Made by a program: the position numbers and the translations under genes. Positions 1-64,000 of a DNA stretch of 64,000 bases are shown here, in pieces. How positions within the stretch are numbered: position 1 is the first letter of the stretch; every line of letters starts with the position of its first letter. Under the pieces are notes generated by a model. It saw only the letters and a program-made list of their open reading frames with translations. It was not told the DNA's origin and ran no database searches. Source of the DNA: Clostridiaceae bacterium BL-3 (GTDB lineage: Bacteria > Bacillota > Clostridia > Clostridiales > Clostridiaceae); assembly GCA_902809985.1 (NCBI GenBank), contig CADDXC010000001.1, forward strand, positions 2,046,001-2,110,000, given 5' to 3'.

Positions 1-310
1 CCCCAAGTCTGACAAAATCTTTTGATACAGAAGTAGCATCTTTAAAACTAGAATATTGAGCAAGATTTTCTCCATCAATCTCCTGCATGAATTTTAAGGT
101 TACCCCCTCAAAATCTTCAGCCTTAAAATCCATATACCCTGCATCATATGCCTCTATTTCAGGAAACTTATAATTATCAAGGTGAAAATTATTTAATCCA
201 AGATGCTTCCATGTAGGTACATAGGCCTGATTTAGTCTAAACTCCTTCTTGTTTTGCAATTCGGAAATTATTCTCTTACTTTTGCTTAAATTTCCCCTAT
301 TATCTATCAT
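1..310 (-). CDS. sufD: SufD-like Fe-S assembly protein, partial (N-terminal ~103 residues)
   Basis: The N-terminal part of a minus-strand gene begins with ATG at 310 after a strong AAGGAGGT site and runs off the left edge with no stop. The visible protein has the SufB/SufD-type N-terminal pattern ending in AYVPTWKHLGLNNFHL. It starts 11 bases after sufB stops, so it is the third gene of a sufCBD operon. SufD would partner SufB and SufC in the scaffold that builds Fe-S clusters. The assignment rests mostly on operon position, because only the weakly conserved end is present. Confidence 0.8.
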   Translation of the reverse strand, partial: MIDNRGNLSKSKRIISELQNKKEFRLNQAYVPTWKHLGLNNFHLDNYKFPEIEAYDAGYMDFKAEDFEGVTLKFMQEIDGENLAQYSSFKDATSVSKDFVRLG

Positions 311-321
311 AAACTACCTCC

Positions 322-1728
322 TTATCCTATGGTTCCCTTTAATTCTAATTTAATCAAATTATTCATTTCCACTGCATATTCAAGTGGAAGTTCCTTTGCT
401 ACAGGCTCAACAAATCCTGTAACTATCATCCCTCTTGCCTCTTCTTCCGTAAGACCTCTGCTCATAAGATAAAAAATGGCATCGTCACTTATTCTACCTA
501 TTTTAGCCTCATGTCCTATATCAACATTGTTGTTTGCCACACTTACAATAGGTATAGTATCCGATCTGGATTCACTGTCAAGCATCAATGATTCACAGGA
601 TACACTGGACTTGGAGTTAACTGCATTTTTAGTAGAACTCAACAGGCCTCTGTAAATTGAAACTCCACCATCCTTGGAAATGGATTTAGAGTTTACCACT
701 GACGTAGTATTTGGAGCTGCATGAACTACTTTAGAGCCAGTATCCAGATACTGCCCGGCACCTGCAAAAGTTATTCCTGTGAAATCGCATCTTGCTCCCT
801 CTCCCCTCAGTATGCTCATAGGATACAACATGGATACTTTAGATCCAAAAGAACCTGTAACCCATTCTACATGCCCACTTTTATCCACTGCACACCTTTT
901 GGTATTTAAATTGTACATATTTCTTGACCAATTCTCTATAGTACTGTACTTTAATGAAGCTCCCTCTCTCACATAACACTCAACACAACCTGCATGTAGA
1001 TTGTTTACATAGTATTTAGGTGCCGAACATCCCTCTATATAGTGAATTTTTGCTCCTTTTTCAACTACTATAAGGGTGTGTTCAAATTGTCCTGCACCAG
1101 GGGCATTTAATCTAAAATAAGATTGTATTGGTATATCAACTTGAACTCCCTCAGGAACATATACAAATGAGCCGCCAGACCAAACTGCTCCATGAAGTGC
1201 TGCAAATTTATGATCTGTTGGAGGCACAAGCCTCATAAAAAGAGGTCTTATCAGATCTTCGTAATCCCTTATAGCCGTTTCCATATCCATATATAAAACG
1301 CCCTGCTTTTTCAGCTCCTCGCTTACATTGTGATAGACTATCTCCGAATCATATTGTGCACCCACACCTGCCAGGGATTCGTGCTCCGCTTTAGGTATTC
1401 CAAGTAAATCAAAAGTTCTTTTTATATCTTTGGGCACATCCTTCCAATCATGTTTCATGCTGGTATCAGGCCTTACATAGGTAACTATGTTATTCATATC
1501 CAGATCCGAAAGATCAGGTCCCCAGGACGGCATAGGCATCTTATTGTAAATATCTAAGGATTTAAGTCTAAACTCCCTCATCCATTCAGGATCGTTTTTT
1601 TCATCTGATATTTCTTCTATTATCTTTTTTGTAAGACCCGAGCCAGTTTTATAACTGGATTTGTCTTCATTTTTTATATCATAAATATTTCTTCTTATAT
1701 CTTCTATATGAGTTTTTTCTTTTTCCAA
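322..1728 (-). CDS. sufB: SufB Fe-S cluster scaffold protein
   Basis: Full-length SufB of about 468 residues, the core scaffold of the SufBCD complex in the cytoplasm, where Fe-S clusters are assembled with the help of the SufC ATPase. The conserved central region (VPEGVQVDIPIQSYFR), a Cys-rich stretch (EGCSAPKYY) and the C-terminal NNVDIGHEAKIGRI block are typical of the family. A TTG at 1728 lies six bases after GAGAGGTG and is the best start. A GTG at 1737 lies inside that ribosome site. The gene sits 29 bases after sufC. Confidence 0.95.
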   Translation of the reverse strand: MEKEKTHIEDIRRNIYDIKNEDKSSYKTGSGLTKKIIEEISDEKNDPEWMREFRLKSLDIYNKMPMPSWGPDLSDLDMNNIVTYVRPDTSMKHDWKDVPKDIKRTFDLLGIPKAEHESLAGVGAQYDSEIVYHNVSEELKKQGVLYMDMETAIRDYEDLIRPLFMRLVPPTDHKFAALHGAVWSGGSFVYVPEGVQVDIPIQSYFRLNAPGAGQFEHTLIVVEKGAKIHYIEGCSAPKYYVNNLHAGCVECYVREGASLKYSTIENWSRNMYNLNTKRCAVDKSGHVEWVTGSFGSKVSMLYPMSILRGEGARCDFTGITFAGAGQYLDTGSKVVHAAPNTTSVVNSKSISKDGGVSIYRGLLSSTKNAVNSKSSVSCESLMLDSESRSDTIPIVSVANNNVDIGHEAKIGRISDDAIFYLMSRGLTEEEARGMIVTGFVEPVAKELPLEYAVEMNNLIKLELKGTIG

Positions 1729-1757
1729 TAAAAACACCTCTCTTTTAAAACATCCTG

Positions 1758-2504
1758 TTAAGCCAATGCCTTAAACCTGTCATATCCGTTTTTCTCTATT
1801 TCCTCAGCTAAAGATGCATCACCAGTTTTAACTATTCTTCCATCTACAAGTATATGAACGTAATCCGGTTTCAAATATTCTAATATACTATCGTGATGTG
1901 TAATTATAAGTATGGAGTTATCCTCTGTTCGGAGTTTGCTCACCCCTTCCGATACTACTCTAACTGCATCTACATCAAGTCCTGAATCCGTTTCGTCCAG
2001 CATAGCAAGCTTGGGCTCAAGTACCGCCATCTGGAGTATTTCATTTTTCTTTTTTTCTCCACCTGAAAACCCCACGTTTAAATATCTTTTAGCATAACTT
2101 TCATCTATTTTTAAAAGCTTTAGCTTTTCTTTTAAAGCTTTTCTAAATGCCAATATTCCACCTCTCTTACCTGTAACAGCAGCCTTAGCATTGCGTAAAA
2201 AATTTTCAACAGTTATTCCCTGTATCTCCTGCGGATACTGAAAAGACATGAATATTCCCTTTCTTGCCCTTTCATCCACCTTTAAATCATTTATTTTTTC
2301 CCCATCAAATACTATATCTCCTGATGATATTACATATTTAGGATGACCCATTATAGTATTTACAAGAGTAGATTTCCCTGCCCCATTGGGACCCATTATG
2401 GCATGTATTTCACCCTTGCCAATTTCTAGATCAAGTCCTTTTAATATTTCATTACCTTCAACTTCCGTTTTCAGCTTATTTATTTCCAGTAACTTTTTTC
2501 CCAT
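1758..2504 (-). CDS. sufC: SufC, ABC-type ATPase of the Suf complex
   Basis: A 248-residue ABC ATPase that energises Fe-S assembly with SufB and SufD. It has Walker A GPNGAGKST at about residues 38-46, the signature FSGGEKKKNE, and a Walker B region MLDETDSGLD, where the insertion characteristic of SufC is visible. It is the first gene of the operon, with ATG at 2504 behind AAGGAGAGG. The family lacks its own membrane domain and is cytoplasmic. The order sufC-sufB-sufD is usual for Clostridia. Confidence 0.96.
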   Translation of the reverse strand: MGKKLLEINKLKTEVEGNEILKGLDLEIGKGEIHAIMGPNGAGKSTLVNTIMGHPKYVISSGDIVFDGEKINDLKVDERARKGIFMSFQYPQEIQGITVENFLRNAKAAVTGKRGGILAFRKALKEKLKLLKIDESYAKRYLNVGFSGGEKKKNEILQMAVLEPKLAMLDETDSGLDVDAVRVVSEGVSKLRTEDNSILIITHHDSILEYLKPDYVHILVDGRIVKTGDASLAEEIEKNGYDRFKALA

Positions 2505-2524
2505 TATACCTCTCCTTTATATCC

Positions 2525-2605
2525 GAGTATTTAAGTCATATTTAATTCCAAAAATCAATCCCATTATAAATGGGCATCAGGATAAAATATCCGACTTAAA
2601 TACTC
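2525..2605 (-). promoter_or_regulatory. Paired inverted operator-like sites upstream of sufC
   Basis: GAGTATTTAAGTC (2525-2537) is repeated as its exact reverse complement at 2593-2605, 55 bases apart. Each copy carries CCG/CGG on one flank, giving a CCGACTTAAATACTC-like element that resembles Rrf2/IscR-class sites. Read on the minus strand, TTGAGT and TATCCT lie 17 bases apart around the distal copy and could form the promoter. An Fe-S-sensing Rrf2 regulator is an inference; no such gene is in the window. Confidence 0.5.
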
Positions 2606-2725
2606 AACATTGTATCTGATTACATTTTACTATTTATTTAAAGGATAATCAATAATTAAAATATCATTTTATATTTTTCTCTAAAAGTTTTTATTTTCTG
2701 ATAATATCTTAAGTTTATTCAATCT

Positions 2726-2893
2726 CTATTTTAGTCTTATTTTTTCTTTTGTCTCTACCTGAATTACTATTCCATCTTGAATCACCAAAGTTATTGAACC
2801 ATAATTTATACTCTTCAATGACTGCAATATCTCTTTAATGTACTGTTCTGAGATCTGGTTATTTTTTCGCGCAGTTTTTTCTCCCATTTTCAT
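2726..2893 (-). CDS. DUF2292 (YezD-like) small protein under a SAM riboswitch
   Basis: A 55-residue ORF starts at ATG 2893 behind AAAAGGGGGC and ends with TAG at 2726. The core ILQSLKSINYGSITLVIQDG followed by VIQVETKEKIRL matches my memory of the DUF2292/YezD family of small basic proteins, which are often found beside sulfur assimilation genes. Its molecular role is not known. The leader contains a complete SAM-I riboswitch and terminator, so expression should rise when S-adenosylmethionine is scarce. The gene appears to be monocistronic. Confidence 0.85.
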   Translation of the reverse strand: MKMGEKTARKNNQISEQYIKEILQSLKSINYGSITLVIQDGIVIQVETKEKIRLK

Positions 2894-2930
2894 ATTGCCC
2901 CCTTTTACATTAATTTATAAATTAATAACT

Positions 2931-2963
2931 AAAAAATCCCCTTTTATGAAGAAGAGGATTTTT
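2931..2963 (-). terminator. Riboswitch-controlled terminator before the DUF2292 gene
   Basis: On the minus strand AAAAATCCTCTTCTTC pairs with the following AAAAGGGGATTTTT and ends in a U run, directly before the ribosome site of the small gene. It is the expression platform of the SAM-I riboswitch. Confidence 0.85.
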
Positions 2964-3004
2964 CTATATTATAATAAATATAAAATGTTCAAGTTGAAGT
3001 TTTA

Positions 3005-3119
3005 TATTTACCTCATCTTCCAGAACTGTGTTCTGATGGACTTAGCACCTTACATGTACCAATTAATACATGGGTTGCTGAAACTTCATCGGGCCATTCC
3101 CTAAGTTTCTCTTGATAAG
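3005..3119 (-). promoter_or_regulatory. SAM-I (S-box) riboswitch aptamer
   Basis: The minus strand carries the hallmark S-box segments in order: CTTATCAAGAGA at 3119, GGGAATGGCCCGATGAAG, TTTCAGCAACC, GGTGCTAAGTCC, and GATGAGG near 3012. These are the kink-turn, the SAM-binding core and P4 of the SAM-I class. Binding of S-adenosylmethionine is expected to favour the terminator at 2931-2963. Confidence 0.95.
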
Positions 3120-3144
3120 GGTTAATATTAAATTATTGACTTTA

Positions 3145-3173
3145 ATTATACCTTATAACATTCTTACGGTCAA
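3145..3173 (-). promoter_or_regulatory. Sigma-A promoter of the SAM riboswitch transcript
   Basis: TTGACC (3168-3173) and TATAAT (3145-3150) are separated by 17 bases on the minus strand. They lie about 30 bases before the S-box sequence begins. Confidence 0.85.
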
Positions 3174-3238
3174 ATTAATTTTTAATCAAATTAAGAAGTT
3201 TAACATTAAAATTTTATCCTTAAAAGAATTGTTTTCAA

Positions 3239-4420
3239 TTAGATATAATCTTCCATTTTCTCAGTCTCCAAATTAAGCCCGTCTATAACCATATCTTCTT
3301 TAAGTTCTATCAATAAACATTTTTTCCCTCTCTTGTCTATTACCTGCTTTACACTACCCAGATCTTGAGGCCTTATAATTATACTTGTATTTTCATTTTC
3401 AATCTTTACAGATTTACTTTTAAAATCAGGGATTACATTTCTGGCTTTAAATTCATGATCTCCACCACATACCTCTTGAAAGGCGCTTTTGACGGACTGT
3501 ATATGTTTAAGGCCGCTTTCTTTTAAAACCCTGGTAACTTCATTTACATCCAGTACTGCCTCCTCTTCCCTATCTCCTCCATCAAGTTTTTCATTTATTC
3601 TTTCATATACATCCTTCATGATATCCGGCTTTATTCTGCCTCCTGTCACTGTACCCAGTATACTTTTAAAACTTTCTTTTTCTTCTACAGCCGTGGGTTT
3701 TACAGTACACTCAAGGACTTTTTCTACAAAAGTGCCGTTAACCTGCTTCGTTTTAGAAGAATAATATATTATCTTGTTCACATCTACATATTCACATGTA
3801 AAACTTGGAAACATGAATCCGTCTAGAGGAGAATTTAAATTCACGATCATATCCAGTGCAGAATTGGGCTTGAATTTCATCTCGGTATAATCAAATTTCA
3901 ATACCTTTTTGGGAATTTCCACCTTGTTTACACTGCACAATATAAACTCCACAGCTTGAACATAATCTTCTACATCACTTTCATCTCCATTCTTATTTTT
4001 TCTGCTGTTATAATACTCTGCTTTTATAAAATTTATCACTACATCCGTATCATAGGTATAATTTTTAGATATTTTATCCACTATCTTATCTCCAAATTCA
4101 GCCGCACTCTTCCCAGAATTCAAAGCACCATACAATATCTGCTGTGTGCTTTCACCAACCTCATGGCCTTCTTTCCCATCCGTTTCCTTAAAATCCAATT
4201 CAAATATTTTGGAATCCAGAGAACCTGTAAGCACCTTTTTGAAATTATTCAGGTAAAGCTCCCTCTTCTCTATTTCCATCATTTCAAAATGCTCTAGTTC
4301 CCTGGTTATTATTTCTCCATTATCTTTTTTTAAATATACGCTGTAAACTTCCTTAATAGGAAGCATATAACTTCCCAACTTAAACTCTTTTCTTATATTC
4401 GCCAAATCTTTTTTGTTCAT
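3239..4420 (-). CDS. DUF4317 family protein
   Basis: A 393-residue cytoplasmic protein with no signal peptide or membrane segment. The opening MNKKDLANIRKEFKLGS and the later MEKRELYLNN-type helix match the DUF4317 family common in clostridia, whose function is not known. Charged and lysine-rich stretches dominate. The start at ATG 4420 follows AGAGCGGAGATG. It stands alone, divergent from the HesB-like gene and separated from the riboswitch region by about 65 bases. No catalytic motif was recognised. Confidence 0.8.
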   Translation of the reverse strand: MNKKDLANIRKEFKLGSYMLPIKEVYSVYLKKDNGEIITRELEHFEMMEIEKRELYLNNFKKVLTGSLDSKIFELDFKETDGKEGHEVGESTQQILYGALNSGKSAAEFGDKIVDKISKNYTYDTDVVINFIKAEYYNSRKNKNGDESDVEDYVQAVEFILCSVNKVEIPKKVLKFDYTEMKFKPNSALDMIVNLNSPLDGFMFPSFTCEYVDVNKIIYYSSKTKQVNGTFVEKVLECTVKPTAVEEKESFKSILGTVTGGRIKPDIMKDVYERINEKLDGGDREEEAVLDVNEVTRVLKESGLKHIQSVKSAFQEVCGGDHEFKARNVIPDFKSKSVKIENENTSIIIRPQDLGSVKQVIDKRGKKCLLIELKEDMVIDGLNLETEKMEDYI

Positions 4421-4599
4421 TTTTACATCTCCGCTCTAAAAATAAGTTCTAATCCCATTCTATACATACTTATTTTAACAAAATATAATAATATTTGCTA
4501 TGAATAAATTACTATAGTACAATTATAAAATTTTTGGTACAATACATATAAGTATATCTGTACAATTATAAAAATTTGATCATTAAGCGAGGATTTTAT

Positions 4600-4932
4600 A
4601 TGAATTTTATAAAAATAAGTAATACAGCTTACAATGAATTTAAAAAATTTTTGACTGAGAATAATATTACCTATTCTACAATAAGAATTTATTTAGATGG
4701 TATGTCCTGTCACGGTCCTCATTTCAACATGAGTGCCGATAAAAAAAACGACAATGATTTGACTCAGCAAATAAAGGATATAAATTTTATAGTAGACAAA
4801 AACTTATTCATGCAGTTTAGTGGTTTTATATTCCTATGTGGAAGCGAAAACGGACTCGGAAGTTTTTCTATAGAACCCGTATTTAAACCTAACCTTCCAG
4901 ACTGTGAAAACTGCAATGGATGTAAAAATTAA
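4600..4932 (+). CDS. HesB/IscA-like protein
   Basis: A 110-residue protein resembling the A-type Fe-S carrier fold: an N-terminal segment ISNTAYNEFKKFL, then a glycine-poor beta core, then a C-terminal NCNGCKN cysteine pair. The classical IscA triad (C-X-GCGC) is only partly kept, with GMSCHGPHF taking the place of the first Cys. It may therefore be a clostridial HesB-like variant rather than a true carrier. ATG 4600 behind GCGAGG is preferred over the upstream TTG at 4576. It begins a plus-strand group with the next two genes. Confidence 0.65.
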   Translation: MNFIKISNTAYNEFKKFLTENNITYSTIRIYLDGMSCHGPHFNMSADKKNDNDLTQQIKDINFIVDKNLFMQFSGFIFLCGSENGLGSFSIEPVFKPNLPDCENCNGCKN

Positions 4933-4954
4933 TAAATTTAAGGAGAATACTAGA

Positions 4955-6280
4955 ATGTTTTGTTATAAATGTGGAGCCAAGGTTTCTAATCAAGCTCTAT
5001 TTTGTGAAAAATGCGGAACCAGGTTAAATAAAAACCTGGAAATAGAAAATTTAAATGAAAGTACAATTAAAATTCATAATATCAGACAAGCCTTAAAGCA
5101 TAATATAAAAGAGGATCAGTTAAACGCCCTAGCTTTAGATAAATCAAAAGACAATACAACAAATTTTAGTTTAAATAAGAAAGTTGGAGATAATACCTGT
5201 TGTAAAATTCCATTTTATAAAAATATAAATATAGCAATGCCCCTTTTGTCAGCAGTACTTGCCGTGAGTTTAACCTGCACTTATTATTTATATGAAGCCT
5301 CTGTTTCTAAAAATGTTGAAAAAAATAGAACTACTGCCGAAAATATAGCTCTTCAGGGAAATATATCTAGTGCGTATTCAATAATAGACAAGGCCCTGAG
5401 TTTACGTCCAAATAATGAAACCCTAAAAGCAGATAAAATATTTTTGCAGGATGGCAAAGCTGTAAACTTACATATAAGTGCCGTAGATAGTTATATAAAG
5501 GATAAAAATTACAATGGGGCTTTAAATGAATTAGACGAAGCTGTTAATTTAATATCGGATAAAACCGGAGCTTTTTATTCCCTGTTAAATAAAAATATAG
5601 AAAATAAGAAAATGGGCATAACTGTATTACAAATAAAAAATGAAATGAATAATAAAAGCAGCATAGAGGATTTAGCTGGACTGCTAAACAAAATATCCAA
5701 TTACAATGTGAAAGAGGCCAGTGAAACTGCTTCAGAACTTAGAAAAAGAATAAGCGCTGTGGCTTACAACACTGCGAATGAATATTTGAAAAACAATGAT
5801 TTCACCTCTGCCCTTCAAACTATAGACAAAGGTATCGTTTATAATCCAAATGATAAAAAACTCAACAATTTTAAACAGGTCATAATATCCGAGAAAAATT
5901 CTTTTGAAACAGCTGAACAGACTAGAATTCAGAACGCCATGGCTTCAGCTGCCCTGGAGAACAAAAACAATAAAACCAATGCAGTAGAGGTAGTTTCTAC
6001 TTCTACTAATATAAATAAATACGGAGATTTCGTAATTAAAGGAACTATCAAAAACATAGCTACAAAGCCCATCAGCTCTATACAAATATACTATACCATA
6101 TATAATTCCAGTAATGCCGAACTTGGAAACGATTCTACCTATGTATATCCCAATTACCTATCTATAAATGACACAGGTCAATTTGAAAATACAGAATATG
6201 GGATGTCAAAAGGCCATCACATTAAAATCACAAAAATAACCTGGATATTGCCGCAGGAGGATAGTTATGAAAATAAATAA
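4955..6280 (+). CDS. Zinc-ribbon membrane protein with repeat region and C-terminal FxLYD-like domain
   Basis: About 442 residues. An N-terminal zinc ribbon CYKCGAKVSNQALFCEKCG is followed by a charged linker, one membrane helix (MPLLSAVLAVSLTCTYYLY), helical TPR-like repeats (ALSLRPNNETLKAD, AVNLISDKTGAFY, GIVYNPNDKKLNN), and a C-terminal beta domain (FVIKGTIKNIATKPISSIQI) like the FxLYD family. ATG 4955 follows AAGGAGAATAC. The C-terminal part should be extracellular. Its stop codon overlaps the start of the protease gene, so the two are translated as a pair and may act together at the membrane. Confidence 0.75.
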   Translation: MFCYKCGAKVSNQALFCEKCGTRLNKNLEIENLNESTIKIHNIRQALKHNIKEDQLNALALDKSKDNTTNFSLNKKVGDNTCCKIPFYKNINIAMPLLSAVLAVSLTCTYYLYEASVSKNVEKNRTTAENIALQGNISSAYSIIDKALSLRPNNETLKADKIFLQDGKAVNLHISAVDSYIKDKNYNGALNELDEAVNLISDKTGAFYSLLNKNIENKKMGITVLQIKNEMNNKSSIEDLAGLLNKISNYNVKEASETASELRKRISAVAYNTANEYLKNNDFTSALQTIDKGIVYNPNDKKLNNFKQVIISEKNSFETAEQTRIQNAMASAALENKNNKTNAVEVVSTSTNINKYGDFVIKGTIKNIATKPISSIQIYYTIYNSSNAELGNDSTYVYPNYLSINDTGQFENTEYGMSKGHHIKITKITWILPQEDSYENK

Positions 6281-7406
6281 AATTTTTATAGTTTCTCTTC
6301 TTACCACAATAACCTTCTTAGTAATTGGCATTACAGCATGTTTTGCTATACATAAAAATATAAGTCTTAAATCCTCCAGAGGTTCATCTAAATTGGGAAA
6401 TGTGTCTGAAGTACTCGGCACACCCAAATCCAAGGATTTAAAGACAATAATACATGAAAATCAAAAATTAGTGGTATCTTTAGAAGTAAAGAATAGCAGT
6501 GGAAATATAACTGGCTCTGGTTTTTTATATGATACAAAAGGAGATATAGTAACTAATGCACATGTGGTAAAAGACGGCTCCGCCATAATTGTAAAGATGG
6601 CCGATACCGCAACATATAAAGGTAAGCTTATAGGTAAAAGTGAGCTTACAGATATAGCTTTAGTCAGGGTGGATAACTTAAAAGGAAAAAGTCCGATGAA
6701 AATTTCAAAAAACAAAAAGGCTGATATAGGAGATGAGATAATAGCCCTTGGAAGCCCTCTTGGTCTTCAGAATACAGCTACTACAGGTATAATAAGCGGT
6801 TTGAATAGAAATTTCAACCTAGAAAATTACCAGTATAAAAATGTCTACCAAATTTCTGCCCCTGTATCTCCAGGCAACAGCGGAGGCCCTCTTTTGGATA
6901 GAAGCACAGGACAAGTTATAGGTATAAACTCTGCAAAAGTAGACGATGAATCCATAGGTTTCAGCATACCAATAACTCAAGTTATTCCCATGATAGACAA
7001 CTGGGCAGCTAATCCCAATACCTATAAATTTTCATCCCAAAATACTGCTTCAACTGGAGATTCAAAGCTTTCCACAGAGGATGCCGCTTATTTAGTTTCA
7101 TATTTCTACAACAGTTTAAATTCCAATGACTATGTAACTGCCTATTCTTTACTTGGAGCAAACTGGCAGCAAAGTACTACCTATGAAGACTTTAGAAAAG
7201 GCTACCTTCAAACTTTATCTGTAAAAATAGACAATATGATCTGTCATGGGACAGAAAATGGAAACATAGAAGTTTCCGCTGTAATTCAGGCTGTTGAAGG
7301 AAATACATCAAATTCGAAAGTCAGTAAATACAATGTGGTGTATACCATAGGATATGAAAATAATAATCTTAAGATCCTGAGCGGCAAAAGCACACCTCAA
7401 GAATAA
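6267..7406 (+). CDS. HtrA/DegP-like trypsin-fold serine protease without PDZ domain
   Basis: A 379-residue membrane-anchored protease with an N-terminal hydrophobic segment (residues 8-28). The catalytic triad is visible: His99 in TNAHVV, Asp129 in DIALVRV and Ser205 in GNSGGPLL. The HtrA family normally carries one or two PDZ domains; here the segment after the protease domain (about residues 265-379) is instead a small alpha/beta domain resembling DUF4878/NTF2-type folds. It overlaps the preceding gene by 14 bases. It probably degrades or senses misfolded exported proteins. Confidence 0.88.
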   Translation: MKINKIFIVSLLTTITFLVIGITACFAIHKNISLKSSRGSSKLGNVSEVLGTPKSKDLKTIIHENQKLVVSLEVKNSSGNITGSGFLYDTKGDIVTNAHVVKDGSAIIVKMADTATYKGKLIGKSELTDIALVRVDNLKGKSPMKISKNKKADIGDEIIALGSPLGLQNTATTGIISGLNRNFNLENYQYKNVYQISAPVSPGNSGGPLLDRSTGQVIGINSAKVDDESIGFSIPITQVIPMIDNWAANPNTYKFSSQNTASTGDSKLSTEDAAYLVSYFYNSLNSNDYVTAYSLLGANWQQSTTYEDFRKGYLQTLSVKIDNMICHGTENGNIEVSAVIQAVEGNTSNSKVSKYNVVYTIGYENNNLKILSGKSTPQE

Positions 7407-7409
7407 ATG

Positions 7410-7452
7410 AAAAATGCAGATCACTTAATATTTTAGTGAACTGCATTTTCAT
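7410..7452. terminator. Bidirectional terminator between the htrA-like gene and thiI
   Basis: AAAATGCAG plus TCACTTA pair with TTAGTGA plus CTGCATTTT, flanked by A and T runs. It lies between two convergent genes and can serve both. Confidence 0.85.
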
Positions 7453-7458
7453 ATGATC

Positions 7459-8601
7459 TCAGCTAAAAAATTCAGTATTTTCCACGGACTCTTTTACCAG
7501 AGCATCTATATCCAAAACACTTTCTGCTTTCCTTATCTCTTCAACTCTGGGTTTAATTTTAGGATGTTTTGGTACAAATATGGTACAGCAGTCCTCATAG
7601 GGCAATATGGAAATTTCATAAGTCCCAATCTGTCTTGCCACGTCCATTATATCCACTTTGTCCATGGCTATCAATGGTCTAAATACCGGTCTATCTGCTA
7701 CATCATTGCTTACAACAAGACCTTCCATAGTCTGGCTGGCAACCTGACCTATACTTTCTCCTGTAGTTACAGAATTTATACCATGTCTTTCAGCTAAATT
7801 ACAGGCTATTCTCATCATGAATCTTCTCATTATTATAGTCAATTCGTCTTCTCTGCAGTTTTCAATTATGCTCATCTGTATTTTTGTAAAGGGAACCACA
7901 TAAAGGCTTATGCTCCCGGTGTATTTCTTCAACACACCCGCCAGTTCCTTGACTTTCTCCTTGGCTCTTTCACTGGTATAGGGATGACTGTGGAAATACA
8001 CACAATTCAATCTAACTCCCCTTCTTGCCATCATATAACCGGCTACTGGAGAATCTATACCACCTGAAAGCATAAGTATAGTACTGCCGTTAGTACCATA
8101 AGGCATGCCACCTATACCTTTAATTCTTTTTGAATATACATAGGCCTTATCTCTTATCTCAATATTTACAAAGAAATCAGGCCTTCTCACATCTACCGAT
8201 AATCTTTCAGTATTCTGCAGTATATAAGCCCCAACTTCTCTGCTTACATCCATAGAAGTTCCTGGAAAGTTTTTGTTTGCCCTTTTAGTTACAACTTTAA
8301 AAGTCTTTCCCTCATTTTTCAGAGCATTACTGAGAGCTTGCTTTTTAATACTTTCTATATCGGAATCTATTTCATCTACCACACATATTTCAGATATGCC
8401 GCATATATTTTTAAGCTTTTTTATACCATCTTTTAAATCATCGCATTCTATAAACCATCTTCCCTGATCTACTACAAAAGAGTACCTGCTGTCCTTAAAA
8501 GTATTCTCTATATTACCTTTTAATTTTCTCTCAAATTTTCCCTTGTTCAATCCCTTTAAGAATATTTCCGGAGCATATTTTACAAGCAATAATTTTCTCA
8601 T
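7459..8601 (-). CDS. thiI: tRNA 4-thiouridine synthase ThiI
   Basis: A 380-residue adenylating sulfurtransferase that makes 4-thiouridine at position 8 of tRNA and can feed sulfur to thiamine synthesis. An N-terminal ferredoxin-like/THUMP region (to about residue 165) precedes the PP-loop SGGIDS at residues 179-184. There is no C-terminal rhodanese domain, so sulfur transfer must use other cysteines, as in other short Firmicute ThiI proteins. ATG 8601 overlaps the end of the cysteine desulfurase by 4 bases, which supports a dedicated sulfur donor pair. Confidence 0.95.
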   Translation of the reverse strand: MRKLLLVKYAPEIFLKGLNKGKFERKLKGNIENTFKDSRYSFVVDQGRWFIECDDLKDGIKKLKNICGISEICVVDEIDSDIESIKKQALSNALKNEGKTFKVVTKRANKNFPGTSMDVSREVGAYILQNTERLSVDVRRPDFFVNIEIRDKAYVYSKRIKGIGGMPYGTNGSTILMLSGGIDSPVAGYMMARRGVRLNCVYFHSHPYTSERAKEKVKELAGVLKKYTGSISLYVVPFTKIQMSIIENCREDELTIIMRRFMMRIACNLAERHGINSVTTGESIGQVASQTMEGLVVSNDVADRPVFRPLIAMDKVDIMDVARQIGTYEISILPYEDCCTIFVPKHPKIKPRVEEIRKAESVLDIDALVKESVENTEFFS

Positions 8602-9740
8602 TTACCTACTCTCCTTAAAAACTTTAAAGATTCATCTATCACATCTAAAGCATAATCCACTTCTTCTTTTGAATTATCCTCGCCAAAGCTAAATCTTATA
8701 GTACCCCTTATATGATCTTTAGGAAGTCCAATTGCCTCCAGCACGTGGCTGTCTTTGCTGCTCTTGGCAGAACAGGCAGAACCTGTAGAAACATAAATGC
8801 CCTTCTCCTCCAACATATGAAGCAATACTTCTCCTCTAACTCCTATAAAAGAAACACTTAATACATAAGGAGAATATTCTTTTCCACAGCTGTTTATTTT
8901 AACTTCCTCCATATCTCTGAGTTTCTCCATGAAATATTTTTTCACTTCATCTACGTGGTGAAAATTCTGCTCTCTGTTTTTATATATCTTTTCAGCAGCT
9001 TTTGCAAGTCCTACAACAGCAGCTAAATTCTCAGTACCTGATCTAAATCCTCTTTCCTGTCCACCTCCATATATCAGAGGTCTTGGTATAAGCCCTTTTC
9101 TAACATAGGCAATTCCTACTCCCCTGGGGCCATGTATTTTATGACCACTGGCAGATAATAAATCTATATGCATTTTTTTAACATCTATATCATATTTTCC
9201 ATAAGCCTGAACTGCATCAACATGAAATTTTATTCTGCTGCTCTTTTCCTTTATAAGCTCTCCTATAGCTTTGATATTTTGAACCGTGCCAACTTCATTG
9301 TTGGTATGCATTATGCTGACCAGCTGAGTCTGCTTATTTATGCTTTTTTCAAGCTCACCTAAATCAATCTGCCCCCTACCGTTTACATCAAGGTATATAA
9401 CCTTAACCCCATTATTTTCCAAAGCTTTACAGGTATTCAGCACACTTGGATGTTCTATTTTTGTAGTTATGATTTCATTTCCAGGTTTTACAAAGCCTCT
9501 TATCAAAAAGTTATTGCTCTCACTCCCTCCAGAAGTAAATATTATCTCATCTCTGTCACAATTCAGTGTATCTGCAACTATATCTCTGCTCTCATTCATT
9601 TTAAGTTCCGCTTTTAATCCAAGAGAATATGCTGAAGATGGATTTCCGTAATAATTTCTCATAGTATCCACCATTGAATCCATCACTTCATCATAAGGCC
9701 TGGTTGTAGCACTATTGTCAAAATAAGCTTCCATTATCAT
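8598..9740 (-). CDS. Cysteine desulfurase (NifS/IscS type), partner of ThiI
   Basis: About 380 residues of a PLP enzyme that takes sulfur from cysteine. The PLP lysine lies in SASGHKIHGPRG, the N-terminal YFDNSATT is typical, and the sulfur-carrying Cys lies in STGSACSAKSS. The TH[NH] pocket appears as HTNNEVG. The coupled thiI gene suggests it supplies tRNA thiolation rather than general Fe-S work. ATG 9740 lies five bases after AGGGG; the alternative ATG 9734 would give the usual MEAYFDN start. A GTG at 9746 is inside the ribosome site. Confidence 0.93.
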   Translation of the reverse strand: MIMEAYFDNSATTRPYDEVMDSMVDTMRNYYGNPSSAYSLGLKAELKMNESRDIVADTLNCDRDEIIFTSGGSESNNFLIRGFVKPGNEIITTKIEHPSVLNTCKALENNGVKVIYLDVNGRGQIDLGELEKSINKQTQLVSIMHTNNEVGTVQNIKAIGELIKEKSSRIKFHVDAVQAYGKYDIDVKKMHIDLLSASGHKIHGPRGVGIAYVRKGLIPRPLIYGGGQERGFRSGTENLAAVVGLAKAAEKIYKNREQNFHHVDEVKKYFMEKLRDMEEVKINSCGKEYSPYVLSVSFIGVRGEVLLHMLEEKGIYVSTGSACSAKSSKDSHVLEAIGLPKDHIRGTIRFSFGEDNSKEEVDYALDVIDESLKFLRRVGK

Positions 9741-9862
9741 TGTCACCCCTATATGTAAAAATAATTAAAATATAATAAAACCAATATAACATATATTATC
9801 ACACTTATAAAAAAATAATAAGAGCACATACTAACCAAAGAAATAAAATAGGAGGATTCAAA

Positions 9863-10612
9863 ATGAAAATCAAGCACTTTCTGTTAGTCATACTATGTAC
9901 CTTATATGTATTATTAAACTGTATAACTCCTGTAAAATCCTTTTCAGAAGATTCACCTTCCATAAGAGGTAAATCGAACACATTGCCCGCCGGCAAGACA
10001 ATATACCTCACTTTCGACGATGGTCCCAGCACAGAGGTTACCAGTAAAATACTGAATATTTTACAAGAAAAAAATGTAAAAGCAACTTTTTTTGTAATAG
10101 GATATAAAATAAACGGTCATGAAAAAATATTGAGAAAAATATACAATGAAGGGCACAGCATAGGACTTCATACCTATACACATAAGTACAGTAAAATATA
10201 TTCGAGCCCTGATTCTTTTTTAAATGAAATGAATAAAACAGGTAAAGAGGTAAAAAACATCTTAGGATTTGCACCAAAAATAATAAGATTCCCAACTGGA
10301 AGCAAAGGGCATCTGGATGAATATCTTTTAGATAAATTACATTCCTGTGGATATAAAATATATGATTGGAACCTATGTCTATCAGATGGCATAGATTACA
10401 GGACACCCGTTCAAAAACTATATAGTGAGGGCACAGAAAAATGTATCAATCCCAATAAAATATTCTTGCTTGCACACTGTGACAGCCAGAATAAAAACAC
10501 TTGTAAGGTACTGCCAAAAATAATTGACTATTACATAAATTTAGGATATGAATTTAAAACTATCACAAGAAACACCCCCGAATACCATTTTAGAGTGTCA
10601 GAATATAACTAA
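9863..10612 (+). CDS. Secreted polysaccharide deacetylase (NodB domain)
   Basis: A 249-residue carbohydrate esterase family 4 protein. A signal peptide (about residues 1-25) leads to the NodB domain with catalytic TFDDGP, the zinc-binding GLHTYTH (H-T-Y-T-H), and RFPTGS. Family members remove acetyl groups from peptidoglycan or other cell-wall sugars outside the cell. ATG 9863 follows ATAGGAGG. It is convergent with the next gene, the two ends overlapping by 4 bases. Confidence 0.92.
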   Translation: MKIKHFLLVILCTLYVLLNCITPVKSFSEDSPSIRGKSNTLPAGKTIYLTFDDGPSTEVTSKILNILQEKNVKATFFVIGYKINGHEKILRKIYNEGHSIGLHTYTHKYSKIYSSPDSFLNEMNKTGKEVKNILGFAPKIIRFPTGSKGHLDEYLLDKLHSCGYKIYDWNLCLSDGIDYRTPVQKLYSEGTEKCINPNKIFLLAHCDSQNKNTCKVLPKIIDYYINLGYEFKTITRNTPEYHFRVSEYN

Positions 10613-11106
10613 TTTACAGGAATAAGTTTATCCTCATTTAGGTCCCATTCATATGCCTTGCCATTTTTTTTATTTATATAATACCAACCGCTGGTGGCAG
10701 AATGATCCTCCATGCTATCAAAAACTTGTATGACATAATAGTGTATATTATCTCTTACGGTCTCATGATCAAACACAAATTTAGTATTTTTATTTTTATC
10801 TCCATAACACTCCGAAGCTGTTTTCACCGCTTGTTCTACTGTAATATTTTTCTGTGAACCATCAGAAACACCAGCTTCACTCTTTACGGCGTTTTCAGTA
10901 TCAGTAGAAGTACTTTTCTCGTACTTTTTCCCATTTTCTTTACTCTTCGATTTTTGTCCTGTTTTTTTATCAACATTTGTCACATCTGTTTTATTTTTTT
11001 TGCCATTGTTATATTTAGCTATTCTATATCTATAAATTCCAAAGCATATCACAGCAAATAAAATTATTGAAATTATAATATATACTTTCCTATGCCCCTT
11101 ACTCAA
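10609..11106 (-). CDS. Membrane-anchored protein of unknown function with PepSY-like C-terminus
   Basis: About 165 residues: a short cytoplasmic head, one membrane helix (VYIIISIILFAVICFGIY), a long Lys/Ser/Thr-rich linker, and a C-terminal domain (ITVEQAVKTASECYG ... YYVIQVFDSMEDH ... INKKNGKAYEW) that looks like a PepSY-type fold. I do not recognise a named family. The upstream ATG at 11154 has no ribosome site, whereas TTG 11106 follows TTAGGAGAAG, so TTG is preferred. No enzyme motif is visible. Confidence 0.65.
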   Translation of the reverse strand: MSKGHRKVYIIISIILFAVICFGIYRYRIAKYNNGKKNKTDVTNVDKKTGQKSKSKENGKKYEKSTSTDTENAVKSEAGVSDGSQKNITVEQAVKTASECYGDKNKNTKFVFDHETVRDNIHYYVIQVFDSMEDHSATSGWYYINKKNGKAYEWDLNEDKLIPVN

Positions 11107-11216
11107 AATATCAACTTCTCCTAACTTCCATATTTTAATTTTACTAATACACATAATTATATAATATCACAACTTTACACTGGGGATGATAAATCTCCAG
11201 TGTAAAATTACCAAGG

Positions 11217-11822
11217 CTATTTCAATATTTTCAGCTCATTGCAAAGATAGCTAAAAAGCCCTTTGTTTCTTGCATCCAATGCTCCGTCTATTAAGGTCAA
11301 TAAAATTTCTCTATAGAACTCATCCCTCTCCCGCTTACTTAGGGGATCAACAATATAATTATCATAATATATAAAAGAATTATTTATTTGAGTTAAATAC
11401 ACACTTTTCAATATGTTTATATAAGAGGCCAGCTCTTTTCTAGAAATTACAAAAAACAATTTATTGCAATTATTTTTTGAAGATATTTTTATCATTCTTC
11501 TATTGAGAGAGACCAGCTCTATTTCCCCAAATTCTTCAACAACAAATTTTCTATACTTTATATCTAGACTTTTAAAAGATGTCAAAAATTTTATATATGC
11601 CATAAAATTTTTTCTATTAAATTTAAAATTATTTACAATGGTTTTAATCCCGCATCTTCTCTTGAAGGAAATTTCATATTCATTATATCCCCTGTTGTTT
11701 TCCACAGCAGAAATTAAAATAGCATCTACAAATCTGTCCATTGCCAAACTAGGGATAAGTTTTACTCCATATAGAAATTGCTTATTTTTATCACTGGAAA
11801 CAGTAAAATTGCTTATATTCAT
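11217..11822 (-). CDS. Unknown protein with C-terminal IDEAL-like motif
   Basis: A 201-residue soluble protein rich in Lys, Phe and Tyr. The first 160 residues match nothing I recognise. The last about 25 residues (LTLIDGALDARNKGLFSYL) closely fit the IDEAL motif, a short helix seen at the C-terminus of Bacillus YpiB and ComK that often mediates protein interaction or turnover. ATG 11822 follows GGGAGATATAATC. The gene stands alone between short AT-rich gaps. Confidence 0.65.
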   Translation of the reverse strand: MNISNFTVSSDKNKQFLYGVKLIPSLAMDRFVDAILISAVENNRGYNEYEISFKRRCGIKTIVNNFKFNRKNFMAYIKFLTSFKSLDIKYRKFVVEEFGEIELVSLNRRMIKISSKNNCNKLFFVISRKELASYINILKSVYLTQINNSFIYYDNYIVDPLSKRERDEFYREILLTLIDGALDARNKGLFSYLCNELKILK

Positions 11823-11918
11823 GATTATATCTCCCTTATTATATCTCCTTTTTACATTATTCCACTATTATAAACGAAAAAAGTAATTTTTTGCGTTTAT
11901 ACACAATATTAAAAAAGT

Positions 11919-12578
11919 TTAAAAAATATTTCTTCTAAATTCTTTTAGTATGTAATTAAAGGAATCCGATATAAAATCCGCTCTTGTCAATTCTTGATTT
12001 CCTGAATTTAAATTTTTAAAGGCCACACAATACATTCCAGCATTTTTCGAAGCTTCCACTCCATTTTTAGAATCCTCTATAACCATACAGCGCTTTGGCT
12101 CTACCTTTAGAAGTTCTGCTGCTTTTAAAAATATATCTGGAGAGGGCTTACTGTTTTTAACATCATCACCTGTCACAAATTTAGAAAAATATTTTTCCAG
12201 CTTAAACCTTTCAATAACATTTTCTATAACATTTTTGGGAGATGAAGATGCCACTGCCAACTTCAAGTTTTTTTCATAGAGAAATTTTATGAGTTCATCT
12301 ACACCTTTTATGGGTTTTATGTCTTTGTTTTCTTTCAAGTTAGCTAAATACAATTCTCTATCCTTTCTTATCAATTCCTCCAGAGAATCAGATAATTTAT
12401 ACTTCTTTTTAATTATATTCCATTTGTAACCAGTTGTAACTCCTATAAAACCAAGCTGTTCTTCTTTGCTTATTTTTATACCATATTCAGCTAATAGATC
12501 ATCATCTAGTTTTCTATGTAGCGGCTCACTATCTATGATGACCCCATCCATATCAAAAATAACTGCATCTATGAGCAA
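11919..12578 (-). CDS. HAD-superfamily hydrolase, beta-phosphoglucomutase-like
   Basis: A 219-residue haloacid-dehalogenase-like phosphatase or phosphomutase. Motif I FDMDGVIIDSEP carries the nucleophile Asp9 and acid Asp11; motif II is VASSSP; motif III/IV is KPSPDIFLKAAE followed by VIEDSKNGVEA. The alpha-helical cap between residues 18 and 80 places it with the PGM-like subclass. Its substrate cannot be read from sequence; small sugar phosphates are usual. The start is TTG 12578 behind GAGGGAGG. Confidence 0.88.
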   Translation of the reverse strand: MLIDAVIFDMDGVIIDSEPLHRKLDDDLLAEYGIKISKEEQLGFIGVTTGYKWNIIKKKYKLSDSLEELIRKDRELYLANLKENKDIKPIKGVDELIKFLYEKNLKLAVASSSPKNVIENVIERFKLEKYFSKFVTGDDVKNSKPSPDIFLKAAELLKVEPKRCMVIEDSKNGVEASKNAGMYCVAFKNLNSGNQELTRADFISDSFNYILKEFRRNIF

Positions 12579-12618
12579 TACACCAGCCTCCCTCTTATAT
12601 CATGGTAAATTCATGTTT

Positions 12619-12650
12619 AAAAAATCAGAGCATACGCAGCTCTGATTTTT
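12619..12650. terminator. Terminator between the HAD gene and cfa
   Basis: AAAAATCAGAGC pairs with GCTCTGATTTTT around a seven-base loop. It lies just downstream of cfa on the minus strand. Confidence 0.85.
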
Positions 12651-12659
12651 ACATTATAT

Positions 12660-13844
12660 TTAATCTTCATACAGGTAATCTCTAGTCATAGGCAATTCAT
12701 TATTAAGGCCCCTGGTAAATAAAAATTGATGTATATCTACTACTCCATAATGAAATGACGCCGCACAAGCATTTAAATAAAGTCTCCACATTCTAATAAA
12801 TCTATCATCTTTAATCTTTCTTATCTCATCCAAGTTATTTTCAAAATTTTCGGCCCAACACTTTAACGTCTTATAATAGTGCAGTCTTAAACTCTCTGCA
12901 TCTACAAGATGAAGATCATTGTCTGCCATCAAGCTCACCAGCTCCCTTATGGATGGAATATATCCCCCTGGAAATATGTATTTTTTTATCCACTGATTTG
13001 CCTCTCCTTCTGTCTGTGCAGTAATACAATGAAGGAGAGATACTCCGCCTTCATTTAACATGTCTCTAATATCTTGCATATAAACAGGTAAATTTTTCCT
13101 TCCTGAATGTTCTATCATTCCCACACTTACTATTCTGTCAAATTTATCTGTCTTACCCACAAGTTCTCTATAATCCATTAATTTTATTTCAACTTTTCCA
13201 TCTAGATTATTATCTACAACTCTTTCAGAAGCTTTCTTAAACTGTTCCTGACTTAAAGTTACTCCAACTGCGTTTACGCCATATTTTTTTGCAGCTTCAA
13301 TTACAAGTTCTCCCCAACCGCAGCCTATGTCCAAAAGCCTTTGACCTTCTTTTAGATTGAGTTTTTTTAGTATATAATTGACTTTATTTATCTGAGCTTG
13401 ATAGATAGAATCATTTTCATTTTTAAAATAGGCACAGGAATATGTCATTGTTTTATCCAGCCATAGACTGTAGAAATCATTTCCCAAATCATAATGGTAC
13501 TGTACATCTGTCTTGCTTTTCTTTAAAGTATTGGGAAGAACCTTATACAATTTTGAAAACATATCAGCTTTATTTAAAAAACTTTCCTTGTTTTTATACA
13601 CCGATTCTATAATTTCTCTAATATTTCCCTCAAAATCCAATACATTGTCCATATAGGCTTCCCCTAAAGTGAGAAAAGGATCCCTAATAACATCTTTTTT
13701 AGATATATCTTTATTTATGAATATTTTAAATTTGGCTTCTCCCTCTCCATACTTCTCTTCCGTACCATCCCAGTACTTAACCTGAACAGTGTCTGAAAAT
13801 ATCTTTTTCAAAAACTCTCCAAAAAACATTTTGTCTAAATTCAT
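12660..13844 (-). CDS. cfa: Cyclopropane-fatty-acyl-phospholipid synthase
   Basis: About 394 residues. The enzyme transfers a methylene from S-adenosylmethionine to unsaturated acyl chains in membrane phospholipids. The SAM-binding motif LLDIGCGWGELV, the QYHYDLGNDFYSLWLDKTMTYSCAYF block and the SVGMIEHSGRKN segment are diagnostic. ATG 13844 after AGAGGTAGTAG is preferred to the upstream ATG at 13871, which would make the ribosome site coding. Monocistronic, with hairpins on both sides. Confidence 0.94.
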   Translation of the reverse strand: MNLDKMFFGEFLKKIFSDTVQVKYWDGTEEKYGEGEAKFKIFINKDISKKDVIRDPFLTLGEAYMDNVLDFEGNIREIIESVYKNKESFLNKADMFSKLYKVLPNTLKKSKTDVQYHYDLGNDFYSLWLDKTMTYSCAYFKNENDSIYQAQINKVNYILKKLNLKEGQRLLDIGCGWGELVIEAAKKYGVNAVGVTLSQEQFKKASERVVDNNLDGKVEIKLMDYRELVGKTDKFDRIVSVGMIEHSGRKNLPVYMQDIRDMLNEGGVSLLHCITAQTEGEANQWIKKYIFPGGYIPSIRELVSLMADNDLHLVDAESLRLHYYKTLKCWAENFENNLDEIRKIKDDRFIRMWRLYLNACAASFHYGVVDIHQFLFTRGLNNELPMTRDYLYED

Positions 13845-13887
13845 ATTACTACTACCTCTTTTCTTATACATAACCTATATATAAACA

Positions 13888-13918
13888 GGCAGATCCTCTT
13901 ATTAAAAGAGCTTCTGCC
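13888..13918 (-). terminator. Terminator-like hairpin after the HlyC/CorC gene
   Basis: GGCAGA ... CTCTT pairs with AAGAG ... TCTGCC. The U run on the minus strand is weak (TGTTTATAT), so efficiency is uncertain. Confidence 0.5.
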
Positions 13919-13966
13919 AAATTTTCCAGAAAACATATATTACTAGTCTGATACAGACTTTAAATA

Positions 13967-15304
13967 TTAACTTGACTCCTCAAGTTGAGGGTTTAATTTT
14001 TTAGGAGTATATATTTTTAAATTTTCTATTCTCTTTTCGTCTACTTTTTCCACTTTAAAAATCACATCTCCATACTCCACAGTATTTTTCTCTCCTTCTT
14101 TTGGAATACTTCCCAAAAGATCCATTACAAATCCTCCTATTGTATCCGAATTTTCCGATTTTAAGTCCAAATCTAAAAATTCGTTAACTTCATCTATAGA
14201 CAATAGTCCACTTACAAGATAAGTGTTCTGATCAATTTTATTTATATACTGTTCATTATCGTCATACTCATCAAATATATTTCCCATTACCTCTTCAATC
14301 AAATCCTCTATGGTTACAATTCCTGAAAACCCTCCATACTCATCAATCAAAATAGCCATATGGTTTTTGGTCCCCTGAAGTTCTTTAAAAAGTACATCTA
14401 TATTTTTATTTTCAGGTACGAAATAAGGTGCTCTAAGCATCGATTTTATATCTATATTACTCACCGGAGTTTTCATCAATTGAGCAAATAAATCCTTGAT
14501 ATAAAGTATACCCACTATATTGTCTATATCATCTTTATATACAGGTATTCTGGAATATTTTTCTTCAATTATACTCTCCACAGTACATGAATTCAAATCA
14601 TCCATGTCTATGACGAATACTTCTGTTCTAGGAGTCATAACTTCCTTTGCCAGCTTATCATCAAATTTAAATACTCCCTCTATCATTTCCTTTTCAGACT
14701 GATTAAATACACCTGTTTCCTGACCCTCTTCAAGCATAGATCTGATTTCCTCTTCAGATACCCTATTCTCAATATCCTCTGTACTTACATTAAACAATTT
14801 CATAAGAATGGCAGTAGAACCCGATAACAATTTCACAAATGGCAGCATCAATTTACTTATAAACAAAATAGGCTTTACGAAAGCCATTGACATGGCCTCT
14901 GAATTTTGAAGTGCAATTCTCTTGGGAAGTAATTCTCCAAAAACAAGAGTTATATATGACAGCAGTAGTGTAATCACAATTACAGATACCTTATCACTGT
15001 ATGGTACACCCATTTCATCTAAAAAAAATGCAAATTTTGTCGACAGTGTGGTAGCTGCAAATGCACTGGCAAAAAAACCAGCAAGAGTTATTCCCACCTG
15101 TATAGTAGCTAAGAAATTATTAGGTTCCTTTAATAATTTCAGTATTATTTCTGCCTTTTCGTCCCCCTGTTCTGCTAAATAGTTTATCCTGCTCCTATTT
15201 AAAGCAACTATAGCCATTTCTATGGCTGAAAAAAATGCATTAATCACCGTGAGTATTAATATCAACATAAGTTCGAATACTATACTCTGCCAGGTAACGT
15301 CCAT
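13967..15304 (-). CDS. HlyC/CorC (CNNM-type) membrane protein with CBS pair
   Basis: A 445-residue integral membrane protein. The N-terminal DUF21/CNNM domain has about four helices (MLILILTVINAFFSAIEMAIVAL onward), then two CBS domains (VMTPRTEVFVIDMDD ... IPVYKDDIDNIVGILYIKDL; HMAILIDEYGGFSGIVTIEDLIEEVMG), then the CorC/HlyC C-terminal domain (NTYLVSGLLSIDEVNEFL). The family is linked to magnesium or divalent-cation homeostasis; the name hemolysin is historical. ATG 15304 follows AAGGATG. Confidence 0.92.
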   Translation of the reverse strand: MDVTWQSIVFELMLILILTVINAFFSAIEMAIVALNRSRINYLAEQGDEKAEIILKLLKEPNNFLATIQVGITLAGFFASAFAATTLSTKFAFFLDEMGVPYSDKVSVIVITLLLSYITLVFGELLPKRIALQNSEAMSMAFVKPILFISKLMLPFVKLLSGSTAILMKLFNVSTEDIENRVSEEEIRSMLEEGQETGVFNQSEKEMIEGVFKFDDKLAKEVMTPRTEVFVIDMDDLNSCTVESIIEEKYSRIPVYKDDIDNIVGILYIKDLFAQLMKTPVSNIDIKSMLRAPYFVPENKNIDVLFKELQGTKNHMAILIDEYGGFSGIVTIEDLIEEVMGNIFDEYDDNEQYINKIDQNTYLVSGLLSIDEVNEFLDLDLKSENSDTIGGFVMDLLGSIPKEGEKNTVEYGDVIFKVEKVDEKRIENLKIYTPKKLNPQLEESS

Positions 15305-15347
15305 GCTAAATCAAACATCCTTTCATTTATTTCCTAAGATAATAAAT

Positions 15348-15374
15348 AGGAATTAGATGATAAGTCTAATTCCT
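15348..15374 (-). terminator. Hairpin between the tRNA operon and the HlyC/CorC gene
   Basis: AGGAATTAGA and TCTAATTCCT are perfect 10-base arms around a 7-base loop. It probably ends the tRNA transcript, although the following sequence is only moderately U-rich. Confidence 0.6.
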
Positions 15375-15456
15375 GCAATAAAATTCCTCACTATGCTAAA
15401 TATTATAACCTTGTAACCATTCTTATCATTATAAAACGAATTTTATTGTAAATAAT

Positions 15457-15540
15457 TGGTGCAGGTGAAGGGATTTGAACCCCCACGCCATAGGCGCTAG
15501 ATCCTAAGTCTAGTGCGTCTGCCAATTCCGCCACACCTGC
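15457..15540 (-). tRNA. tRNA-Leu (anticodon TAG)
   Basis: A class II tRNA with a long variable arm (GCGCCTATGGCGT). The anticodon loop CTTAGGA sits on a CTAGA/TCTAG stem, and GGTTCAAATC is the T arm. The 3' CCA is encoded. It is last in a three-tRNA minus-strand operon. Confidence 0.95.
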
Positions 15541-15607
15541 ATATAAAAATAAATACTAGGATTTTATCATATTAATCTTACCCTCACAATTTATAATCTC
15601 AGTTCAA

Positions 15608-15683
15608 TGGTGGCTTACCGGGGAATCGAACCCCGGACACCATGATTAAAAGTCATGTGCTCTACCAACTGAGCTAGTAAACC
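15608..15683 (-). tRNA. tRNA-Lys (anticodon TTT)
   Basis: The acceptor pair GGTTTAC/GTAAGCC, D arm TAGCTCAGTTGGTAGAGC, anticodon loop CTTTTAA on a CATGA/TCATG stem, and T arm GGGGTTCGATTCCCC are all present. CCA is encoded. It lies in the middle of the operon. Confidence 0.96.
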
Positions 15684-15685
15684 TC

Positions 15686-15760
15686 TGGCTGGGATGGCAG
15701 GATTTGAACCTACGAATGATGGAGTCAAAGTCCACTGCCTTACCACTTGGCTACACCCCA
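15686..15760 (-). tRNA. tRNA-Gln (anticodon TTG)
   Basis: The acceptor TGGGGTG/CATCCCA, D arm TAGCCAAGTGGTAAGGC, anticodon loop CTTTGAC on a TGGA/TCCA stem, and T arm TAGGTTCAAATCCTG fit tRNA-Gln. CCA is encoded. It is the first gene after the promoter and lies two bases from tRNA-Lys. Confidence 0.95.
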
Positions 15761-15850
15761 ATAATTAAACTTATATTTACAACAAAATAAATAAAACATC
15801 TATAAAATAATTCCGTATTTAAATTAGAATTTTTTGTAACTGTAAATTAA

Positions 15851-15879
15851 ATTATAAAGCACAATTTTTGGAATGTCAA
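15851..15879 (-). promoter_or_regulatory. Consensus promoter of the tRNA operon
   Basis: TTGACA (15874-15879) and TATAAT (15851-15856) match the sigma-A consensus exactly with 17 bases between them. They lie about 90 bases upstream of tRNA-Gln. Confidence 0.92.
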
Positions 15880-15955
15880 TAGCCTTTACCGTGCCAATTT
15901 AGGCAAGTAAGCCAGCTTATTATCAGAATATGTAAACAAGTTATCTTATTACATA

Positions 15956-17731
15956 TTAACTTTCCCTTTTTTCTAAAAACATATTTATACATTCCGGCGG
16001 CATTGGCTTGCCAAAATAATATCCTTGAATTTTATTACAATTTTCCTCCTCTAGATATCGAATCTGTTCTTCCATCTCCACACCCTCTGCTACCACTTCT
16101 AACTTCATCTTATGGGCAAGTTTTATTATCTCTCCAGTTATAATGTTTTCATAAGCTCCCTTGCATATACCATCTATAAAAGTTTTGTCAATTTTAAGAG
16201 TATTTATGGGAATGCTCTTTAAATAGTTTAAAGAAGAATATCCACTTCCAAAATCATCTAGTGCTACTCTAACTCCCATATTTTTAAGTTCAGTTATCAC
16301 TCTTAAACTCCAATCAAAGGACTCCATCATGACACTTTCTGTTATTTCTATTTCCAAATATTCAGGTTTTAAGCCTGTTTCTTCTAAAACATTTCTAACT
16401 GTATTGATAAAATTATCATTTTTAAGTTGTATTGTAGAAACATTTATGGATATGAAATCATAGGAATACCCCCTGTTTTTCCACAACTTATTTTGTCTGC
16501 ACGCAGTTTTAAGGACCCACTCGCCTATAGGTACTATAAGTCCTGTCTCTTCTGCAAGGCTTATAAATTCCATAGGCATTATCCAGCCAAACTTAGAACT
16601 GTTCCACCTAATTAGGGCCTCAAATCCAACTACCCTTCTAGTTCTCATATCAACTTGGGGTTGATAATACAGTATAAATTCATTATCTTTTATTGCCTTT
16701 CTCAACCCTCTTTCCAATTCCGTTTTCCTTAAGATCTCATCATACATATATTTTTCAAATAATATATATGTATTTTTACCTATTAATTTAGCTCTATTTA
16801 ATGCTATATCAACATTTCTAATCAACTTCGCAGCTTCTCCTCCATCTCTGGGGAAAATCGTTATGCCTATATTAACTGATACCAGGACTTCATTTCCATC
16901 AAAACTCCACAGTCCACTAATAGTATCAACTATATGTTGAGCCAAATCTTTTAATTCTATTCCACCATCTATTTTTTGCTTTAAGAGTAAAAATCCATCT
17001 CCACCCATCCTTGAAACTATTCCAATGTCCAATTTTTTTAAGGTGTTTCCTATTCTTTTTAACAATTTATCGCCGTATTCGTATCCAAAAATATCATTTA
17101 TACTTTTAAAATTATTTAATTCAATTTGAAATATTGAAAAACTACTTTGTGAATACATTTTAATTTGCTTTTCAATTTTTTTCATAAAATAATTGAAATT
17201 ATATAGTTCAGTTAGCCTATCATAATAAGCTATTTTCTCCACCTTTTTATATTTAAACTCCAGTTTAGTTAATACCATAAATTCATTGTAAAAAAAATTG
17301 ATAATTTTTTTTATATTTTTCTTTGAGACAATAGAATACTTATTATTTATTAATTCAATTTTACTTAACTTTCCTACATAATCACTTTTGTTGCAATCTT
17401 CTTTAAAAAATATTGGATTTAAAAAAATTGTTGCAATATGTTTTTTATTTACAATTATAGGTATACCTATATAAATCAAGCCATTTTTATGTTTATAAAC
17501 ACCTATCTTATTTCGCCCATTAATCCGAGAAAGTATACGCTCCTCATATGTCACAAATTCTGGGTTAGGATATAAATGAGACTTAAAGGGGACATTAAAC
17601 ATGTCTCCATTAGTATATTTTACTAAACATGATATTCCTGTTATAGAAAAAAAACTTTCCATTAAATTTTCAAGTTCATTCATGTTTATTATATTCGGTA
17701 ATCCATCTCCCATATTAACACCAACTTTCAT
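15956..17731 (-). CDS. PocR-GGDEF-EAL cyclic-di-GMP protein (probable phosphodiesterase)
   Basis: A 591-residue soluble protein. Residues about 15-150 look like a PocR ligand-sensing domain. Residues about 165-325 are a diguanylate cyclase fold whose signature is GGDGF (243-247) instead of GGDEF, so synthesis is doubtful. Residues about 340-590 are an EAL domain with intact motifs (EALIRW at 371, SINVSTIQL, LEIEITES, DDFGSGYSSLNYL, LKIDKTFI, EGVE). It probably breaks down cyclic di-GMP, with the GGDEF remnant acting as a regulator. Monocistronic. Confidence 0.88.
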   Translation of the reverse strand: MKVGVNMGDGLPNIINMNELENLMESFFSITGISCLVKYTNGDMFNVPFKSHLYPNPEFVTYEERILSRINGRNKIGVYKHKNGLIYIGIPIIVNKKHIATIFLNPIFFKEDCNKSDYVGKLSKIELINNKYSIVSKKNIKKIINFFYNEFMVLTKLEFKYKKVEKIAYYDRLTELYNFNYFMKKIEKQIKMYSQSSFSIFQIELNNFKSINDIFGYEYGDKLLKRIGNTLKKLDIGIVSRMGGDGFLLLKQKIDGGIELKDLAQHIVDTISGLWSFDGNEVLVSVNIGITIFPRDGGEAAKLIRNVDIALNRAKLIGKNTYILFEKYMYDEILRKTELERGLRKAIKDNEFILYYQPQVDMRTRRVVGFEALIRWNSSKFGWIMPMEFISLAEETGLIVPIGEWVLKTACRQNKLWKNRGYSYDFISINVSTIQLKNDNFINTVRNVLEETGLKPEYLEIEITESVMMESFDWSLRVITELKNMGVRVALDDFGSGYSSLNYLKSIPINTLKIDKTFIDGICKGAYENIITGEIIKLAHKMKLEVVAEGVEMEEQIRYLEEENCNKIQGYYFGKPMPPECINMFLEKRES

Positions 17732-17920
17732 CTATACTACATCTTTTCTTACCTGTAAATCCTATTTCAATAAATACTGCAACTGTGTTATCATATATGC
17801 TATATGCAACAATTTAACTAATTTATCCTGTAGAAAGCTTATTTTATTTTAAATACCCCATATCTATTATATGTTTTACAAAAAGTGCATATGATTATTT
17901 TGCAAATTATGGATTATCTT

Positions 17921-19099
17921 TTAATCAAATTTCATATTTTTCAATTTATCCTTAAACAGATCTCCCAATGTAATTTTATCACCAGAATCATTTAAATACT
18001 TTTTAAAATTCTCCTTAGGACTATCTACAGCTTCTTTTATACTAAGTGACATTCTATTGGCATCTGCATCTATGTTGAGTATTTTAACCTGTACTTCATC
18101 TCCTATATTTAAAACATCCGAAGGTTTTACAATATGATCCTGAGATATCTCAGATATATGTACAAACCCTTCCAATCCATCTTCAATTTCCACAAAAACA
18201 CCTATATTTATAATTTTAGTTATAGTTCCCTTAACTATGTCATCTATTTTATATCTTTCATTTACTTTATCCCAGGGACTATTTCCCATGGCCTTCATAG
18301 AAAGTGAAATTCTATTTCTTTCTCTGTCAGTATCCATTACACAGACTTTAACACGTTCCCCCACTGATACTACTTCCGCAGGGTTTTTTATCCTCTTCCA
18401 GGAAAGTTGTGATATATGAACTAATCCCTCTACACCGCCTAAATCAACAAATGCTCCAAACCCCGTAATCCTGCTTACGATTCCCTCTATTTTATCACCT
18501 TTATGTATATTGTTCCATAACTGATCCGCTTTTTTTTCAAGTTCTAACTGCTCAACTTCCTTCCTTGACAGCACTATCTTATGCTTGTTTTTATCCAGTT
18601 CAATCACCTTTACGGCTAATGTCCTATTTAGAAAATCGTTCAGATTGTCTACATACTTTACTGACAGCTGAGATGCCGGTATAAAAGCTCTAAAGCCATA
18701 TAATTCTGCCAATACTCCCCCTTTTACCACTTTCTTTACAATTACATCAAAGGCTTCTCCCTTTTTAAACGAATCTTCAACCTTATTCCAATTTCTTATT
18801 TCATCAGCCTTTATCTTCGAAAGCAGCAATCCATCTTCTCCATTATTTAAACTCATTATATATACGTATATTTCATCTCCAACTTTTAAAAGTTCTTCCA
18901 TATTTATATTTTCTTCACTGCATATTTCATTTTTAGGCAGTATTCCATCCACCATATATCCAATACTTATTACAGCCTCTTTATCATTTACGGAAATCAC
19001 TTTTCCCTTTACTATCTCTCCGTTTTTTACATTTCCCATAGTTGAATCAATTTGATCGATAACTTCATCCATTGAATTTACTTCCTTGTCACACGCCAT
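17921..19099 (-). CDS. S1-domain RNA-binding protein (ribosomal protein S1 homologue)
   Basis: About 392 residues with four S1 domains, beginning near GEIVKGKVISVNDKEAVISIG, FDVIVKKVVKGGVLAELYGFRAFIP, IEGIVSRITGFGAFVDLGGVEG and VKGTITKIINIGVFVEIEDGLEG. The low-GC Firmicute form is shorter than the six-domain proteobacterial S1. It binds mRNA and may assist ribosome recruitment; in some clostridia this protein is fused to IspH, but here it is separate. ATG 19099 after AAGGAGAG is preferred to ATG 19120. Confidence 0.9.
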   Translation of the reverse strand: MACDKEVNSMDEVIDQIDSTMGNVKNGEIVKGKVISVNDKEAVISIGYMVDGILPKNEICSEENINMEELLKVGDEIYVYIMSLNNGEDGLLLSKIKADEIRNWNKVEDSFKKGEAFDVIVKKVVKGGVLAELYGFRAFIPASQLSVKYVDNLNDFLNRTLAVKVIELDKNKHKIVLSRKEVEQLELEKKADQLWNNIHKGDKIEGIVSRITGFGAFVDLGGVEGLVHISQLSWKRIKNPAEVVSVGERVKVCVMDTDRERNRISLSMKAMGNSPWDKVNERYKIDDIVKGTITKIINIGVFVEIEDGLEGFVHISEISQDHIVKPSDVLNIGDEVQVKILNIDADANRMSLSIKEAVDSPKENFKKYLNDSGDKITLGDLFKDKLKNMKFD

Positions 19100-19177
19100 T
19101 AAAATATCTCTCCTTTTCATTTATACTTACAGCCAACAGTTATATTTTATCACAAATAATGGCCCTAAGGTAATAAT

Positions 19178-20137
19178 TTAAATATCCTTATAACTTCTAT
19201 ATCCCAAAATTGGATCTGCACTCTCCACTGCTTTTACAATGGCCTTTTCTACCACCTCAGCAGCTAAGAATCCAGCCACACTCAAATCCGACTTTACCTT
19301 TCCAGTAGCCATGGTAAATATAGTATCTCCATCAAACATGGAATGGGCAGGTCTTATTGCTCTTCCATATCCATCCTGGGCCATGGATGCCATCTTGTTC
19401 ATTTCAGATTTTGTAAAGCTTCCATTGGTTACTACCACACCAATAGTGGTATTCCCACTAAACAGATTTTTTTTCTGGGAATACATTTTCATCATTATAT
19501 TTTCGGTACCTGCGAAAGATTTTCCGTCCTTTCTCAATGCGCCTGCTATTATATTCCCACTTTTACTATCTATCACATCTCCAAGACAATTCACTGCAAC
19601 TATCGCGCCAACTTTAAGCTCTCCCACTTGAAGAGCATAAGACCCAAGTCCCCCTTTCATTGCATATTCATCTCCCAGTATTTTACCTACAGTTGCTCCA
19701 GCTCCTGCACCTATATTTCCATTTTTACATAAATTAAATTCAGAATTTATACAGGCCTTATATCCCATGGATTTATCAGGTCTTATTTTGCAATCACCTA
19801 TATCGAGATCAAATAGTACAGCCTCACATACTATAGGTACTTTTGTAACATTTACGTCAAATCCAATATCTCTCTCCTCCAAATACTGCATTACACCACC
19901 TGCTGCATCCAATCCAAAAGCACTTCCTCCTGCGAGAACCACTGCATGTATTCTATCTACTAAGTTAACAGGATTTAAAAGATCCGTCTCACGTGTACCT
20001 GGAGATCCTCCTCTTACGTCCACTCCAGCAGATGCACCCTTTTCACATATAACTACAGTACATCCTGTAGGTCCCTCTAAATTTTCAGCATTTCCTATTC
20101 TTATTTCATCTATACTATTGAATAAAATTTTTTTCAT
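19178..20137 (-). CDS. P1-family peptidase (DmpA/NylC-like self-cleaving hydrolase)
   Basis: About 319 residues of the P1 Ntn-hydrolase-like family, which includes the aminopeptidase DmpA and 6-aminohexanoate oligomer hydrolases. Conserved blocks are GPTGCTVVICEKGASAGVDVRGGSPGTRE, VLAGGSAFGLDAAGGVM and the autocleavage region NTTIGVVVTN, where Asn-Thr is the likely processing site and Thr the nucleophile. ATG 20137 after GTGGAGGTAG is better than ATG 20164. It lies downstream of an ECF S component; whether they share a substrate is unknown. Confidence 0.88.
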   Translation of the reverse strand: MKKILFNSIDEIRIGNAENLEGPTGCTVVICEKGASAGVDVRGGSPGTRETDLLNPVNLVDRIHAVVLAGGSAFGLDAAGGVMQYLEERDIGFDVNVTKVPIVCEAVLFDLDIGDCKIRPDKSMGYKACINSEFNLCKNGNIGAGAGATVGKILGDEYAMKGGLGSYALQVGELKVGAIVAVNCLGDVIDSKSGNIIAGALRKDGKSFAGTENIMMKMYSQKKNLFSGNTTIGVVVTNGSFTKSEMNKMASMAQDGYGRAIRPAHSMFDGDTIFTMATGKVKSDLSVAGFLAAEVVEKAIVKAVESADPILGYRSYKDI

Positions 20138-20156
20138 ATCTACCTCCACACTATAA

Positions 20157-20184
20157 AACCCCAAGCCAGCAAAAGCTCAGGGTT
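20157..20184 (-). terminator. Terminator after the ECF S-component gene
   Basis: On the minus strand AACCCTGAGC pairs with GCTTGGGGTT (two G-U pairs) and is followed by TTTATA. It separates the ECF gene from the P1 peptidase. Confidence 0.65.
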
Positions 20185-20216
20185 AATTTCATATCTCATT
20201 TGATTAAAAAATAAAC

Positions 20217-20807
20217 TTATTTATGTCTTATTTTAGTAACAGCAGTAACAACGGATACTGCAATAAGTACAGATAAAATCATTTCAGGTATTCCGTTTGT
20301 AAAAGCTACCGCCAATATCCCCTTTTTAGCCGCACTTAAACTTATATTCAATGCCTTTGAATAGGGCCCTAAGTATATAAGATATATCATTCCCAGCACA
20401 CCTGCAGTGTTTATAAGTGAGCCAGCAGCAGCAGCTATTCCCACAGGCAAAAACCTGTTTTTCATCTTTATAGCCCTAAACACATAATAACTCCCTAATC
20501 CTATCAGTATTCTTGGTAGAACCGATACCAATGGATTCATAAACACAAAAGAAACAGGAGTAGGTGTAGTTATAGATTGAATTACACTGAATATACCAAA
20601 AATAAGCCCCACCATAGCGCCTACCAATGGTCCTTCCAAAATAGCACCTATTATAACAGGAACATGCATTATAGTAGCTTTCACCGGCGGAATAGGTATA
20701 AAACCCAATCCCGTTACACCAAGTACAATAGAAATTGCAGACAGCATGCCAATTACAGTAATCTGCCTAACACTGAGCTTTGACCATCCTTTAACTTGTC
20801 TTTCCAT
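20217..20807 (-). CDS. ECF-type transporter substrate-binding (S) component
   Basis: A 196-residue protein with about six membrane helices and the S-component pattern: a basic N-terminus, then ITVIGMLSAISIVLGVTG, PPVKATIMHVPVIIGAILEGPLVGAMVGLIFG, and a C-terminal positive end. Such proteins bind a vitamin or similar small compound and pair with a shared EcfT-EcfA module, which is not in this window. The substrate cannot be told. ATG 20807 follows CGGAGAAGG, which is next to a leader hairpin. Confidence 0.88.
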   Translation of the reverse strand: MERQVKGWSKLSVRQITVIGMLSAISIVLGVTGLGFIPIPPVKATIMHVPVIIGAILEGPLVGAMVGLIFGIFSVIQSITTPTPVSFVFMNPLVSVLPRILIGLGSYYVFRAIKMKNRFLPVGIAAAAGSLINTAGVLGMIYLIYLGPYSKALNISLSAAKKGILAVAFTNGIPEMILSVLIAVSVVTAVTKIRHK

Positions 20808-20816
20808 AAACCTTCT

Positions 20817-20845
20817 CCGTTGTTATTCATTACGATATAACACGG
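20817..20845 (-). promoter_or_regulatory. Leader hairpin abutting the ribosome site of the ECF gene
   Basis: CCGTGTTAT and ATAACAACGG pair with one bulged base on the minus strand. The 3' arm runs into CGGAGAAGG, so the hairpin could limit ribosome access. No known riboswitch fold was recognised. Confidence 0.4.
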
Positions 20846-20953
20846 AACCTCCTTTATAAAATTTAGTTCAGTTTTTTAATAAATACTGACGACTTTATTT
20901 TATCACTTTTAACAAAAAATACAATAAATTAGTTAAAAAAAACACAATGTCTT

Positions 20954-22471
20954 TTAGTCCCTGTATATTGGGAATCCTTCTTTAAAATATTCTTCAGGAT
21001 ACAATAAATCCATTACCTTTTTTTTACTGCATTTCCCATCTTCCATAAATACATCAGGTATTCCACTCAAATTTACCCTTATGTTTTCCAGCGGAAATAT
21101 ATCACATATATTTTCTATACATTCAGCTGCAGAATTATTCTTCGATTTTTTTACATATTCCAATATATTATTTCCACTTAACCAACCTGATTCTCTGTAC
21201 TCCTCATCGTAATTTATTACAGTGCATTTCAATTTATTTTTATCATTTCCAGATATAGAGGACATAAAAAAAGTTTTGACCATAATATCATCTAACGGCA
21301 GACTATAACCTGCAAAAACTATATGCTTTGCATTTTTCATAAGAAGCCCCATTTCAGTTTTAAGCTCTTCTAGTGTTGGCACACTTCTTTTCTTGGAAAG
21401 GCTCTGTATTATGAGAGTCATATCATAGGGGTAAGTTATCTGCCCACAATAGGGACATTCTATGGCTCCTCTCTTATATATTTTCTCTTTTTGCGTAGTA
21501 TATCTCCAATTTTTCTGCAATGGTTTTAGAATAGATGGGCCAAAAATTTCTGTAGACAATCTATTCCATTTCTTCGCAAAACTAATTATTGATTTTCCAC
21601 ATTCAGGGCAAATTCTGGATCCAAACATACCATGTGGAAACAATATTTTTCCTATTCTTATTATCCTGGAAGGATAATTATAATCATTTATACCTTTGCA
21701 CTGAGGTTCATCTGTAACATACCATATACCGGATTCATTGCCATCCAATTGAGCAGAAGAAATTTGAGTCCCAAAATCATCATACAGTTGCAATTTTAAA
21801 CCATCTTTTAGTTTAACTGGATTTTGATTTTTCTCTTTATGGGCATTAAACAGATTCCAAAGAATTATAGGATCCCAATTAAAAGATATTATAGCATAGG
21901 AATAAAGGTAAAAACGTCTGGTATCCCTTCTATAGCCTCTGTTCTCAAATTCCTGAGCCTCTTCTATCATAAGTTCTGTAAGTATCTTTGCAAATTGATA
22001 ATAAGGTTCCATTTTTTCTCTATCCGTATAACCAGGAGTATTTTGTATGCTAAATCTCTCCAATTCTTCAATAATCAAAATAAGACATCTTTTGGCTGCC
22101 TGAACTCTTTCCGCTCTCAAAAATTGTGTTTTCCCATGAAGAAAAGCATTAAATCCCATATTATTGTCAATAAGCTGATCGAGCATGGTAAAAAGCTCAT
22201 GCATATTAAGTTTGTCATTAGTACTTATTATAGCTTCAAGGGCTTTTAAATCATATATCTTTGATATTTTAGTGTCTTTAATTAAATCTTCTACAATTAG
22301 TTTTTTAAAAGCATTGGATAATTTTTCATCTTTCCCATTTAAGAAAGAAAAATCCTTTTTACTAATTTTTAAAACAAGCCTCATCAACTCGTTAGTTGCA
22401 TGAAGTCCTAAACTTTTAGTCGCACCAGCCCCCCAAAGTATAACGGTTTCAGGCCAATATTTTTCAGGCAT
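20954..22471 (-). CDS. SIR2-like domain protein with zinc-ribbon insert
   Basis: A 505-residue soluble protein. The Rossmann NAD-binding start is visible as ILWGAGATKSLGL (residues 11-23), the SFNWDPIILW block corresponds to the family's N-Y/W-D region, and the C-terminal AGYSLPLDD is a hallmark of SIR2-like proteins. Two CXXC pairs (CPECG and CPYCG) lie in a central insert and probably bind zinc. It is neither a classical deacetylase in layout nor part of a recognised operon. NAD hydrolysis in phage defence is one known role of such domains, but nothing here proves it. ATG 22471 follows AAGGAAGG. Confidence 0.75.
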   Translation of the reverse strand: MPEKYWPETVILWGAGATKSLGLHATNELMRLVLKISKKDFSFLNGKDEKLSNAFKKLIVEDLIKDTKISKIYDLKALEAIISTNDKLNMHELFTMLDQLIDNNMGFNAFLHGKTQFLRAERVQAAKRCLILIIEELERFSIQNTPGYTDREKMEPYYQFAKILTELMIEEAQEFENRGYRRDTRRFYLYSYAIISFNWDPIILWNLFNAHKEKNQNPVKLKDGLKLQLYDDFGTQISSAQLDGNESGIWYVTDEPQCKGINDYNYPSRIIRIGKILFPHGMFGSRICPECGKSIISFAKKWNRLSTEIFGPSILKPLQKNWRYTTQKEKIYKRGAIECPYCGQITYPYDMTLIIQSLSKKRSVPTLEELKTEMGLLMKNAKHIVFAGYSLPLDDIMVKTFFMSSISGNDKNKLKCTVINYDEEYRESGWLSGNNILEYVKKSKNNSAAECIENICDIFPLENIRVNLSGIPDVFMEDGKCSKKKVMDLLYPEEYFKEGFPIYRD

Positions 22472-22561
22472 GATTCATATCCTTCCTTTTTTTTAATTAA
22501 TCAAGTGATCCTCATGATCATTTTTACAATATTATAACCTAATATTAAAATATTTAAAATA

Positions 22562-22599
22562 CAAAAATGCACTTATTCATTCACAATAAGTGCATTTTT
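22562..22599. terminator. Strong hairpin upstream of the SIR2-like gene
   Basis: AAAATGCACTTATT pairs with AATAAGTGCATTTT around a short loop and is followed by T runs on both strands. On the minus strand it lies between the cobalamin riboswitch and the SIR2-like gene. Confidence 0.85.
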
Positions 22600-22637
22600 A
22601 AAGGGATTAGATATGTTTAAGTTAACACCAACATATA

Positions 22638-22665
22638 TAAAAAGGGACTTCTGAAAGAAGTCCCT
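22638..22665 (-). terminator. Terminator following the cobalamin riboswitch
   Basis: On the minus strand AGGGACTTC pairs with GAAGTCCCT around a five-base loop and runs into TTTTTATATA. It is the likely expression platform of the riboswitch. Confidence 0.85.
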
Positions 22666-22724
22666 AATTACCATATTACAAAGCTCTGTTATTAAAAATA
22701 ACATCAGCATCACAATTGATAAAT

Positions 22725-22890
22725 CCTTCCCTCCGAAAGATTCTTATGCATACAGGTACAGGCAGGTCTCCTGACTATCGGCTCATCCTCTTTTTTCCTT
22801 CCCGGAACAATCCAGTGAAAAATTAAAATTGTCACCTCATACAGTAGCGGGGGCTGTAATGGTATTTCACCATATTCCCTTTTAATTATC
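22725..22890 (-). promoter_or_regulatory. Cobalamin (adenosylcobalamin class) riboswitch
   Basis: The minus strand shows the expected conserved pieces in order: GGGAATATGGTGAAATACC, ACAGCCCCCGCTACTGTA, a CACTGG ... GGGAAGG pair, GATGAGCCGATAGTCAGGAGACCTGCCTGTA (the B12 box region near 22751-22790). It has its own consensus promoter and a terminator. No gene for cobalamin or corrinoid metabolism follows; the next minus-strand gene encodes the SIR2-like protein. Confidence 0.94.
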
Positions 22891-22927
22891 ATTTAAACCA
22901 TATACCCTATTATTAAGTTATGCATTC

Positions 22928-22956
22928 ATTATATACCTACCATTTATATACGTCAA
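22928..22956 (-). promoter_or_regulatory. Promoter of the cobalamin riboswitch transcript
   Basis: TTGACG (22951-22956) and TATAAT (22928-22933) are 17 bases apart on the minus strand, about 40 bases before the aptamer. Confidence 0.88.
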
Positions 22957-23001
22957 GCAACTTTTTTTACACTTTTCCCAATCATATTGAGCAAATGACA
23001 G

Positions 23002-23199
23002 TTACTTTAATCCTTCTTCATAAGCCTGTATCATTTTCTTCACCATCTGTCCTCCGATGGATCCTGCCTCCCTGGATGTAATATCTCCATTATATCCATT
23101 TTTTAGACTTACTCCTACTTCTCTAGCTGCTTCCATTTTAAATCTATTGAGACCTTCCTTTGCCTCTGGAATCAAAGATTTATTTCCATTTCTTGCCAT
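23002..23199 (-). CDS. Alpha/beta-type small acid-soluble spore protein
   Basis: A 65-residue DNA-binding spore protein that coats and protects DNA in the dormant spore and is degraded on germination. The diagnostic blocks LNRFKMEAAREVGV and GDITSREAGSIGGQMVKKMI are complete; the germination protease site lies in the E-[AV]-A-x-E-like region near residue 25. ATG 23199 follows AAGGAGGAATTC. A homologue lies at 62545-62736 in the same window. Confidence 0.95.
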   Translation of the reverse strand: MARNGNKSLIPEAKEGLNRFKMEAAREVGVSLKNGYNGDITSREAGSIGGQMVKKMIQAYEEGLK

Positions 23200-23311
23200 A
23201 GTGAATTCCTCCTTATTTCATATAGATTTTTTATTGAAGTATTTTATTGATTGTGTATTTAGAGTTTATGTAATTTAACGTTTTATAAACTATTAAATTA
23301 ATAGCAAATAT

Positions 23312-23354
23312 GAAAAAATCACTGAAATCTTGTTAAAAATTCCAGTGATTTTGG
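23312..23354 (-). terminator. Terminator after trpP
   Basis: AAAATCACTG pairs with CAGTGATTTT across an AT-rich loop. It lies just downstream of trpP on the minus strand. Confidence 0.8.
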
Positions 23355-23365
23355 TTTTATTTAAA

Positions 23366-23881
23366 TTATACCTGTTTAATTGCTCCCCTTTTCACTGCCA
23401 CATTTATTATATTGAATAAGACCGCACCTACTACAGTATTTACAACAGCTGCAGGCAAAACTACACTTAAAAATAATGCTGTAAAGCTAGCTCCAAGTCC
23501 TACCGTAAACAAAACTACCGTTAAGAATGTAGTACCGCTTACTATCGTTCCAACTGCTGTAGCCAGTATTATATTTATCTGATTGCTTATTCTATCTCTA
23601 AAAGGCTTTATTAAGACAAACATCACATTTATAGTTATGAATTTATCAATTACATTGGCAAATTGCCCTCCTGGAAAAGTTGAAGTTGCTGCTGCTAATA
23701 TTCCCGCTATAACACCTGAACAAACGCAGGTCTTGTAATCTTTATTAAATATAAGTATTATAAAAAGCATTGCAAGGGATATATCAGGTTTCATACCAAA
23801 TAAAATTGGAGGCACTATCTGATGCAGTACTGCACCAACTGCAAGTAATATGGAATTTATAATCATTTTTTTTAAGTTCAT
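23366..23881 (-). CDS. trpP: Tryptophan transporter TrpP
   Basis: A 171-residue membrane protein with about five hydrophobic helices. The start MNLKKMIINSILLAVGAVLHQ, the GMKPDISLAMLFIIL block and the STFPGGQFANVIDK loop are typical of the TrpP/YhaG family of tryptophan transporters. The upstream T-box with a TGG specifier independently supports tryptophan as the substrate. ATG 23881 follows TAGGAGTG. It is a single-gene transcript. Confidence 0.93.
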   Translation of the reverse strand: MNLKKMIINSILLAVGAVLHQIVPPILFGMKPDISLAMLFIILIFNKDYKTCVCSGVIAGILAAATSTFPGGQFANVIDKFITINVMFVLIKPFRDRISNQINIILATAVGTIVSGTTFLTVVLFTVGLGASFTALFLSVVLPAAVVNTVVGAVLFNIINVAVKRGAIKQV

Positions 23882-24009
23882 AATTGATACACTCCTAAAA
23901 TTATAATTTTAAATACTAAATTCTAAGACAGTGATGTAATCTATATATATTTTTTATATATTCATTTCAAAGCATAACAAACACCACCAATTTTCAAATT
24001 TTTCCCATT

Positions 24010-24270
24010 AAAAAACTCCATCCTAGAAAACTAGGACGGAGATATCCGCGGTACCACCTAAATTGTGTTTATTTAAAAACACCTCTCTTTCAGATACAAA
24101 CATATCCTATCCGTTATAACGTACGGCTGACGTTAACCACTACTTTCTACCTTGAGTAGATTTCAATTTACTCCTCTTAGGTCCATTCACTACATACTCA
24201 GTATTGGGATTCCACCTTTTCCAACTCTCTGTCACTTAACTACATAGTTACTCTTCCTCGTCAAAGGATT
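24010..24270 (-). promoter_or_regulatory. T-box riboswitch, tryptophan specifier (TGG)
   Basis: On the minus strand a long Stem I region ends in GTGAATGGACC, where TGG (24183-24185) is the specifier codon. The T-box TTTAGGTGGTACCGCGG (24043-24060) follows, then a terminator made of CTCCGTCCTAG and CTAGGATGGAG. Uncharged tRNA-Trp should pair with TGG and stabilise the antiterminator, allowing trpP expression. Confidence 0.96.
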
Positions 24271-24289
24271 TAATATTTAAATTAAAAAT

Positions 24290-24318
24290 ATAATATCACT
24301 TGTTTTTCATAATGTCAA
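24290..24318 (-). promoter_or_regulatory. Promoter of the T-box trpP transcript
   Basis: TTGACA (24313-24318) and TATTAT (24290-24295) lie 17 bases apart on the minus strand, just upstream of Stem I. Confidence 0.85.
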
Positions 24319-24341
24319 CACATATTTTTTCAAACCAAGAT

Positions 24342-24788
24342 TTAACCCAGATTATTTTTTATTTTGATAATTGAATTGTCATTTTTATCAAATAGTTCTC
24401 TATAACAGTAATTTATTATATCACTTCTCTTTATTATACCTATAAATACATTTTTATCATCTATTACCGGCACAAAATTTTGATTTACAGCAAGTGATAT
24501 TAAATCCTTCATGTCAGAATTGATTCTAACCGATTTATTATTCATACGGGTTGAAATTTCCTTTAGGAGCACTTTGTTTGTATTTTTAAAGTTCAAATCA
24601 GGAGTGTTCTTAAGCTTCCAAAGTAAATCACCCTCTGTAAGAGTTCCCACATATTTTCCCTTGTCATCAATAAGAGGAATAGCTGTATACCTATACAGCT
24701 CCATTCTCTCCAACGCTTGTCTCATAGTCGAATTTGGTGTTTCATAAACTACTTCTGCCTTAGGTGTGAGAAAAAATGCTATATTCAT
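24342..24788 (-). CDS. Stand-alone CBS-pair protein
   Basis: A 148-residue protein consisting almost wholly of two CBS motifs: MRQALERMELYRYTAIPLIDDKGKYVGTLTEGDLL and SDMKDLISLAVNQNFVPVIDDKNVFIGIIKRSDIIN. CBS pairs bind adenine nucleotides and act as energy or ligand sensors. The N-terminal MNIAFFLTPKAEVVYE resembles the YkuL/acetoin-utilisation-like CBS group. No effector domain is fused. ATG 24788 follows GAGGGG. No obvious operon partner is present. Confidence 0.88.
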   Translation of the reverse strand: MNIAFFLTPKAEVVYETPNSTMRQALERMELYRYTAIPLIDDKGKYVGTLTEGDLLWKLKNTPDLNFKNTNKVLLKEISTRMNNKSVRINSDMKDLISLAVNQNFVPVIDDKNVFIGIIKRSDIINYCYRELFDKNDNSIIKIKNNLG

Positions 24789-24885
24789 ACGTTTTTACCC
24801 CTCAATGCCTTTATTTAATACTCAATTTCAAAATTAAATATAGTAACTCAATTAGATAACTTCAGTGTTCATAAAAATTCAAGCC

Positions 24886-24957
24886 CTATTAATAGGCCAA
24901 TTATCAATGTCAATATTTAAAATAAAAACATATAGATTTTATATGATAATCGGCCTA
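24886..24957 (-). repeat. Nested inverted repeats downstream of a small ORF
   Basis: TAGGCCAATTATC (24893-24905) and GATAATCGGCCTA (24945-24957) form 13-base arms with one position that is G-U on the minus-strand RNA. The left arm overlaps the 12-base palindrome CCTATTAATAGG (24886-24897), followed by a T run on the minus strand. Possible terminator for the ORF at 24981-25160. Confidence 0.55.
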
Positions 24958-24980
24958 ACAGCCTTGGATTTTAGAAAATG

Positions 24981-25160
24981 TTACTTTGAACATTCAGCTT
25001 CTACTTGAAGTAATTTTCTAAGTACGTCCTCTATATCATCCACTAATTTTTCATCAATTTTTATATTGTCCTCATTTACAGCATCAACTGCAATTTTCAA
25101 GCCCTTAGTTATATTACTTATTTCCTCCAGCGTTAACAACATAAGTATATTCTCTTTCAT
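24981..25160 (-). CDS. Small acidic helical protein, unknown function
   Basis: A 59-residue ORF with ATG 25160 behind AAGGGGG and stop TAA at 24981. The protein is acidic and probably all helical (LLTLEEISNITKGLKIAVDA ... DEKLVDDIEDVLRKLLQVEAE), with a single Cys near the end. I recognise no family. The good ribosome site, codon pattern and downstream inverted repeat suggest a real gene. It lies between the CBS and HNH genes. Confidence 0.65.
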   Translation of the reverse strand: MKENILMLLTLEEISNITKGLKIAVDAVNEDNIKIDEKLVDDIEDVLRKLLQVEAECSK

Positions 25161-25304
25161 GTCAATAACCCCCTTATCTAACTTAATTTTTTAGAAAGTG
25201 ACTATATCTATTATCCCTTTTATATTTTGTAAAACTTAAGTTAATATAAAGTGCTTATTTAGAGATAATTTATAAATTAGTGTCCAGTAAATATTTTTTA
25301 TATT

Positions 25305-25338
25305 AAACAGCAAATTAAAGTAAATTAACCTGCTGTTT
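25305..25338 (-). terminator. Terminator after the HNH gene
   Basis: AAACAGCA and TGCTGTTT are 8-base arms around an AT-rich loop, about 55 bases downstream of the HNH gene on the minus strand. The U run is short. Confidence 0.6.
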
Positions 25339-25394
25339 ATTTTTTAATTATAACTGATATTACCATTATTTAAAATACAATTTTAAAACTGTTA

Positions 25395-25790
25395 TTAGAA
25401 ATTCGCTATAAAATCATAATATTCTTCCATCATATATTCTGTGTATATCTTTCTTCCCATAAGCCTGTATATTACGTCAAAACTCCTATATCCTTCTTTG
25501 TGCAATTTACAATCCTTTAAAAGTTTTTTCAACATACCCTTGTTTATTTGAAGAAGAGCAATTAATTCATCCAACGTATAGAACTCTTTGTAAAGCAAGT
25601 TTTTAAGTTTTTGCTGCATCTCCAGCTTATATTTCAAATCCAATTTTCTATTCTTATGAGGTCCATAATCTCCCCTATGATGCTCAGGACATAAATACTT
25701 AAAGTTTAAAGGGAAATCCACACCCCCCTGACTTTTATAAACTATATGATGCCTATCCGCTGGTCTACCACATATTTGGCATTTCAACAA
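25395..25790 (-). CDS. HNH-type zinc-finger nuclease-like protein
   Basis: About 131 residues. A CXXC pair (KCQICGRPADRHHIV) is followed by NFKYLCPEHHRG, giving the zinc site and His pair of an HNH/HNHc fold. The rest (LDELIALLQINKGMLKKLL) looks like a short helical, possibly DNA-binding, tail. Two TTG codons at 25790 and 25787 lie just after GGGAGGG and fit the ribosome site; the longer form from 25844 has none. Small lone HNH proteins of this sort are common in clostridia; their role is unclear. Confidence 0.75.
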   Translation of the reverse strand: MLKCQICGRPADRHHIVYKSQGGVDFPLNFKYLCPEHHRGDYGPHKNRKLDLKYKLEMQQKLKNLLYKEFYTLDELIALLQINKGMLKKLLKDCKLHKEGYRSFDVIYRLMGRKIYTEYMMEEYYDFIANF

Positions 25791-25897
25791 TTTCTTCCCT
25801 CCCAGTTTTTTATAATGGATTTTTATTATAACTTCTATTAACATTATAACACAGGTTATGCTGTATTACACTTATAAAAATTTGTGAATTAACTAAA

Positions 25898-26011
25898 TTA
25901 TTTTTTATTATTCTTTAAATTTTTAATAAAAACCACCAAAAGGAAAATAAATAATGCTACAAAAATAGGCACTGCAGAATAGTATATTATCTTATCGAAA
26001 TCAATATTCAT
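25898..26011 (-). CDS. Small single-helix membrane protein, unknown
   Basis: A 37-residue ORF from ATG 26011, behind AAGAGGGGAC, to TAA at 25898. A short acidic head (MNIDFDKII) precedes one strongly hydrophobic helix (SAVPIFVALFIFLLVVFI) and a lysine-rich tail, which predicts an outside-in single-pass protein. No family recognised. Its size means chance cannot be excluded. Confidence 0.5.
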   Translation of the reverse strand: MNIDFDKIIYYSAVPIFVALFIFLLVVFIKNLKNNKK

Positions 26012-26097
26012 TAACTCAGTCCCCTCTTCATATACTCTAATACTTATAGAGTTTCTACATTAAAAATGAAATTCCTTTAAAAATTATAAATTAAATT

Positions 26098-26139
26098 TAG
26101 CTGCTTCACAAAAATATTCAAATTTTGATGAAGCAGCTA
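26098..26139 (-). terminator. Terminator after fbp
   Basis: TAGCTGCTTCA and TGAAGCAGCTA form perfect 11-base arms across an AT-rich loop, immediately downstream of the fbp stop codon. Confidence 0.85.
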
Positions 26140-26153
26140 TTAATTACTATAAT

Positions 26154-28154
26154 TTACTCTATATGATTATTATATTCTTTAATAAGCCCCTTTCTATAGG
26201 CTATCAAAAGCTTTTCCAAATCAGCTATCTGCTTTTTCAGCTCTTTCCCTATATCCGTATCTGCCACCCTTTTTCTCTTAGCTACATGTTCCAAAATTAC
26301 AGTAGAAGATATAATATCTTTGTCTTCTTCTATGGCATTTTTTATAGCTGAAAAAGGTTCATGAGAAGTAAGCAGTAATCCATAAGAATTATATATAAGT
26401 GTATATCCTGCAATTCCAGTTTCAGGCTGATATGCTTTGCAGAAGCCGCCATCTATTACAAGCAGCCGTCCATTTGCCTTTATAGGGCTTTCTCCTTCCT
26501 TAGTCTTTACGGGAATATGACCATTTATAATATGGGAAGTATCCGGGTCTAAATTGAATTCTGACAGTATATTCTTACATACCTGTTCGTTATCCCTGTA
26601 TTGGTAGTAATAATTTTTAGGCTCATAATGCGCCTCCTTATCATCAATAAAATATCTTTCAAAAGTGGTCATTCTGGTTTTCCCAAACATAGGTGAATCC
26701 TCCCCACACCACATGTACCACATCATGTCCATTGCATATCTTTTTGCAGGACTGTTGGGCTTGAAAAAATAGGCATCTCTGGCTATACGATCATATCTGT
26801 CCAGAAGTTCTTTCCCCCTGTAGCTTATTTTTCCTATTTTAACTTCTCTAAGACTTCCATCCTTATTGAGGGGAACGCATCCATGATAGAGAAGATTGGA
26901 ATTATAAACCAGATACATACTGCCTTTTCCATATAAAAATTTAATATGTCTCTGGAGCTTATCACTGTTTACAAAAGAATCTGTCAATTTTTGAATGATT
27001 TCCTGTTCCCTGTCCGTCAACTTATAGGGATCACTCCAATCAACAGTTGGAAAACTAGTGTCATTTAATTTATAAGTATGACCATATAAAGTTATTTCCC
27101 ATTTTTTTCTGTCTATCTTATCTAATAACAATCTATCTTCCATCTTAAATTCAGGATGCCTCTTTATTATCTGACCTTCTATCTTAAACTGCATTATGGC
27201 AATAGCCTTGTGCATCTTTGCCAAAAGCTGTAATTCATTTTCATTTATCTTCTTGTCCAATATTTTCGGTATAAAACTTTTACAAGGATCATCATTATAA
27301 AACTCCAGGGCAAAAGTCGCAAGTGGAAGCAAATTTATTCCATAACCATCCTCTACAGTTTTTAGATTAGCATATCTAAGAGATATCCTGAGTACATTTG
27401 CCACGCAGGATCTGCAGCCGGAAGCCGCTCCCATCCAGAGCATGTCGTGATTTCCCCATTGAATATCTACGGAATGATTATCCATAAGGGCATCCATTAT
27501 TATTTCAGCTCCAGGTCCTCTGTCATATATGTCTCCTATAATATGAAGTCTATCCACTACCAGCCTCTGTATTACATTGGATATTGCTATGATAAATTCA
27601 GGAGCGCGATCTATGTCTATAATAGTTTTTATTATACCATTATAATAAGCTTGTTTGTCCACTCTATCTTCCTGCTCATGAAGAAGTTCCTCTATTATAT
27701 ATGAAAAATCCTCTGGTAAAGCCTTCCTAACTTTGGAGCGGGTATATTTTGAAGATACATTTTTGCACAATTCAATGAGCTGGTATAAGGTCACTCTATA
27801 CCAATCCTGAAGATTTACCTCTTTTTCTTTGATGAGCTCTAACTTCCTTTCCGGATAATACACTACTGCAGCCAATGCCGCTTTTTGTTTTTCACTAAGC
27901 GAATTTCCGAATACATCATCTATTTTTCTCTTTATTACTCCAGAGGCATTTCTAAGCATGTGGGTAAAGGATTCATATTCTCCATGAATATCACTTATAA
28001 AGTGTTCCGTAGCTTTAGGCAAATTCAATATAGCTTCAAGGTTTATAATTTCCGTACTTGCGCTGGAAATTGTAGGATATTCTTTGGATAATAATTGAAG
28101 ATATCTTAAATCTTTTTCTATTATATCTAAATTGTTTTCATCATAGAAAATCAT
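26154..28154 (-). CDS. fbp: Fructose-1,6-bisphosphatase, class III
   Basis: A 666-residue class III enzyme, the form typical of Firmicutes and much larger than class I. It removes the 1-phosphate of fructose 1,6-bisphosphate in gluconeogenesis. Metallophosphatase motifs are visible: [38 protein letters not shown] and [16 protein letters not shown] 28154 follows AAGGAGAAAG. It lies downstream of a phosphohexomutase gene but a long palindrome separates the two. Confidence 0.96.
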
Positions 28155-28186
28155 ATTTACTTTCTCCTTCTTAAAATATTATAGAT

Positions 28187-28230
28187 ATAAAAATGATATA
28201 CTATAATATATTATAGTATATCATTTTTAT
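28187..28230. terminator. 44-bp perfect palindrome, probable terminator of the phosphohexomutase gene
   Basis: ATAAAAATGATATACTATAA pairs perfectly with its reverse complement over 22 bases per arm with no mismatch. It lies between the phosphohexomutase stop and the fbp start, with T-rich ends that could stop transcription on either strand. Confidence 0.7.
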
Positions 28231-28293
28231 CATGTATAGTATAAATTAAGATATCTAGTATAGCACATACCGTATATAGTAAAAATTATGTGC

Positions 28294-29808
28294 TCATTTG
28301 AAACTACTGCTGTTTAAATCCTCATATTTTGTAAAAAATGGCTTTAGCCTATCCACAATTACCCCTGATCCCGTTTCAGCATCTGACTCAATATTCAAGC
28401 ACAACACCGGTTCATGAAGAGAAAGTCTTAATAAAAACCATCCATCCCCATTTTTATTGTCACACTCCACTCTTATTCCCTCATAATTATTGGCTGCCTC
28501 TTTCCATCCTTTAATTCCTTTTATATATTCTTTTAGATTCTCTATTATTGTAGAACCATATTCTATAAAATTGTCCTTTAAAACAGGAAACCTAAATTCT
28601 AAACTCTGCAGTGGAGTTTTTAAACTGTCTATCAAACTTTCTATATTTTTTCTCTGTTTTTTAAGTTTAGCCATTTTTATCAGTATTTTTGCTATTAAAT
28701 AAGCACCATCATCTAAAAAATAATTTTCCTTTAAAGCTGCATGGCCTGATGTTTCAATGGCTAAAAAACAATCTTTTCCTTCATTATTTAATCTTATACC
28801 TTCATTTATAACATTTCTATAACCTCTCTTAAACCTGTGATGTATTCCCCCTAAATTTTCAATAAATTCACTTAATCCTCTCGAAGTTACAGAATCAGTA
28901 ACTACAGCAGTACCCGGATGTTCTTCTAAAACTATAGAAGAGGCTAAAGCTATGAGAGCGTTTCTGTTTATTTTTCTGCCGCTGTCATCTACAATAGCTG
29001 CCCTGTCTACATCTGCATCAAATACTACTCCCAAATCAGCCTCATTTTCAATTACGGCGTTTCTTATGGAATCCATGGCCTCTTTAGCCTCTGGATTGGG
29101 AATATGGTTGGAAAATCTTCCATCTGGATTGATAAACTGGCTCCCATCGGTATCAGCACCTAATGGCTCCAAGACTTTGCTTGTAAAAAATCCTCCTGCT
29201 CCATTACCAGCGTCCACTATGATTTTAAGACCTGCTAACGGTATCTCATAATTTGTTTCTGAATTTATACTCTCCCTGATCTTTTCAATCAGCAGCTTAG
29301 AATATTCACTTATAAAATCTATTTTTAAAATTTTTCCCCTCCTACAGGCATCCTCATAATTACCCTCCAGAGCTTTTGTCAATATATATTTTATATCATC
29401 ACTCTCGCAGCCGCCCTTTTCAGTAAAAAATTTCAATCCATTATAATAATAGGGCAGGTGGCTCGCCGTTATCATAATAGAACCATTACATTTATAGTCT
29501 GGATGTACGGTAGTCATAAACATAGCCGGCGTAGTACACAATCCACAGTCACATACAGTACATCCAAGATTTAAAAGTTCTCCGGATACAGCATCCTTGA
29601 TTTCCGGACCTGACAGTCTTGAATCCATACCAACTGCAACTTTAAGTTTTTCATTTCCTATGCTTTTTTTACCTTTAAGCCATATCACAAATCCTCTGGT
29701 TATCATTTTCACTCTTTCAGCAGTTAAATTTATATCCTTTTCCCTGTTCTCAATGGCAATTCCCCTTATATCTGTTCCATTTTGCAATTTATACAATTCT
29801 TCCAGCAT
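28294..29808 (-). CDS. Phosphohexomutase (phosphoglucomutase/phosphomannomutase family)
   Basis: A 504-residue alpha-D-phosphohexomutase. The phosphoserine loop TASHLPYYYNG (Ser116) differs from the usual TASHNP. The metal loop is DADVDR rather than DGDGDR, and the sugar-binding loop is ETSGHAALKENYFLDDG. These changes place it in a less common branch; it may act on glucose, mannose or a related sugar 1-phosphate for cell-surface synthesis. ATG 29808 is near GGGAGG. Enzyme class is sure; substrate is not. Confidence 0.88.
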   Translation of the reverse strand: MLEELYKLQNGTDIRGIAIENREKDINLTAERVKMITRGFVIWLKGKKSIGNEKLKVAVGMDSRLSGPEIKDAVSGELLNLGCTVCDCGLCTTPAMFMTTVHPDYKCNGSIMITASHLPYYYNGLKFFTEKGGCESDDIKYILTKALEGNYEDACRRGKILKIDFISEYSKLLIEKIRESINSETNYEIPLAGLKIIVDAGNGAGGFFTSKVLEPLGADTDGSQFINPDGRFSNHIPNPEAKEAMDSIRNAVIENEADLGVVFDADVDRAAIVDDSGRKINRNALIALASSIVLEEHPGTAVVTDSVTSRGLSEFIENLGGIHHRFKRGYRNVINEGIRLNNEGKDCFLAIETSGHAALKENYFLDDGAYLIAKILIKMAKLKKQRKNIESLIDSLKTPLQSLEFRFPVLKDNFIEYGSTIIENLKEYIKGIKGWKEAANNYEGIRVECDNKNGDGWFLLRLSLHEPVLCLNIESDAETGSGVIVDRLKPFFTKYEDLNSSSFK

Positions 29809-29872
29809 ATATATCCTCCCAATCTTTAATTCTTACGTGTAATATTATACAACAATTTGAAGTTTATATAGA

Positions 29873-32044
29873 TTAAAATCTCATGGTCCTCATAGAATTA
29901 AACACCGCTATAAGGGCAACTCCCACATCTCCAAATACCGCTTCCCATATATTGGCTATTCCCAGAGCTCCCAAAACCAAAATTACAAATTTTACTCCCA
30001 GGGCAATCACTATATTTTGTACAACTATTTTTTTGGTTTTTCTCGCTATTTTAATGGCTACTGGTATTTTTGAAGGTTCATCCGTCATTATAACCACGTC
30101 CGCAGCTTCTATGGCAGCATCTGAACCAATTCCTCCCATGGCCACTCCTACATCTGCTCTTGCAAGCACCGGAGCATCATTAATTCCATCCCCTACAAAT
30201 GCCAATTTATGTCTTCCATTATTTCTGCCGTATATTTCTTCTAATTTTTTCACTTTTCCATCTGGGAGAAGTTCTGTATACACCTCATCCAATCCGATAT
30301 TTTCCGCTACTTTTTTCCCTGCTGAATAGCTATCTCCAGTTAACATTATCACCTTTCCTATGCCCACTTTCTTTAAACTTTCCACTGCTTCTCTGGAATC
30401 TTCCTTTATTTCATCAGATATAACTATATATCCTGCATAATTGCGGTCAACTGCCACATGTACTACAGTTCCTATTTCCTGAACTTTTTCTCCCGCAATT
30501 TTATTATCCAGCATCAAATTTCCATTTCCAACCAGCACTTGAACACCATTTACATTAGCCTGTATACCTTTTCCCGGAATTTCATTATAGTCTTTTATCA
30601 AATTCCTCTCTATTCCTTTATTATAAGCTCTTAATATTGAAGTTGAAATAGGATGATTCGAATAAGACTCGGCATAGGATGCATATTTTAAAATGTCTTC
30701 TTCTTTAAAATCGCCGCAGTTTTTCACTTTCGCAACCTCAAATACCCCTTTAGTCAGAGTACCCGTTTTGTCAAATACCACCGTATTTACATCATTTAGA
30801 GCTTCTAAGTAGTTTCCTCCTTTTACAAGGATTCCATTTTTAGAAGCACTTCCTATTCCCCCGAAGAATCCCAGCGGTATGGATATAACAAGTGCGCAGG
30901 GACAAGAAACTACCAAAAATATCAATGCTCTATAAAACCAGTCGGAAAAAGTTTCTCCACTCATGAGAACAGGTGGAAGGACAGCTAGCATAAAGGACAA
31001 TATAACTACTGCAGGAGTATAATATCTGGCAAATTTGGTTATAAAATTTTCAGTAGGAGCTTTTTTACTGCTGGCATTTTGAACTAAATCCAATATTCTG
31101 GCCACAGTAGATTGTCCAAATTCCTTGGTTACTTTTACAGACAGCACTCCATTTTTATTTATAAATCCACCCAATACCTCATCGCCTATAGAAACCTTCT
31201 TTGGAAGTGATTCTCCAGTAAGAGCTGAAGTATCAATCATGGAATCTCCGTTTATTACTTTTCCATCAAGAGGTATTTTTTCTCCCGGCTTGATCAATAT
31301 TATATCTCCAATATTTACTTCCTCCGGAGCCATCTTTTTTACTCCATCCTCCACTTTTACACTGGCAAAATCCGGTTTTATATTCATTAAATTTGATATG
31401 GATTTTCTGGAATTATCTACAGCTCTATCCTGAAAATACTCACCAATTCTATAAAACAGCATTACTGCCACAGCCTCTGGAAACTGCTTAATGGAAAGAG
31501 CACCTATACTTGCAATGCACATTAAGAAATTCTCATCAAATACCTGTCCTCTAATTATATTTCTAAAAGCTTTTAATAATATTTCTCTTCCAATTATAAT
31601 ATAGCTTATCAAATACAATGTCATTTCTATTTTGAACTGAAAGTTAAAAATTATAGCACTTATATAGAGCACAACACCTATTCCCTGAATTATATTTTCC
31701 ATTCTGTTATTTTTTGTTTCATCACAATTTCCTTTTTCCTCCGATTTAAGATTTTTCGTGCCATATAGTACCTTTACTTCCGGTTCTATCGTATTTATTA
31801 TATTTTCTATTTTTTTTACAACATAATCCAGCTTTTGTTCGTCTTCCAATTGTACAATAAGTTTCTTAGACAGAAAATCTAAATATGCAGTCTTTATTTC
31901 AGGAATATTCTTTACCCGACTTTCAATTTTACTGGCACAATTAGCACAGCATAAGTTCTCCAGTATAAACTCTCTTTTTTTATCATTACCTTTAACATCT
32001 ATAATCCTACTGTCACTTAATTTGCCGTCCACAGTCACATTCAT
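29873..32044 (-). CDS. Heavy-metal P1B ATPase, Zn/Cd/Pb-export type
   Basis: A 723-residue P-type ATPase. One N-terminal HMA domain with CCANCASKIE, then membrane helices, the actuator TGES, the metal-site helix SCPCALVISIPLGFFGG, the phosphorylation loop DKTGTLTKG, and the GDGINDAP hinge. CPC followed by ALVIS with a later lysine/aspartate rather than NY/MS elements is typical of Zn/Cd exporters, not copper. ATG 32044 follows GGAGGG. It is cut off from the copper operon by a terminator and has its own promoter and operator. Confidence 0.92.
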   Translation of the reverse strand: MNVTVDGKLSDSRIIDVKGNDKKREFILENLCCANCASKIESRVKNIPEIKTAYLDFLSKKLIVQLEDEQKLDYVVKKIENIINTIEPEVKVLYGTKNLKSEEKGNCDETKNNRMENIIQGIGVVLYISAIIFNFQFKIEMTLYLISYIIIGREILLKAFRNIIRGQVFDENFLMCIASIGALSIKQFPEAVAVMLFYRIGEYFQDRAVDNSRKSISNLMNIKPDFASVKVEDGVKKMAPEEVNIGDIILIKPGEKIPLDGKVINGDSMIDTSALTGESLPKKVSIGDEVLGGFINKNGVLSVKVTKEFGQSTVARILDLVQNASSKKAPTENFITKFARYYTPAVVILSFMLAVLPPVLMSGETFSDWFYRALIFLVVSCPCALVISIPLGFFGGIGSASKNGILVKGGNYLEALNDVNTVVFDKTGTLTKGVFEVAKVKNCGDFKEEDILKYASYAESYSNHPISTSILRAYNKGIERNLIKDYNEIPGKGIQANVNGVQVLVGNGNLMLDNKIAGEKVQEIGTVVHVAVDRNYAGYIVISDEIKEDSREAVESLKKVGIGKVIMLTGDSYSAGKKVAENIGLDEVYTELLPDGKVKKLEEIYGRNNGRHKLAFVGDGINDAPVLARADVGVAMGGIGSDAAIEAADVVIMTDEPSKIPVAIKIARKTKKIVVQNIVIALGVKFVILVLGALGIANIWEAVFGDVGVALIAVFNSMRTMRF

Positions 32045-32113
32045 TCAAATTCCCTCCATCTCTTTCTTTTATACAGCTGCTTATAATATTTCCTTCTATA
32101 TGTATTAAAATTT

Positions 32114-32145
32114 ACATATGAATATATGAGTAATTGTTCATATGT
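32114..32145 (-). promoter_or_regulatory. Operator-like inverted repeat before the Zn/Cd ATPase gene
   Basis: ACATATGAA (32114-32122) and TTCATATGT (32137-32145) are perfect 9-base arms 14 bases apart, just downstream of the -10 element. The TGAA/TTCA half-sites resemble ArsR/SmtB-family operators. No ArsR gene lies in the window. Confidence 0.6.
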
Positions 32146-32155
32146 TTATACTATT

Positions 32156-32184
32156 AGTATATTTTAATAATCTATAAATGTCAA
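32156..32184 (-). promoter_or_regulatory. Promoter of the Zn/Cd ATPase gene
   Basis: TTGACA (32179-32184) and TATACT (32156-32161) are 17 bases apart on the minus strand. Confidence 0.85.
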
Positions 32185-32213
32185 TAATTTGTCTAAATAA
32201 ATATGACTAAATT

Positions 32214-32251
32214 AAAAATAGCTAATGAAGAAACCTTCATTAGCTATTTTT
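32214..32251 (-). terminator. Terminator ending the csoR-copA-copZ transcript
   Basis: AAAAATAGCTAATGAAG and CTTCATTAGCTATTTTT form 17-base perfect arms around a four-base loop, 30 bases after the copZ stop. Confidence 0.92.
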
Positions 32252-32282
32252 ACATCAGCATTATCAAAATATATTGTACTTT

Positions 32283-32510
32283 TTACTCTATATCTTTTAC
32301 TTCATAGCCTGCATCCTTAACAGCCTTTTCTATATCCGAATTGTTGATTTCAGAAGAAGATTTTATAACTGCAGTTTTACTTCCCAAATCCACTTTCACA
32401 CTTGAAACTCCTTCTATTGACTCTAAAGCTGATTTAACATGTTCAACACAATGCTGGCAGCTCATTCCCTCTACATGTGCTATTTTTTTTATTTTTCCTT
32501 TAAAAAACAT
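32283..32510 (-). CDS. copZ: Copper chaperone CopZ-like HMA protein
   Basis: A 75-residue heavy-metal-associated domain with the ligand loop GMSCQHCVEHV near residues 15-25 and the conserved GVSSVKVDLGSKTAVI strand. It would carry Cu(I) to CopA in the cytoplasm. It follows copA in the same operon. ATG 32510 follows AAGAGGTG. Confidence 0.92.
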   Translation of the reverse strand: MFFKGKIKKIAHVEGMSCQHCVEHVKSALESIEGVSSVKVDLGSKTAVIKSSSEINNSDIEKAVKDAGYEVKDIE

Positions 32511-32594
32511 ATCTACACCTCTTTACATTTTTATATTTATTTTAAATTGTCAGCTTTAACTCAAACTTCCAACTTAAATTGCCGATTAAATTTC

Positions 32595-34835
32595 TCAATT
32601 GTACACTGGTTTAAATCTCTTAAGCCTAAGTGCATTTAAAAGCACTGAAACCGAGCTAAAACTCATAGCTAGTGCTGCTATCATAGGATTCAAAAGTGGT
32701 CCTCCAAATATAAAAAGTATTCCCATGGCCACAGGTATACCTAATGAGTTGTATCCAAAAGCCCAAAATAAATTTTCTTTTATATTCTTTATGGTCTTTT
32801 TGCTCAGATCTATGGCCGTAACCACGTCCATCAAGTCACTTTTCATAAGGACAATATCCGCTGATTCCATAGCCACATCTGTGCCAGAGCCTATTGCTAT
32901 GCCTACATCCGCCTGTGCCAGAGCTGGGGCATCATTTATTCCATCACCAACCATAGCTACTTTCTTATTCTCATTCTGCAGCTTTTTTACCTCATTGGCC
33001 TTATCCTCTGGAAGAACCTCTGCAAGCACTCTGTCTATTCCAACTTGCTCCGCTATGGCCTGAGCTGTATTTTTATTGTCTCCAGTTATCATAGCCACTT
33101 CTATACCAAGGGAATGGAGCTTTTCTACAGCCTTTCTGCTGTTTTCTTTAACCGTGTCCGCTACAGCTATTATTCCTATTAATTTATTATTTAATGCTAC
33201 ATACATAGGCGTTTTGCCTTCACTAGAAAGTTTTTTCCACACCATCTCCATATTCTCCAGAGAAACTTTTTTGTCTAGAATAAGTTTTCCATTGCCTAAA
33301 AGCACATCATCATTTCCCACGGAAACTTCAATGCCGCGGCCGGGTATAGCAACAAAAGAATTTACCTTTCTCAATAAAATGCTCCTATTCTTAGCTTCTT
33401 TAACTATAGCTTCTCCCAGCGGGTGCTCCGATGCTTTTTCAGCAGAAGCTGCAACTTGAAGTAAATAATCCTCTTTCACTGTGTCTAATGGAACTATATC
33501 TGTAATTTTTGGTTTCCCTTCAGTTATAGTGCCGGTCTTATCAAATACTACAGTTTGTATTTTATGGGCAATTTCTAAAGCTCCACCACTTTTTATAAGT
33601 ACCCCATACTCTGCCCCCTTGCCAGTTCCCACCATTATAGCCGTTGGTGTAGCCAATCCCAGTGCACAAGGACAAGCTATTACAAGTACAGATATAAATA
33701 TGGTTACTGCAAATACACCAGATTGCCCAGATACATACCAGCCTATAGATGCCAATATACCCAATACAAGCACTACAGGCACAAAATAACCAGCTATTAT
33801 ATCAGCCAGTTTTGCAATAGGTGCCTTAGATCCCTGAGCCTCTTCAACCAGTTTTATTATCTGAGAGAGTACAGTGTCCTTCCCCACTCTAGTAGCTCTA
33901 TACTTTATAGAACCATTTTTATTTATACTTGCACCTATAATTTTACTTCCCGGAGTTTTCTCCACCGGTATACTCTCCCCTGTAAGCATCGATTCGTCTA
34001 CAGAAGTCATTCCTTCAATAACTTCACCATCCACAGGGATTTTTTCTCCAGGCCTTACTACAAGCACATCAGAAACTTCCACTTCATCAATTGGAATCTT
34101 TATTTCTTCTCCATCTCTCATTATATTTGCAGTTTTAGGAGCTAAATCCATTAATTTCTTTATTGCTTCAGAAGTCTTTCCTTTAGCCAGATTTTCAAAA
34201 TATTTTCCCAAAGTTATAAGAGTAAGTATAACCCCTGCAGATTCAAAATACATATGGTAATAACTGTTGTCCTGTAATATTTTAAATACGGAAAACACGC
34301 TGTACAAAAATGCTGCCGATGTCCCTATAGCTATAAGCGAATCCATATTTGGGCTTCTTCTAAACAATGACTTAAATCCTATAGTAAAATACTTTTTCCC
34401 AACTATTATCACCGGAAGAACTAATAAAAGCTGAATTACCGCAAATGCCCTGGGATGAACCATAGGATCCACTGCTGCAGGAGGCATTACATTTAAACTT
34501 TCGGCTATCATGGGACCCATAGCTACAACAAGAAGTGGAATTGTGAATACAGCAGATATTATAAACCTTCTTTTCAATTCTCCAATTTCTTCTTTTTTCT
34601 TTTTTTCTTTGTCAGCAGCACTTTCCTCTTCTAAAATTTTATATCCTGCCTTCTCGATATCTTTTTTCAAGCTGTCAATTTTCATTTTAGAAGGATCAAA
34701 AGTTACAGCTAGTTTTTCAGTAGCAAAATTTACACTGGCCTCCTCCACTCCTTCTACTTTCTTGCTCACCTTTTCTATTGTTCTAGCGCAGGCTGCGCAA
34801 CTCATTCCCTCTATTTGAAAAATTTTACTTTTCAT
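32595..34835 (-). CDS. copA: Copper-exporting P1B ATPase CopA
   Basis: A 746-residue Cu(I) exporter. One HMA domain carries [10 protein letters not shown] (residues 10-19). The membrane copper site [10 protein letters not shown], the phosphorylation loop DKTGTITEG, the actuator TGES and the [20 protein letters not shown] hinge are all intact; the C-terminal helices have [13 protein letters not shown], with the Asn-Tyr-type ligand region shown as YN. ATG 34835 follows GGGAGG. It lies between csoR and copZ, the usual order for copper operons. Confidence 0.96.
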
Positions 34836-34872
34836 TCTAAAACCTCCCTAAAACAAATTCACATTTATATTT

Positions 34873-35145
34873 TTATCCATTCTTGTCTAGCAACTTACCT
34901 AATAAATTCATTATTTCATCCACCTTTTCTTCTCCAGAATTATGAAGAAAGGCATCCTTCACACAATGATTTAAATGCTGCTTTAGTATTAACAAATTTG
35001 CTTTTTTCAATAGAGCCTGAGCTGCTACAATTTGATTGGATATATCAATACAGTATCTTCCATCTTCTATCATTTTCATTATTCCTTCAATTTGACCCTT
35101 TGAAGTTTTTAATGCCTGAAAAGCCCTCTTTTTTTCTTCATTCAT
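34873..35145 (-). CDS. csoR: CsoR-family copper-sensing repressor
   Basis: A 90-residue DUF156/CsoR protein. The Cu(I) ligands appear with the standard spacing: Cys32 in GRYC, and His57 and Cys61 in QHLNHC. It represses copper-export genes until Cu(I) binds. ATG 35145 after GGGGAGGAGGTAGAG is much better than the upstream ATG at 35211, which would turn the operator into coding sequence. It is the first gene of csoR-copA-copZ. Confidence 0.94.
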   Translation of the reverse strand: MNEEKKRAFQALKTSKGQIEGIMKMIEDGRYCIDISNQIVAAQALLKKANLLILKQHLNHCVKDAFLHNSGEEKVDEIMNLLGKLLDKNG

Positions 35146-35158
35146 CTCTACCTCCTCC

Positions 35159-35175
35159 CCACCCCTGTGGGGTGG
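35159..35175 (-). promoter_or_regulatory. CsoR operator
   Basis: CCACCCCTGTGGGGTGG is a 7-base-arm palindrome with a TGT centre, GC-rich in an AT-rich setting, directly before the csoR ribosome site. It matches the ACCCC/GGGGT pattern of CsoR operators. TTGTTT and TAAAAT lie upstream as a possible promoter. Confidence 0.8.
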
Positions 35176-35190
35176 TATTTTATAAAAAAT

Positions 35191-35230
35191 ATAAAATTTA
35201 AACAATATCAACTTCTTGTTTAAATTTTAT
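35191..35230 (-). repeat. Second inverted repeat in the csoR promoter region
   Basis: ATAAAATTTAAACAA (35191-35205) and TTGTTTAAATTTTAT (35216-35230) are perfect 15-base arms ten bases apart, overlapping the likely -35 box. It could be an upstream terminator or a second operator. Confidence 0.6.
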
Positions 35231-35355
35231 TATCGATTAATAATCATTCTATATCTACATTATAACTCAAATTTTCATTTTGTATATACCTTTTTAACAT
35301 ATTTATCAATACTATAGTAAATTCACAGACATTACACATATCTGCGTTTTGAATT

Positions 35356-36114
35356 TTATCTGCAGATATTCTTAGGTATATCCGTTAAATTCACCTTTTG
35401 AATACCTGACCTGCGTGGATTTACCAGCGCCACAGCTTTTTCCTTGCTTAGAGTGACCATGATATTACCACTGTCCTTATTCAAGGATATATCCGTAGGA
35501 TACCTCCCCACTCTTAACTTTTTTACTTTTTTAAAATTTTCCATGTCCACTACAGTTATAGTATCCTCTCCAGTATTTGCCACATAACAGCATTTGCCAT
35601 CAGCAGATAGACAGAGAGCTTTTGGTCTCCTTCCAGTGGATATGGGTTGAAGCACAATATAATTTTCAGAATCAATCAAGGATATGTCATTGTCTTTAGT
35701 ATTAGTTACCATTATGTAATTCCTATTAGGAACAAAAGCAATTCGTGAAGGATGCCTCCCAATTTGCAGCTTCTTTACAAGCTTGTCGTTTTGAACATTG
35801 TAAAATAGGATAAATCCGTTATCGTCTTCATCTTTAATATTCAATACTACTACTGCTAAAGTTTTTCCATCTGGAGATACCCTTATATCTTCAGGTCTTC
35901 CTTCCACATTGATTCTGCTCACAATCTGATTTGTAACGGAATCAATTTTACATATAGTTTTTTCTCCAGTAATTACAAAATAATAATTCCTTGGATCCCG
36001 CGTTTCTTTTGCCAGGGATTTTGCCCTATATCCCATAGTTGTAAATGCACCAATTAAAAATACTATCAATAAACTTAAAGCTAATATAACATTATTTCTC
36101 TTGCATTTGGACAT
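35356..36114 (-). CDS. Membrane-anchored YVTN-type beta-propeller protein
   Basis: A 252-residue protein with an N-terminal membrane helix (VILALSLLIVFLIGAFTTMGY) and about five repeats of the YVTN/YncE kind: PEDIRVSPDGKTLAVVV, PSRIAFVPNRNYIMVTN, PKALCLSADGKCCYVAN and PTDISLNKDSGNIMVTL. Each repeat is about 40 residues. Such propellers usually act as binding scaffolds outside the cell. The ligand is unknown. ATG 36114 follows AAGGGGTG. Confidence 0.85.
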   Translation of the reverse strand: MSKCKRNNVILALSLLIVFLIGAFTTMGYRAKSLAKETRDPRNYYFVITGEKTICKIDSVTNQIVSRINVEGRPEDIRVSPDGKTLAVVVLNIKDEDDNGFILFYNVQNDKLVKKLQIGRHPSRIAFVPNRNYIMVTNTKDNDISLIDSENYIVLQPISTGRRPKALCLSADGKCCYVANTGEDTITVVDMENFKKVKKLRVGRYPTDISLNKDSGNIMVTLSKEKAVALVNPRRSGIQKVNLTDIPKNICR

Positions 36115-36204
36115 ATCAAAACACCCCTTACCTCGTTTTCTATCTTATTTTGTGCTTTTTTTAACATATATATTCCTCTTGATGGTAACGAGTTAAAATT
36201 TTTT

Positions 36205-36858
36205 TTACTTATATATTTTCACAGATGTTTCAAGATGTGCATACTTCTTTAATATGTTCATATCTTCATTGGATAAAGCCACACACCCATAAGTCCAATT
36301 ATATTTAGAACCACCTCCATGTATCCCTATGGCACCTCCAAGGGGAGTATTCCACGGCGGCTGTTTTTTATTTTTAATGGCATATTTTATTCTTTCATAT
36401 TGAGTTCTATTGATAATATTTTTATCCAATGCATTTTGTGCATCTTCTACGTTGGGATAACTTATTCCTAAAAAATATGTATACTTTGTCTGAGAATTTA
36501 TATAGCATATATAATAATCTCCTTCCGGAGTCTTTTTATCTCCTTCTGCTTCTTTTTTACCCTGGGGAACTCTTCCAAGCCCAATTTTAAATCTTCCTAT
36601 TAAATTTCCATCTCCATAAAGTTCCATTACCCTTTTACTCTTATATATTTTTATGGAAGTTTTATTTGGAGATGCAGAAGGTTTTTTAAAAAATATTTTT
36701 TCACCTTCATTCTCTTTAAATAAAATACCCTGATGGATAACTTTTTTACCGGAATTCATTCTAACATAATTTTTTATGGACACTGTAGAGATAATTCCTA
36801 CTAAAATCAGTCCAAAAATCAGAAATAAAATTGGAAATTTTTTACCTTTACTCTTCAT
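36205..36858 (-). CDS. L,D-transpeptidase (YkuD domain), membrane anchored
   Basis: A 217-residue protein with an N-terminal membrane helix (FPILFLIFGLILVGIISTV) and a YkuD domain: IKIYKSKRVMELY, then TPEGDYYICY, then the catalytic IGIHGG and TYGCVALSNEDM, where Cys is the nucleophile. It would make 3-3 cross-links in peptidoglycan or attach proteins, outside the membrane. ATG 36858 follows AAAAGGTGGG. The leader contains an unexplained structured segment. Confidence 0.92.
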   Translation of the reverse strand: MKSKGKKFPILFLIFGLILVGIISTVSIKNYVRMNSGKKVIHQGILFKENEGEKIFFKKPSASPNKTSIKIYKSKRVMELYGDGNLIGRFKIGLGRVPQGKKEAEGDKKTPEGDYYICYINSQTKYTYFLGISYPNVEDAQNALDKNIINRTQYERIKYAIKNKKQPPWNTPLGGAIGIHGGGSKYNWTYGCVALSNEDMNILKKYAHLETSVKIYK

Positions 36859-36894
36859 CTTTATCCCACCTTTTACTCATTTCCATATCTCATC

Positions 36895-36959
36895 TTATAA
36901 GAATGCTGCCATTGGCTAATACCCCCAGCTTCCTAAAGTACTGCTACGCACCTTGATAA
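36895..36959 (-). other. Foldable GC-richer leader before the L,D-transpeptidase gene
   Basis: On the minus strand TTATCAAGGTGC and GCATTCTTATAA can pair over 12 positions with two mismatches. They enclose a purine-rich core that includes GCTGGGGG and the palindrome GCCAATGGC. It does not match any riboswitch class I know. It may be an RNA element or chance. Confidence 0.35.
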
Positions 36960-36965
36960 ATGATT

Positions 36966-37397
36966 CTAATTTACTCCAATTACAGCTTTAATCCATTCTA
37001 TTATATTTTCATTTTTCTTTTTTATGCTTTCATACTCCTGGTATCTTTTATTATAATCGTCCATTTTTTTGTTGTATTCACTTACGTGTGAATTATATTC
37101 TGTAAATTTACTATTATACGCCACTACTGTTTCATTCCATTTATAAGTATTTTTTAATCCAGCAGAATTCATATCGTTTTTTAGCTTCTGCAGCTCTATG
37201 TTCTCTTTTTGCACGATGTTTCCTAAATTATCTATTGATTTTTTATACTGCTGAAGGGTAATGTTCATATCTTCCAGCATCCGTGAGGTCTGGGGGGATT
37301 CTCTCGATTTTATATCCACCAGTGATGCCATACATATAACTAGTAATATTATAACCGCAACTGCAATTTCGGTTAAAATGGCCTTTAATTTTTCCAT
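36966..37397 (-). CDS. Membrane-anchored coiled-coil protein, unknown
   Basis: About 143 residues: one membrane helix (ILTEIAVAVIILLVICMASLV) and then a long coiled coil (LQQYKKSIDNLGNIVQKENIELQKLKN and the tyrosine-rich YNSKFTEYNSHVSEYNKKMDDYNKRYQEY). No enzyme motif or family was recognised. ATG 37397 after GGGGAGG is preferred to ATG 37412. It may scaffold cell-envelope proteins, given the L,D-transpeptidase downstream. Confidence 0.7.
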   Translation of the reverse strand: MEKLKAILTEIAVAVIILLVICMASLVDIKSRESPQTSRMLEDMNITLQQYKKSIDNLGNIVQKENIELQKLKNDMNSAGLKNTYKWNETVVAYNSKFTEYNSHVSEYNKKMDDYNKRYQEYESIKKKNENIIEWIKAVIGVN

Positions 37398-37450
37398 AAA
37401 TATCCTCCCCAATTTAGAATCTAACCCCTTAAAATTCGATTTTTCTGTAT

Positions 37451-37485
37451 ATGATATATAATAGTTCCAATAGTATTATATATCA
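37451..37485. repeat. 13-bp inverted repeat upstream of the coiled-coil gene
   Basis: ATGATATATAATA (37451-37463) and TATTATATATCAT (37473-37485) are perfect arms nine bases apart in the likely promoter region of the coiled-coil gene. Possible operator, or chance in AT-rich DNA. Confidence 0.5.
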
Positions 37486-37512
37486 TATAATACTACCATT
37501 ATGATGAAAAAT

Positions 37513-37561
37513 ATGATAATAAACTGACAGCAAAATAAATTTACCGTCAGTTTATTATCAT
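37513..37561 (-). terminator. Terminator of the aro operon
   Basis: ATGATAATAAACTGAC and GTCAGTTTATTATCAT are perfect 16-base arms, directly after the aroK stop codon on the minus strand. Confidence 0.85.
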
Positions 37562-37567
37562 ACAAAG

Positions 37568-38077
37568 TTACAGATTCCCGGTATAAACTTTAATTATACT
37601 CTTCAATACACTTTCAACAGTATCTACATTTTTAACAGAAAAGTCACAGCAATTCATATAAATATGATATCTGTCTTTAAAAATTTTCTCAATTTCCCCT
37701 GTATTATTTTTTAAAAGGGGCCTGTTATCTATATCCAAATCACAGATTATTTTTTCAAGCGGTCTATCTATAAAAATTATCAATCCTTTTTTCCTAAGAT
37801 TTAATATATTTTCCTCATTTTTTATTACTCCTCCGCCTGTGGATATCACAATATTTTCTTTTTGACTCACTTGACTTACTGCCTTTAATTCTAAATTCCT
37901 GAAAAACTTCTCTCCACCTTCAAAAATTTCTGAAATAGTACGTCCCTGCTGTTTTTCTATATAATCATCTATATCTATAAAACCCTTATTTAATTCCTTG
38001 GATAACATTCTGCCTATGGTAGTTTTCCCGGATCCAGGCATACCTATGAGAACTACATTTTTATATATTCTCTTCAT
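37568..38077 (-). CDS. aroK: Shikimate kinase
   Basis: A 169-residue kinase that phosphorylates shikimate with ATP, the fifth step of the pathway. Walker A GMPGSGKTT (residues 12-20), the shikimate site DIDDYIEKQQGR, FFRNLE and STGGGVI are all present, and the lid region is IDNRPLLK. ATG 38077 lies four bases after the aroE stop. Last gene of the operon. Confidence 0.95.
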   Translation of the reverse strand: MKRIYKNVVLIGMPGSGKTTIGRMLSKELNKGFIDIDDYIEKQQGRTISEIFEGGEKFFRNLELKAVSQVSQKENIVISTGGGVIKNEENILNLRKKGLIIFIDRPLEKIICDLDIDNRPLLKNNTGEIEKIFKDRYHIYMNCCDFSVKNVDTVESVLKSIIKVYTGNL

Positions 38078-38080
38078 AAA

Positions 38081-38893
38081 TCAAATCTTTTTCCCTTGTC
38101 TCAAATCATTATATATTTTATCTATAATTTTCAAAGGTATTTCTCTTCCCTGCCAAATTCGCTGAGATGCTGCAGCCTGGGCCACCAACATATATAATCC
38201 ATTCACAGTATTAAGTCCTAACTCATCTGACAACTTCAGAAATAAAGTACTTTGAGGATTGTATATCAAATCCACTGCTGTGTTAAATTTACTTAAAATT
38301 TTCCTATCTACAGGACAATCATTTATATCCGGGTACATTCCACAGGGTGTACAATTTATTATAATATCACCTTTTTTTATTTTACGCAGTCCATCATAGC
38401 TTATAACTTTAAATCCGTATTCATGAAATTTATGCGGATCTCTACTTACATATACCATATCCCTGGCCCCATTGTCTAAAATATATCTGGCTACAGCTTT
38501 GGAAACTCCTCCTGTACCCAACAGTATTACGGTTTTATTAAATAGCTCTATATCATATCTTTTTAAGGTCAATCCAAAACCATAATAATCAGTGTTATGA
38601 CCTATCAATTCATCATCGATAAACTCTATGGTATTCACGGCCCCTATGTCCTTTGCCTCTTTGGATATTTCATTCAAATACTTCATAATTTCAACTTTAT
38701 AGGGTATGGTCACATTTATACCTCTGCACCCCAAAATTCTTAAGCTCTCCAGCGATTTGCCTAGATCTTTTCCCTCTATTTCAAAGAGATTATATTCTCC
38801 ACTCTTCCCCATAACATCCAAAATAAGATGATGTATAACAGGAGAAAAACTATGCACTAATGTTTTTCCTATAAGACCATAAAAATCACTCAA
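38081..38893 (-). CDS. aroE: Shikimate dehydrogenase
   Basis: A 270-residue NADPH-dependent enzyme that reduces 3-dehydroshikimate. The substrate site FSPVIHHL, catalytic Lys in NVTIPYKVEIMKYL, NTDYYGF and the nucleotide-binding LLGTGGVSKAV are visible. The start is TTG 38893 behind GGAGGTGAG. A short dispersed-type repeat separates it from pheA. Confidence 0.95.
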   Translation of the reverse strand: MSDFYGLIGKTLVHSFSPVIHHLILDVMGKSGEYNLFEIEGKDLGKSLESLRILGCRGINVTIPYKVEIMKYLNEISKEAKDIGAVNTIEFIDDELIGHNTDYYGFGLTLKRYDIELFNKTVILLGTGGVSKAVARYILDNGARDMVYVSRDPHKFHEYGFKVISYDGLRKIKKGDIIINCTPCGMYPDINDCPVDRKILSKFNTAVDLIYNPQSTLFLKLSDELGLNTVNGLYMLVAQAAASQRIWQGREIPLKIIDKIYNDLRQGKKI

Positions 38894-38911
38894 TTAAACT
38901 CACCTCCAGTG

Positions 38912-38967
38912 CAATTGACAATTTACAATGCACAATTGACAATTGTAATTTGTCAACTGTCAATTGT
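38912..38967. repeat. CAATTGACAATT-type repeat cluster
   Basis: The sequence consists of variants of the unit CAATTGACAATT, some in direct and some in inverted order; ACAATTGACA and TGTCAATTGT form perfect 10-base arms. It fills the pheA-aroE gap inside an operon. From memory, similar units recur in several clostridial genomes; only this copy is visible here. Confidence 0.75.
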
Positions 38968-38968
38968 C

Positions 38969-40087
38969 TTATCCTTCCCTATAATTTCCCAGTAATTTAA
39001 AATAGGAGCTCTCTTTTTTTATTCCCTCCAGTGCACTTTTAGTCCCCATCTCCATTATATTTCCATAAAAATCAATACAAAAAAAATACTGCCACGGTCT
39101 GTTTACCATAGGTCTTGACTCTATTTTAGTCATATTTAAGTTATTTTCCCAGAAGAACTTGAGTACATTGTATAAACTTCCAACTTTATGGGGTAGAGTA
39201 ATGAGAATAGTGATTTTATCGCATTTTCTATCATATACCATATTCCTGCTTATTACTATGAATCTTGTATAATTATAGCTGTTGTAATTTATATTTTCCT
39301 TCAATACATCCAATCCATAAAATTCCGCAGCTTTCCTGCTGGCTATGGAAGCTTTACTCTTGTCATTCTCTTTCTTTATGTATTCAGCACTTTTAGCTGT
39401 ATTAAAATAAGGTATAAGCTTCCAATGTTTGTGTTTTTTTAAAAATTTACTGCTCTGCATAAATGCCTGACTATGTGAATATACTTCCTCTATGTCTTCT
39501 ATTGAAGCTCCCGGAACACCTAGAAGGTTATGGTTTACTTTAATACACTTCTCTCCCACTATATAAAGATCATATTTTTCAAGCAGATCATAGACTTGAG
39601 AAATTCCTCCAGTAGAAGAATTTTCAATTGGAAGGATTCCATAATCTACATTCCCATTTTCCAGTGAATTAAACACATCTTCAAAGTTATCAAAGCCTAG
39701 GGTTTTAACCTTATCCCCAAAATAGTCAATTAGAGCTTCATAACTAAAAGACGCCAGTATACCCTGAAATCCGACTTTACAGGAATGGTTATACCCCATT
39801 ATTTCCGGTTTATTATCTTCCTTTATCTTTTTCTCTTGAAGGTCTCTACTTATACTCATAATGTCTCTCAAAAAAGTTTCTATTTCGTTTTTCATGGAGC
39901 TTTGTTTAAAATTCTCTAATTGTGTTTTTATGATATTCTCTTCCCTATTTTCATCCAGTACATTCATATGATTTTCTTTCTTGTACTCAGCTACTTTAGA
40001 AACCACATTCATTCTCTCAATAAAAATTCTAACCATTTCTCCATCTAATTTATTTATTTTATTCCTTAATTCATCCAAACTTTCCAA
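38969..40087 (-). CDS. pheA: Bifunctional chorismate mutase / prephenate dehydratase
   Basis: A 372-residue fused enzyme for phenylalanine synthesis. Residues 1 to about 90 are an AroQ chorismate mutase (LRNKINKLDGEMVRIFIERM). Residues about 108-285 are prephenate dehydratase (VGFQGILASFSYEA, YGILPIENSSTGGI, NYTRFIVISR). Residues about 290-372 are an ACT domain (LPHKVGSLYNVLKFF, KIESRPMVNRPWQYFFCIDF), the site of Phe feedback inhibition. TTG 40087 lies just after GGGGGTGATATT. Confidence 0.95.
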   Translation of the reverse strand: MESLDELRNKINKLDGEMVRIFIERMNVVSKVAEYKKENHMNVLDENREENIIKTQLENFKQSSMKNEIETFLRDIMSISRDLQEKKIKEDNKPEIMGYNHSCKVGFQGILASFSYEALIDYFGDKVKTLGFDNFEDVFNSLENGNVDYGILPIENSSTGGISQVYDLLEKYDLYIVGEKCIKVNHNLLGVPGASIEDIEEVYSHSQAFMQSSKFLKKHKHWKLIPYFNTAKSAEYIKKENDKSKASIASRKAAEFYGLDVLKENINYNSYNYTRFIVISRNMVYDRKCDKITILITLPHKVGSLYNVLKFFWENNLNMTKIESRPMVNRPWQYFFCIDFYGNIMEMGTKSALEGIKKESSYFKLLGNYREG

Positions 40088-40102
40088 AATATCACCCCCA
40101 CT

Positions 40103-41185
40103 TCACTCATCCATTAAATTCAATATTCCAATAGCTGTAACCGCCTCTATTACCGGCACAGCCCTGGGTACAATACAGGGATCATGTCTTCCCTCTATTT
40201 TCAAAATCTCCTTCTTTTCATTTCTAATATTCACAGTCCTTTGAGGTTTTGCTATAGAGGGAGTTGGTTTTACAGCTGCCCTAAATACAAGAGGCATGCC
40301 ATCCGTGATTCCTCCTAGAATTCCTCCGTTATTATTCGTGTAAGTTTTTATTTTATGATCTTCTGACATATAGTATTCGTCATTGGCCTCTGAGCCTTTC
40401 ATAGTGGTCATATTAAATCCCATTCCAAATTCCACTCCCTTAACTGCAGGAATAGAAAATAAAAGATGGGAAAGAGTACTTTCCACCGAATCAAAAAATG
40501 GATCACCTATACCTGCTGGTAAATTTAAAACTATCGTCTCTACAATTCCTCCAAGGGAATCCCCTTCTGACTTGGTTTTTAATATACTGTCCTTCATTTT
40601 TTTGCAGTAATCTTCATCTAGTACAGGAAATTTGTCTTTTGAAAGCTCCCTGAGCATATTCTCATCGGTAGAAACAACGTCAAAGCTTTTCTTATCTTTA
40701 ATTGTGCCTATGCTCTCTATACGGCTTCCTATTATTATTCCTCTTTCCTCTAATATATTTCTGCATAATGCACCAGCAAAAACCAGCGGTGCTGTGAGCC
40801 TCCCCGAAAAATGGCCTCCTCCTCTGTAATCATTAAAGCCATTATATTTAACTTTTCCAGTAAAATCTGCATGCCCCGGTCTCAATATATCCGAAGTTTT
40901 TTCGTAGTGTTCTGAGTGAGTGTCATTGTTCAGTATAATTGCACAAAGAGGTGTGCCCGTTGTCTTACCTTTAAAATACCCACTTAAAATCTGAAAATTA
41001 TCCTCCTCTCTCCTGGCTGTAGAAAATTCTGTAAATCCCGGTGCCCTTCTTTTCATCTGTCCTCTTATATATTCCAGATCAATTTTTATACCAGGCTTCA
41101 ATCCGTCTATAGTAATGCCTACAGATTTTCCATGGGACTCGCCAAAGATGGATAATTTTATTTTATTTCCCCATATTCCGCTCAT
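40103..41185 (-). CDS. aroC: Chorismate synthase
   Basis: A 360-residue flavin-dependent enzyme that makes chorismate from EPSP. Signature regions are [44 protein letters not shown] and the C-terminal [18 protein letters not shown]. Its first 23 bases overlap the end of aroA, so translation is probably coupled. ATG 41185 follows TAGGAGG. Confidence 0.96.
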
Positions 41186-42449
41186 TTATATTTCCTCCTA
41201 AGTTCTTAAAATCTTTCCAAAAATTTGGATAGGACTTTTTCACACATTCGGCTCCTTTTATTATCATAGGGTTCTGACATTTTGAAGACACCGATGCCAG
41301 AGCCATGGCTATCCTATGATCATCCCAGCTGTTCACCTCGCCGCCTGTGAGTTTTTCCCTCCCTGCTATAATGAGTCCATCTTCTTTTTCTACTACATTC
41401 CCTCCTATTTTATTCAACTCCGTTGATATGGCCTTAAGTCTGTCTGACTCCTTAACTCTGAGCCTTCCTGCATTTTTAATTTCAGTAGTACCACAGCTCA
41501 CAGAGGCCAAAACTGCAAGTGCAGGTACAAGATCAGGACATTGTGAAGCATCAATAGTGCTGCTGTAAATTTTACGGGCGGGACTGACAACTAAGCCGCC
41601 TTTCTCCCATTCAATTTTCACACCCATTTTTCTGAGTATATCTACTACGATCTTGTCTCCCTGAAGAGAGTCTTTTTTTAATCCGCAGCAAGTAATACCT
41701 TTGCCAAGGGCTCCCATGATAAGCCAAAAGGCGGACTGTGAAAAATCTCCTTCCACCTCATAGTAGTCTCTGCTCTTATATTTCTGCCCTCCCCTAACTG
41801 TATATTTTCCATGCCCATCTTCATCCACATTTATTCCAAATTTTTTTAGTAAATCCAGTGTAATATCCACATAGGGTTTGGATTCCAACGGAGTGGTTAC
41901 ATATATTGTAGAATCTCCATTTAACCTTGGAAGGGCAAACAAAAGCCCTGTTATAAATTGAGAACTCACATCTCCTCTAACCCTGTATTCCCCCGATTTC
42001 AATTTCCCCTTTAAAATCAGGGGCAGCTTTCCCTTAAAATTTTTATAATATATTTTTTGACTGTCAAATATATCATAATAAATATCAAGAGGCCTCTTCA
42101 CCAATTTTCCCTCACCTGTAAAAATAATTTCTTCATCAATTGTAGCAGCTATAGGTATTAAAAATCTTATGGTAGAACCTGACTGTAAACAATTTATACT
42201 GGTATTTTTTACATGGATCCTGGAATTTCCTTTTACAATCAAATTATTTTTTCCCCTTTGTATTTCTGCACCCAAATTCTCCATGGCATCACAGGTAGCT
42301 TCTATATCCCTGGAAAAATCCACATTTCCTATATTGCTAATACCATCACATAGTGAAGCGCATATTATTGCTCTGTGACATATGCTTTTAGAAGTGGGAA
42401 CAATCACTTTTCCCTTTAATTCAGATGGTTTTATGTATAAATACCTCAA
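41163..42449 (-). CDS. aroA: 3-phosphoshikimate 1-carboxyvinyltransferase (EPSP synthase)
   Basis: About 428 residues. The enzyme transfers an enolpyruvyl group from PEP to shikimate 3-phosphate. Visible are [32 protein letters not shown], the [17 protein letters not shown] block and [11 protein letters not shown]. The start is TTG 42449, eight bases after GAGGAG. An ATG at 42467 overlaps the aroB stop but has no ribosome site. The N-terminal GKxxxPxSKS and LxxGNxGT-type elements resemble class II EPSP synthases. Confidence 0.94.
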
Positions 42450-42463
42450 AATACATTCTCCTC

Positions 42464-43546
42464 TCATTTTGTTTCATCTAAAAATAAAAACTCCTGCACT
42501 TGAGGTATCTTTACTTTCATTATTCTTGCTTTTCCCACTTCTTCTAAAACTATAAGATTTAAAGTACCATTACTTGATGATTTTTTGTCCAGCGCTATAG
42601 AATCTACAGCAGCCTCCCTGTTTAAATCCGGTATACAAGTGGGAAGCACATATTTCTCCAATATGTATTTCATATAATCATAAGTCCCGCTTTTAGTAAT
42701 GCCCATTTCTTCAGTTCTTCTAGTTATAGCAGCCATACCAATGGCTACAGCTTCTCCATGGCTGTATTTTACATAATTATAATACTTCTCTACAGCATGC
42801 CCCAGAGTATGCCCAAAATTCAACATCATCCTATCTCCTAAATCCCTTTCATCCATCTCCACCAGTTGTTTTTTTATATTACAGCATTTACATATTATAT
42901 CTTCAATATTATTTAAAACATCGTTTTTACTGGGAAGGGAAGCTAAAGTTTCTAAAATACTTTTATCACGTATAAATCCATATTTTATAACTTCAGACAT
43001 TCCATCACTAAAAAATCTATCATTTAAAGATACAAGCACTTCAGGATCTATAAATACAGCATCTGGATGATAAAAACTTCCTACCAGATTTTTTCCCCAG
43101 GGTAAATCCACTGCTACTTTTCCTCCTATACTGCTGTCAACCTGTGCCAAAATCGAAGTCGGCACCTGAATGTATCTTATTCCCCTTAAATAAGTAGCTG
43201 CAGCAAAGCCCGCCAGATCTCCTACTACTCCACCTCCAAGAGAAATTATAATATCACTTCTTCTAGTATTGAACTTGCATAAATTCTCATATACCCCTTT
43301 CAGTACATCCAGAGTTTTACTTTTTTCTCCCGGCGGTATGGATATTGAATTCACTTTAAATCCAGCACTCAAAAGTGATTCTCTAAGTGTGTTCAAATAT
43401 AATTTTCCCACATTGCAATCAGTAATTACAACTACATTTCTACTTTTGTATACAGATTTCAATTTTTCTCCTATACATTTTAAACTTCCTCTCTCTATAT
43501 AGATTTTATAACATTTTTCTTTAAGATTTATACTAATAATATTCAT
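42464..43546 (-). CDS. aroB: 3-dehydroquinate synthase
   Basis: A 360-residue NAD- and metal-dependent enzyme that cyclises DAHP to 3-dehydroquinate. Recognisable are [52 protein letters not shown] and [13 protein letters not shown] with its metal-binding histidines. ATG 43546 follows GGTAAGGATAG. It sits in mid-operon, overlapping the optional aroA start. Confidence 0.96.
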
Positions 43547-43559
43547 AAAATCACTATCC

Positions 43560-44429
43560 TTACCTCTTAACTAGAGCTTTTCTCCTGCGAATTGCATTTT
43601 GAAAAATATGATCTATGCTCTTCATATCCCTGTATATTATAGCTGTTTTTAATCTATCTATACTCCTTTGAAATCTTTCTATTTCATCTACCAATTTATT
43701 AGAATTCATTATAAACAATTGACTCCACAGCCCTGAGTTGATCTGTGCCACCCTGGTGGCGTCCCTAAAACTTCCCCCCGTAAACAGCGCCATATGGTCT
43801 ATAAAGCCTTCCTCATGGGAATTCATAAGAGAAACAGCTACAACATGTGGAAGCTGACTGGTAAAAGCGATTGCATCATCATGCTCTTCCGGACTAACAT
43901 AAGTCACATTGCTGCAGCCCATTTTTCTGGCCATGGTGTCTATTACTTTAAGTCCCCTGGAAGTATTCTTACTGCTTGGTGTTATTATATAGTTGGCTTT
44001 TGTAAAAATATCCGCTGAGGCAAACTCTATTCCTCTGCACTCTCTGCCTGTCATAGGATGTCCTGAAACAAATTCCATTCCATCAGGCAAAAATGCATTT
44101 ATATTGTTTACCACGTCCTTCTTTACACTTGAAGTATCTGTTATAAGCACTTCCATTTTAAAATTACTTAGATTATTTTTTACAAACTCCACTGTATCCC
44201 TAGGATAAAGAGCTATTATAGCCAGATCAACTTCCTTCAAGAACCTTCCACCGCTTTCATATCCCCTATCTATAATACCCCTGTGCAGAGCATTATCTAA
44301 AGCTTTTTTGTCTTTATCTATTCCAATTATACTCTTTGGATTTAGAACTCTAAGTGCCATAGCATAGGACCCCCCAATAAGTCCCATTCCAACAACAGCT
44401 ATATTCACTTTAAAGTCACAATCTTCCAC
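43560..44429 (-). CDS. tyrA: Prephenate dehydrogenase
   Basis: About 289 residues. It oxidises prephenate to 4-hydroxyphenylpyruvate for tyrosine synthesis. The NAD-binding VVGMGLIGGSYAMALR lies near the N-terminus, followed by VLITDTSSVKKDV, the substrate site SGHPMTGRECRGIEFA, and TSQLPHVVAVSLM. No ACT domain is fused. GTG 44429 lies nine bases after AAGGAGGTG; the ATG at 44456 precedes that ribosome site and is unlikely. Confidence 0.94.
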   Translation of the reverse strand: MEDCDFKVNIAVVGMGLIGGSYAMALRVLNPKSIIGIDKDKKALDNALHRGIIDRGYESGGRFLKEVDLAIIALYPRDTVEFVKNNLSNFKMEVLITDTSSVKKDVVNNINAFLPDGMEFVSGHPMTGRECRGIEFASADIFTKANYIITPSSKNTSRGLKVIDTMARKMGCSNVTYVSPEEHDDAIAFTSQLPHVVAVSLMNSHEEGFIDHMALFTGGSFRDATRVAQINSGLWSQLFIMNSNKLVDEIERFQRSIDRLKTAIIYRDMKSIDHIFQNAIRRRKALVKR

Positions 44430-44460
44430 GTGTAACTTCACCTCCTTAAATATCATAGTA

Positions 44461-45495
44461 TTATATGTTCACAACATCGTACTCCCTGCTCATTCCCGCA
44501 TTTATCATCTTATCTATATCTTTCATAAGCTTTTGGAACACTTTTGGCTTTATGGACTGCTGTCCATCACATTTTGCATTGACAGGATCATTATGAACTT
44601 CTATCATAAGCCCATCTGCCCCTACAGCCACTGCCGCTTTAGCCAATGGTTCAACCATCCACCAAATTCCTGCTGCATGACTAGGATCTACTATTACTGG
44701 AAGATGACTTAATTTTTTTATAACTGGTACAGCACTTAAATCCAATGTATTTCTTGTGTAAGTCTCAAAAGTTCTTATTCCTCTTTCACAGAGTATTACA
44801 TTTTCATTTCCACCGGACATTATATACTCAGCAGACATGAGCAATTCTTCAATAGTAGCTGAAATTCCTCTTTTCAAAAGAATGGGTTTCTTAGTCTTCC
44901 CAAGCTGTTTTAAGAGCTCAAAATTCTGCATATTTCTCGCTCCAACCTGTATTATATCCACATCTTCAACAAATCTATCTATCATGTCAGTGGACATGAT
45001 CTCCGTAACTATGGGAAGTCCTGTCTCCTCCCTGGCTATTTTCAAAAGCTCCAGTCCTCTGACTCTGAGTCCCTGAAAGCTGTAAGGTGAAGTCCTGGGC
45101 TTAAAAGCACCTCCTCTTAAAAATTTAGCTCCGCTCTTTTTTACATCTTTTGCAATACTTACAATCTGTTCTTCACTTTCTACAGAACATGGACCTGCTA
45201 TAACAGCTAGCTCATCTCCACCAATAGACCCATCTTTTATTTTTACCACGGTATTATCTGGATGAAATAATCTATTAGAAAGTTTGTAGGGCTGCTGTAC
45301 CTTTTTTACATTTTCCACAAATTCATTAGCTCTAATTTTGCCTGCATCAACTGTCGTAGTATCTCCAATAAGACCCAGCACACAATACTCCTTTCCCTGT
45401 ATTACATTTACCGATACATCATTATCCATCTCAATTTTTTGTTTTAACATCATTATCTCTTTCAATGGCGACTTTGGCTTCATAATCACTATCAT
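44461..45495 (-). CDS. aroF: DAHP synthase (3-deoxy-7-phosphoheptulonate synthase)
   Basis: A 344-residue enzyme for the first step of the shikimate pathway, condensing PEP with erythrose 4-phosphate. An N-terminal ferredoxin-like regulatory domain of about 90 residues precedes the catalytic barrel, which shows AGPCSVESEEQ, KFLRGGAFKPRTSPYSFQG, VGARNMQNFELL, LLKRG and VDPSHAAG. This is the AroG/AroF type found in Firmicutes and Thermotoga. ATG 45495 follows GGGAGG. It is the first structural gene of the operon, right after the attenuator. Confidence 0.96.
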   Translation of the reverse strand: MIVIMKPKSPLKEIMMLKQKIEMDNDVSVNVIQGKEYCVLGLIGDTTTVDAGKIRANEFVENVKKVQQPYKLSNRLFHPDNTVVKIKDGSIGGDELAVIAGPCSVESEEQIVSIAKDVKKSGAKFLRGGAFKPRTSPYSFQGLRVRGLELLKIAREETGLPIVTEIMSTDMIDRFVEDVDIIQVGARNMQNFELLKQLGKTKKPILLKRGISATIEELLMSAEYIMSGGNENVILCERGIRTFETYTRNTLDLSAVPVIKKLSHLPVIVDPSHAAGIWWMVEPLAKAAVAVGADGLMIEVHNDPVNAKCDGQQSIKPKVFQKLMKDIDKMINAGMSREYDVVNI

Positions 45496-45529
45496 TATAA
45501 ATTCCTCCCGTAAATAAATTTAAATAAAA

Positions 45530-45562
45530 TAAAAAGACAAGGCCTCTTAATGAGCCTTGTCT
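45530..45562 (-). terminator. Attenuator terminator before aroF
   Basis: On the minus strand AGACAAGGC and GCCTTGTCT are perfect 9-base arms, extended by CTC/GAG, and run into TTTTTATTTTATTT. It stands 35 bases before the aroF start, between the aromatic-rich leader ORF and the operon. Confidence 0.92.
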
Positions 45563-45608
45563 AAAGTTAACCAATTACATTTTCACCCAGTATGCAAGAA
45601 GATTTGAA

Positions 45609-45764
45609 TCAACACACATAACTATATCTACTCATTAGAAGGAATCTTAAATATTTTTGAAAGCAAAAATAACCAGCGCTAAAATAAAAATAGCCCCAGC
45701 TAAAAGTAAAGTAATAGTAATTTCTATTTACTGCTTTCATTTTCCTCCCAATGATATTTTTCAC
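45609..45764 (-). CDS. Aromatic-rich leader peptide of the aro operon (probable attenuation peptide)
   Basis: A short ORF of 51 residues from GTG 45764, or 43 from the in-frame ATG 45740, ending in TGA at 45609. GTG lies nine bases after AGGGAGGT and ATG lies just after GGGAGGAAA, so both have ribosome sites. The core NYYYFTFSWGYFYF and SAGYFCF gives 13 aromatic residues in 20; in all there are nine Tyr, seven Phe and one Trp. Stalling at these codons when aromatic amino acids are scarce could prevent the downstream terminator. A +1 frame would encode a hydrophobic helix, but it has no start codon. Confidence 0.75.
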   Translation of the reverse strand: MKNIIGRKMKAVNRNYYYFTFSWGYFYFSAGYFCFQKYLRFLLMSRYSYVC

Positions 45765-45816
45765 TTTGTTTTTACCTCCCTATTATAATGTAAACTACGA
45801 AATCTATTTGTTTTTA

Positions 45817-45844
45817 ATTATAACAGGTTCTTTTTTTATGTCAA
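45817..45844 (-). promoter_or_regulatory. Consensus promoter of the aro operon
   Basis: TTGACA (45839-45844) and TATAAT (45817-45822) match the sigma-A consensus exactly, 16 bases apart on the minus strand. The transcript would begin about 45 bases before the leader peptide. Confidence 0.9.
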
Positions 45845-46022
45845 CACGAAATTTTACTATTTATCTGGAAATTATTCTTGTCAATATACATAAAGCTTAT
45901 GTAATTTCATGGAATTATTCCAAAAAATATAGTACAATTAACTAAATTATTTCTAGCTAATTACGATAATTATAATGATTTTGTAAGTTTTAGATTGAAT
46001 TATATTTTCAGGAGGACACAGC

Positions 46023-47249
46023 ATGAATAAGTACAAGAAATTAGTCTTTGCTTTTTTTATTTCTGCATCTCTTATTAACAACAAAAATATAATAAATACC
46101 GTACATGCTGCTGGTATTTTACCAAATATTCAAAGCAGCGCCTATACTGCAGTTGGAAATATATTTGCCAAATGCGGCTACAGCGGGCAATGCACCTGGT
46201 TTACATATGGAAGGGTTCTTGAAAAATTAGGGATTGCACTTCCTTCGGAATTTTACGGAAATGCGGTTGATTGGTGGTATGCCAATGCAAGGGATAATGT
46301 GTATCCTTATGGTTCTGAACCAAAGGCAAATTCCATAATAGTATGGGGTGGTGGTCCCGTTGGATACGGACATGTTGGCTTTGTAGAAAAAGTGGAGGGT
46401 AATACCGTATATTTTAACGAAGGCAATTTTAGCATAAGGGGCAATTATGACGGGAATGTAAAAACTCTCTCAAAAGAAGCCATAAAAAACAGGGGCAACT
46501 TATATCTAAAAGGATACATATATGTGGGGAACGGAAGGCAATCAGTTCCAACTTCATCTTCAAGCAGCAGCTCTTCCGGAGGTACCAATACTTATAAGAC
46601 CGGAATTGTAAATATTTCAGACAGTAATTCATCTTTAAATGTAAGAAATGGGGCAGGCACGTCCTTTGGAATACTTGGAAGCTTAAGAAAGGGACAGTCC
46701 GTTGAAATAGTTGGCTCTGTGGGAAGCTGGTATAAGATCAAGTTAAATTCATCCTATGGATATGTAGCTTCTACCTACATAAATTCAGGGGGAGGCAGTA
46801 CTTCAACTTCTAGCGGAACTTCTTCCTCCAGTTCAAAAACAGGTTATGTTAAACTTCAAAATAGCTCTTCATCTTTGAATCTGAGAACAGCACCTCAGGG
46901 TTCCATAATAGGTTCCCTGTCAAATGGAACTTCGGTTACTATTTCGGGAAGTTCCGGCAGCTGGTACAAAGTAACTGCAAATGGTAGAACAGGCTATGTT
47001 TACTCTAGCTATATAAGTCTTTCCCAATCTTCGTCTACATCGGCAGCTTCTAAATCCAAGACCGGCACTGTAATTTTAAATAATAGATCTTCAGTCTTAA
47101 ATTTAAGAAACAGTCCATGGACAGGCCGTGTTCTCACAATTCTTCCTTATGGAAGTAAAGTTACAATTTTAAGTACTGATGGCCGTTGGTATAAAGTACA
47201 GGCAGGATCTATAATTGGATATGTTCATTCGGATTATATAAGAGTTTAA
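46023..47249 (+). CDS. Secreted CHAP-domain peptidoglycan hydrolase with three SH3 repeats
   Basis: A 408-residue exported protein. A signal peptide (about residues 1-30, ending VHAAG) precedes a CHAP domain with catalytic Cys in GQCTWFTYGR and His in GYGHVGFVEKV. Three bacterial SH3 domains follow, each with the SLNVRNGAG / SLNLRTAPQ / VLNLRNSPW pattern and a WYKI/V end, joined by Ser-rich linkers. It should cleave or remodel peptidoglycan outside the cell. ATG 46023 follows AGGAGGACAC. Confidence 0.94.
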   Translation: MNKYKKLVFAFFISASLINNKNIINTVHAAGILPNIQSSAYTAVGNIFAKCGYSGQCTWFTYGRVLEKLGIALPSEFYGNAVDWWYANARDNVYPYGSEPKANSIIVWGGGPVGYGHVGFVEKVEGNTVYFNEGNFSIRGNYDGNVKTLSKEAIKNRGNLYLKGYIYVGNGRQSVPTSSSSSSSSGGTNTYKTGIVNISDSNSSLNVRNGAGTSFGILGSLRKGQSVEIVGSVGSWYKIKLNSSYGYVASTYINSGGGSTSTSSGTSSSSSKTGYVKLQNSSSSLNLRTAPQGSIIGSLSNGTSVTISGSSGSWYKVTANGRTGYVYSSYISLSQSSSTSAASKSKTGTVILNNRSSVLNLRNSPWTGRVLTILPYGSKVTILSTDGRWYKVQAGSIIGYVHSDYIRV

Positions 47250-47269
47250 ATATCAAATATTTTAGCTAT

Positions 47270-47316
47270 ATTGATTGAGGACAATCTGGATTCCCTCCAG
47301 ATTGTCCTCAATCAAT
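47270..47316. terminator. Strong bidirectional terminator (21-bp arms)
   Basis: ATTGATTGAGGACAATCTGG and its exact complement form 21-base arms around a five-base loop. It stops the CHAP gene and overlaps the end of the convergent unknown gene. Confidence 0.93.
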
Positions 47317-47647
47317 AATTAATATCTTTAATATCTTCTAAATTTTCTATTTTAAAATTTTTTATTTTTTTATAGGGTGAATTTTGCCCCAAAAGACTGA
47401 AAACATCACAAAACCATTCAAGTGGTTCAATATATTTTATATCATCAGATACCAAAAAATAAAAATCTGGATGAGCACTGGATCTGGTTTTATTGCTCAT
47501 AAACAAATCATGCTTTTGAATACCCGTAAGAAGAGGTTCTATTTTGCATTTAGTTTCATATAATGTGCACTTTATGACAAATGTATCTATTTTTTTATTA
47601 CAATTCTTAAAATACTGACAACCTTTCCAGACAGCTACAACCTCCAT
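47312..47647 (-). CDS. Unknown small protein with Cys cluster
   Basis: A 111-residue soluble protein. An N-terminal pattern of cysteines (GCQYFKNCNK, KCTLYETKCK) may bind metal or form disulfides; the remainder is mixed alpha/beta (PDFYFLVSDDIKYIEPLEWFC). I recognise no family. ATG 47647 follows AAAAGGGGG. It is convergent with the CHAP gene, whose terminator covers its stop. Confidence 0.65.
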   Translation of the reverse strand: MEVVAVWKGCQYFKNCNKKIDTFVIKCTLYETKCKIEPLLTGIQKHDLFMSNKTRSSAHPDFYFLVSDDIKYIEPLEWFCDVFSLLGQNSPYKKIKNFKIENLEDIKDINY

Positions 47648-47708
47648 GATTGTCCCCCTTTTAAATTGAATATTTGTCTTTCTACAATCTCATTCACAAT
47701 GTTATTTA

Positions 47709-48083
47709 TCAATCATCAATATTATTTTGTTTTAAATTACTGGATTTATCAATTCTCTTACCGTTTTCATCAAAGGTTTTCTTCAGGTGTTTCTCAGTAG
47801 TAAACACTGTAACCATTAAAACAGGTATAAAGCCTATCAATGGAACTAGATAGCCTTTCCCCTGTAGAAAATAGTAACCTATTTTACCTAAAATAAGAAG
47901 AATTATTCCTGCAAGTATATACTGATTAGTAGAATATCTATTTCCCTCATTCCACATGTCCTGATTTTTCATGGAAATCTCAGTTCGATACCCATACCAG
48001 GAATTGATCTTTTTAGGTCTAACTATTTTAGGTATAATACCAAACGCCATGGTTACCAAACCAAATACCAATGAATATATCAT
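47709..48083 (-). CDS. SdpI-family membrane protein
   Basis: A 124-residue membrane protein with about three helices. The motif PKKINSWYGYRTEISMKN with NQDMWNEGNRYS is characteristic of the SdpI/YhfL family. In Bacillus SdpI protects cells against the SdpC toxin, but most homologues have no known toxin partner and none is seen here. ATG 48083 follows AAGGGAGATG. Confidence 0.85.
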   Translation of the reverse strand: MIYSLVFGLVTMAFGIIPKIVRPKKINSWYGYRTEISMKNQDMWNEGNRYSTNQYILAGIILLILGKIGYYFLQGKGYLVPLIGFIPVLMVTVFTTEKHLKKTFDENGKRIDKSSNLKQNNIDD

Positions 48084-48154
48084 ATACTCATCTCCCTTAA
48101 AAACTTAATATCCAACCCCTTTAATAATAAAACATCTTTTTTTAAAAAGCCAGT

Positions 48155-48991
48155 TTATTTTCCATCCATTTTATTTTTCATATTTGATGTCAGCTTATCC
48201 AAAAGCTGTGACTTGTCTTTTCCATCATCGGGAAAAACAACATAACTGTACTCAAGGTGATATTCGCTGTATTTTTCATCTATAGATTTAATTCTGTTAT
48301 ATATTCCATCTATTCTATTGACAATAGAAAGAACCTTTTCTTTTTGGCATCGTGGGAGCACACCTACAAGAGTAGAAAATCCATACTTTTCAAATAAATC
48401 CGGTGTTTTAAAAATAGGTCTTAATTTTTCATAAAGTGAGTCCATCAATATAAGATAATTGTCCTTTATATCTATTTTTTCATCCACTGCCGTAAAATAT
48501 TTTTTTATCAAGCTGACCATTATAATCGAGAGCTTGGTATTTTCAGCCCTAGCTTTGATAATCTGCTTTGTAATATACTGCTGAAAATTTAAATATATTA
48601 TTTCACCCTGCTCATCTTTGTTTTTACTGGATTTTATAAGCTTATTTATCCTTTCAAGCAGCACTTTATTGTTAAAAGGCTTTAATATATATTCTGACGT
48701 TCCCTCTTTTATGCATTTTATAAATGCGCTTCTAGTATTCATCTTTGTAAGTATCATTATTGGAATACTTAAATTCCTGGCCTTTATTTTTCTAAGCACT
48801 TCAAAACCATCTTCATTACTGAGGCCCACTTCCAATATTATTAAATTTATTTCCTCTTTTTTATCATGAAGTTTGTTAAAGAAATCAAAGGAAGTTCCCG
48901 ATTCATATACTTCGATTCCTGTCTTTTCCAGAATGTCTTTTACTCTATATCTCATATACGCCATATCATCCAATATTATAACTTTACACAT
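48155..48991 (-). CDS. Response regulator with altered receiver and degenerate GGDEF-like domain
   Basis: About 278 residues. The receiver domain (residues 1-115) keeps the acidic pair Asp8-Asp9, the Thr in ILTKM and the Lys in LKPF, but the phospho-acceptor is Glu54 (LIILEVGL). The C-terminal half is GGDEF-like in fold, with KYGFSTLVGV where GGDEF should be, so it cannot be a normal cyclase. ATG 48991 after AGGATGATAATT is preferred to ATG 49000. It may be a phosphorylation-independent regulator. Confidence 0.8.
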   Translation of the reverse strand: MCKVIILDDMAYMRYRVKDILEKTGIEVYESGTSFDFFNKLHDKKEEINLIILEVGLSNEDGFEVLRKIKARNLSIPIMILTKMNTRSAFIKCIKEGTSEYILKPFNNKVLLERINKLIKSSKNKDEQGEIIYLNFQQYITKQIIKARAENTKLSIIMVSLIKKYFTAVDEKIDIKDNYLILMDSLYEKLRPIFKTPDLFEKYGFSTLVGVLPRCQKEKVLSIVNRIDGIYNRIKSIDEKYSEYHLEYSYVVFPDDGKDKSQLLDKLTSNMKNKMDGK

Positions 48992-49119
48992 AATTATCAT
49001 CCTATTTTCATTAATAATATTTTACTAAATTGTATTTACTTTACTTACAAAATCAAATTTTTAGCATTATATATATTTATCGTTTGATTTAAAATTTACT
49101 TTAAAAAAGCCCTACTTAA

Positions 49120-49863
49120 CTATGACATTCCGCCATCCACAGTTATTATTTGTCCAGTTATATAGGATGAAGATTCTCCTGCTAAAAAGCACACTACTTT
49201 TGCCACTTCATCACTGCTTCCAAATTTGCCCATTGGAATTTCTTCTCTCAACATATCTCTATCATCAGCTTTTAAACAGGCATTCATATCGGTATCTATT
49301 ACTCCAGGCGCCACAGCATTAACTCTAATATTAGACGGTGCCATTTCTTTCCCAAGTGACTTAGTAAAAAGATTTATGGCTCCCTTGGTAGCAGAATAAA
49401 TTGATTCGCAAGAGGCACCTACATTTCCCCACATAGATGAGATATTTATTATAGAGCCCCTTTTTCTTGAAATCATATGTTTTAGTACACAGTGGGTACA
49501 ATTCAGCATACCCTTAAAATTAACATCTATTATAGAATTCCACTGTTTCTGCTGCATATCCATAAAAAGCCCTATGTAGCAAACCCCTGCATTATTTACA
49601 AGTATATCGACTTTTCCCATTTTGTCTATAGTGCTTTTTATCATTTTTTCGGCACTATTGTACAAGCTTACATCTCCCTGCAAAACAACTCCAATAGAGC
49701 CTATATGTTTCACCATTTCAAGAGTTTTATAAGCCCCTTCCTCGTCTTGATTAAAATTTATTATCACACTGGCACCGCACTTTGCCATATTTACAGCAAT
49801 ACTTCTCCCTATACCTCTAGATGCCCCAGTAATTACGGCAACTTTTCCTCCTAAGTTTTCCAT
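49120..49863 (-). CDS. Short-chain dehydrogenase/reductase (FabG-like)
   Basis: A 247-residue SDR enzyme. The NAD(P) motif TGASRGIGRS, the NNAG motif (LVNNAGVCYIG), and the catalytic Ser-Tyr-Lys (NISSMW, then YSATKGA) are intact, and the PGVIDTDM and C-terminal GQIITVDGGM are typical of 3-oxoacyl-ACP reductases. It is not in a fatty acid operon, so the substrate may be another hydroxy or keto compound. ATG 49863 follows GGAGAGTGGG. Confidence 0.9.
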   Translation of the reverse strand: MENLGGKVAVITGASRGIGRSIAVNMAKCGASVIINFNQDEEGAYKTLEMVKHIGSIGVVLQGDVSLYNSAEKMIKSTIDKMGKVDILVNNAGVCYIGLFMDMQQKQWNSIIDVNFKGMLNCTHCVLKHMISRKRGSIINISSMWGNVGASCESIYSATKGAINLFTKSLGKEMAPSNIRVNAVAPGVIDTDMNACLKADDRDMLREEIPMGKFGSSDEVAKVVCFLAGESSSYITGQIITVDGGMS

Positions 49864-49996
49864 ATAAAATTCCCACTCTCCACAGCAAAATTAATCTGTA
49901 ATACTCTAAAAGATATTATACATTAATTCTATACAACATGTGAAATAAAAATTATAATAAATTTGCATATTTTGCACATTTATGCTATTATAAATA

Positions 49997-50018
49997 TGAT
50001 AATAAATAATTATTCTCA
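49997..50018 (+). promoter_or_regulatory. Fur/PerR-like palindrome upstream of tpx
   Basis: TGATAATAA and TTATTCTCA are 9-base arms with one mismatch over a 22-base site, about 30 bases before the tpx start. The TGAnAATAA pattern resembles Fur/PerR boxes. AT content makes chance matches possible. Confidence 0.4.
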
Positions 50019-50047
50019 ATTAATATATTTTATTTGGAGGGATATAA

Positions 50048-50542
50048 ATGAATTTAAAATTTCAGGGAAAAACTGTGAAGGTTTCTGGAAATGCCCTTAA
50101 AGTCGGTGATACTGTACCAGATTTCACACTTATAAATAATGCAATGGATACTATTTCTCTAGGGAATACAAAGGGAGTTAGAATATTTTTAACAGTGCCT
50201 TCCCTAGATACTCCAGTTTGTGATCTAGAAACCAGAACTTTTAATGAAAAAACATCAGAAATTCCTGGTGTAACTGTATATACAGTATCCATGGATCTGC
50301 CTTTTGCCCAGAGCCGCTGGTGCGCAGCTAATGGAATAAAAAATGTGATTACGGTATCTGATTTTAAAGATAGAACCTTCGGTAAAAATTTTGGAACATA
50401 TATGGATGATTTAGGTCTTTTAGCCAGAGCTGCCTTTGTAGTCGACAGTTCAAATAAAATTACTTATGTGGAGTATGTTCCAGAGGTTACAAATCAACCA
50501 AATTTTGATGCTATACTCGATGCCGCTAAAAAAGCAAAATAG
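50048..50542 (+). CDS. tpx: Thiol peroxidase (Tpx, atypical 2-Cys peroxiredoxin)
   Basis: A 164-residue peroxiredoxin that reduces hydrogen peroxide and organic peroxides using thioredoxin. The peroxidatic Cys58 lies in PSLDTPVCDLET and the resolving Cys92 in SRWCAANG, the spacing expected for Tpx. It protects an anaerobe from oxygen exposure. ATG 50048 follows TTTGGAGGG. Single-gene transcript with a possible peroxide-response operator. Confidence 0.96.
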   Translation: MNLKFQGKTVKVSGNALKVGDTVPDFTLINNAMDTISLGNTKGVRIFLTVPSLDTPVCDLETRTFNEKTSEIPGVTVYTVSMDLPFAQSRWCAANGIKNVITVSDFKDRTFGKNFGTYMDDLGLLARAAFVVDSSNKITYVEYVPEVTNQPNFDAILDAAKKAK

Positions 50543-50555
50543 TACATTAAAATAA

Positions 50556-50594
50556 AAGGATCCTTGGGCTTTAACAACTCAAGAATTCTTTTTT
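50556..50594 (+). terminator. Terminator after tpx
   Basis: AAGGATCCTTGGG pairs with CTCAAGAATTCTT, with one mismatch, and is followed by TTTTT. Confidence 0.8.
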
Positions 50595-50622
50595 AATTTG
50601 ATTTAAAATTGAAATATTGTAT

Positions 50623-50651
50623 TTGAATTAATTTATGAAACATGTTATAAT
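50623..50651 (+). promoter_or_regulatory. Promoter of the glycine riboswitch transcript
   Basis: TTGAAT (50623-50628) and TATAAT (50646-50651) are 17 bases apart, about 20 bases before the riboswitch region. Confidence 0.85.
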
Positions 50652-50668
50652 CACTTTAACAATTTAAT

Positions 50669-50792
50669 AGGCTGGATGAAGTTAGTGGAATACATTGATA
50701 GACCGTTAACTGACAAGCCTCTGGAGAGACTCTCAAAGAGCACCGAAGGGGAAAACTGATTACAGTGAAACTCTCAGGTAAAAGGGACGGGG
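50669..50792 (+). promoter_or_regulatory. Glycine riboswitch (one aptamer with upstream ghost stem)
   Basis: GGAGAGACTCTC, GCACCGAAGGGG and CTCTCAGGTAAAAGGGACGGGGG form a complete glycine aptamer at about 50719-50792. The segment before it (50669-50719) folds as AGGCT/AAGCC plus GTTA/TAAC arms but lacks the binding core, as in singlet glycine riboswitches with a degenerate partner. Confidence 0.93.
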
Positions 50793-50851
50793 GATTTTTT
50801 ATTTAAAATAGTAGATTTCAGCTATTTTACTATTCTAATTCCTTGTTTACC

Positions 50852-50885
50852 AGAGATTAAACCTTATTTTAATCTCTTTTTATTT
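50852..50885 (+). terminator. Terminator downstream of the glycine riboswitch
   Basis: AGAGATTAAA and TTTAATCTCT are perfect 10-base arms followed by TTTTATTTT, about 60 bases before the ACT-domain gene. It is the likely expression platform. Confidence 0.85.
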
Positions 50886-50946
50886 TCTCAAATAAATTGT
50901 ACTTTAGTGTAAATTAACTAATATTAAAAGGAGATGGACATAGTAA

Positions 50947-51216
50947 ATGAAAGCATTTATAACGGTAATTGGACAAGATAAAGTGGGCATAATTTATAAA
51001 ATAACCTCTGTACTATTTAAAAATAACATAAACATTTTGGATATCAATCAAACTCTAATAGAAAACTATTTTACTATGATAATGCTTGTAGACTTAAGTA
51101 AAATGAATGCAGATTTTACAAGTATAAAAAATGCTCTTGAAAATAAGGCAGAGGAAATAGGCGTTGATGTCAAGATTCAAAGAGAAGATATATTTACTTC
51201 TATGCAAGAAATTTAA
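50947..51216 (+). CDS. ACT-domain protein (UPF0237)
   Basis: An 89-residue protein formed by one ACT domain: AFITVIGQDKVGIIYKITSVLF, NNINILDINQTLI and the strand TMIMLVDLS. ACT domains bind amino acids and regulate enzymes. This UPF0237 group is usually found next to the UPF0210 gene, as here. The glycine riboswitch in the leader points to glycine or a related amino acid. ATG 50947 follows AAGGAGATGG. Confidence 0.93.
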   Translation: MKAFITVIGQDKVGIIYKITSVLFKNNINILDINQTLIENYFTMIMLVDLSKMNADFTSIKNALENKAEEIGVDVKIQREDIFTSMQEI

Positions 51217-51234
51217 ACTGGAGTGTGAACAATA

Positions 51235-52593
51235 ATGATAAATACTAAAAATATAATGGAAACAATAAAAATGATAGACAAGGAAAATCTTGACATAAGA
51301 ACTATCACTATGGGCATATCACTTATGGATTGTATCGACAGCGATGGAGAAAAGGCACGAACAAAAATATATGATAAAATAACCAAATATGCCGAAAATC
51401 TGGCTAAAACTGCAGAACAGATTGAAATAGAGTATGGTATACCAATAATACATAAAAGAGTATCTGTATCACCCATTTCCCTTGTGGCCCAATCAACTTC
51501 AGATAAGGATTATGTAAAATTTGCACAAACTCTAGACAAAACTACCAGGACTCTCGGTATAGATTTTATCGGAGGCTTTACAGCGCTTGTACATAAAGGT
51601 TACTCAAAAGGGGATAAGATACTCATAGACTCTATACCAGAAGCACTGGCATCCACCAATAAAGTATGTTCTTCAGTAAACGTAGCGACTACAAAAGCTG
51701 GAATAAACATGGATGCAGTAAAAGATATGGGAAAAGTAGTGAAAAAAACCGCTTATCTCACCAGAAAAGATGACAGTATAGGGTGTGCCAAACTAGTGAT
51801 ATTTTCAAATGCCGTAGAGGATAATCCATTTATGGCCGGAGCATTTCACGGAATTGGAGAAGCCGATGCCATAATAAACGTTGGTGTCAGTGGTCCTGGT
51901 GTTGTAAAATCAGCATTGGAGGAAGTAAAAAATAAGGACTTCAACACAGTAGCCGAAACTATAAAGAAGACTGCTTTCAAAATAACTAGAATGGGACAAT
52001 TAGTAGCTGGTGAAGCTTCAAAAAGATTAAATGTTCCCTTTGGAATAGTGGACTTGTCTCTTGCTCCTACACCTGCTGTAGGAGACAGTGTGGCAAGAAT
52101 TCTTGAGGAAATGGGACTGGAAAGCTGCGGATGTCCAGGTACAACAGCAGCCCTTGCACTTTTAAACGATTCAGTCAAAAAAGGTGGTATAATGGCTGCA
52201 TCACAAGTTGGAGGTCTAAGCGGCGCATTTATACCTGTAAGTGAAGATGAAGGAATGATACATGCTGTAAATGCGGGTTCCCTCAATTTGGAGAAACTAG
52301 AGGCCATGACCTGTGTATGCTCTGTAGGACTTGATATGATAGGGATACCAGGGGACACACCTGAATCCACCATATCAGCAATAATTGCAGACGAAGCCGC
52401 CATCGGAATGATAAACTGTAAGACAACTGCTGTAAGATTAATCCCAGTTTACAATAAATCTGTAGGAGAAGAAGCAAATTTTGGAGGCCTCCTTGGAAAA
52501 GCTCCCATAATGTCCGTAAGTAAATTTTCCAGTGAGTCTTTTATAAATAGGGGCGGTAGAATCCCTGCTCCAATTCACAGCTTCAAAAATTAA
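51235..52593 (+). CDS. PFL-like family protein (UPF0210/DUF711)
   Basis: A 452-residue protein of the UPF0210 family, with a fold related to pyruvate formate-lyase and ribonucleotide reductase barrels but without known activity. Conserved regions are [61 protein letters not shown] and [12 protein letters not shown]. It lies 18 bases after the ACT-domain gene, and the two form one glycine-riboswitch-controlled operon. The reaction is not known. Confidence 0.92.
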
Positions 52594-52723
52594 TTACATG
52601 TAGATTAGAAAATAATAAAAATGGTTTATTTTGCCTCAATCATATTTAGAATTATGAAAAGGATACGATAAAATACTTAATTACTATATATTTCTAAATT
52701 AACGATATATGAGGTGAGACAAT

Positions 52724-53782
52724 ATGACATGGGAAAAGAAGTTACTTTCACTTGATGAATTAAAACCTGGAATGATGTCTTCAAGTGATGTAATTTTTGA
52801 AGGTAAAATGTTATTGGCTAAAAATATTATTATTACAGCGTCTACTATAAATAATTTAAAGCAAAACTATCTTGTGGACAAAGTAGAAGTCTACGTAAAA
52901 AATGATTCTGACAGTCCTTTAATTGTTGAAACAAATACAATACAAAAAATAGAGAATGATTTTAATGAATTTTCTCTGAGCTTAAAACGTATATTTAATA
53001 ATATATCTGAGTTAAAAGTTCCTGAAATGAATGAAATAAGATCTTTTTCAAAAAAGATACAGGAGGAATTTAAATCAACGGGGATAGTCATTAGAAATAT
53101 TGTATTTTACGGCAGCGGAAAAGATGCCATCTACAGGCATAGTATAAATGTATCCGCTATAAGCTTTATACTGGGGAAATGGCTAAATTTAAATCAACGT
53201 GATCTAAATTTATTGACCTATTCAGCAATATTACATGATTTTGGCAAAACAAAAATAAATAGAGATATACTGAATAAAAATGGAGTTCTTACTTCTAGAG
53301 AGTATAAAATTATTAAAACCCACCCTGTCATAGGTTATAATTTTATAAAAAGCATTCCATATCTGGATCCTTCTGTAAGTTACGGAGTGTTGATGCACCA
53401 TGAAAAAATGGATGGATCCGGATATCCATTAGGTATAGCTGGAGATAAAATCCATTTATTTGCTAAAATAATAGCTATTGCAGACTTATTTGATGAAGTA
53501 AACTCCTCAAGATACTATAAGAAAGTAAGGGGCCCCTTTGAAGCTCTGAAGATCATTCAAGAACAAAGTCTTGGAAAGCTCGATTGTAGATACTGTGATG
53601 TATTTTTAAACCATATAATAAATTATTTCATGGGAGAAAATGTACTGTTAAACAATGGTAAAAAATACAAGGTGATTCAAGTTCATGTAAATGATTTGAC
53701 AAATCCTCTGCTTTTAGATGAGGGAAATTTTTTGGATTTGAAAAAAGAAAGTGACTTATATGTTGAAAAGCTGGTTATATAA
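52724..53782 (+). CDS. HD-GYP domain cyclic-di-GMP phosphodiesterase
   Basis: A 352-residue soluble protein. The N-terminal 130 residues are an unassigned sensory or DUF3391-like region. The HD-GYP domain follows: RHSINVSAISF, the HD pair in AILHDFGKTKI, THPVIGYNF and HHEKMDGSGYP. These are the metal and substrate residues of enzymes that hydrolyse cyclic di-GMP. A C-terminal extension of about 70 residues remains unassigned. ATG 52724 follows GAGGTGAG. Confidence 0.9.
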   Translation: MTWEKKLLSLDELKPGMMSSSDVIFEGKMLLAKNIIITASTINNLKQNYLVDKVEVYVKNDSDSPLIVETNTIQKIENDFNEFSLSLKRIFNNISELKVPEMNEIRSFSKKIQEEFKSTGIVIRNIVFYGSGKDAIYRHSINVSAISFILGKWLNLNQRDLNLLTYSAILHDFGKTKINRDILNKNGVLTSREYKIIKTHPVIGYNFIKSIPYLDPSVSYGVLMHHEKMDGSGYPLGIAGDKIHLFAKIIAIADLFDEVNSSRYYKKVRGPFEALKIIQEQSLGKLDCRYCDVFLNHIINYFMGENVLLNNGKKYKVIQVHVNDLTNPLLLDEGNFLDLKKESDLYVEKLVI

Positions 53783-53791
53783 CCAGCTTTT
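53766..53791. terminator. Perfect palindromic terminator overlapping a stop codon
   Basis: AAAAGCTGGTTATATAACCAGC continues to TTTT as a 26-base perfect palindrome; the TAA stop of the HD-GYP gene lies inside it. It can also stop the convergent chemoreceptor transcript. Confidence 0.9.
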
Positions 53792-53836
53792 CCCTATTTA
53801 TGCAGATATATCTACTGTAAGTAACACCTTATAGAA

Positions 53837-55816
53837 TTAAATTTTAAATTTTTGAATGATTTCATTTAACTTTTGAGCTAAATCCGCTTGGTCTTTGGCA
53901 GTTTTATCAATCTGAACCATACCCTGCACTGCATCATTTATAACATCTTGAATCTGGTTAGTACTTTCAGAAGATTTTTGCGCAATTCCAGCCATGCCGT
54001 TAATTGCCTTAGTCACTTCATTCGTTGTACTTTTTATTTCCTCTGTCATCGACGTAAGTTGCTTCAGAGAATCAGATGTAAATTGAGAATCCTTATAATA
54101 TTTTTCTCCGGTACTCAGATAATTATCCAATTGGACATTTACATTTTCATCAATAAATTTTAAAACTTGATGACTGGTATTTGAAAGATTTTTAAAGGCC
54201 TCTTGAACTTTTACTACAACATTTTGAATTGTAGAAACTGTTTCAGAAGATTGTTCTGCAAGTGTCCTCACTTCTTCTGCAACTACCGCAAATCCTTTAC
54301 CATGTTCCCCTGCCCTCGCAGCTTCAATGGCTGCATTTAATGCCAACAAATTAGTCTGCTCCGCAATACTTGCTATTATATCTGCCATCTCTTTTATTTT
54401 TGAAACTACTTTTCCTTCATCTATAGCCTTTAGTATATTCATCTCTTCATTTTTATAGATGTCTTTACATTCCTTTATGGCATTTTGAGCGTTTTCCTGG
54501 ACAGAAAGAGCATTTTCCTTAGACTTGCTTGCATTTGTATTTACATTAATTGCCTTATCTGATAATTGATTTATATTTGAATCTATCTCTTCCACAGATG
54601 CAGTAACTTCCTCAGCAGAAGCTGTTGTCTCCTGAGAACCGTTTACGATATCATTTATAGAATTGTTTATGTTCTCAAATTTAGACGTCATTTCCTGGAC
54701 AGTTGCAGAAAGTTCCTGACCAGAAGCACTCATATTCTCAAAATTGTCAATTATGGTCTTCACCAAAGATTTCACATTTTCCTGAGCCTTATTGAGTGAA
54801 AGAGCTGCATCTGCAAATTCATCCTTTCTCTTTATAATTATAGGAGTGCTAAAATCACATTCTGACAATCTCTTAGCAAATTGCTGTATATGAGTTAAAG
54901 GTTCTGTTGCGTATTTTGCAATAAATATGCCGCATATAACAGCTATTACCAGCATAATCAATAAAATTATAATGGCCGTTGTGATAGCGGCATTCAATCC
55001 CTGTGCATAATCACTTTTGGGACTGACCGCCATAATTGTCCATCCTGTTTCTCTGGATTTATTAAATCCAGCTATCTTAGATTCCTTTCCACTTCCATAT
55101 GCCACATTCCCTTGACTTTTACTTAAAACGGATTGCCCAGAAGGGATTTCCACTTTTATATTCTTCATTACCCTGCTCTTATCAGAATCCGCAATAATTG
55201 TGCCGTCTGCTGAAACCAGTAATGCATATCCACTTTTCCCTATTTTAGTCGTAACTAACTTGTCTCTCAACGTGGATAGATCAATATCAAAACCCACAGC
55301 ACCTTTCTTGCCGTTACTAAGTTGAATTTTTTTAGCAATGGTTATGACAAGTTTACCTGTAAGGGCATCTTTATAAGGTGCAGTTACATATATCTGTCCA
55401 TTGGCAGCCATGGCATCTCTATACCAGGGTCTGGATGTTGGATCAAATCCTGCAGGTAATTTTACACTTTGAGGATATACTATCATCTGCTTTGTTTCAT
55501 CCGCTAAATATGACTGCATTATATCCTTGTTACTCTGTGTTATGCTCCCCAGTGCATTTAATAGCTCCCCCTTATCCTGTGAAAGCACGTCTTTATTAAC
55601 TGATAATGATTGCAGATCATGCTTTAATGAAAGGCTATGTAAATCAATATACGAAACCTTCTCCTTTGCTATTTGATAAGTCAGTTCCTCAGCGTTGTCA
55701 TTTGTAATTTTAGACAAAATGAAATAAGAAAAAATCGATATTATAAGTAATGGTATTATAATAAGCAATATTAATATACCAATCAGTTTATGGTGTAATG
55801 ACATCCTATTCTCCAT
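53837..55816 (-). CDS. Methyl-accepting chemotaxis protein with dCache sensor
   Basis: A 659-residue chemoreceptor. A membrane helix at residues 11-33 precedes a double-Cache extracellular domain ([20 protein letters not shown] ... [17 protein letters not shown]), a second helix near residue 285, a HAMP segment, and the cytoplasmic signalling hairpin [16 protein letters not shown] / [16 protein letters not shown]. Cache domains often bind amino acids or carboxylates. No chemotaxis kinase lies nearby. ATG 55816 follows AAGGGGG. Confidence 0.95.
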
Positions 55817-55902
55817 AATTTAATCCCCCTTATGTTTATAATATCCAATTATCTACATACTACCATATTATGTCTATAAAATCCACTAAATACCTAAAAT
55901 TT

Positions 55903-56547
55903 TCACCTATTTCGCACTAATTCTGCTATAAAAAACATTATTTTCATACCAAATTGAACAAATTTCTCCTCATATTCCGTCACTACATTTTCATCAAAGC
56001 CGCTGTTATGTAGATCATATGTCAAATACTCTATCTTATACCCGCTCTCTATAAAATAACCCTGAGATTCTTCAAAAAGTCCCCTATCATCTGTTTTAAA
56101 CCATATCTGACTCCCCGACTTCAAAAATTTTTTATACATATTTAAAAATACAGTATGAGTCAACCTTCTTTTTTTCTGTCTTCTCTTAGGCCATGGATTG
56201 CAGAAATTTATATATATTCTTTCAATCTCATTTTCACTAAAGATTTTCTCAACATTTACTATATTCATAGGCACTATTCTTACATTTTCTATTCTATTCT
56301 CCTTTACCTTTCTCAATGCATATACTAAAACTTCATCCTTTAAATCAATTCCTATATAATTTATATTTTTATTGTTCAGAGCTTGCTCGCATAAAAATTT
56401 CCCTCTTCCACAGCCCAGTTCCAAGTATATGCTATTATTGTTTCCGAATTTGTCTTTCCACTTTCCCTTACATTTTTCAGGTTCTGTTATTACAAAAAAG
56501 CTGGTCTCCATTTCAGGCCTAGCCCACCATTTTTTTCTGAGTCTCAT
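55903..56547 (-). CDS. trmB: tRNA (guanine-N7-)-methyltransferase
   Basis: About 214 residues. It methylates N7 of G46 in tRNA using SAM. The family N-terminus [13 protein letters not shown] sets the start at ATG 56547, behind AAGGGAA; the longer frame from 56643 lacks a ribosome site. The SAM site [11 protein letters not shown] and the tRNA-binding [17 protein letters not shown] are clear. It stands alone. Confidence 0.93.
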
Positions 56548-56731
56548 ATTAGAAAATTCCCTTCTTATATTTGTGATATACAGCTTCCTAAGACAAAATT
56601 TATTATCTCTTTTAACAGGAAACTTGTCAATAACATTCTTCAAATATATTTTATATTAAAGTTTTTTCTACAATATACGATAATAATAAGCAAAATAATT
56701 ATACATAGAATAGCATTTGGGTTGTGAAATC

Positions 56732-57808
56732 ATGGAATATTTTGTAGAAGAACTTAAAAACAAAAAGATAATCAGTAAAGATGATATACAAATTCTCAAA
56801 AATTATATAGACAAAAAATATCTTAAAATTAGTTCAAGAGAAAAAGCAAAAATGCTTTCCAACACTATACATCATATTTTAGATAAAAAGTTGAATGGTC
56901 TTCCTGAAACCTACAGGCAAACTATAAAACTAGATATTTTGAAAGAAACCCTTTTTAAAGACCAAAAATCCATCTTCATGTATGATATATTCAGCTACTG
57001 TATGAAAAATGAATTTTTAAAAAAGAATTTTAGAAAGGAACTTACCCAATGGGTAAACAACAATATAGAGAACAAGATTGAAGAAATCGATCTAACCAAT
57101 TATGAAAAAAGCATTAAAAAAGATATGCCCTCACCATCAACTAAGTGCAGTGAAGGTATATTCAATCACACCTCAATTTTTGATTCAAAGCGTTTAAAAT
57201 TACCAAAAAGACTTGTGAAAGTTATTTTAACAGCTATTTTAATTATAGGTATAATAAGTCAATTTACGCTACAATCAAATTTTAATGCAATTAAATTTTC
57301 ACAAATGGAAAATTTAATTGACAGTATAACCTTAGAAAATTACAAAAAGAATTTTCCCAATATATATCTGCCGGAATATTTGAAGTATCAGAGTATAAAT
57401 GTAAATAAGTTAAAATCCTATTTAAATACTCGAAATTCACTATTATGTAAGGAACCTTACTTCTCCACTATAATCAATACATCAAGAGAATTTAATTTAA
57501 ATCCTATTTTACTTTTTGCCATAACGGGCCAGGAACAAAATTTTGTCCCTGCAAATACACCTAATGCTTACAAAATAGCCAACAACCCTTTTAATGTATA
57601 CCACAGTTGGAAGGAGTATAACACAAATATAGAGGATTCCTCAAGAATAGCCGCTCATACCATTATAAATCTATCTATAAACAGACCGAAAGAAAACAAC
57701 CCCTTTATTTGGATAGGTAAGAAATATGCACAAGATAAAAACTGGGGAAAAGGTGTACAATCTATATTTAAAGAGATAAATTATTATTATACAACTCATT
57801 CACAGTAA
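56732..57808 (+). CDS. Membrane protein with lysozyme-like (glucosaminidase-type) extracellular domain
   Basis: About 358 residues. An N-terminal helical region of about 150 residues is cytoplasmic, followed by one membrane helix (LVKVILTAILIIGIISQF) and a C-terminal domain with FNLNPILLFAITGQEQNFVPA, in which Glu could be the catalytic acid of a lysozyme-like fold, and NNPFNVYHSWKEYN. It may cut peptidoglycan; this is inferred from pattern only. ATG 56732 is chosen over TTG 56717, but neither has a strong ribosome site. Confidence 0.65.
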   Translation: MEYFVEELKNKKIISKDDIQILKNYIDKKYLKISSREKAKMLSNTIHHILDKKLNGLPETYRQTIKLDILKETLFKDQKSIFMYDIFSYCMKNEFLKKNFRKELTQWVNNNIENKIEEIDLTNYEKSIKKDMPSPSTKCSEGIFNHTSIFDSKRLKLPKRLVKVILTAILIIGIISQFTLQSNFNAIKFSQMENLIDSITLENYKKNFPNIYLPEYLKYQSINVNKLKSYLNTRNSLLCKEPYFSTIINTSREFNLNPILLFAITGQEQNFVPANTPNAYKIANNPFNVYHSWKEYNTNIEDSSRIAAHTIINLSINRPKENNPFIWIGKKYAQDKNWGKGVQSIFKEINYYYTTHSQ

Positions 57809-57822
57809 TTAACGTGTTTAAA

Positions 57823-58473
57823 TCAAAAGATATTATTAGCTACTCTGATAAAAGTCTTATATATCATAAAAGATGGAATACCCACTACATACTTGGCCAA
57901 TGGAGTAGCCACAAACAATAGTAATATTATAATCTGATATCTGTATATACTTCCTGATATTCTATAAAACAGTGATGGAAAAATATCTCTCAATATATGG
58001 AATCCATCTAGACCAGGTATTGGTATCAAATTAAAGACAAATAACATACAGTTTATATTTACAATGTACAGTATAATTTTAACCACTAGATTAAAAATTG
58101 AAGAAGTTTCTGTAGCCAATCCTCCCCACTTGTACAACAGCACTACCAGCATAGCAGCCAAAAATGCTATTATTAAATTTGCAAGTGGGCCTGCAATAGA
58201 AACCTTCAAGTCATCTTTATTTCTATTTTTAAAAGCACTGGGATTGATCTCCACCGGCTTCGCCCAGCCAAACCCAACCAACAATATCATTATAAATCCT
58301 ATAATGTCCACATGAGCAAAGGGGTTTAATGTAAGCCTTCCTTGAAATTTAGGAGTTTTATCTCCTAACCTATCTGCTGTAATTGCATGTGCAAACTCAT
58401 GAAATGCAAATCCTATCAATATAGCAGGTATGATAAGTACTTTTTCTAATATAGTTTCAGTCAAATATTTCAT
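57823..58473 (-). CDS. Site-2 protease-like membrane metalloprotease (M50)
   Basis: A 216-residue membrane protein. The zinc motif AFHEFAHA gives HExxH in the first helix region, and NLIPIPGLDGFHIL supplies the third ligand Asp. It is the short rhomboid-sized M50 form common in Firmicutes, without PDZ domain. It would cut substrates inside the membrane. ATG 58473 follows AAGGAAGG. It lies 17 bases after the propeller-like gene. Confidence 0.92.
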   Translation of the reverse strand: MKYLTETILEKVLIIPAILIGFAFHEFAHAITADRLGDKTPKFQGRLTLNPFAHVDIIGFIMILLVGFGWAKPVEINPSAFKNRNKDDLKVSIAGPLANLIIAFLAAMLVVLLYKWGGLATETSSIFNLVVKIILYIVNINCMLFVFNLIPIPGLDGFHILRDIFPSLFYRISGSIYRYQIIILLLFVATPLAKYVVGIPSFMIYKTFIRVANNIF

Positions 58474-58490
58474 TCCTTCCTTTTTTAATT

Positions 58491-59516
58491 TTAGTTTAAC
58501 GATACTTCTTCCAATTGGCCATTACTTATGGATGCAACCCCGCCTTCAAATATCTGTATAAAATTTCCCTTATATATATATTGCTTTCCAGTTGCTACAT
58601 CAGTAACAACTCCCTTTAAATTGTCATTTATGTATATTTTCCCTGAGGGCATTAAAAATATGTCATCTCTATTTACAGATTTATTTAAATTTATATTTTC
58701 ATAAGCATCTTCATCTGAATTGATACTGCCGCAATAAATATTTGATATCTTTCCATTCTGTTCATCTCCAATATATATTCTATCATTTTCATCAGCCCCT
58801 ATCCATACAGGATTTTTAACTCCTTTAATGGTAATAGGCTCTTCTCTGCCTGTAACATATATATTGTGATATATATCATCTTCATATATTAATTTATCAT
58901 CAAGATATAAAATTCCTATATTGCCTATCATATAGGACTTCGTATATACTTTTTGCATTTCATTCATTATATTTATTCTGTATATATTTGTTCTTCGTCC
59001 TCTGTTCTGTATTTTAACATATATTACATTTGTATAATGAGATTCCTGTATATCATTGATTTGAGCCTTTTCATCATAACAATCCAATTCCTTACTGTTT
59101 TCTTTTATATCCTTGTCAGCTTCATAATATGACAAATTAAATTTGTAACCTTCATCAGAATTACGTTTTTCTGCTATAAGCATTCTATTTCTATCTTTAA
59201 GCCATTTATAAAAAGATATTTCCGTTCCATCTTCAAATTCTACATTTTTTCCATCACCAGTTTTTGAATCCACAACCTTTAAAATGTTATCTTGGTAATA
59301 AGCCACATATCTTCCATCAAAGGAAACACTGACATTCTTAGCATTTTGCGGTATTTTTACAACAACATCTTTTTTCTTAGGTTCACTTTTTAAAACCTTT
59401 TTGGCTTTTATTTCTGTCTGAGAAGACAGAAAATAATTATTTATATAAAATAATCCCGCAAATTGTACTACCAGTGATATAGATATCCATACAATAATTC
59501 TCTTAAAAACTTTCAT
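58491..59516 (-). CDS. Membrane-anchored beta-propeller-like protein, unknown
   Basis: A 341-residue protein with an N-terminal helix (IIVWISISLVVQFAGLFYI) and an exported domain of repeated beta segments (VSVSFDGRYVAYYQDNILKVVD, EISFYKWLKDRNRMLIAEK, GILYLDDKLIYEDDIYHNIYV, IFLMPSGKIYIND). These look like weak propeller blades. No family is recognised. ATG 59516 follows AAAGGGGAG. It lies between a phosphodiester glycosidase and an M50 protease, all apparently in one transcript. Confidence 0.65.
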   Translation of the reverse strand: MKVFKRIIVWISISLVVQFAGLFYINNYFLSSQTEIKAKKVLKSEPKKKDVVVKIPQNAKNVSVSFDGRYVAYYQDNILKVVDSKTGDGKNVEFEDGTEISFYKWLKDRNRMLIAEKRNSDEGYKFNLSYYEADKDIKENSKELDCYDEKAQINDIQESHYTNVIYVKIQNRGRRTNIYRINIMNEMQKVYTKSYMIGNIGILYLDDKLIYEDDIYHNIYVTGREEPITIKGVKNPVWIGADENDRIYIGDEQNGKISNIYCGSINSDEDAYENINLNKSVNRDDIFLMPSGKIYINDNLKGVVTDVATGKQYIYKGNFIQIFEGGVASISNGQLEEVSLN

Positions 59517-59550
59517 CTCACACTCCCCTTTAATAATCTTACAATAGTTT

Positions 59551-60552
59551 CTATGGCTTCACATAAATAGCAGATGGAACAGATCTTTCACCTAGAGTAT
59601 CACAGGGATTATTTATTACTTCTCCTTCATAATACATAGTGGAAGAAGATCCCCCATCTAAATTTGTGGCATTTACTGCTCCATATTTAATCATTATATT
59701 CTGAAGATCTCTCAGGGAAGCACCTATACTTTTAGTCTGACGTCCGTCTATAACAAGAAAAATTATAGATCCATCTGCCCTTTGGCCTATAGCTGTTCTT
59801 GGGGCTATTCCCCATCCGCCGTCTCCTGTTATGGTTCCTTTTCCATTTACCACCAGAGCAGGTTTAAAAGATATAGCCTCTGTGACACCTCTTTTTTTCA
59901 TATCATTCAAACTGTGATTTCCTACTAAAAGCTGCCCTTTACTTGTAATTGCCATTACACCTGATTTTTTATCGGGATCTTCTAAATCGTTAGACAGGAT
60001 TTTACCATTGCTCATCAGTATACCTGTAGGCTTCCCTCCAGTGCCGGTCCATTTACTGTCCCCAGAGGAACTATCCTTAAATCCCCCTCCATTTATAGCA
60101 GCTACGGCATTATTTCTCCTTGCTATTCTGCTGGTGAGTTCTCCCACTACTCCCAGTTTGCTGCTGTATCCAACCTTGACTCTAGTGGGATCATGAATTA
60201 TCAATATATATCCCTTAAATTTCTTTTTATCATCACTTATATCTTCCCTTTCTATACTGCTATCATGTTTATTTTCAAAATTTAAAATTTTTGCATTATC
60301 CACATTTCCAACAGTATTTCCCGCCAGTATTTTTTTTATATCTTCATCTGACAAAAATAATTTTGCAATGTATTGATGACTTAAAGTTGTCATAGCTGCA
60401 CCTACTACAGTTCTCTTTATGTTTTCAAAAGGACCGTAAAATATCAAGAAAGGGGCCGTCATTCCGGTAAATATACACTCAAATAACAAAAAACAAAGCA
60501 CCAGTTTCCAAACTGATTTTCTCTTTTTACCCGATGTTCTCCTTTTTTTCAT
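59551..60552 (-). CDS. Phosphodiester glycosidase family protein (NAGPA/DUF2233)
   Basis: A 333-residue protein with an N-terminal membrane helix (VLCFLLFECIFTGMTAPFLIF) and an exported NAGPA-type domain: NAVAAINGGGF, GKPTGILMSNG, APRTAIGQRADGSIIFLVIDGRQ and NLDGGSSSTMYYEG. The mammalian homologue removes a GlcNAc cap from a phosphodiester; bacterial ones are thought to act on cell-envelope glycans. ATG 60552 follows AAAGGAAAGG. Confidence 0.92.
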   Translation of the reverse strand: MKKRRTSGKKRKSVWKLVLCFLLFECIFTGMTAPFLIFYGPFENIKRTVVGAAMTTLSHQYIAKLFLSDEDIKKILAGNTVGNVDNAKILNFENKHDSSIEREDISDDKKKFKGYILIIHDPTRVKVGYSSKLGVVGELTSRIARRNNAVAAINGGGFKDSSSGDSKWTGTGGKPTGILMSNGKILSNDLEDPDKKSGVMAITSKGQLLVGNHSLNDMKKRGVTEAISFKPALVVNGKGTITGDGGWGIAPRTAIGQRADGSIIFLVIDGRQTKSIGASLRDLQNIMIKYGAVNATNLDGGSSSTMYYEGEVINNPCDTLGERSVPSAIYVKP

Positions 60553-60689
60553 ATATTAAAACCTTTCCTTTCTAACCTAAAAATACATGATAAATTAAAA
60601 ATATATCTTTCAATATTGTACAATAAACGATAAAATTTTTAAATAGAAATAATTATAAATAGCATAAAAACTTCATAACGGGTCAAATA

Positions 60690-60746
60690 AAAAAGATATC
60701 CACTATGATAACATATAACAATATGTTCATAGTAAAATATCTTTTT
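60690..60746 (-). terminator. Terminator after the PIN-PhoH gene
   Basis: AAAAAGATAT ... ACTATGA ... AACATAT pairs with ATATGTT ... ATAGT ... ATATCTTTTT in a long hairpin with small bulges, 30 bases after the phoH-like stop. Confidence 0.8.
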
Positions 60747-60776
60747 ATGGTACCATTATCTTTAATATTATTCCAT

Positions 60777-62153
60777 TTATAGTCTTTTAGAAGCTTCATA
60801 GGCCAGTGGGGATCTTTCACATTCATCGTTCTTTAAAGTAACCTGATAACATAGGGTACTTCCCTTCATCTTTTCCGATGCATAGGATAATCCATTAGAT
60901 CTGGAATCCAAAAACGCTTGATCTATTTGATCTGGATCTCCTATTAACAGCAGCTTGGTACCTACTCCCACCCTTGTTATTATAGCCTTTACCTGTTTGG
61001 GTGTTAAATTTTGAGCTTCATCAACTACAAGCCAGTTTTTTGTAATAGAACGTCCTCTCAAATAGCCCACCGCTTCTGTAGTTATAATTTTTCTATCAAA
61101 CAGTTCCATTACTTTATCCTCTAATTCTTTTTCATTTTTATATCTTTCCTTCTCATCAGAATCCACCAATACCTCAAGGTTATCCAATATTGGCCTCATA
61201 AGCGGAAATATTTTCTCTTGTTCTGTACCTGGCAAAAATCCTATATCTTCACCCATAGTAACATTGGGCCTACATACTAACATTTTTCTATACATTCTGT
61301 TGTCCTCTTCCATCATGTTGTGAAGTCCTACAGCTAATGAAAAAAAAGTTTTTGCCGTACCAGCAGGTCCTTTTATTATCACAAGGGGAGCTTTTTCCGC
61401 ATTTGTAAGGAGAGCTTCCAGCATAAATTTTTGACCCACATTTCTTGGATTTATTCCCAGAGGCGAGCTGTCCTTAAAATTAAGCGGAACAATTTTTTGC
61501 CCATCAAATCTTCCAAGAGCAGTTTGTTTAGGATGTTCAAAACAGTGTATTATGACAAATTCATTCACATAGAGAACCGGTATAAAATATTCTTCAGTTT
61601 CTTCATCATAACAGGTGATTTTATCAGTTTTCATATACTTTTCTCTATAAAAATTTTCTATGTCCTGCTTTGATGCATATATATCTATCCTTCCTGTATA
61701 TTGGCTTTTATCCTCCGGAACAACTTTTTCATAAAAATCCTCTACTTCTATATTTATAATATCAGCTTTAATTCTTTCAAAAATATCTTTTGTTATAAGG
61801 CAGACATTTTCGCCTTGATCTTTAAGCCCCTTACATACCTGTATTATTCTGTTATCCGGCTTGCTCTTATCCCAGGCTGGCGGCAGCTTTACATCATAAT
61901 GATTCATTTCAACCCTGAATTTTCCTCCAGATGTCAGCTGTACGCCTTTATTAATTTTTCCTTTTTTCCTCAGGCCATCTATTAACCTAGCTGCATGTCT
62001 TGCATTGGCACCTAAATCACTTTTGTCTTTTTTGAATCCATCTAATTCTTCAAGTACCACCTCCGGTATAACTACATCACCATCTCCAAAAGACAACATG
62101 GCCCCTGGTGAATACAGAATAACATTGGTATCTAAAACATAAGTCTTTTTCAA
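60777..62153 (-). CDS. PIN-PhoH fusion ATPase
   Basis: A 458-residue protein (YlaK type). An N-terminal PIN nuclease domain has the acidic residues YVLDTNVIL, PEVVLEELDGFK and GANARHAA. The C-terminal PhoH ATPase has Walker A IKGPAGTAKTFFS and Walker B WLVVDEAQNLTPKQVK with TRVGVGTKLLLIGDPDQID. PIN-PhoH proteins act as RNA helicase-ribonucleases in related bacteria. The start is TTG 62153 after GGGGAGGAATAGCT. Confidence 0.94.
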   Translation of the reverse strand: MKKTYVLDTNVILYSPGAMLSFGDGDVVIPEVVLEELDGFKKDKSDLGANARHAARLIDGLRKKGKINKGVQLTSGGKFRVEMNHYDVKLPPAWDKSKPDNRIIQVCKGLKDQGENVCLITKDIFERIKADIINIEVEDFYEKVVPEDKSQYTGRIDIYASKQDIENFYREKYMKTDKITCYDEETEEYFIPVLYVNEFVIIHCFEHPKQTALGRFDGQKIVPLNFKDSSPLGINPRNVGQKFMLEALLTNAEKAPLVIIKGPAGTAKTFFSLAVGLHNMMEEDNRMYRKMLVCRPNVTMGEDIGFLPGTEQEKIFPLMRPILDNLEVLVDSDEKERYKNEKELEDKVMELFDRKIITTEAVGYLRGRSITKNWLVVDEAQNLTPKQVKAIITRVGVGTKLLLIGDPDQIDQAFLDSRSNGLSYASEKMKGSTLCYQVTLKNDECERSPLAYEASKRL

Positions 62154-62260
62154 AGCTATTCCTCCCCTCTAATCATTATTATAATATATTCATCTGTACA
62201 TATAAATGCATTTATTTAATTATAAAATCGAATTTGCCGCTAAATATATTTATATATTAT

Positions 62261-62299
62261 AAAAAGTAAGCACTGTACATTTCCAATGCTTACTTTTTT
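62261..62299. terminator. Isolated terminator between divergent genes
   Basis: AAAAAGTAAGCA pairs with TGCTTACTTTTT around a 14-base loop. The genes on both sides are transcribed away from it, so it has no evident transcript to stop. The remainder of this gap (62154-62544) shows no ORF over 20 codons with a ribosome site. Confidence 0.75.
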
Positions 62300-62544
62300 A
62301 AGGGAGATCTATATAACTAGGTCGTTTACTTCTTGTATCTTTATTTTATACATCTGATGTTACAATACTGTGTCATATATATTAAATAGTTGTTTATTTT
62401 TTGAACATTTTATGAATAATTTAATTTTACATTTTATTACACGCGTTCATCCAATTACCTGTAGTAATTTTCATAATAATGCACAAACTTAATTATAAGC
62501 GGTAGAATCTACTATAAATATAAAAAGGAGGAGTTATTATATCA

Positions 62545-62736
62545 GTGTACAACGATAAATTAACTACATCTCAAGCTAAAGAGGCATTAAAACATTTTAA
62601 AATAAAATCAGCAAAAGAAATTGGAATAAACCTAAAGGAAGGCTATAATGGAGATTTAACTTCTCGAGAAGCTGGATCCATAGGTGGAAACATGGTAAAA
62701 AAAATGGTTGAAGCATATAAACAAAATTTAAAGTAA
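62545..62736 (+). CDS. Alpha/beta-type small acid-soluble spore protein
   Basis: A 63-residue spore DNA-protecting protein, the second in this window. The conserved ALKHFKIKSAKEIGINLKEG and GDLTSREAGSIGGNMVKKMV blocks are present; the N-terminal part differs from the copy at 23002-23199, and the germination-protease region is less typical. The start is GTG 62545, eleven bases after AAAGGAGGAG. It has its own terminator. Confidence 0.93.
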   Translation: MYNDKLTTSQAKEALKHFKIKSAKEIGINLKEGYNGDLTSREAGSIGGNMVKKMVEAYKQNLK

Positions 62737-62737
62737 T

Positions 62738-62783
62738 ATAGAGCGGATATTTCAAAATTGCATTCTTGAAATATCCACTCTAT
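62738..62783 (+). terminator. Terminator after the spore protein gene
   Basis: ATAGAGCGGATATTTCAA and TTGAAATATCCACTCTAT are 18-base arms with one mismatch around a ten-base loop. It lies 2 bases after the stop codon. Confidence 0.85.
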
Positions 62784-62815
62784 ATGTAATTGCCATTAAA
62801 TAAGTTCAAGAATTC

Positions 62816-63832
62816 TTAATGCAAAAAATTGTATTTATAAATCGAACGCTTATATTTTTCATCAACACCACACTTAGTTTTATATATATGTTTATTTTGG
62901 CTCTGTAAATATTCAATAACATAATTTTCCATGGCATTCATAGCCTCCGGATCCCTGACCATATCTCCATGGGCATAATTGGTTTGTATTACACTAAATC
63001 TCCTATTGACATTTTCAAAATTATTGATCTTCTTTTTCAAAAAATCGACCAAGGATAATACATCGTTTTCTGTAATGTCCGGAAGTAATTTAGCCTCATC
63101 AGGATCAATTCCAAATTTCAAAGGATCCTCTTTGATCATTGAAATAATTCCTGCCAATGAAGGGGTACCTGTAGAAGGATCTCCGAGAAAATTCTTGCAA
63201 TTGCCTCCAAGCAGCAACACATCTTTGTTGATATTCCAGGTCTTAGTGATATCATTATCCCATGCCATGTCCATATACTGTAAAAATTCATTATAGGATA
63301 ATCCTGAATCCGATTCATACTCTAAAATATTCATAGTATCTTCTGTAACATTGAATTTTTCAAAATCCTTAAAATTATAATAAGCTCTGTCCAACAGCAC
63401 TACATCCTTTACCCTTTCAGGATATTTTTTAGCAAACATCATGGCTGTATCTGCTCCAAAAGAATGTCCAACTAAATGTGCTTTTTTTATACCATATGAG
63501 TCCAACACCGCCTTTATTGAATTCAATTGAGTATTCCAGGAGATAAAAGGTACATGCCCACTATTGCCATGATCTAAATAATCTAAAGTTATTGTCATAT
63601 ATGGATTATTCTTGTTGTATAAAAATTCACCATGGCTGTGACTGCCACCCAATCCATGCAGAAATACAATCGCTTCCTTTGAGTTTGGGTGGTAGTTATA
63701 AACTTCAGTATATATTTTTATTCCTCTATAATCAACATACCTTTGACTAATATTGTCATCTGCTCTACAGGGTATTACTATAAAACTTAAAACCAGGACA
63801 ATTATAAAAGTTAACGAAAAAATTTTCTTCAT
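62816..63832 (-). CDS. Secreted alpha/beta hydrolase
   Basis: About 338 residues with a signal peptide (KIFSLTFIIVLVLSFIVIPC, residues 3-22). The alpha/beta fold shows the oxyanion region VFLHGLGGSHSHG, the nucleophile elbow GHSFGADTAM, and a late His in NYAHGDMVRDPEA. The substrate may be an ester or amide; nothing narrows it. ATG 63832 after GGGGGAATTTGT is preferred to ATG 63868. Confidence 0.88.
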   Translation of the reverse strand: MKKIFSLTFIIVLVLSFIVIPCRADDNISQRYVDYRGIKIYTEVYNYHPNSKEAIVFLHGLGGSHSHGEFLYNKNNPYMTITLDYLDHGNSGHVPFISWNTQLNSIKAVLDSYGIKKAHLVGHSFGADTAMMFAKKYPERVKDVVLLDRAYYNFKDFEKFNVTEDTMNILEYESDSGLSYNEFLQYMDMAWDNDITKTWNINKDVLLLGGNCKNFLGDPSTGTPSLAGIISMIKEDPLKFGIDPDEAKLLPDITENDVLSLVDFLKKKINNFENVNRRFSVIQTNYAHGDMVRDPEAMNAMENYVIEYLQSQNKHIYKTKCGVDEKYKRSIYKYNFLH

Positions 63833-64000
63833 ACAAATTCCCCCAAAATAAATATTTTTATTTAACATTCCACATAAATCTTTAAATTCCTTTAAATTCC
63901 TATCATTAATGTATATTCTTTTTATAATAACAGCAATTGTTTTTAAGAAAGTATTAAGAATAATATATTAAATTTGTTTATAAAATTAAACATATTATAT
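63833..64000. other. AT-rich edge without a recognised gene
   Basis: It holds the upstream region of the hydrolase gene and a short tandem copy of TTTAAATTCC near 63880-63900. No promoter of good quality and no ORF was seen. Confidence 0.5.

Follow-up and report, generated by a model that had tools for sequence, protein, structure and literature searches.

An aromatic leader peptide and a candidate ribosome-mediated attenuator upstream of a clostridial aro operon

The aro operon in the 64,000-nucleotide stretch of DNA analysed here (the window) is preceded by a short open reading frame rich in aromatic codons, and this leader is very probably a ribosome-mediated transcription attenuator, which would respond to how much charged Phe- and Tyr-tRNA is available and govern the whole operon. 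An earlier note on this DNA had read the aromatic leader as an attenuator, and that reading is now supported by a frame test among relatives and by a recurring pairing between the tail of the ORF and the terminator (2:3). Two further elements, the pairing of early leader codons with the ORF tail (1:2) and a hairpin inside the aromatic core, are shown by comparison among relatives, both with covariation. The earlier account missed region 1, the core hairpin and the RNA pairing behind much of the non-aromatic part of the peptide motif. It is covariation, and not a single sequence, that points to trp-style attenuation of the entire aromatic pathway in a genome with 31 T-boxes.

The aromatic reading frame and its conservation

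The leader is arranged on the minus strand in the order promoter, Shine–Dalgarno (SD) sequence, ORF, intrinsic terminator and aroF, which starts at 45495 (Table 1). Downstream, the eight operon genes, all typed by Pfam, lie in the order aroF-tyrA-aroB-aroA-aroC-pheA-aroE-aroK. The earlier note had described a consensus promoter, a ribosome site, 13 Tyr, Phe or Trp codons among 20 consecutive ones (YYYFTFSWGYFYFSAGYFCF), a stop and a strong intrinsic terminator followed by aroF; each of these was found as described when checked base by base. The terminator was the only one in 801 bases scanned, compared with a mean of 0.2 in shuffled sequence. Promoter-like sites scoring at least 10 of 12 within 110 nt upstream are present for 65 of 76 leaders, a raw count without a chance control. 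The note had also given the ORF two starts. The GTG stands, whereas we rejected the inner ATG as a real start: this column is ATG in only 7 of the 71 sequences having a letter there. The inner GGGAGG belongs to region 1. On the other strand, a divergent gene for a putative secreted CHAP/SH3-like protein (46023–47249, +) starts ∼180 bases from the aro −35 box.

Table 1. Coordinates of the aro leader elements and operon genes in the window
Feature	Positions	Strand	Remarks
Promoter TTGACA, 16-nt spacer, TATAAT	45817..45844	-	12/12 consensus matches; sigma-70-like; −35 at 45844-45839, −10 at 45822-45817; TG precedes −10
Leader ribosome-binding site GGGAGGT	45774..45780	-
Leader ORF VKNIIGRKMKAVNRNYYYFTFSWGYFYFSAGYFCFQKYLRFLLMSRYSYVC	45609..45764	-	51 codons; GTG 45764 to TGA at 45609; GTG aligned with relatives' ATG starts
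Region 1 UCAUUGGGAGGAA	45742..45754	-	codons 4-8; unbroken 13-bp helix with region 2, including two G.U pairs
Sensor stretch	45660..45719	-	13 aromatic codons in 20; aromatic codons kept in family
Core hairpin	45670..45702	-	arms 45702-45691 and 45681-45670; loop 45690-45682
Region 2 UUCCUUCUAAUGAG	45631..45644	-	ORF tail; would pair with region 1 (45644-45632) or region 3 (45642-45631)
Intrinsic terminator (regions 3:4)	45535..45562	-	10 bp, then TTTTATTTTA
Region 3 CUCAUUAAGAGG	45543..45554	-	terminator top; 11 of 12 positions could pair with region 2 as antiterminator
aroF, DAHP synthase with ferredoxin-like domain	44461..45495	-	first structural gene; Pfam PF00793, PF18152
tyrA, prephenate dehydrogenase	43560..44456	-	Pfam PF02153, PF20463
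aroB, 3-dehydroquinate synthase	42464..43546	-	Pfam PF01761
aroA, EPSP synthase	41163..42467	-	Pfam PF00275
aroC, chorismate synthase	40103..41185	-	Pfam PF01264
pheA, chorismate mutase-prephenate dehydratase	38969..40087	-	Pfam PF01817, PF00800
aroE, shikimate dehydrogenase	38081..38893	-	Pfam PF08501
aroK, shikimate kinase	37568..38077	-	Pfam PF01202

When the 500 nt upstream of aroF in the window were shuffled with dinucleotide composition kept, an SD-preceded ORF as aromatic as the observed one arose once in 3000 shuffles. Of 163 aroF upstream regions, 104 contain, within 500 nt, an ORF behind an SD sequence in which 8 or more of 15 codons are aromatic; among dinucleotide shuffles of such regions the figure is 1 of 1630 (0.06%). 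A scan of the whole window, on both strands, gave exactly one other site with that score, which lies antisense inside a long gene (29873–32044).

In the host's family, an aromatic-rich ORF (score at least 7) is present in 76 of the 87 aroF upstream regions examined. These 87 loci comprise 34 returned by searches and 53 more fetched at full length, leaving out partial or low-scoring matches, G108 (at a contig edge), the distant paralogues L094 and L095, and the cut loci L116 and L117. Six of the 11 regions without the ORF belong to second aroF copies ∼7 kb downstream of the first (L143, L153, L155, L156, L159 and L162), and in a seventh, L163, the leader of the operon stands before aroB instead; L145, L146, L150 and L171 have no aromatic ORF, for no ready reason. 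Genomes G116, G094, G038, G073, G066 and G028 carry two full-length aroF genes ∼7 kb apart, with the leader only at the upstream copy. Among 80 loci mostly from other families, 34 of the 76 that are long enough reach 8 aromatics, so the leader, though frequent outside the family, is by no means the rule there. Second, weak HMM matches in three congeners are 29-codon frames, at the same place in all three, which we took as chance frames; neither an SD-like leader layout nor a downstream aro gene was seen at them.

A frequent form of the family peptide is MKNIIGKGI...FYFSWGYFYFSAGYFxCKK. The first point to note is that its frame is kept. Among 68 family sequences (tested without L006, L007, L011, L022, L164 and L166–L168), none has a stop in the core when read in the ORF frame, 7 have one when read in +1, and all 68 when read in +2. 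The aromatic ORF, as shown by this comparison, is under frame-specific selection, and the +1 hydrophobic frame, interrupted in 7 of the 68 relatives, was rejected. In the same sequences 327 of the 340 codons in five core columns are aromatic, and the core codons are mainly TTT, TAT, TAC and TTC, with TTA and TTG absent. Phe and Tyr interchange within the core while the aromatic class is kept. Residue counts were taken from 76 distinct peptides: one frequent Trp position is W in 52, L in 18 and Q in 6, and a Cys/Tyr-x-Lys stretch after the core is conserved, with Lys in 67 of 76 and the codon AAA in all of those 67 (45660–45650 in the window).

Pairings within the leader RNA

Region 1, which encodes the 'NIIGK' part of the peptide, is complementary to region 2 in the ORF tail. 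Of 123 loci with an ORF score of at least 7, 90 also had both motifs, and in the 84 remaining after removal of duplicates the 1:2 duplex has an energy of −10.8 kcal/mol with its own partners, as against −7.57 kcal/mol (sd 0.24) when partners are swapped among loci. The best 10-bp register has 553 of 660 cells paired in 68 sequences (named non-family or divergent loci left out), a value reached in 0 of 2000 permutations, with the register picked on the same data, region 2 placed by its motif and phylogeny ignored in the permutations. One position of this helix shows G-C, U-A and A-U. Region 1 set against region 3, as a control, showed nothing above chance: 65.5% of cells are paired, a level matched or exceeded in 376 of 2000 permutations.

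Within the loop that 1:2 would enclose, the codons S-W-G of the aromatic core pair with S-A-G to form a hairpin, which in the window consists of 7 pairs (three of them G.U), a G.G mismatch and 4 pairs. RNAalifold recovered the core hairpin, and not 1:2, from 71 leaders (named non-family or divergent loci left out). In a codon alignment built from 72 of the 76 peptides (four left out), 648 of 720 cells are paired, and two-sided changes number 18 where 3.2 are expected (0 of 2000 permutations as high, phylogeny being ignored); registers slid along the alignment are at most 52% paired. The compensatory changes run from C-G to U-A in three genera, and from G-C to A-U in two and to U-A in one.

The nested structure of 1:2 and the core hairpin was also scored with a separate counter on a 45-sequence alignment picked for diversity (A2). 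Here 90.3% of cells are paired, compared with 86.5% in shuffles, two-sided cells number 31 against 8.2, and the covariation score is 0.243 against 0.183. None of 500 shuffles was as high on four of the five measures; on the fifth, the number of pairs with a two-sided change (9 against 5.1), 3 of 500 were. Slid versions of the structure are 27.5 to 52.9% paired.

This pairing accounts for features of the peptide that might otherwise be attributed to the nascent chain. The first Ser codon ends in C in 68 of 68 sequences, compared with 30% AGC among AGC plus AGT in the aroF genes of 33 loci, and pairing in the hairpin explains both this bias and the tolerated changes of Ser to Asn and of Trp to Leu or Gln. 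The two-sided covariation means that SWG...SAG is conserved in large part through RNA pairing. A nascent-chain arrest peptide of the TnaC type is for these reasons unlikely. In such a peptide, FSWGYYYFSAG would bring the ribosome to a halt by itself, possibly after binding free Phe or Tyr, and that halt would operate the terminator. The S-W-G and S-A-G residues, whose conservation over many genera would suit an arrest peptide, track the pairing, and compensation alters the residue: S becomes N where GGC becomes GGT, and W becomes L or Q. The C-ending Ser codon, the exchange of F and Y in the core, and a tail element read in three frames also speak against arrest. The Lys after the core is not accounted for by the described pairings, and its conservation is the remaining point in favour of an arrest peptide. 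We had considered SWG...SAG as an arrest motif and dropped it once the core hairpin was seen.

The same covariation and nested structure could be read as an RNA-only sensor, that is, a riboswitch or protein-binding element in which the reading frame is incidental. This is very unlikely. At loop columns 41 and 42 of the alignment, 134 of 136 codons begin with T and every one ends in T or C, whereas the middle base varies between T and A, as in Phe and Tyr codons. An SD sequence and a start codon are present, and no Rfam family matches at gathering score.

Turning to the terminator, the earlier note had suspected that TAATGAG (45637–45631) pairs with CTCATTA (45554–45548). Both lie at these positions, and the complementarity is larger than first described, extending over 45642–45631 with 45554–45543. 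UAAUGAG is almost invariant near the end of the ORF, yet it falls in three reading frames, in 44, 20 and 3 of 67 relatives respectively (named non-family or divergent loci left out), being read as SNEF, as LMS or, in L083, through the stop codon. The stop codon itself lies between −20 and +54 nt from region 2 across leaders. That region 2 is kept across different frames implies a constraint at the RNA level. A small functional peptide (membrane or secreted), or a hydrophobic ORF arising by chance, would fit the hydrophobic aromatic sequence and the good ribosome site, but has next to no probability, given that in relatives the tail shifts frame or ends early while the RNA element stays, and that the ORF sits between the promoter and terminator of the aro genes.

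The suspected pairing of region 2 with CUCAUUA at the top of the terminator recurs through the family, where 512 of 544 cells are paired; 84 of 2000 permutations are as high, so that this is little beyond composition. Since the helix is nearly invariant, family covariation is not shown for 2:3. Further evidence comes from 33 loci of other families (L033, L034, L059 and one short locus being left out), where the ORF tail binds its own terminator with a mean of −14.4 kcal/mol, compared with −11.1 kcal/mol (sd 0.43) for swapped terminators; 0 of 10000 permutations were as low, and reversing the segment gave −10.8 kcal/mol. Only 4 of these 33 loci pair best of all with their own terminator.

Folding of the leader and the proposed attenuation mechanism

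The elements expected of an attenuator are thus present: a translatable short ORF before the first gene, a frame-conserved run of codons for the end product, an intrinsic terminator between the ORF and aroF, a 1:2 pairing which would sequester the antiterminator strand when the leader is untranslated, and a putative antiterminator pairing that shares bases with the terminator, the last by complementarity, not covariation, within the family. The proposed sequence of events is as follows. With ample Phe and Tyr, the ribosome would run through the core to the stop codon and cover region 2 or nearby bases, and the 3:4 terminator would form. When Phe or Tyr is short, the ribosome would stall in the core and melt the core hairpin; stalled and trailing ribosomes would occupy region 1, region 2 would be free to pair with region 3 ahead of the synthesis of region 4, and the polymerase would read into aroF. 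A stall late in the core would expose region 1, so that its masking would need queued ribosomes. If the leader is untranslated, 1:2 would form around the core hairpin, leading to termination. More speculatively, the core hairpin may act as a pause hairpin which lets the ribosome catch up.

Partition-function folding was carried out on 67 leaders (named non-family or divergent loci left out), with pairing across the ribosome forbidden by assumption. Without a ribosome, the median probability is 0.79 for 1:2 and 0.04 for 2:3. With a ribosome stalled in the core, the median for 2:3 rises to 0.69, and with the ribosome at the stop codon it is 0.00. As modelled, these medians follow the logic of the trp attenuator. 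Individual leaders vary: 1:2 forms above 0.5 in 48 of 67 and not in 19, 13 form 2:3 without a ribosome, and 18 stay at or below 0.5 for 2:3 when the ribosome is stalled. The leader in the window itself reaches only 0.32 for 2:3 in the stalled state. At full-length equilibrium 3:4 wins in 66, 63 and 66 of the 67 leaders (no ribosome, stalled, at the stop). Since 3:4 is favoured at equilibrium even in the stalled state, antitermination would have to be kinetic.

Distribution, T-boxes and related systems

A covariance model (R1) was built from the 45-sequence alignment and run with strict filters at E ≤ 0.001. It matched, once each, 27 of 291 genomes of the class and 13 of 398 genomes of the phylum, two of them being in both lists. 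The resulting 38 genomes fall in 16 families, 29 of them outside the host's family, and include the window's own genome along with further family members whose sequences had gone into the model. The next gene encodes DAHP synthase (aroF) in 34 of 38: 23 of 27 in the class and all 11 of the further ones in the phylum. The four other targets are aroB (L201), tyrA (L194) and two symporter-like genes (L208 and L211), which makes 36 aromatic-pathway and 2 symporter-like neighbours. Pfam types the aroB and tyrA genes clearly, and the gene after the tyrA of L194 was read as pheA. Applied to far loci, R1 found 10 of 71 at E ≤ 1, five of them below 0.01.

These neighbours bear on whether the leader could be a general sensor of translation rate, such that any slowdown at a structured ORF derepresses the operon and nothing is specific to aromatic residues. 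The stable, conserved structure in the ORF and the dispensable Trp codon would agree with this, but ∼28% of residues over 67 peptides are aromatic and all 38 matches adjoin aromatic-pathway or symporter-like genes, making a rate sensor highly unlikely.

The symporter-like gene piece at L208 matches SSF at E 1.4e-4, just under the Pfam curated cut-off, and that at L211 is symporter-like by resemblance only. The leader frame begins at ∼524 and the symporter frame at ∼838 in L208, and the leader frame at ∼702 in L211; both leaders, and the least clear aroF leader (L251), encode an aromatic peptide. The presence of the same leader type before them suggests that these genes encode an aromatic amino acid transporter. 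Genome G015 has a further leader of the same type (L185), before a shikimate kinase-like gene, and in L005 an Rfam Clostridiales-2 RNA (1851–1931) lies between the attenuator terminator and aroF.

A wider interpretation is possible, and we hold it tentatively, with slightly less than even confidence. The leader may represent an old, undescribed RNA family spanning 16 or more families of Firmicutes. One stretch of ∼35 bases would then be under selection twice over, as Phe/Tyr codons setting the pace of the ribosome and as a hairpin setting that of the polymerase. Such a leader would pool two amino acids in one signal, their codons being interchangeable, replace T-boxes at aro operons, and identify an SSF-like symporter as transporting aromatic amino acids. 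For annotation, the analysis supplies a covariance model. It also offers a case in which selection on codons and on RNA can be studied at the same bases, a starting point for work on uncharacterised transporters, and perhaps a handle on clostridia used in fermentation.

No plasmid match was obtained in a search with the leader. At the leader, Rfam 15 gave no family at gathering score; four families at E ≤ 10 were well under their cut-offs, the best being SpF39 with 32.3 bits against a cut-off of 60. The T-box covariance model (RF00230) did not match at the aroF leader site, while it matched elsewhere in the window and genome. The host genome has 31 T-boxes above the cut-off, none at aroF. Some precede genes typed by Pfam as Phe-tRNA synthetase and W/Y-type tRNA synthetase, and one in the window (24029–24273, −) precedes the gene for the tryptophan transporter TrpP (23366–23881). 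Together with the aro leader, the latter would mean that two sensor types serve aromatic amino acids in a single genome. A T-box resembles the proposed attenuator in sensing charged tRNA, and differs from it in having no peptide. Among 36 other loci scanned with Rfam, a T-box precedes aroF in four (L019, L033, L044 and L045), and no aromatic leader was found at these (ORF scores 4 to 6), which is a putative switch of sensor in relatives.

Leader-peptide attenuators are familiar from proteobacteria, for example trpL and pheL of E. coli. In Firmicutes, the regulators usually associated with amino-acid operons are T-boxes and TRAP. Like the proteobacterial trp, phe and his attenuators, the aro leader has a promoter, an SD sequence, a short ORF rich in end-product codons, mutually exclusive 1:2, 2:3 and 3:4 pairings and an intrinsic terminator before the operon. 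In contrast to them, its regions 1 and 2 flank the sensor codons, region 1 at the first codons of the ORF and region 2 at its tail, and a conserved hairpin is formed by the sensor codons themselves. The sensor also mixes Phe with Tyr codons, and the host genome carries many T-boxes. The kind of mechanism is known already; what appears new within the literature found is the RNA family, the hairpin in the sensor, the pairing of region 1 and how widely the element is distributed. Two papers could hold partial precedents: Vitreschak et al. (2004), whose abstract is said to mention some attenuators in low-GC Gram-positive bacteria, and, reportedly, Lopatovskaya et al. (2010).

The nearest precedent found is an upstream ORF before aroF in Acholeplasma (PMC8632094). 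The motif concerned, uORFC-13-1, comprises 24 sequences, from Acholeplasma and environmental samples, and attenuation was proposed for it. As described there, it has an ORF upstream of aroF with a possible promoter and ribosome-binding site, at least one Phe codon, a terminator right after it and another paired substructure, so that the likeness is one of description only. T-boxes are given as the usual Firmicute control at amino-acid operons in PMC2965389, and his leader-peptide attenuation is described as background in PMC9413887. His leader peptides are predicted at hisZ/hisS in bacilli (PMC2965389) and in the C. difficile group, the B. cereus group and Erysipelotrichales (PMC9413887); those of C. 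difficile are cited in PMC4833913. They likewise represent leader-peptide attenuation where relatives use T-boxes (PMC2965389, PMC9413887), but for a different amino acid, operon and sequence. According to PMC5794164, the S. aureus ilv-leu operon has a leucine-rich attenuator peptide, and mutations in the attenuator were selected. It is another Firmicute biosynthetic operon with a leader peptide, terminator and alternative fold, unlike the aro leader in serving branched-chain amino acids and in its RNA architecture.

An aromatic leader peptide in clostridia was not found in literature judged by titles and the starts of abstracts, with few subscription papers covered. A text search of PMC8040213 gave none of its terms, and one of PMC2864571 gave nothing on an aro leader element. 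The statement in the earlier note that there was no described case in Clostridium therefore holds for aromatic leaders in the literature found, and not for leader peptides in general, His leaders having been predicted in C. difficile (PMC9413887, PMC4833913). Other riboswitches in the window recognised by Rfam are SAM (3010–3121, −), cobalamin (22744–22918, −) and glycine (50711–50800, +).
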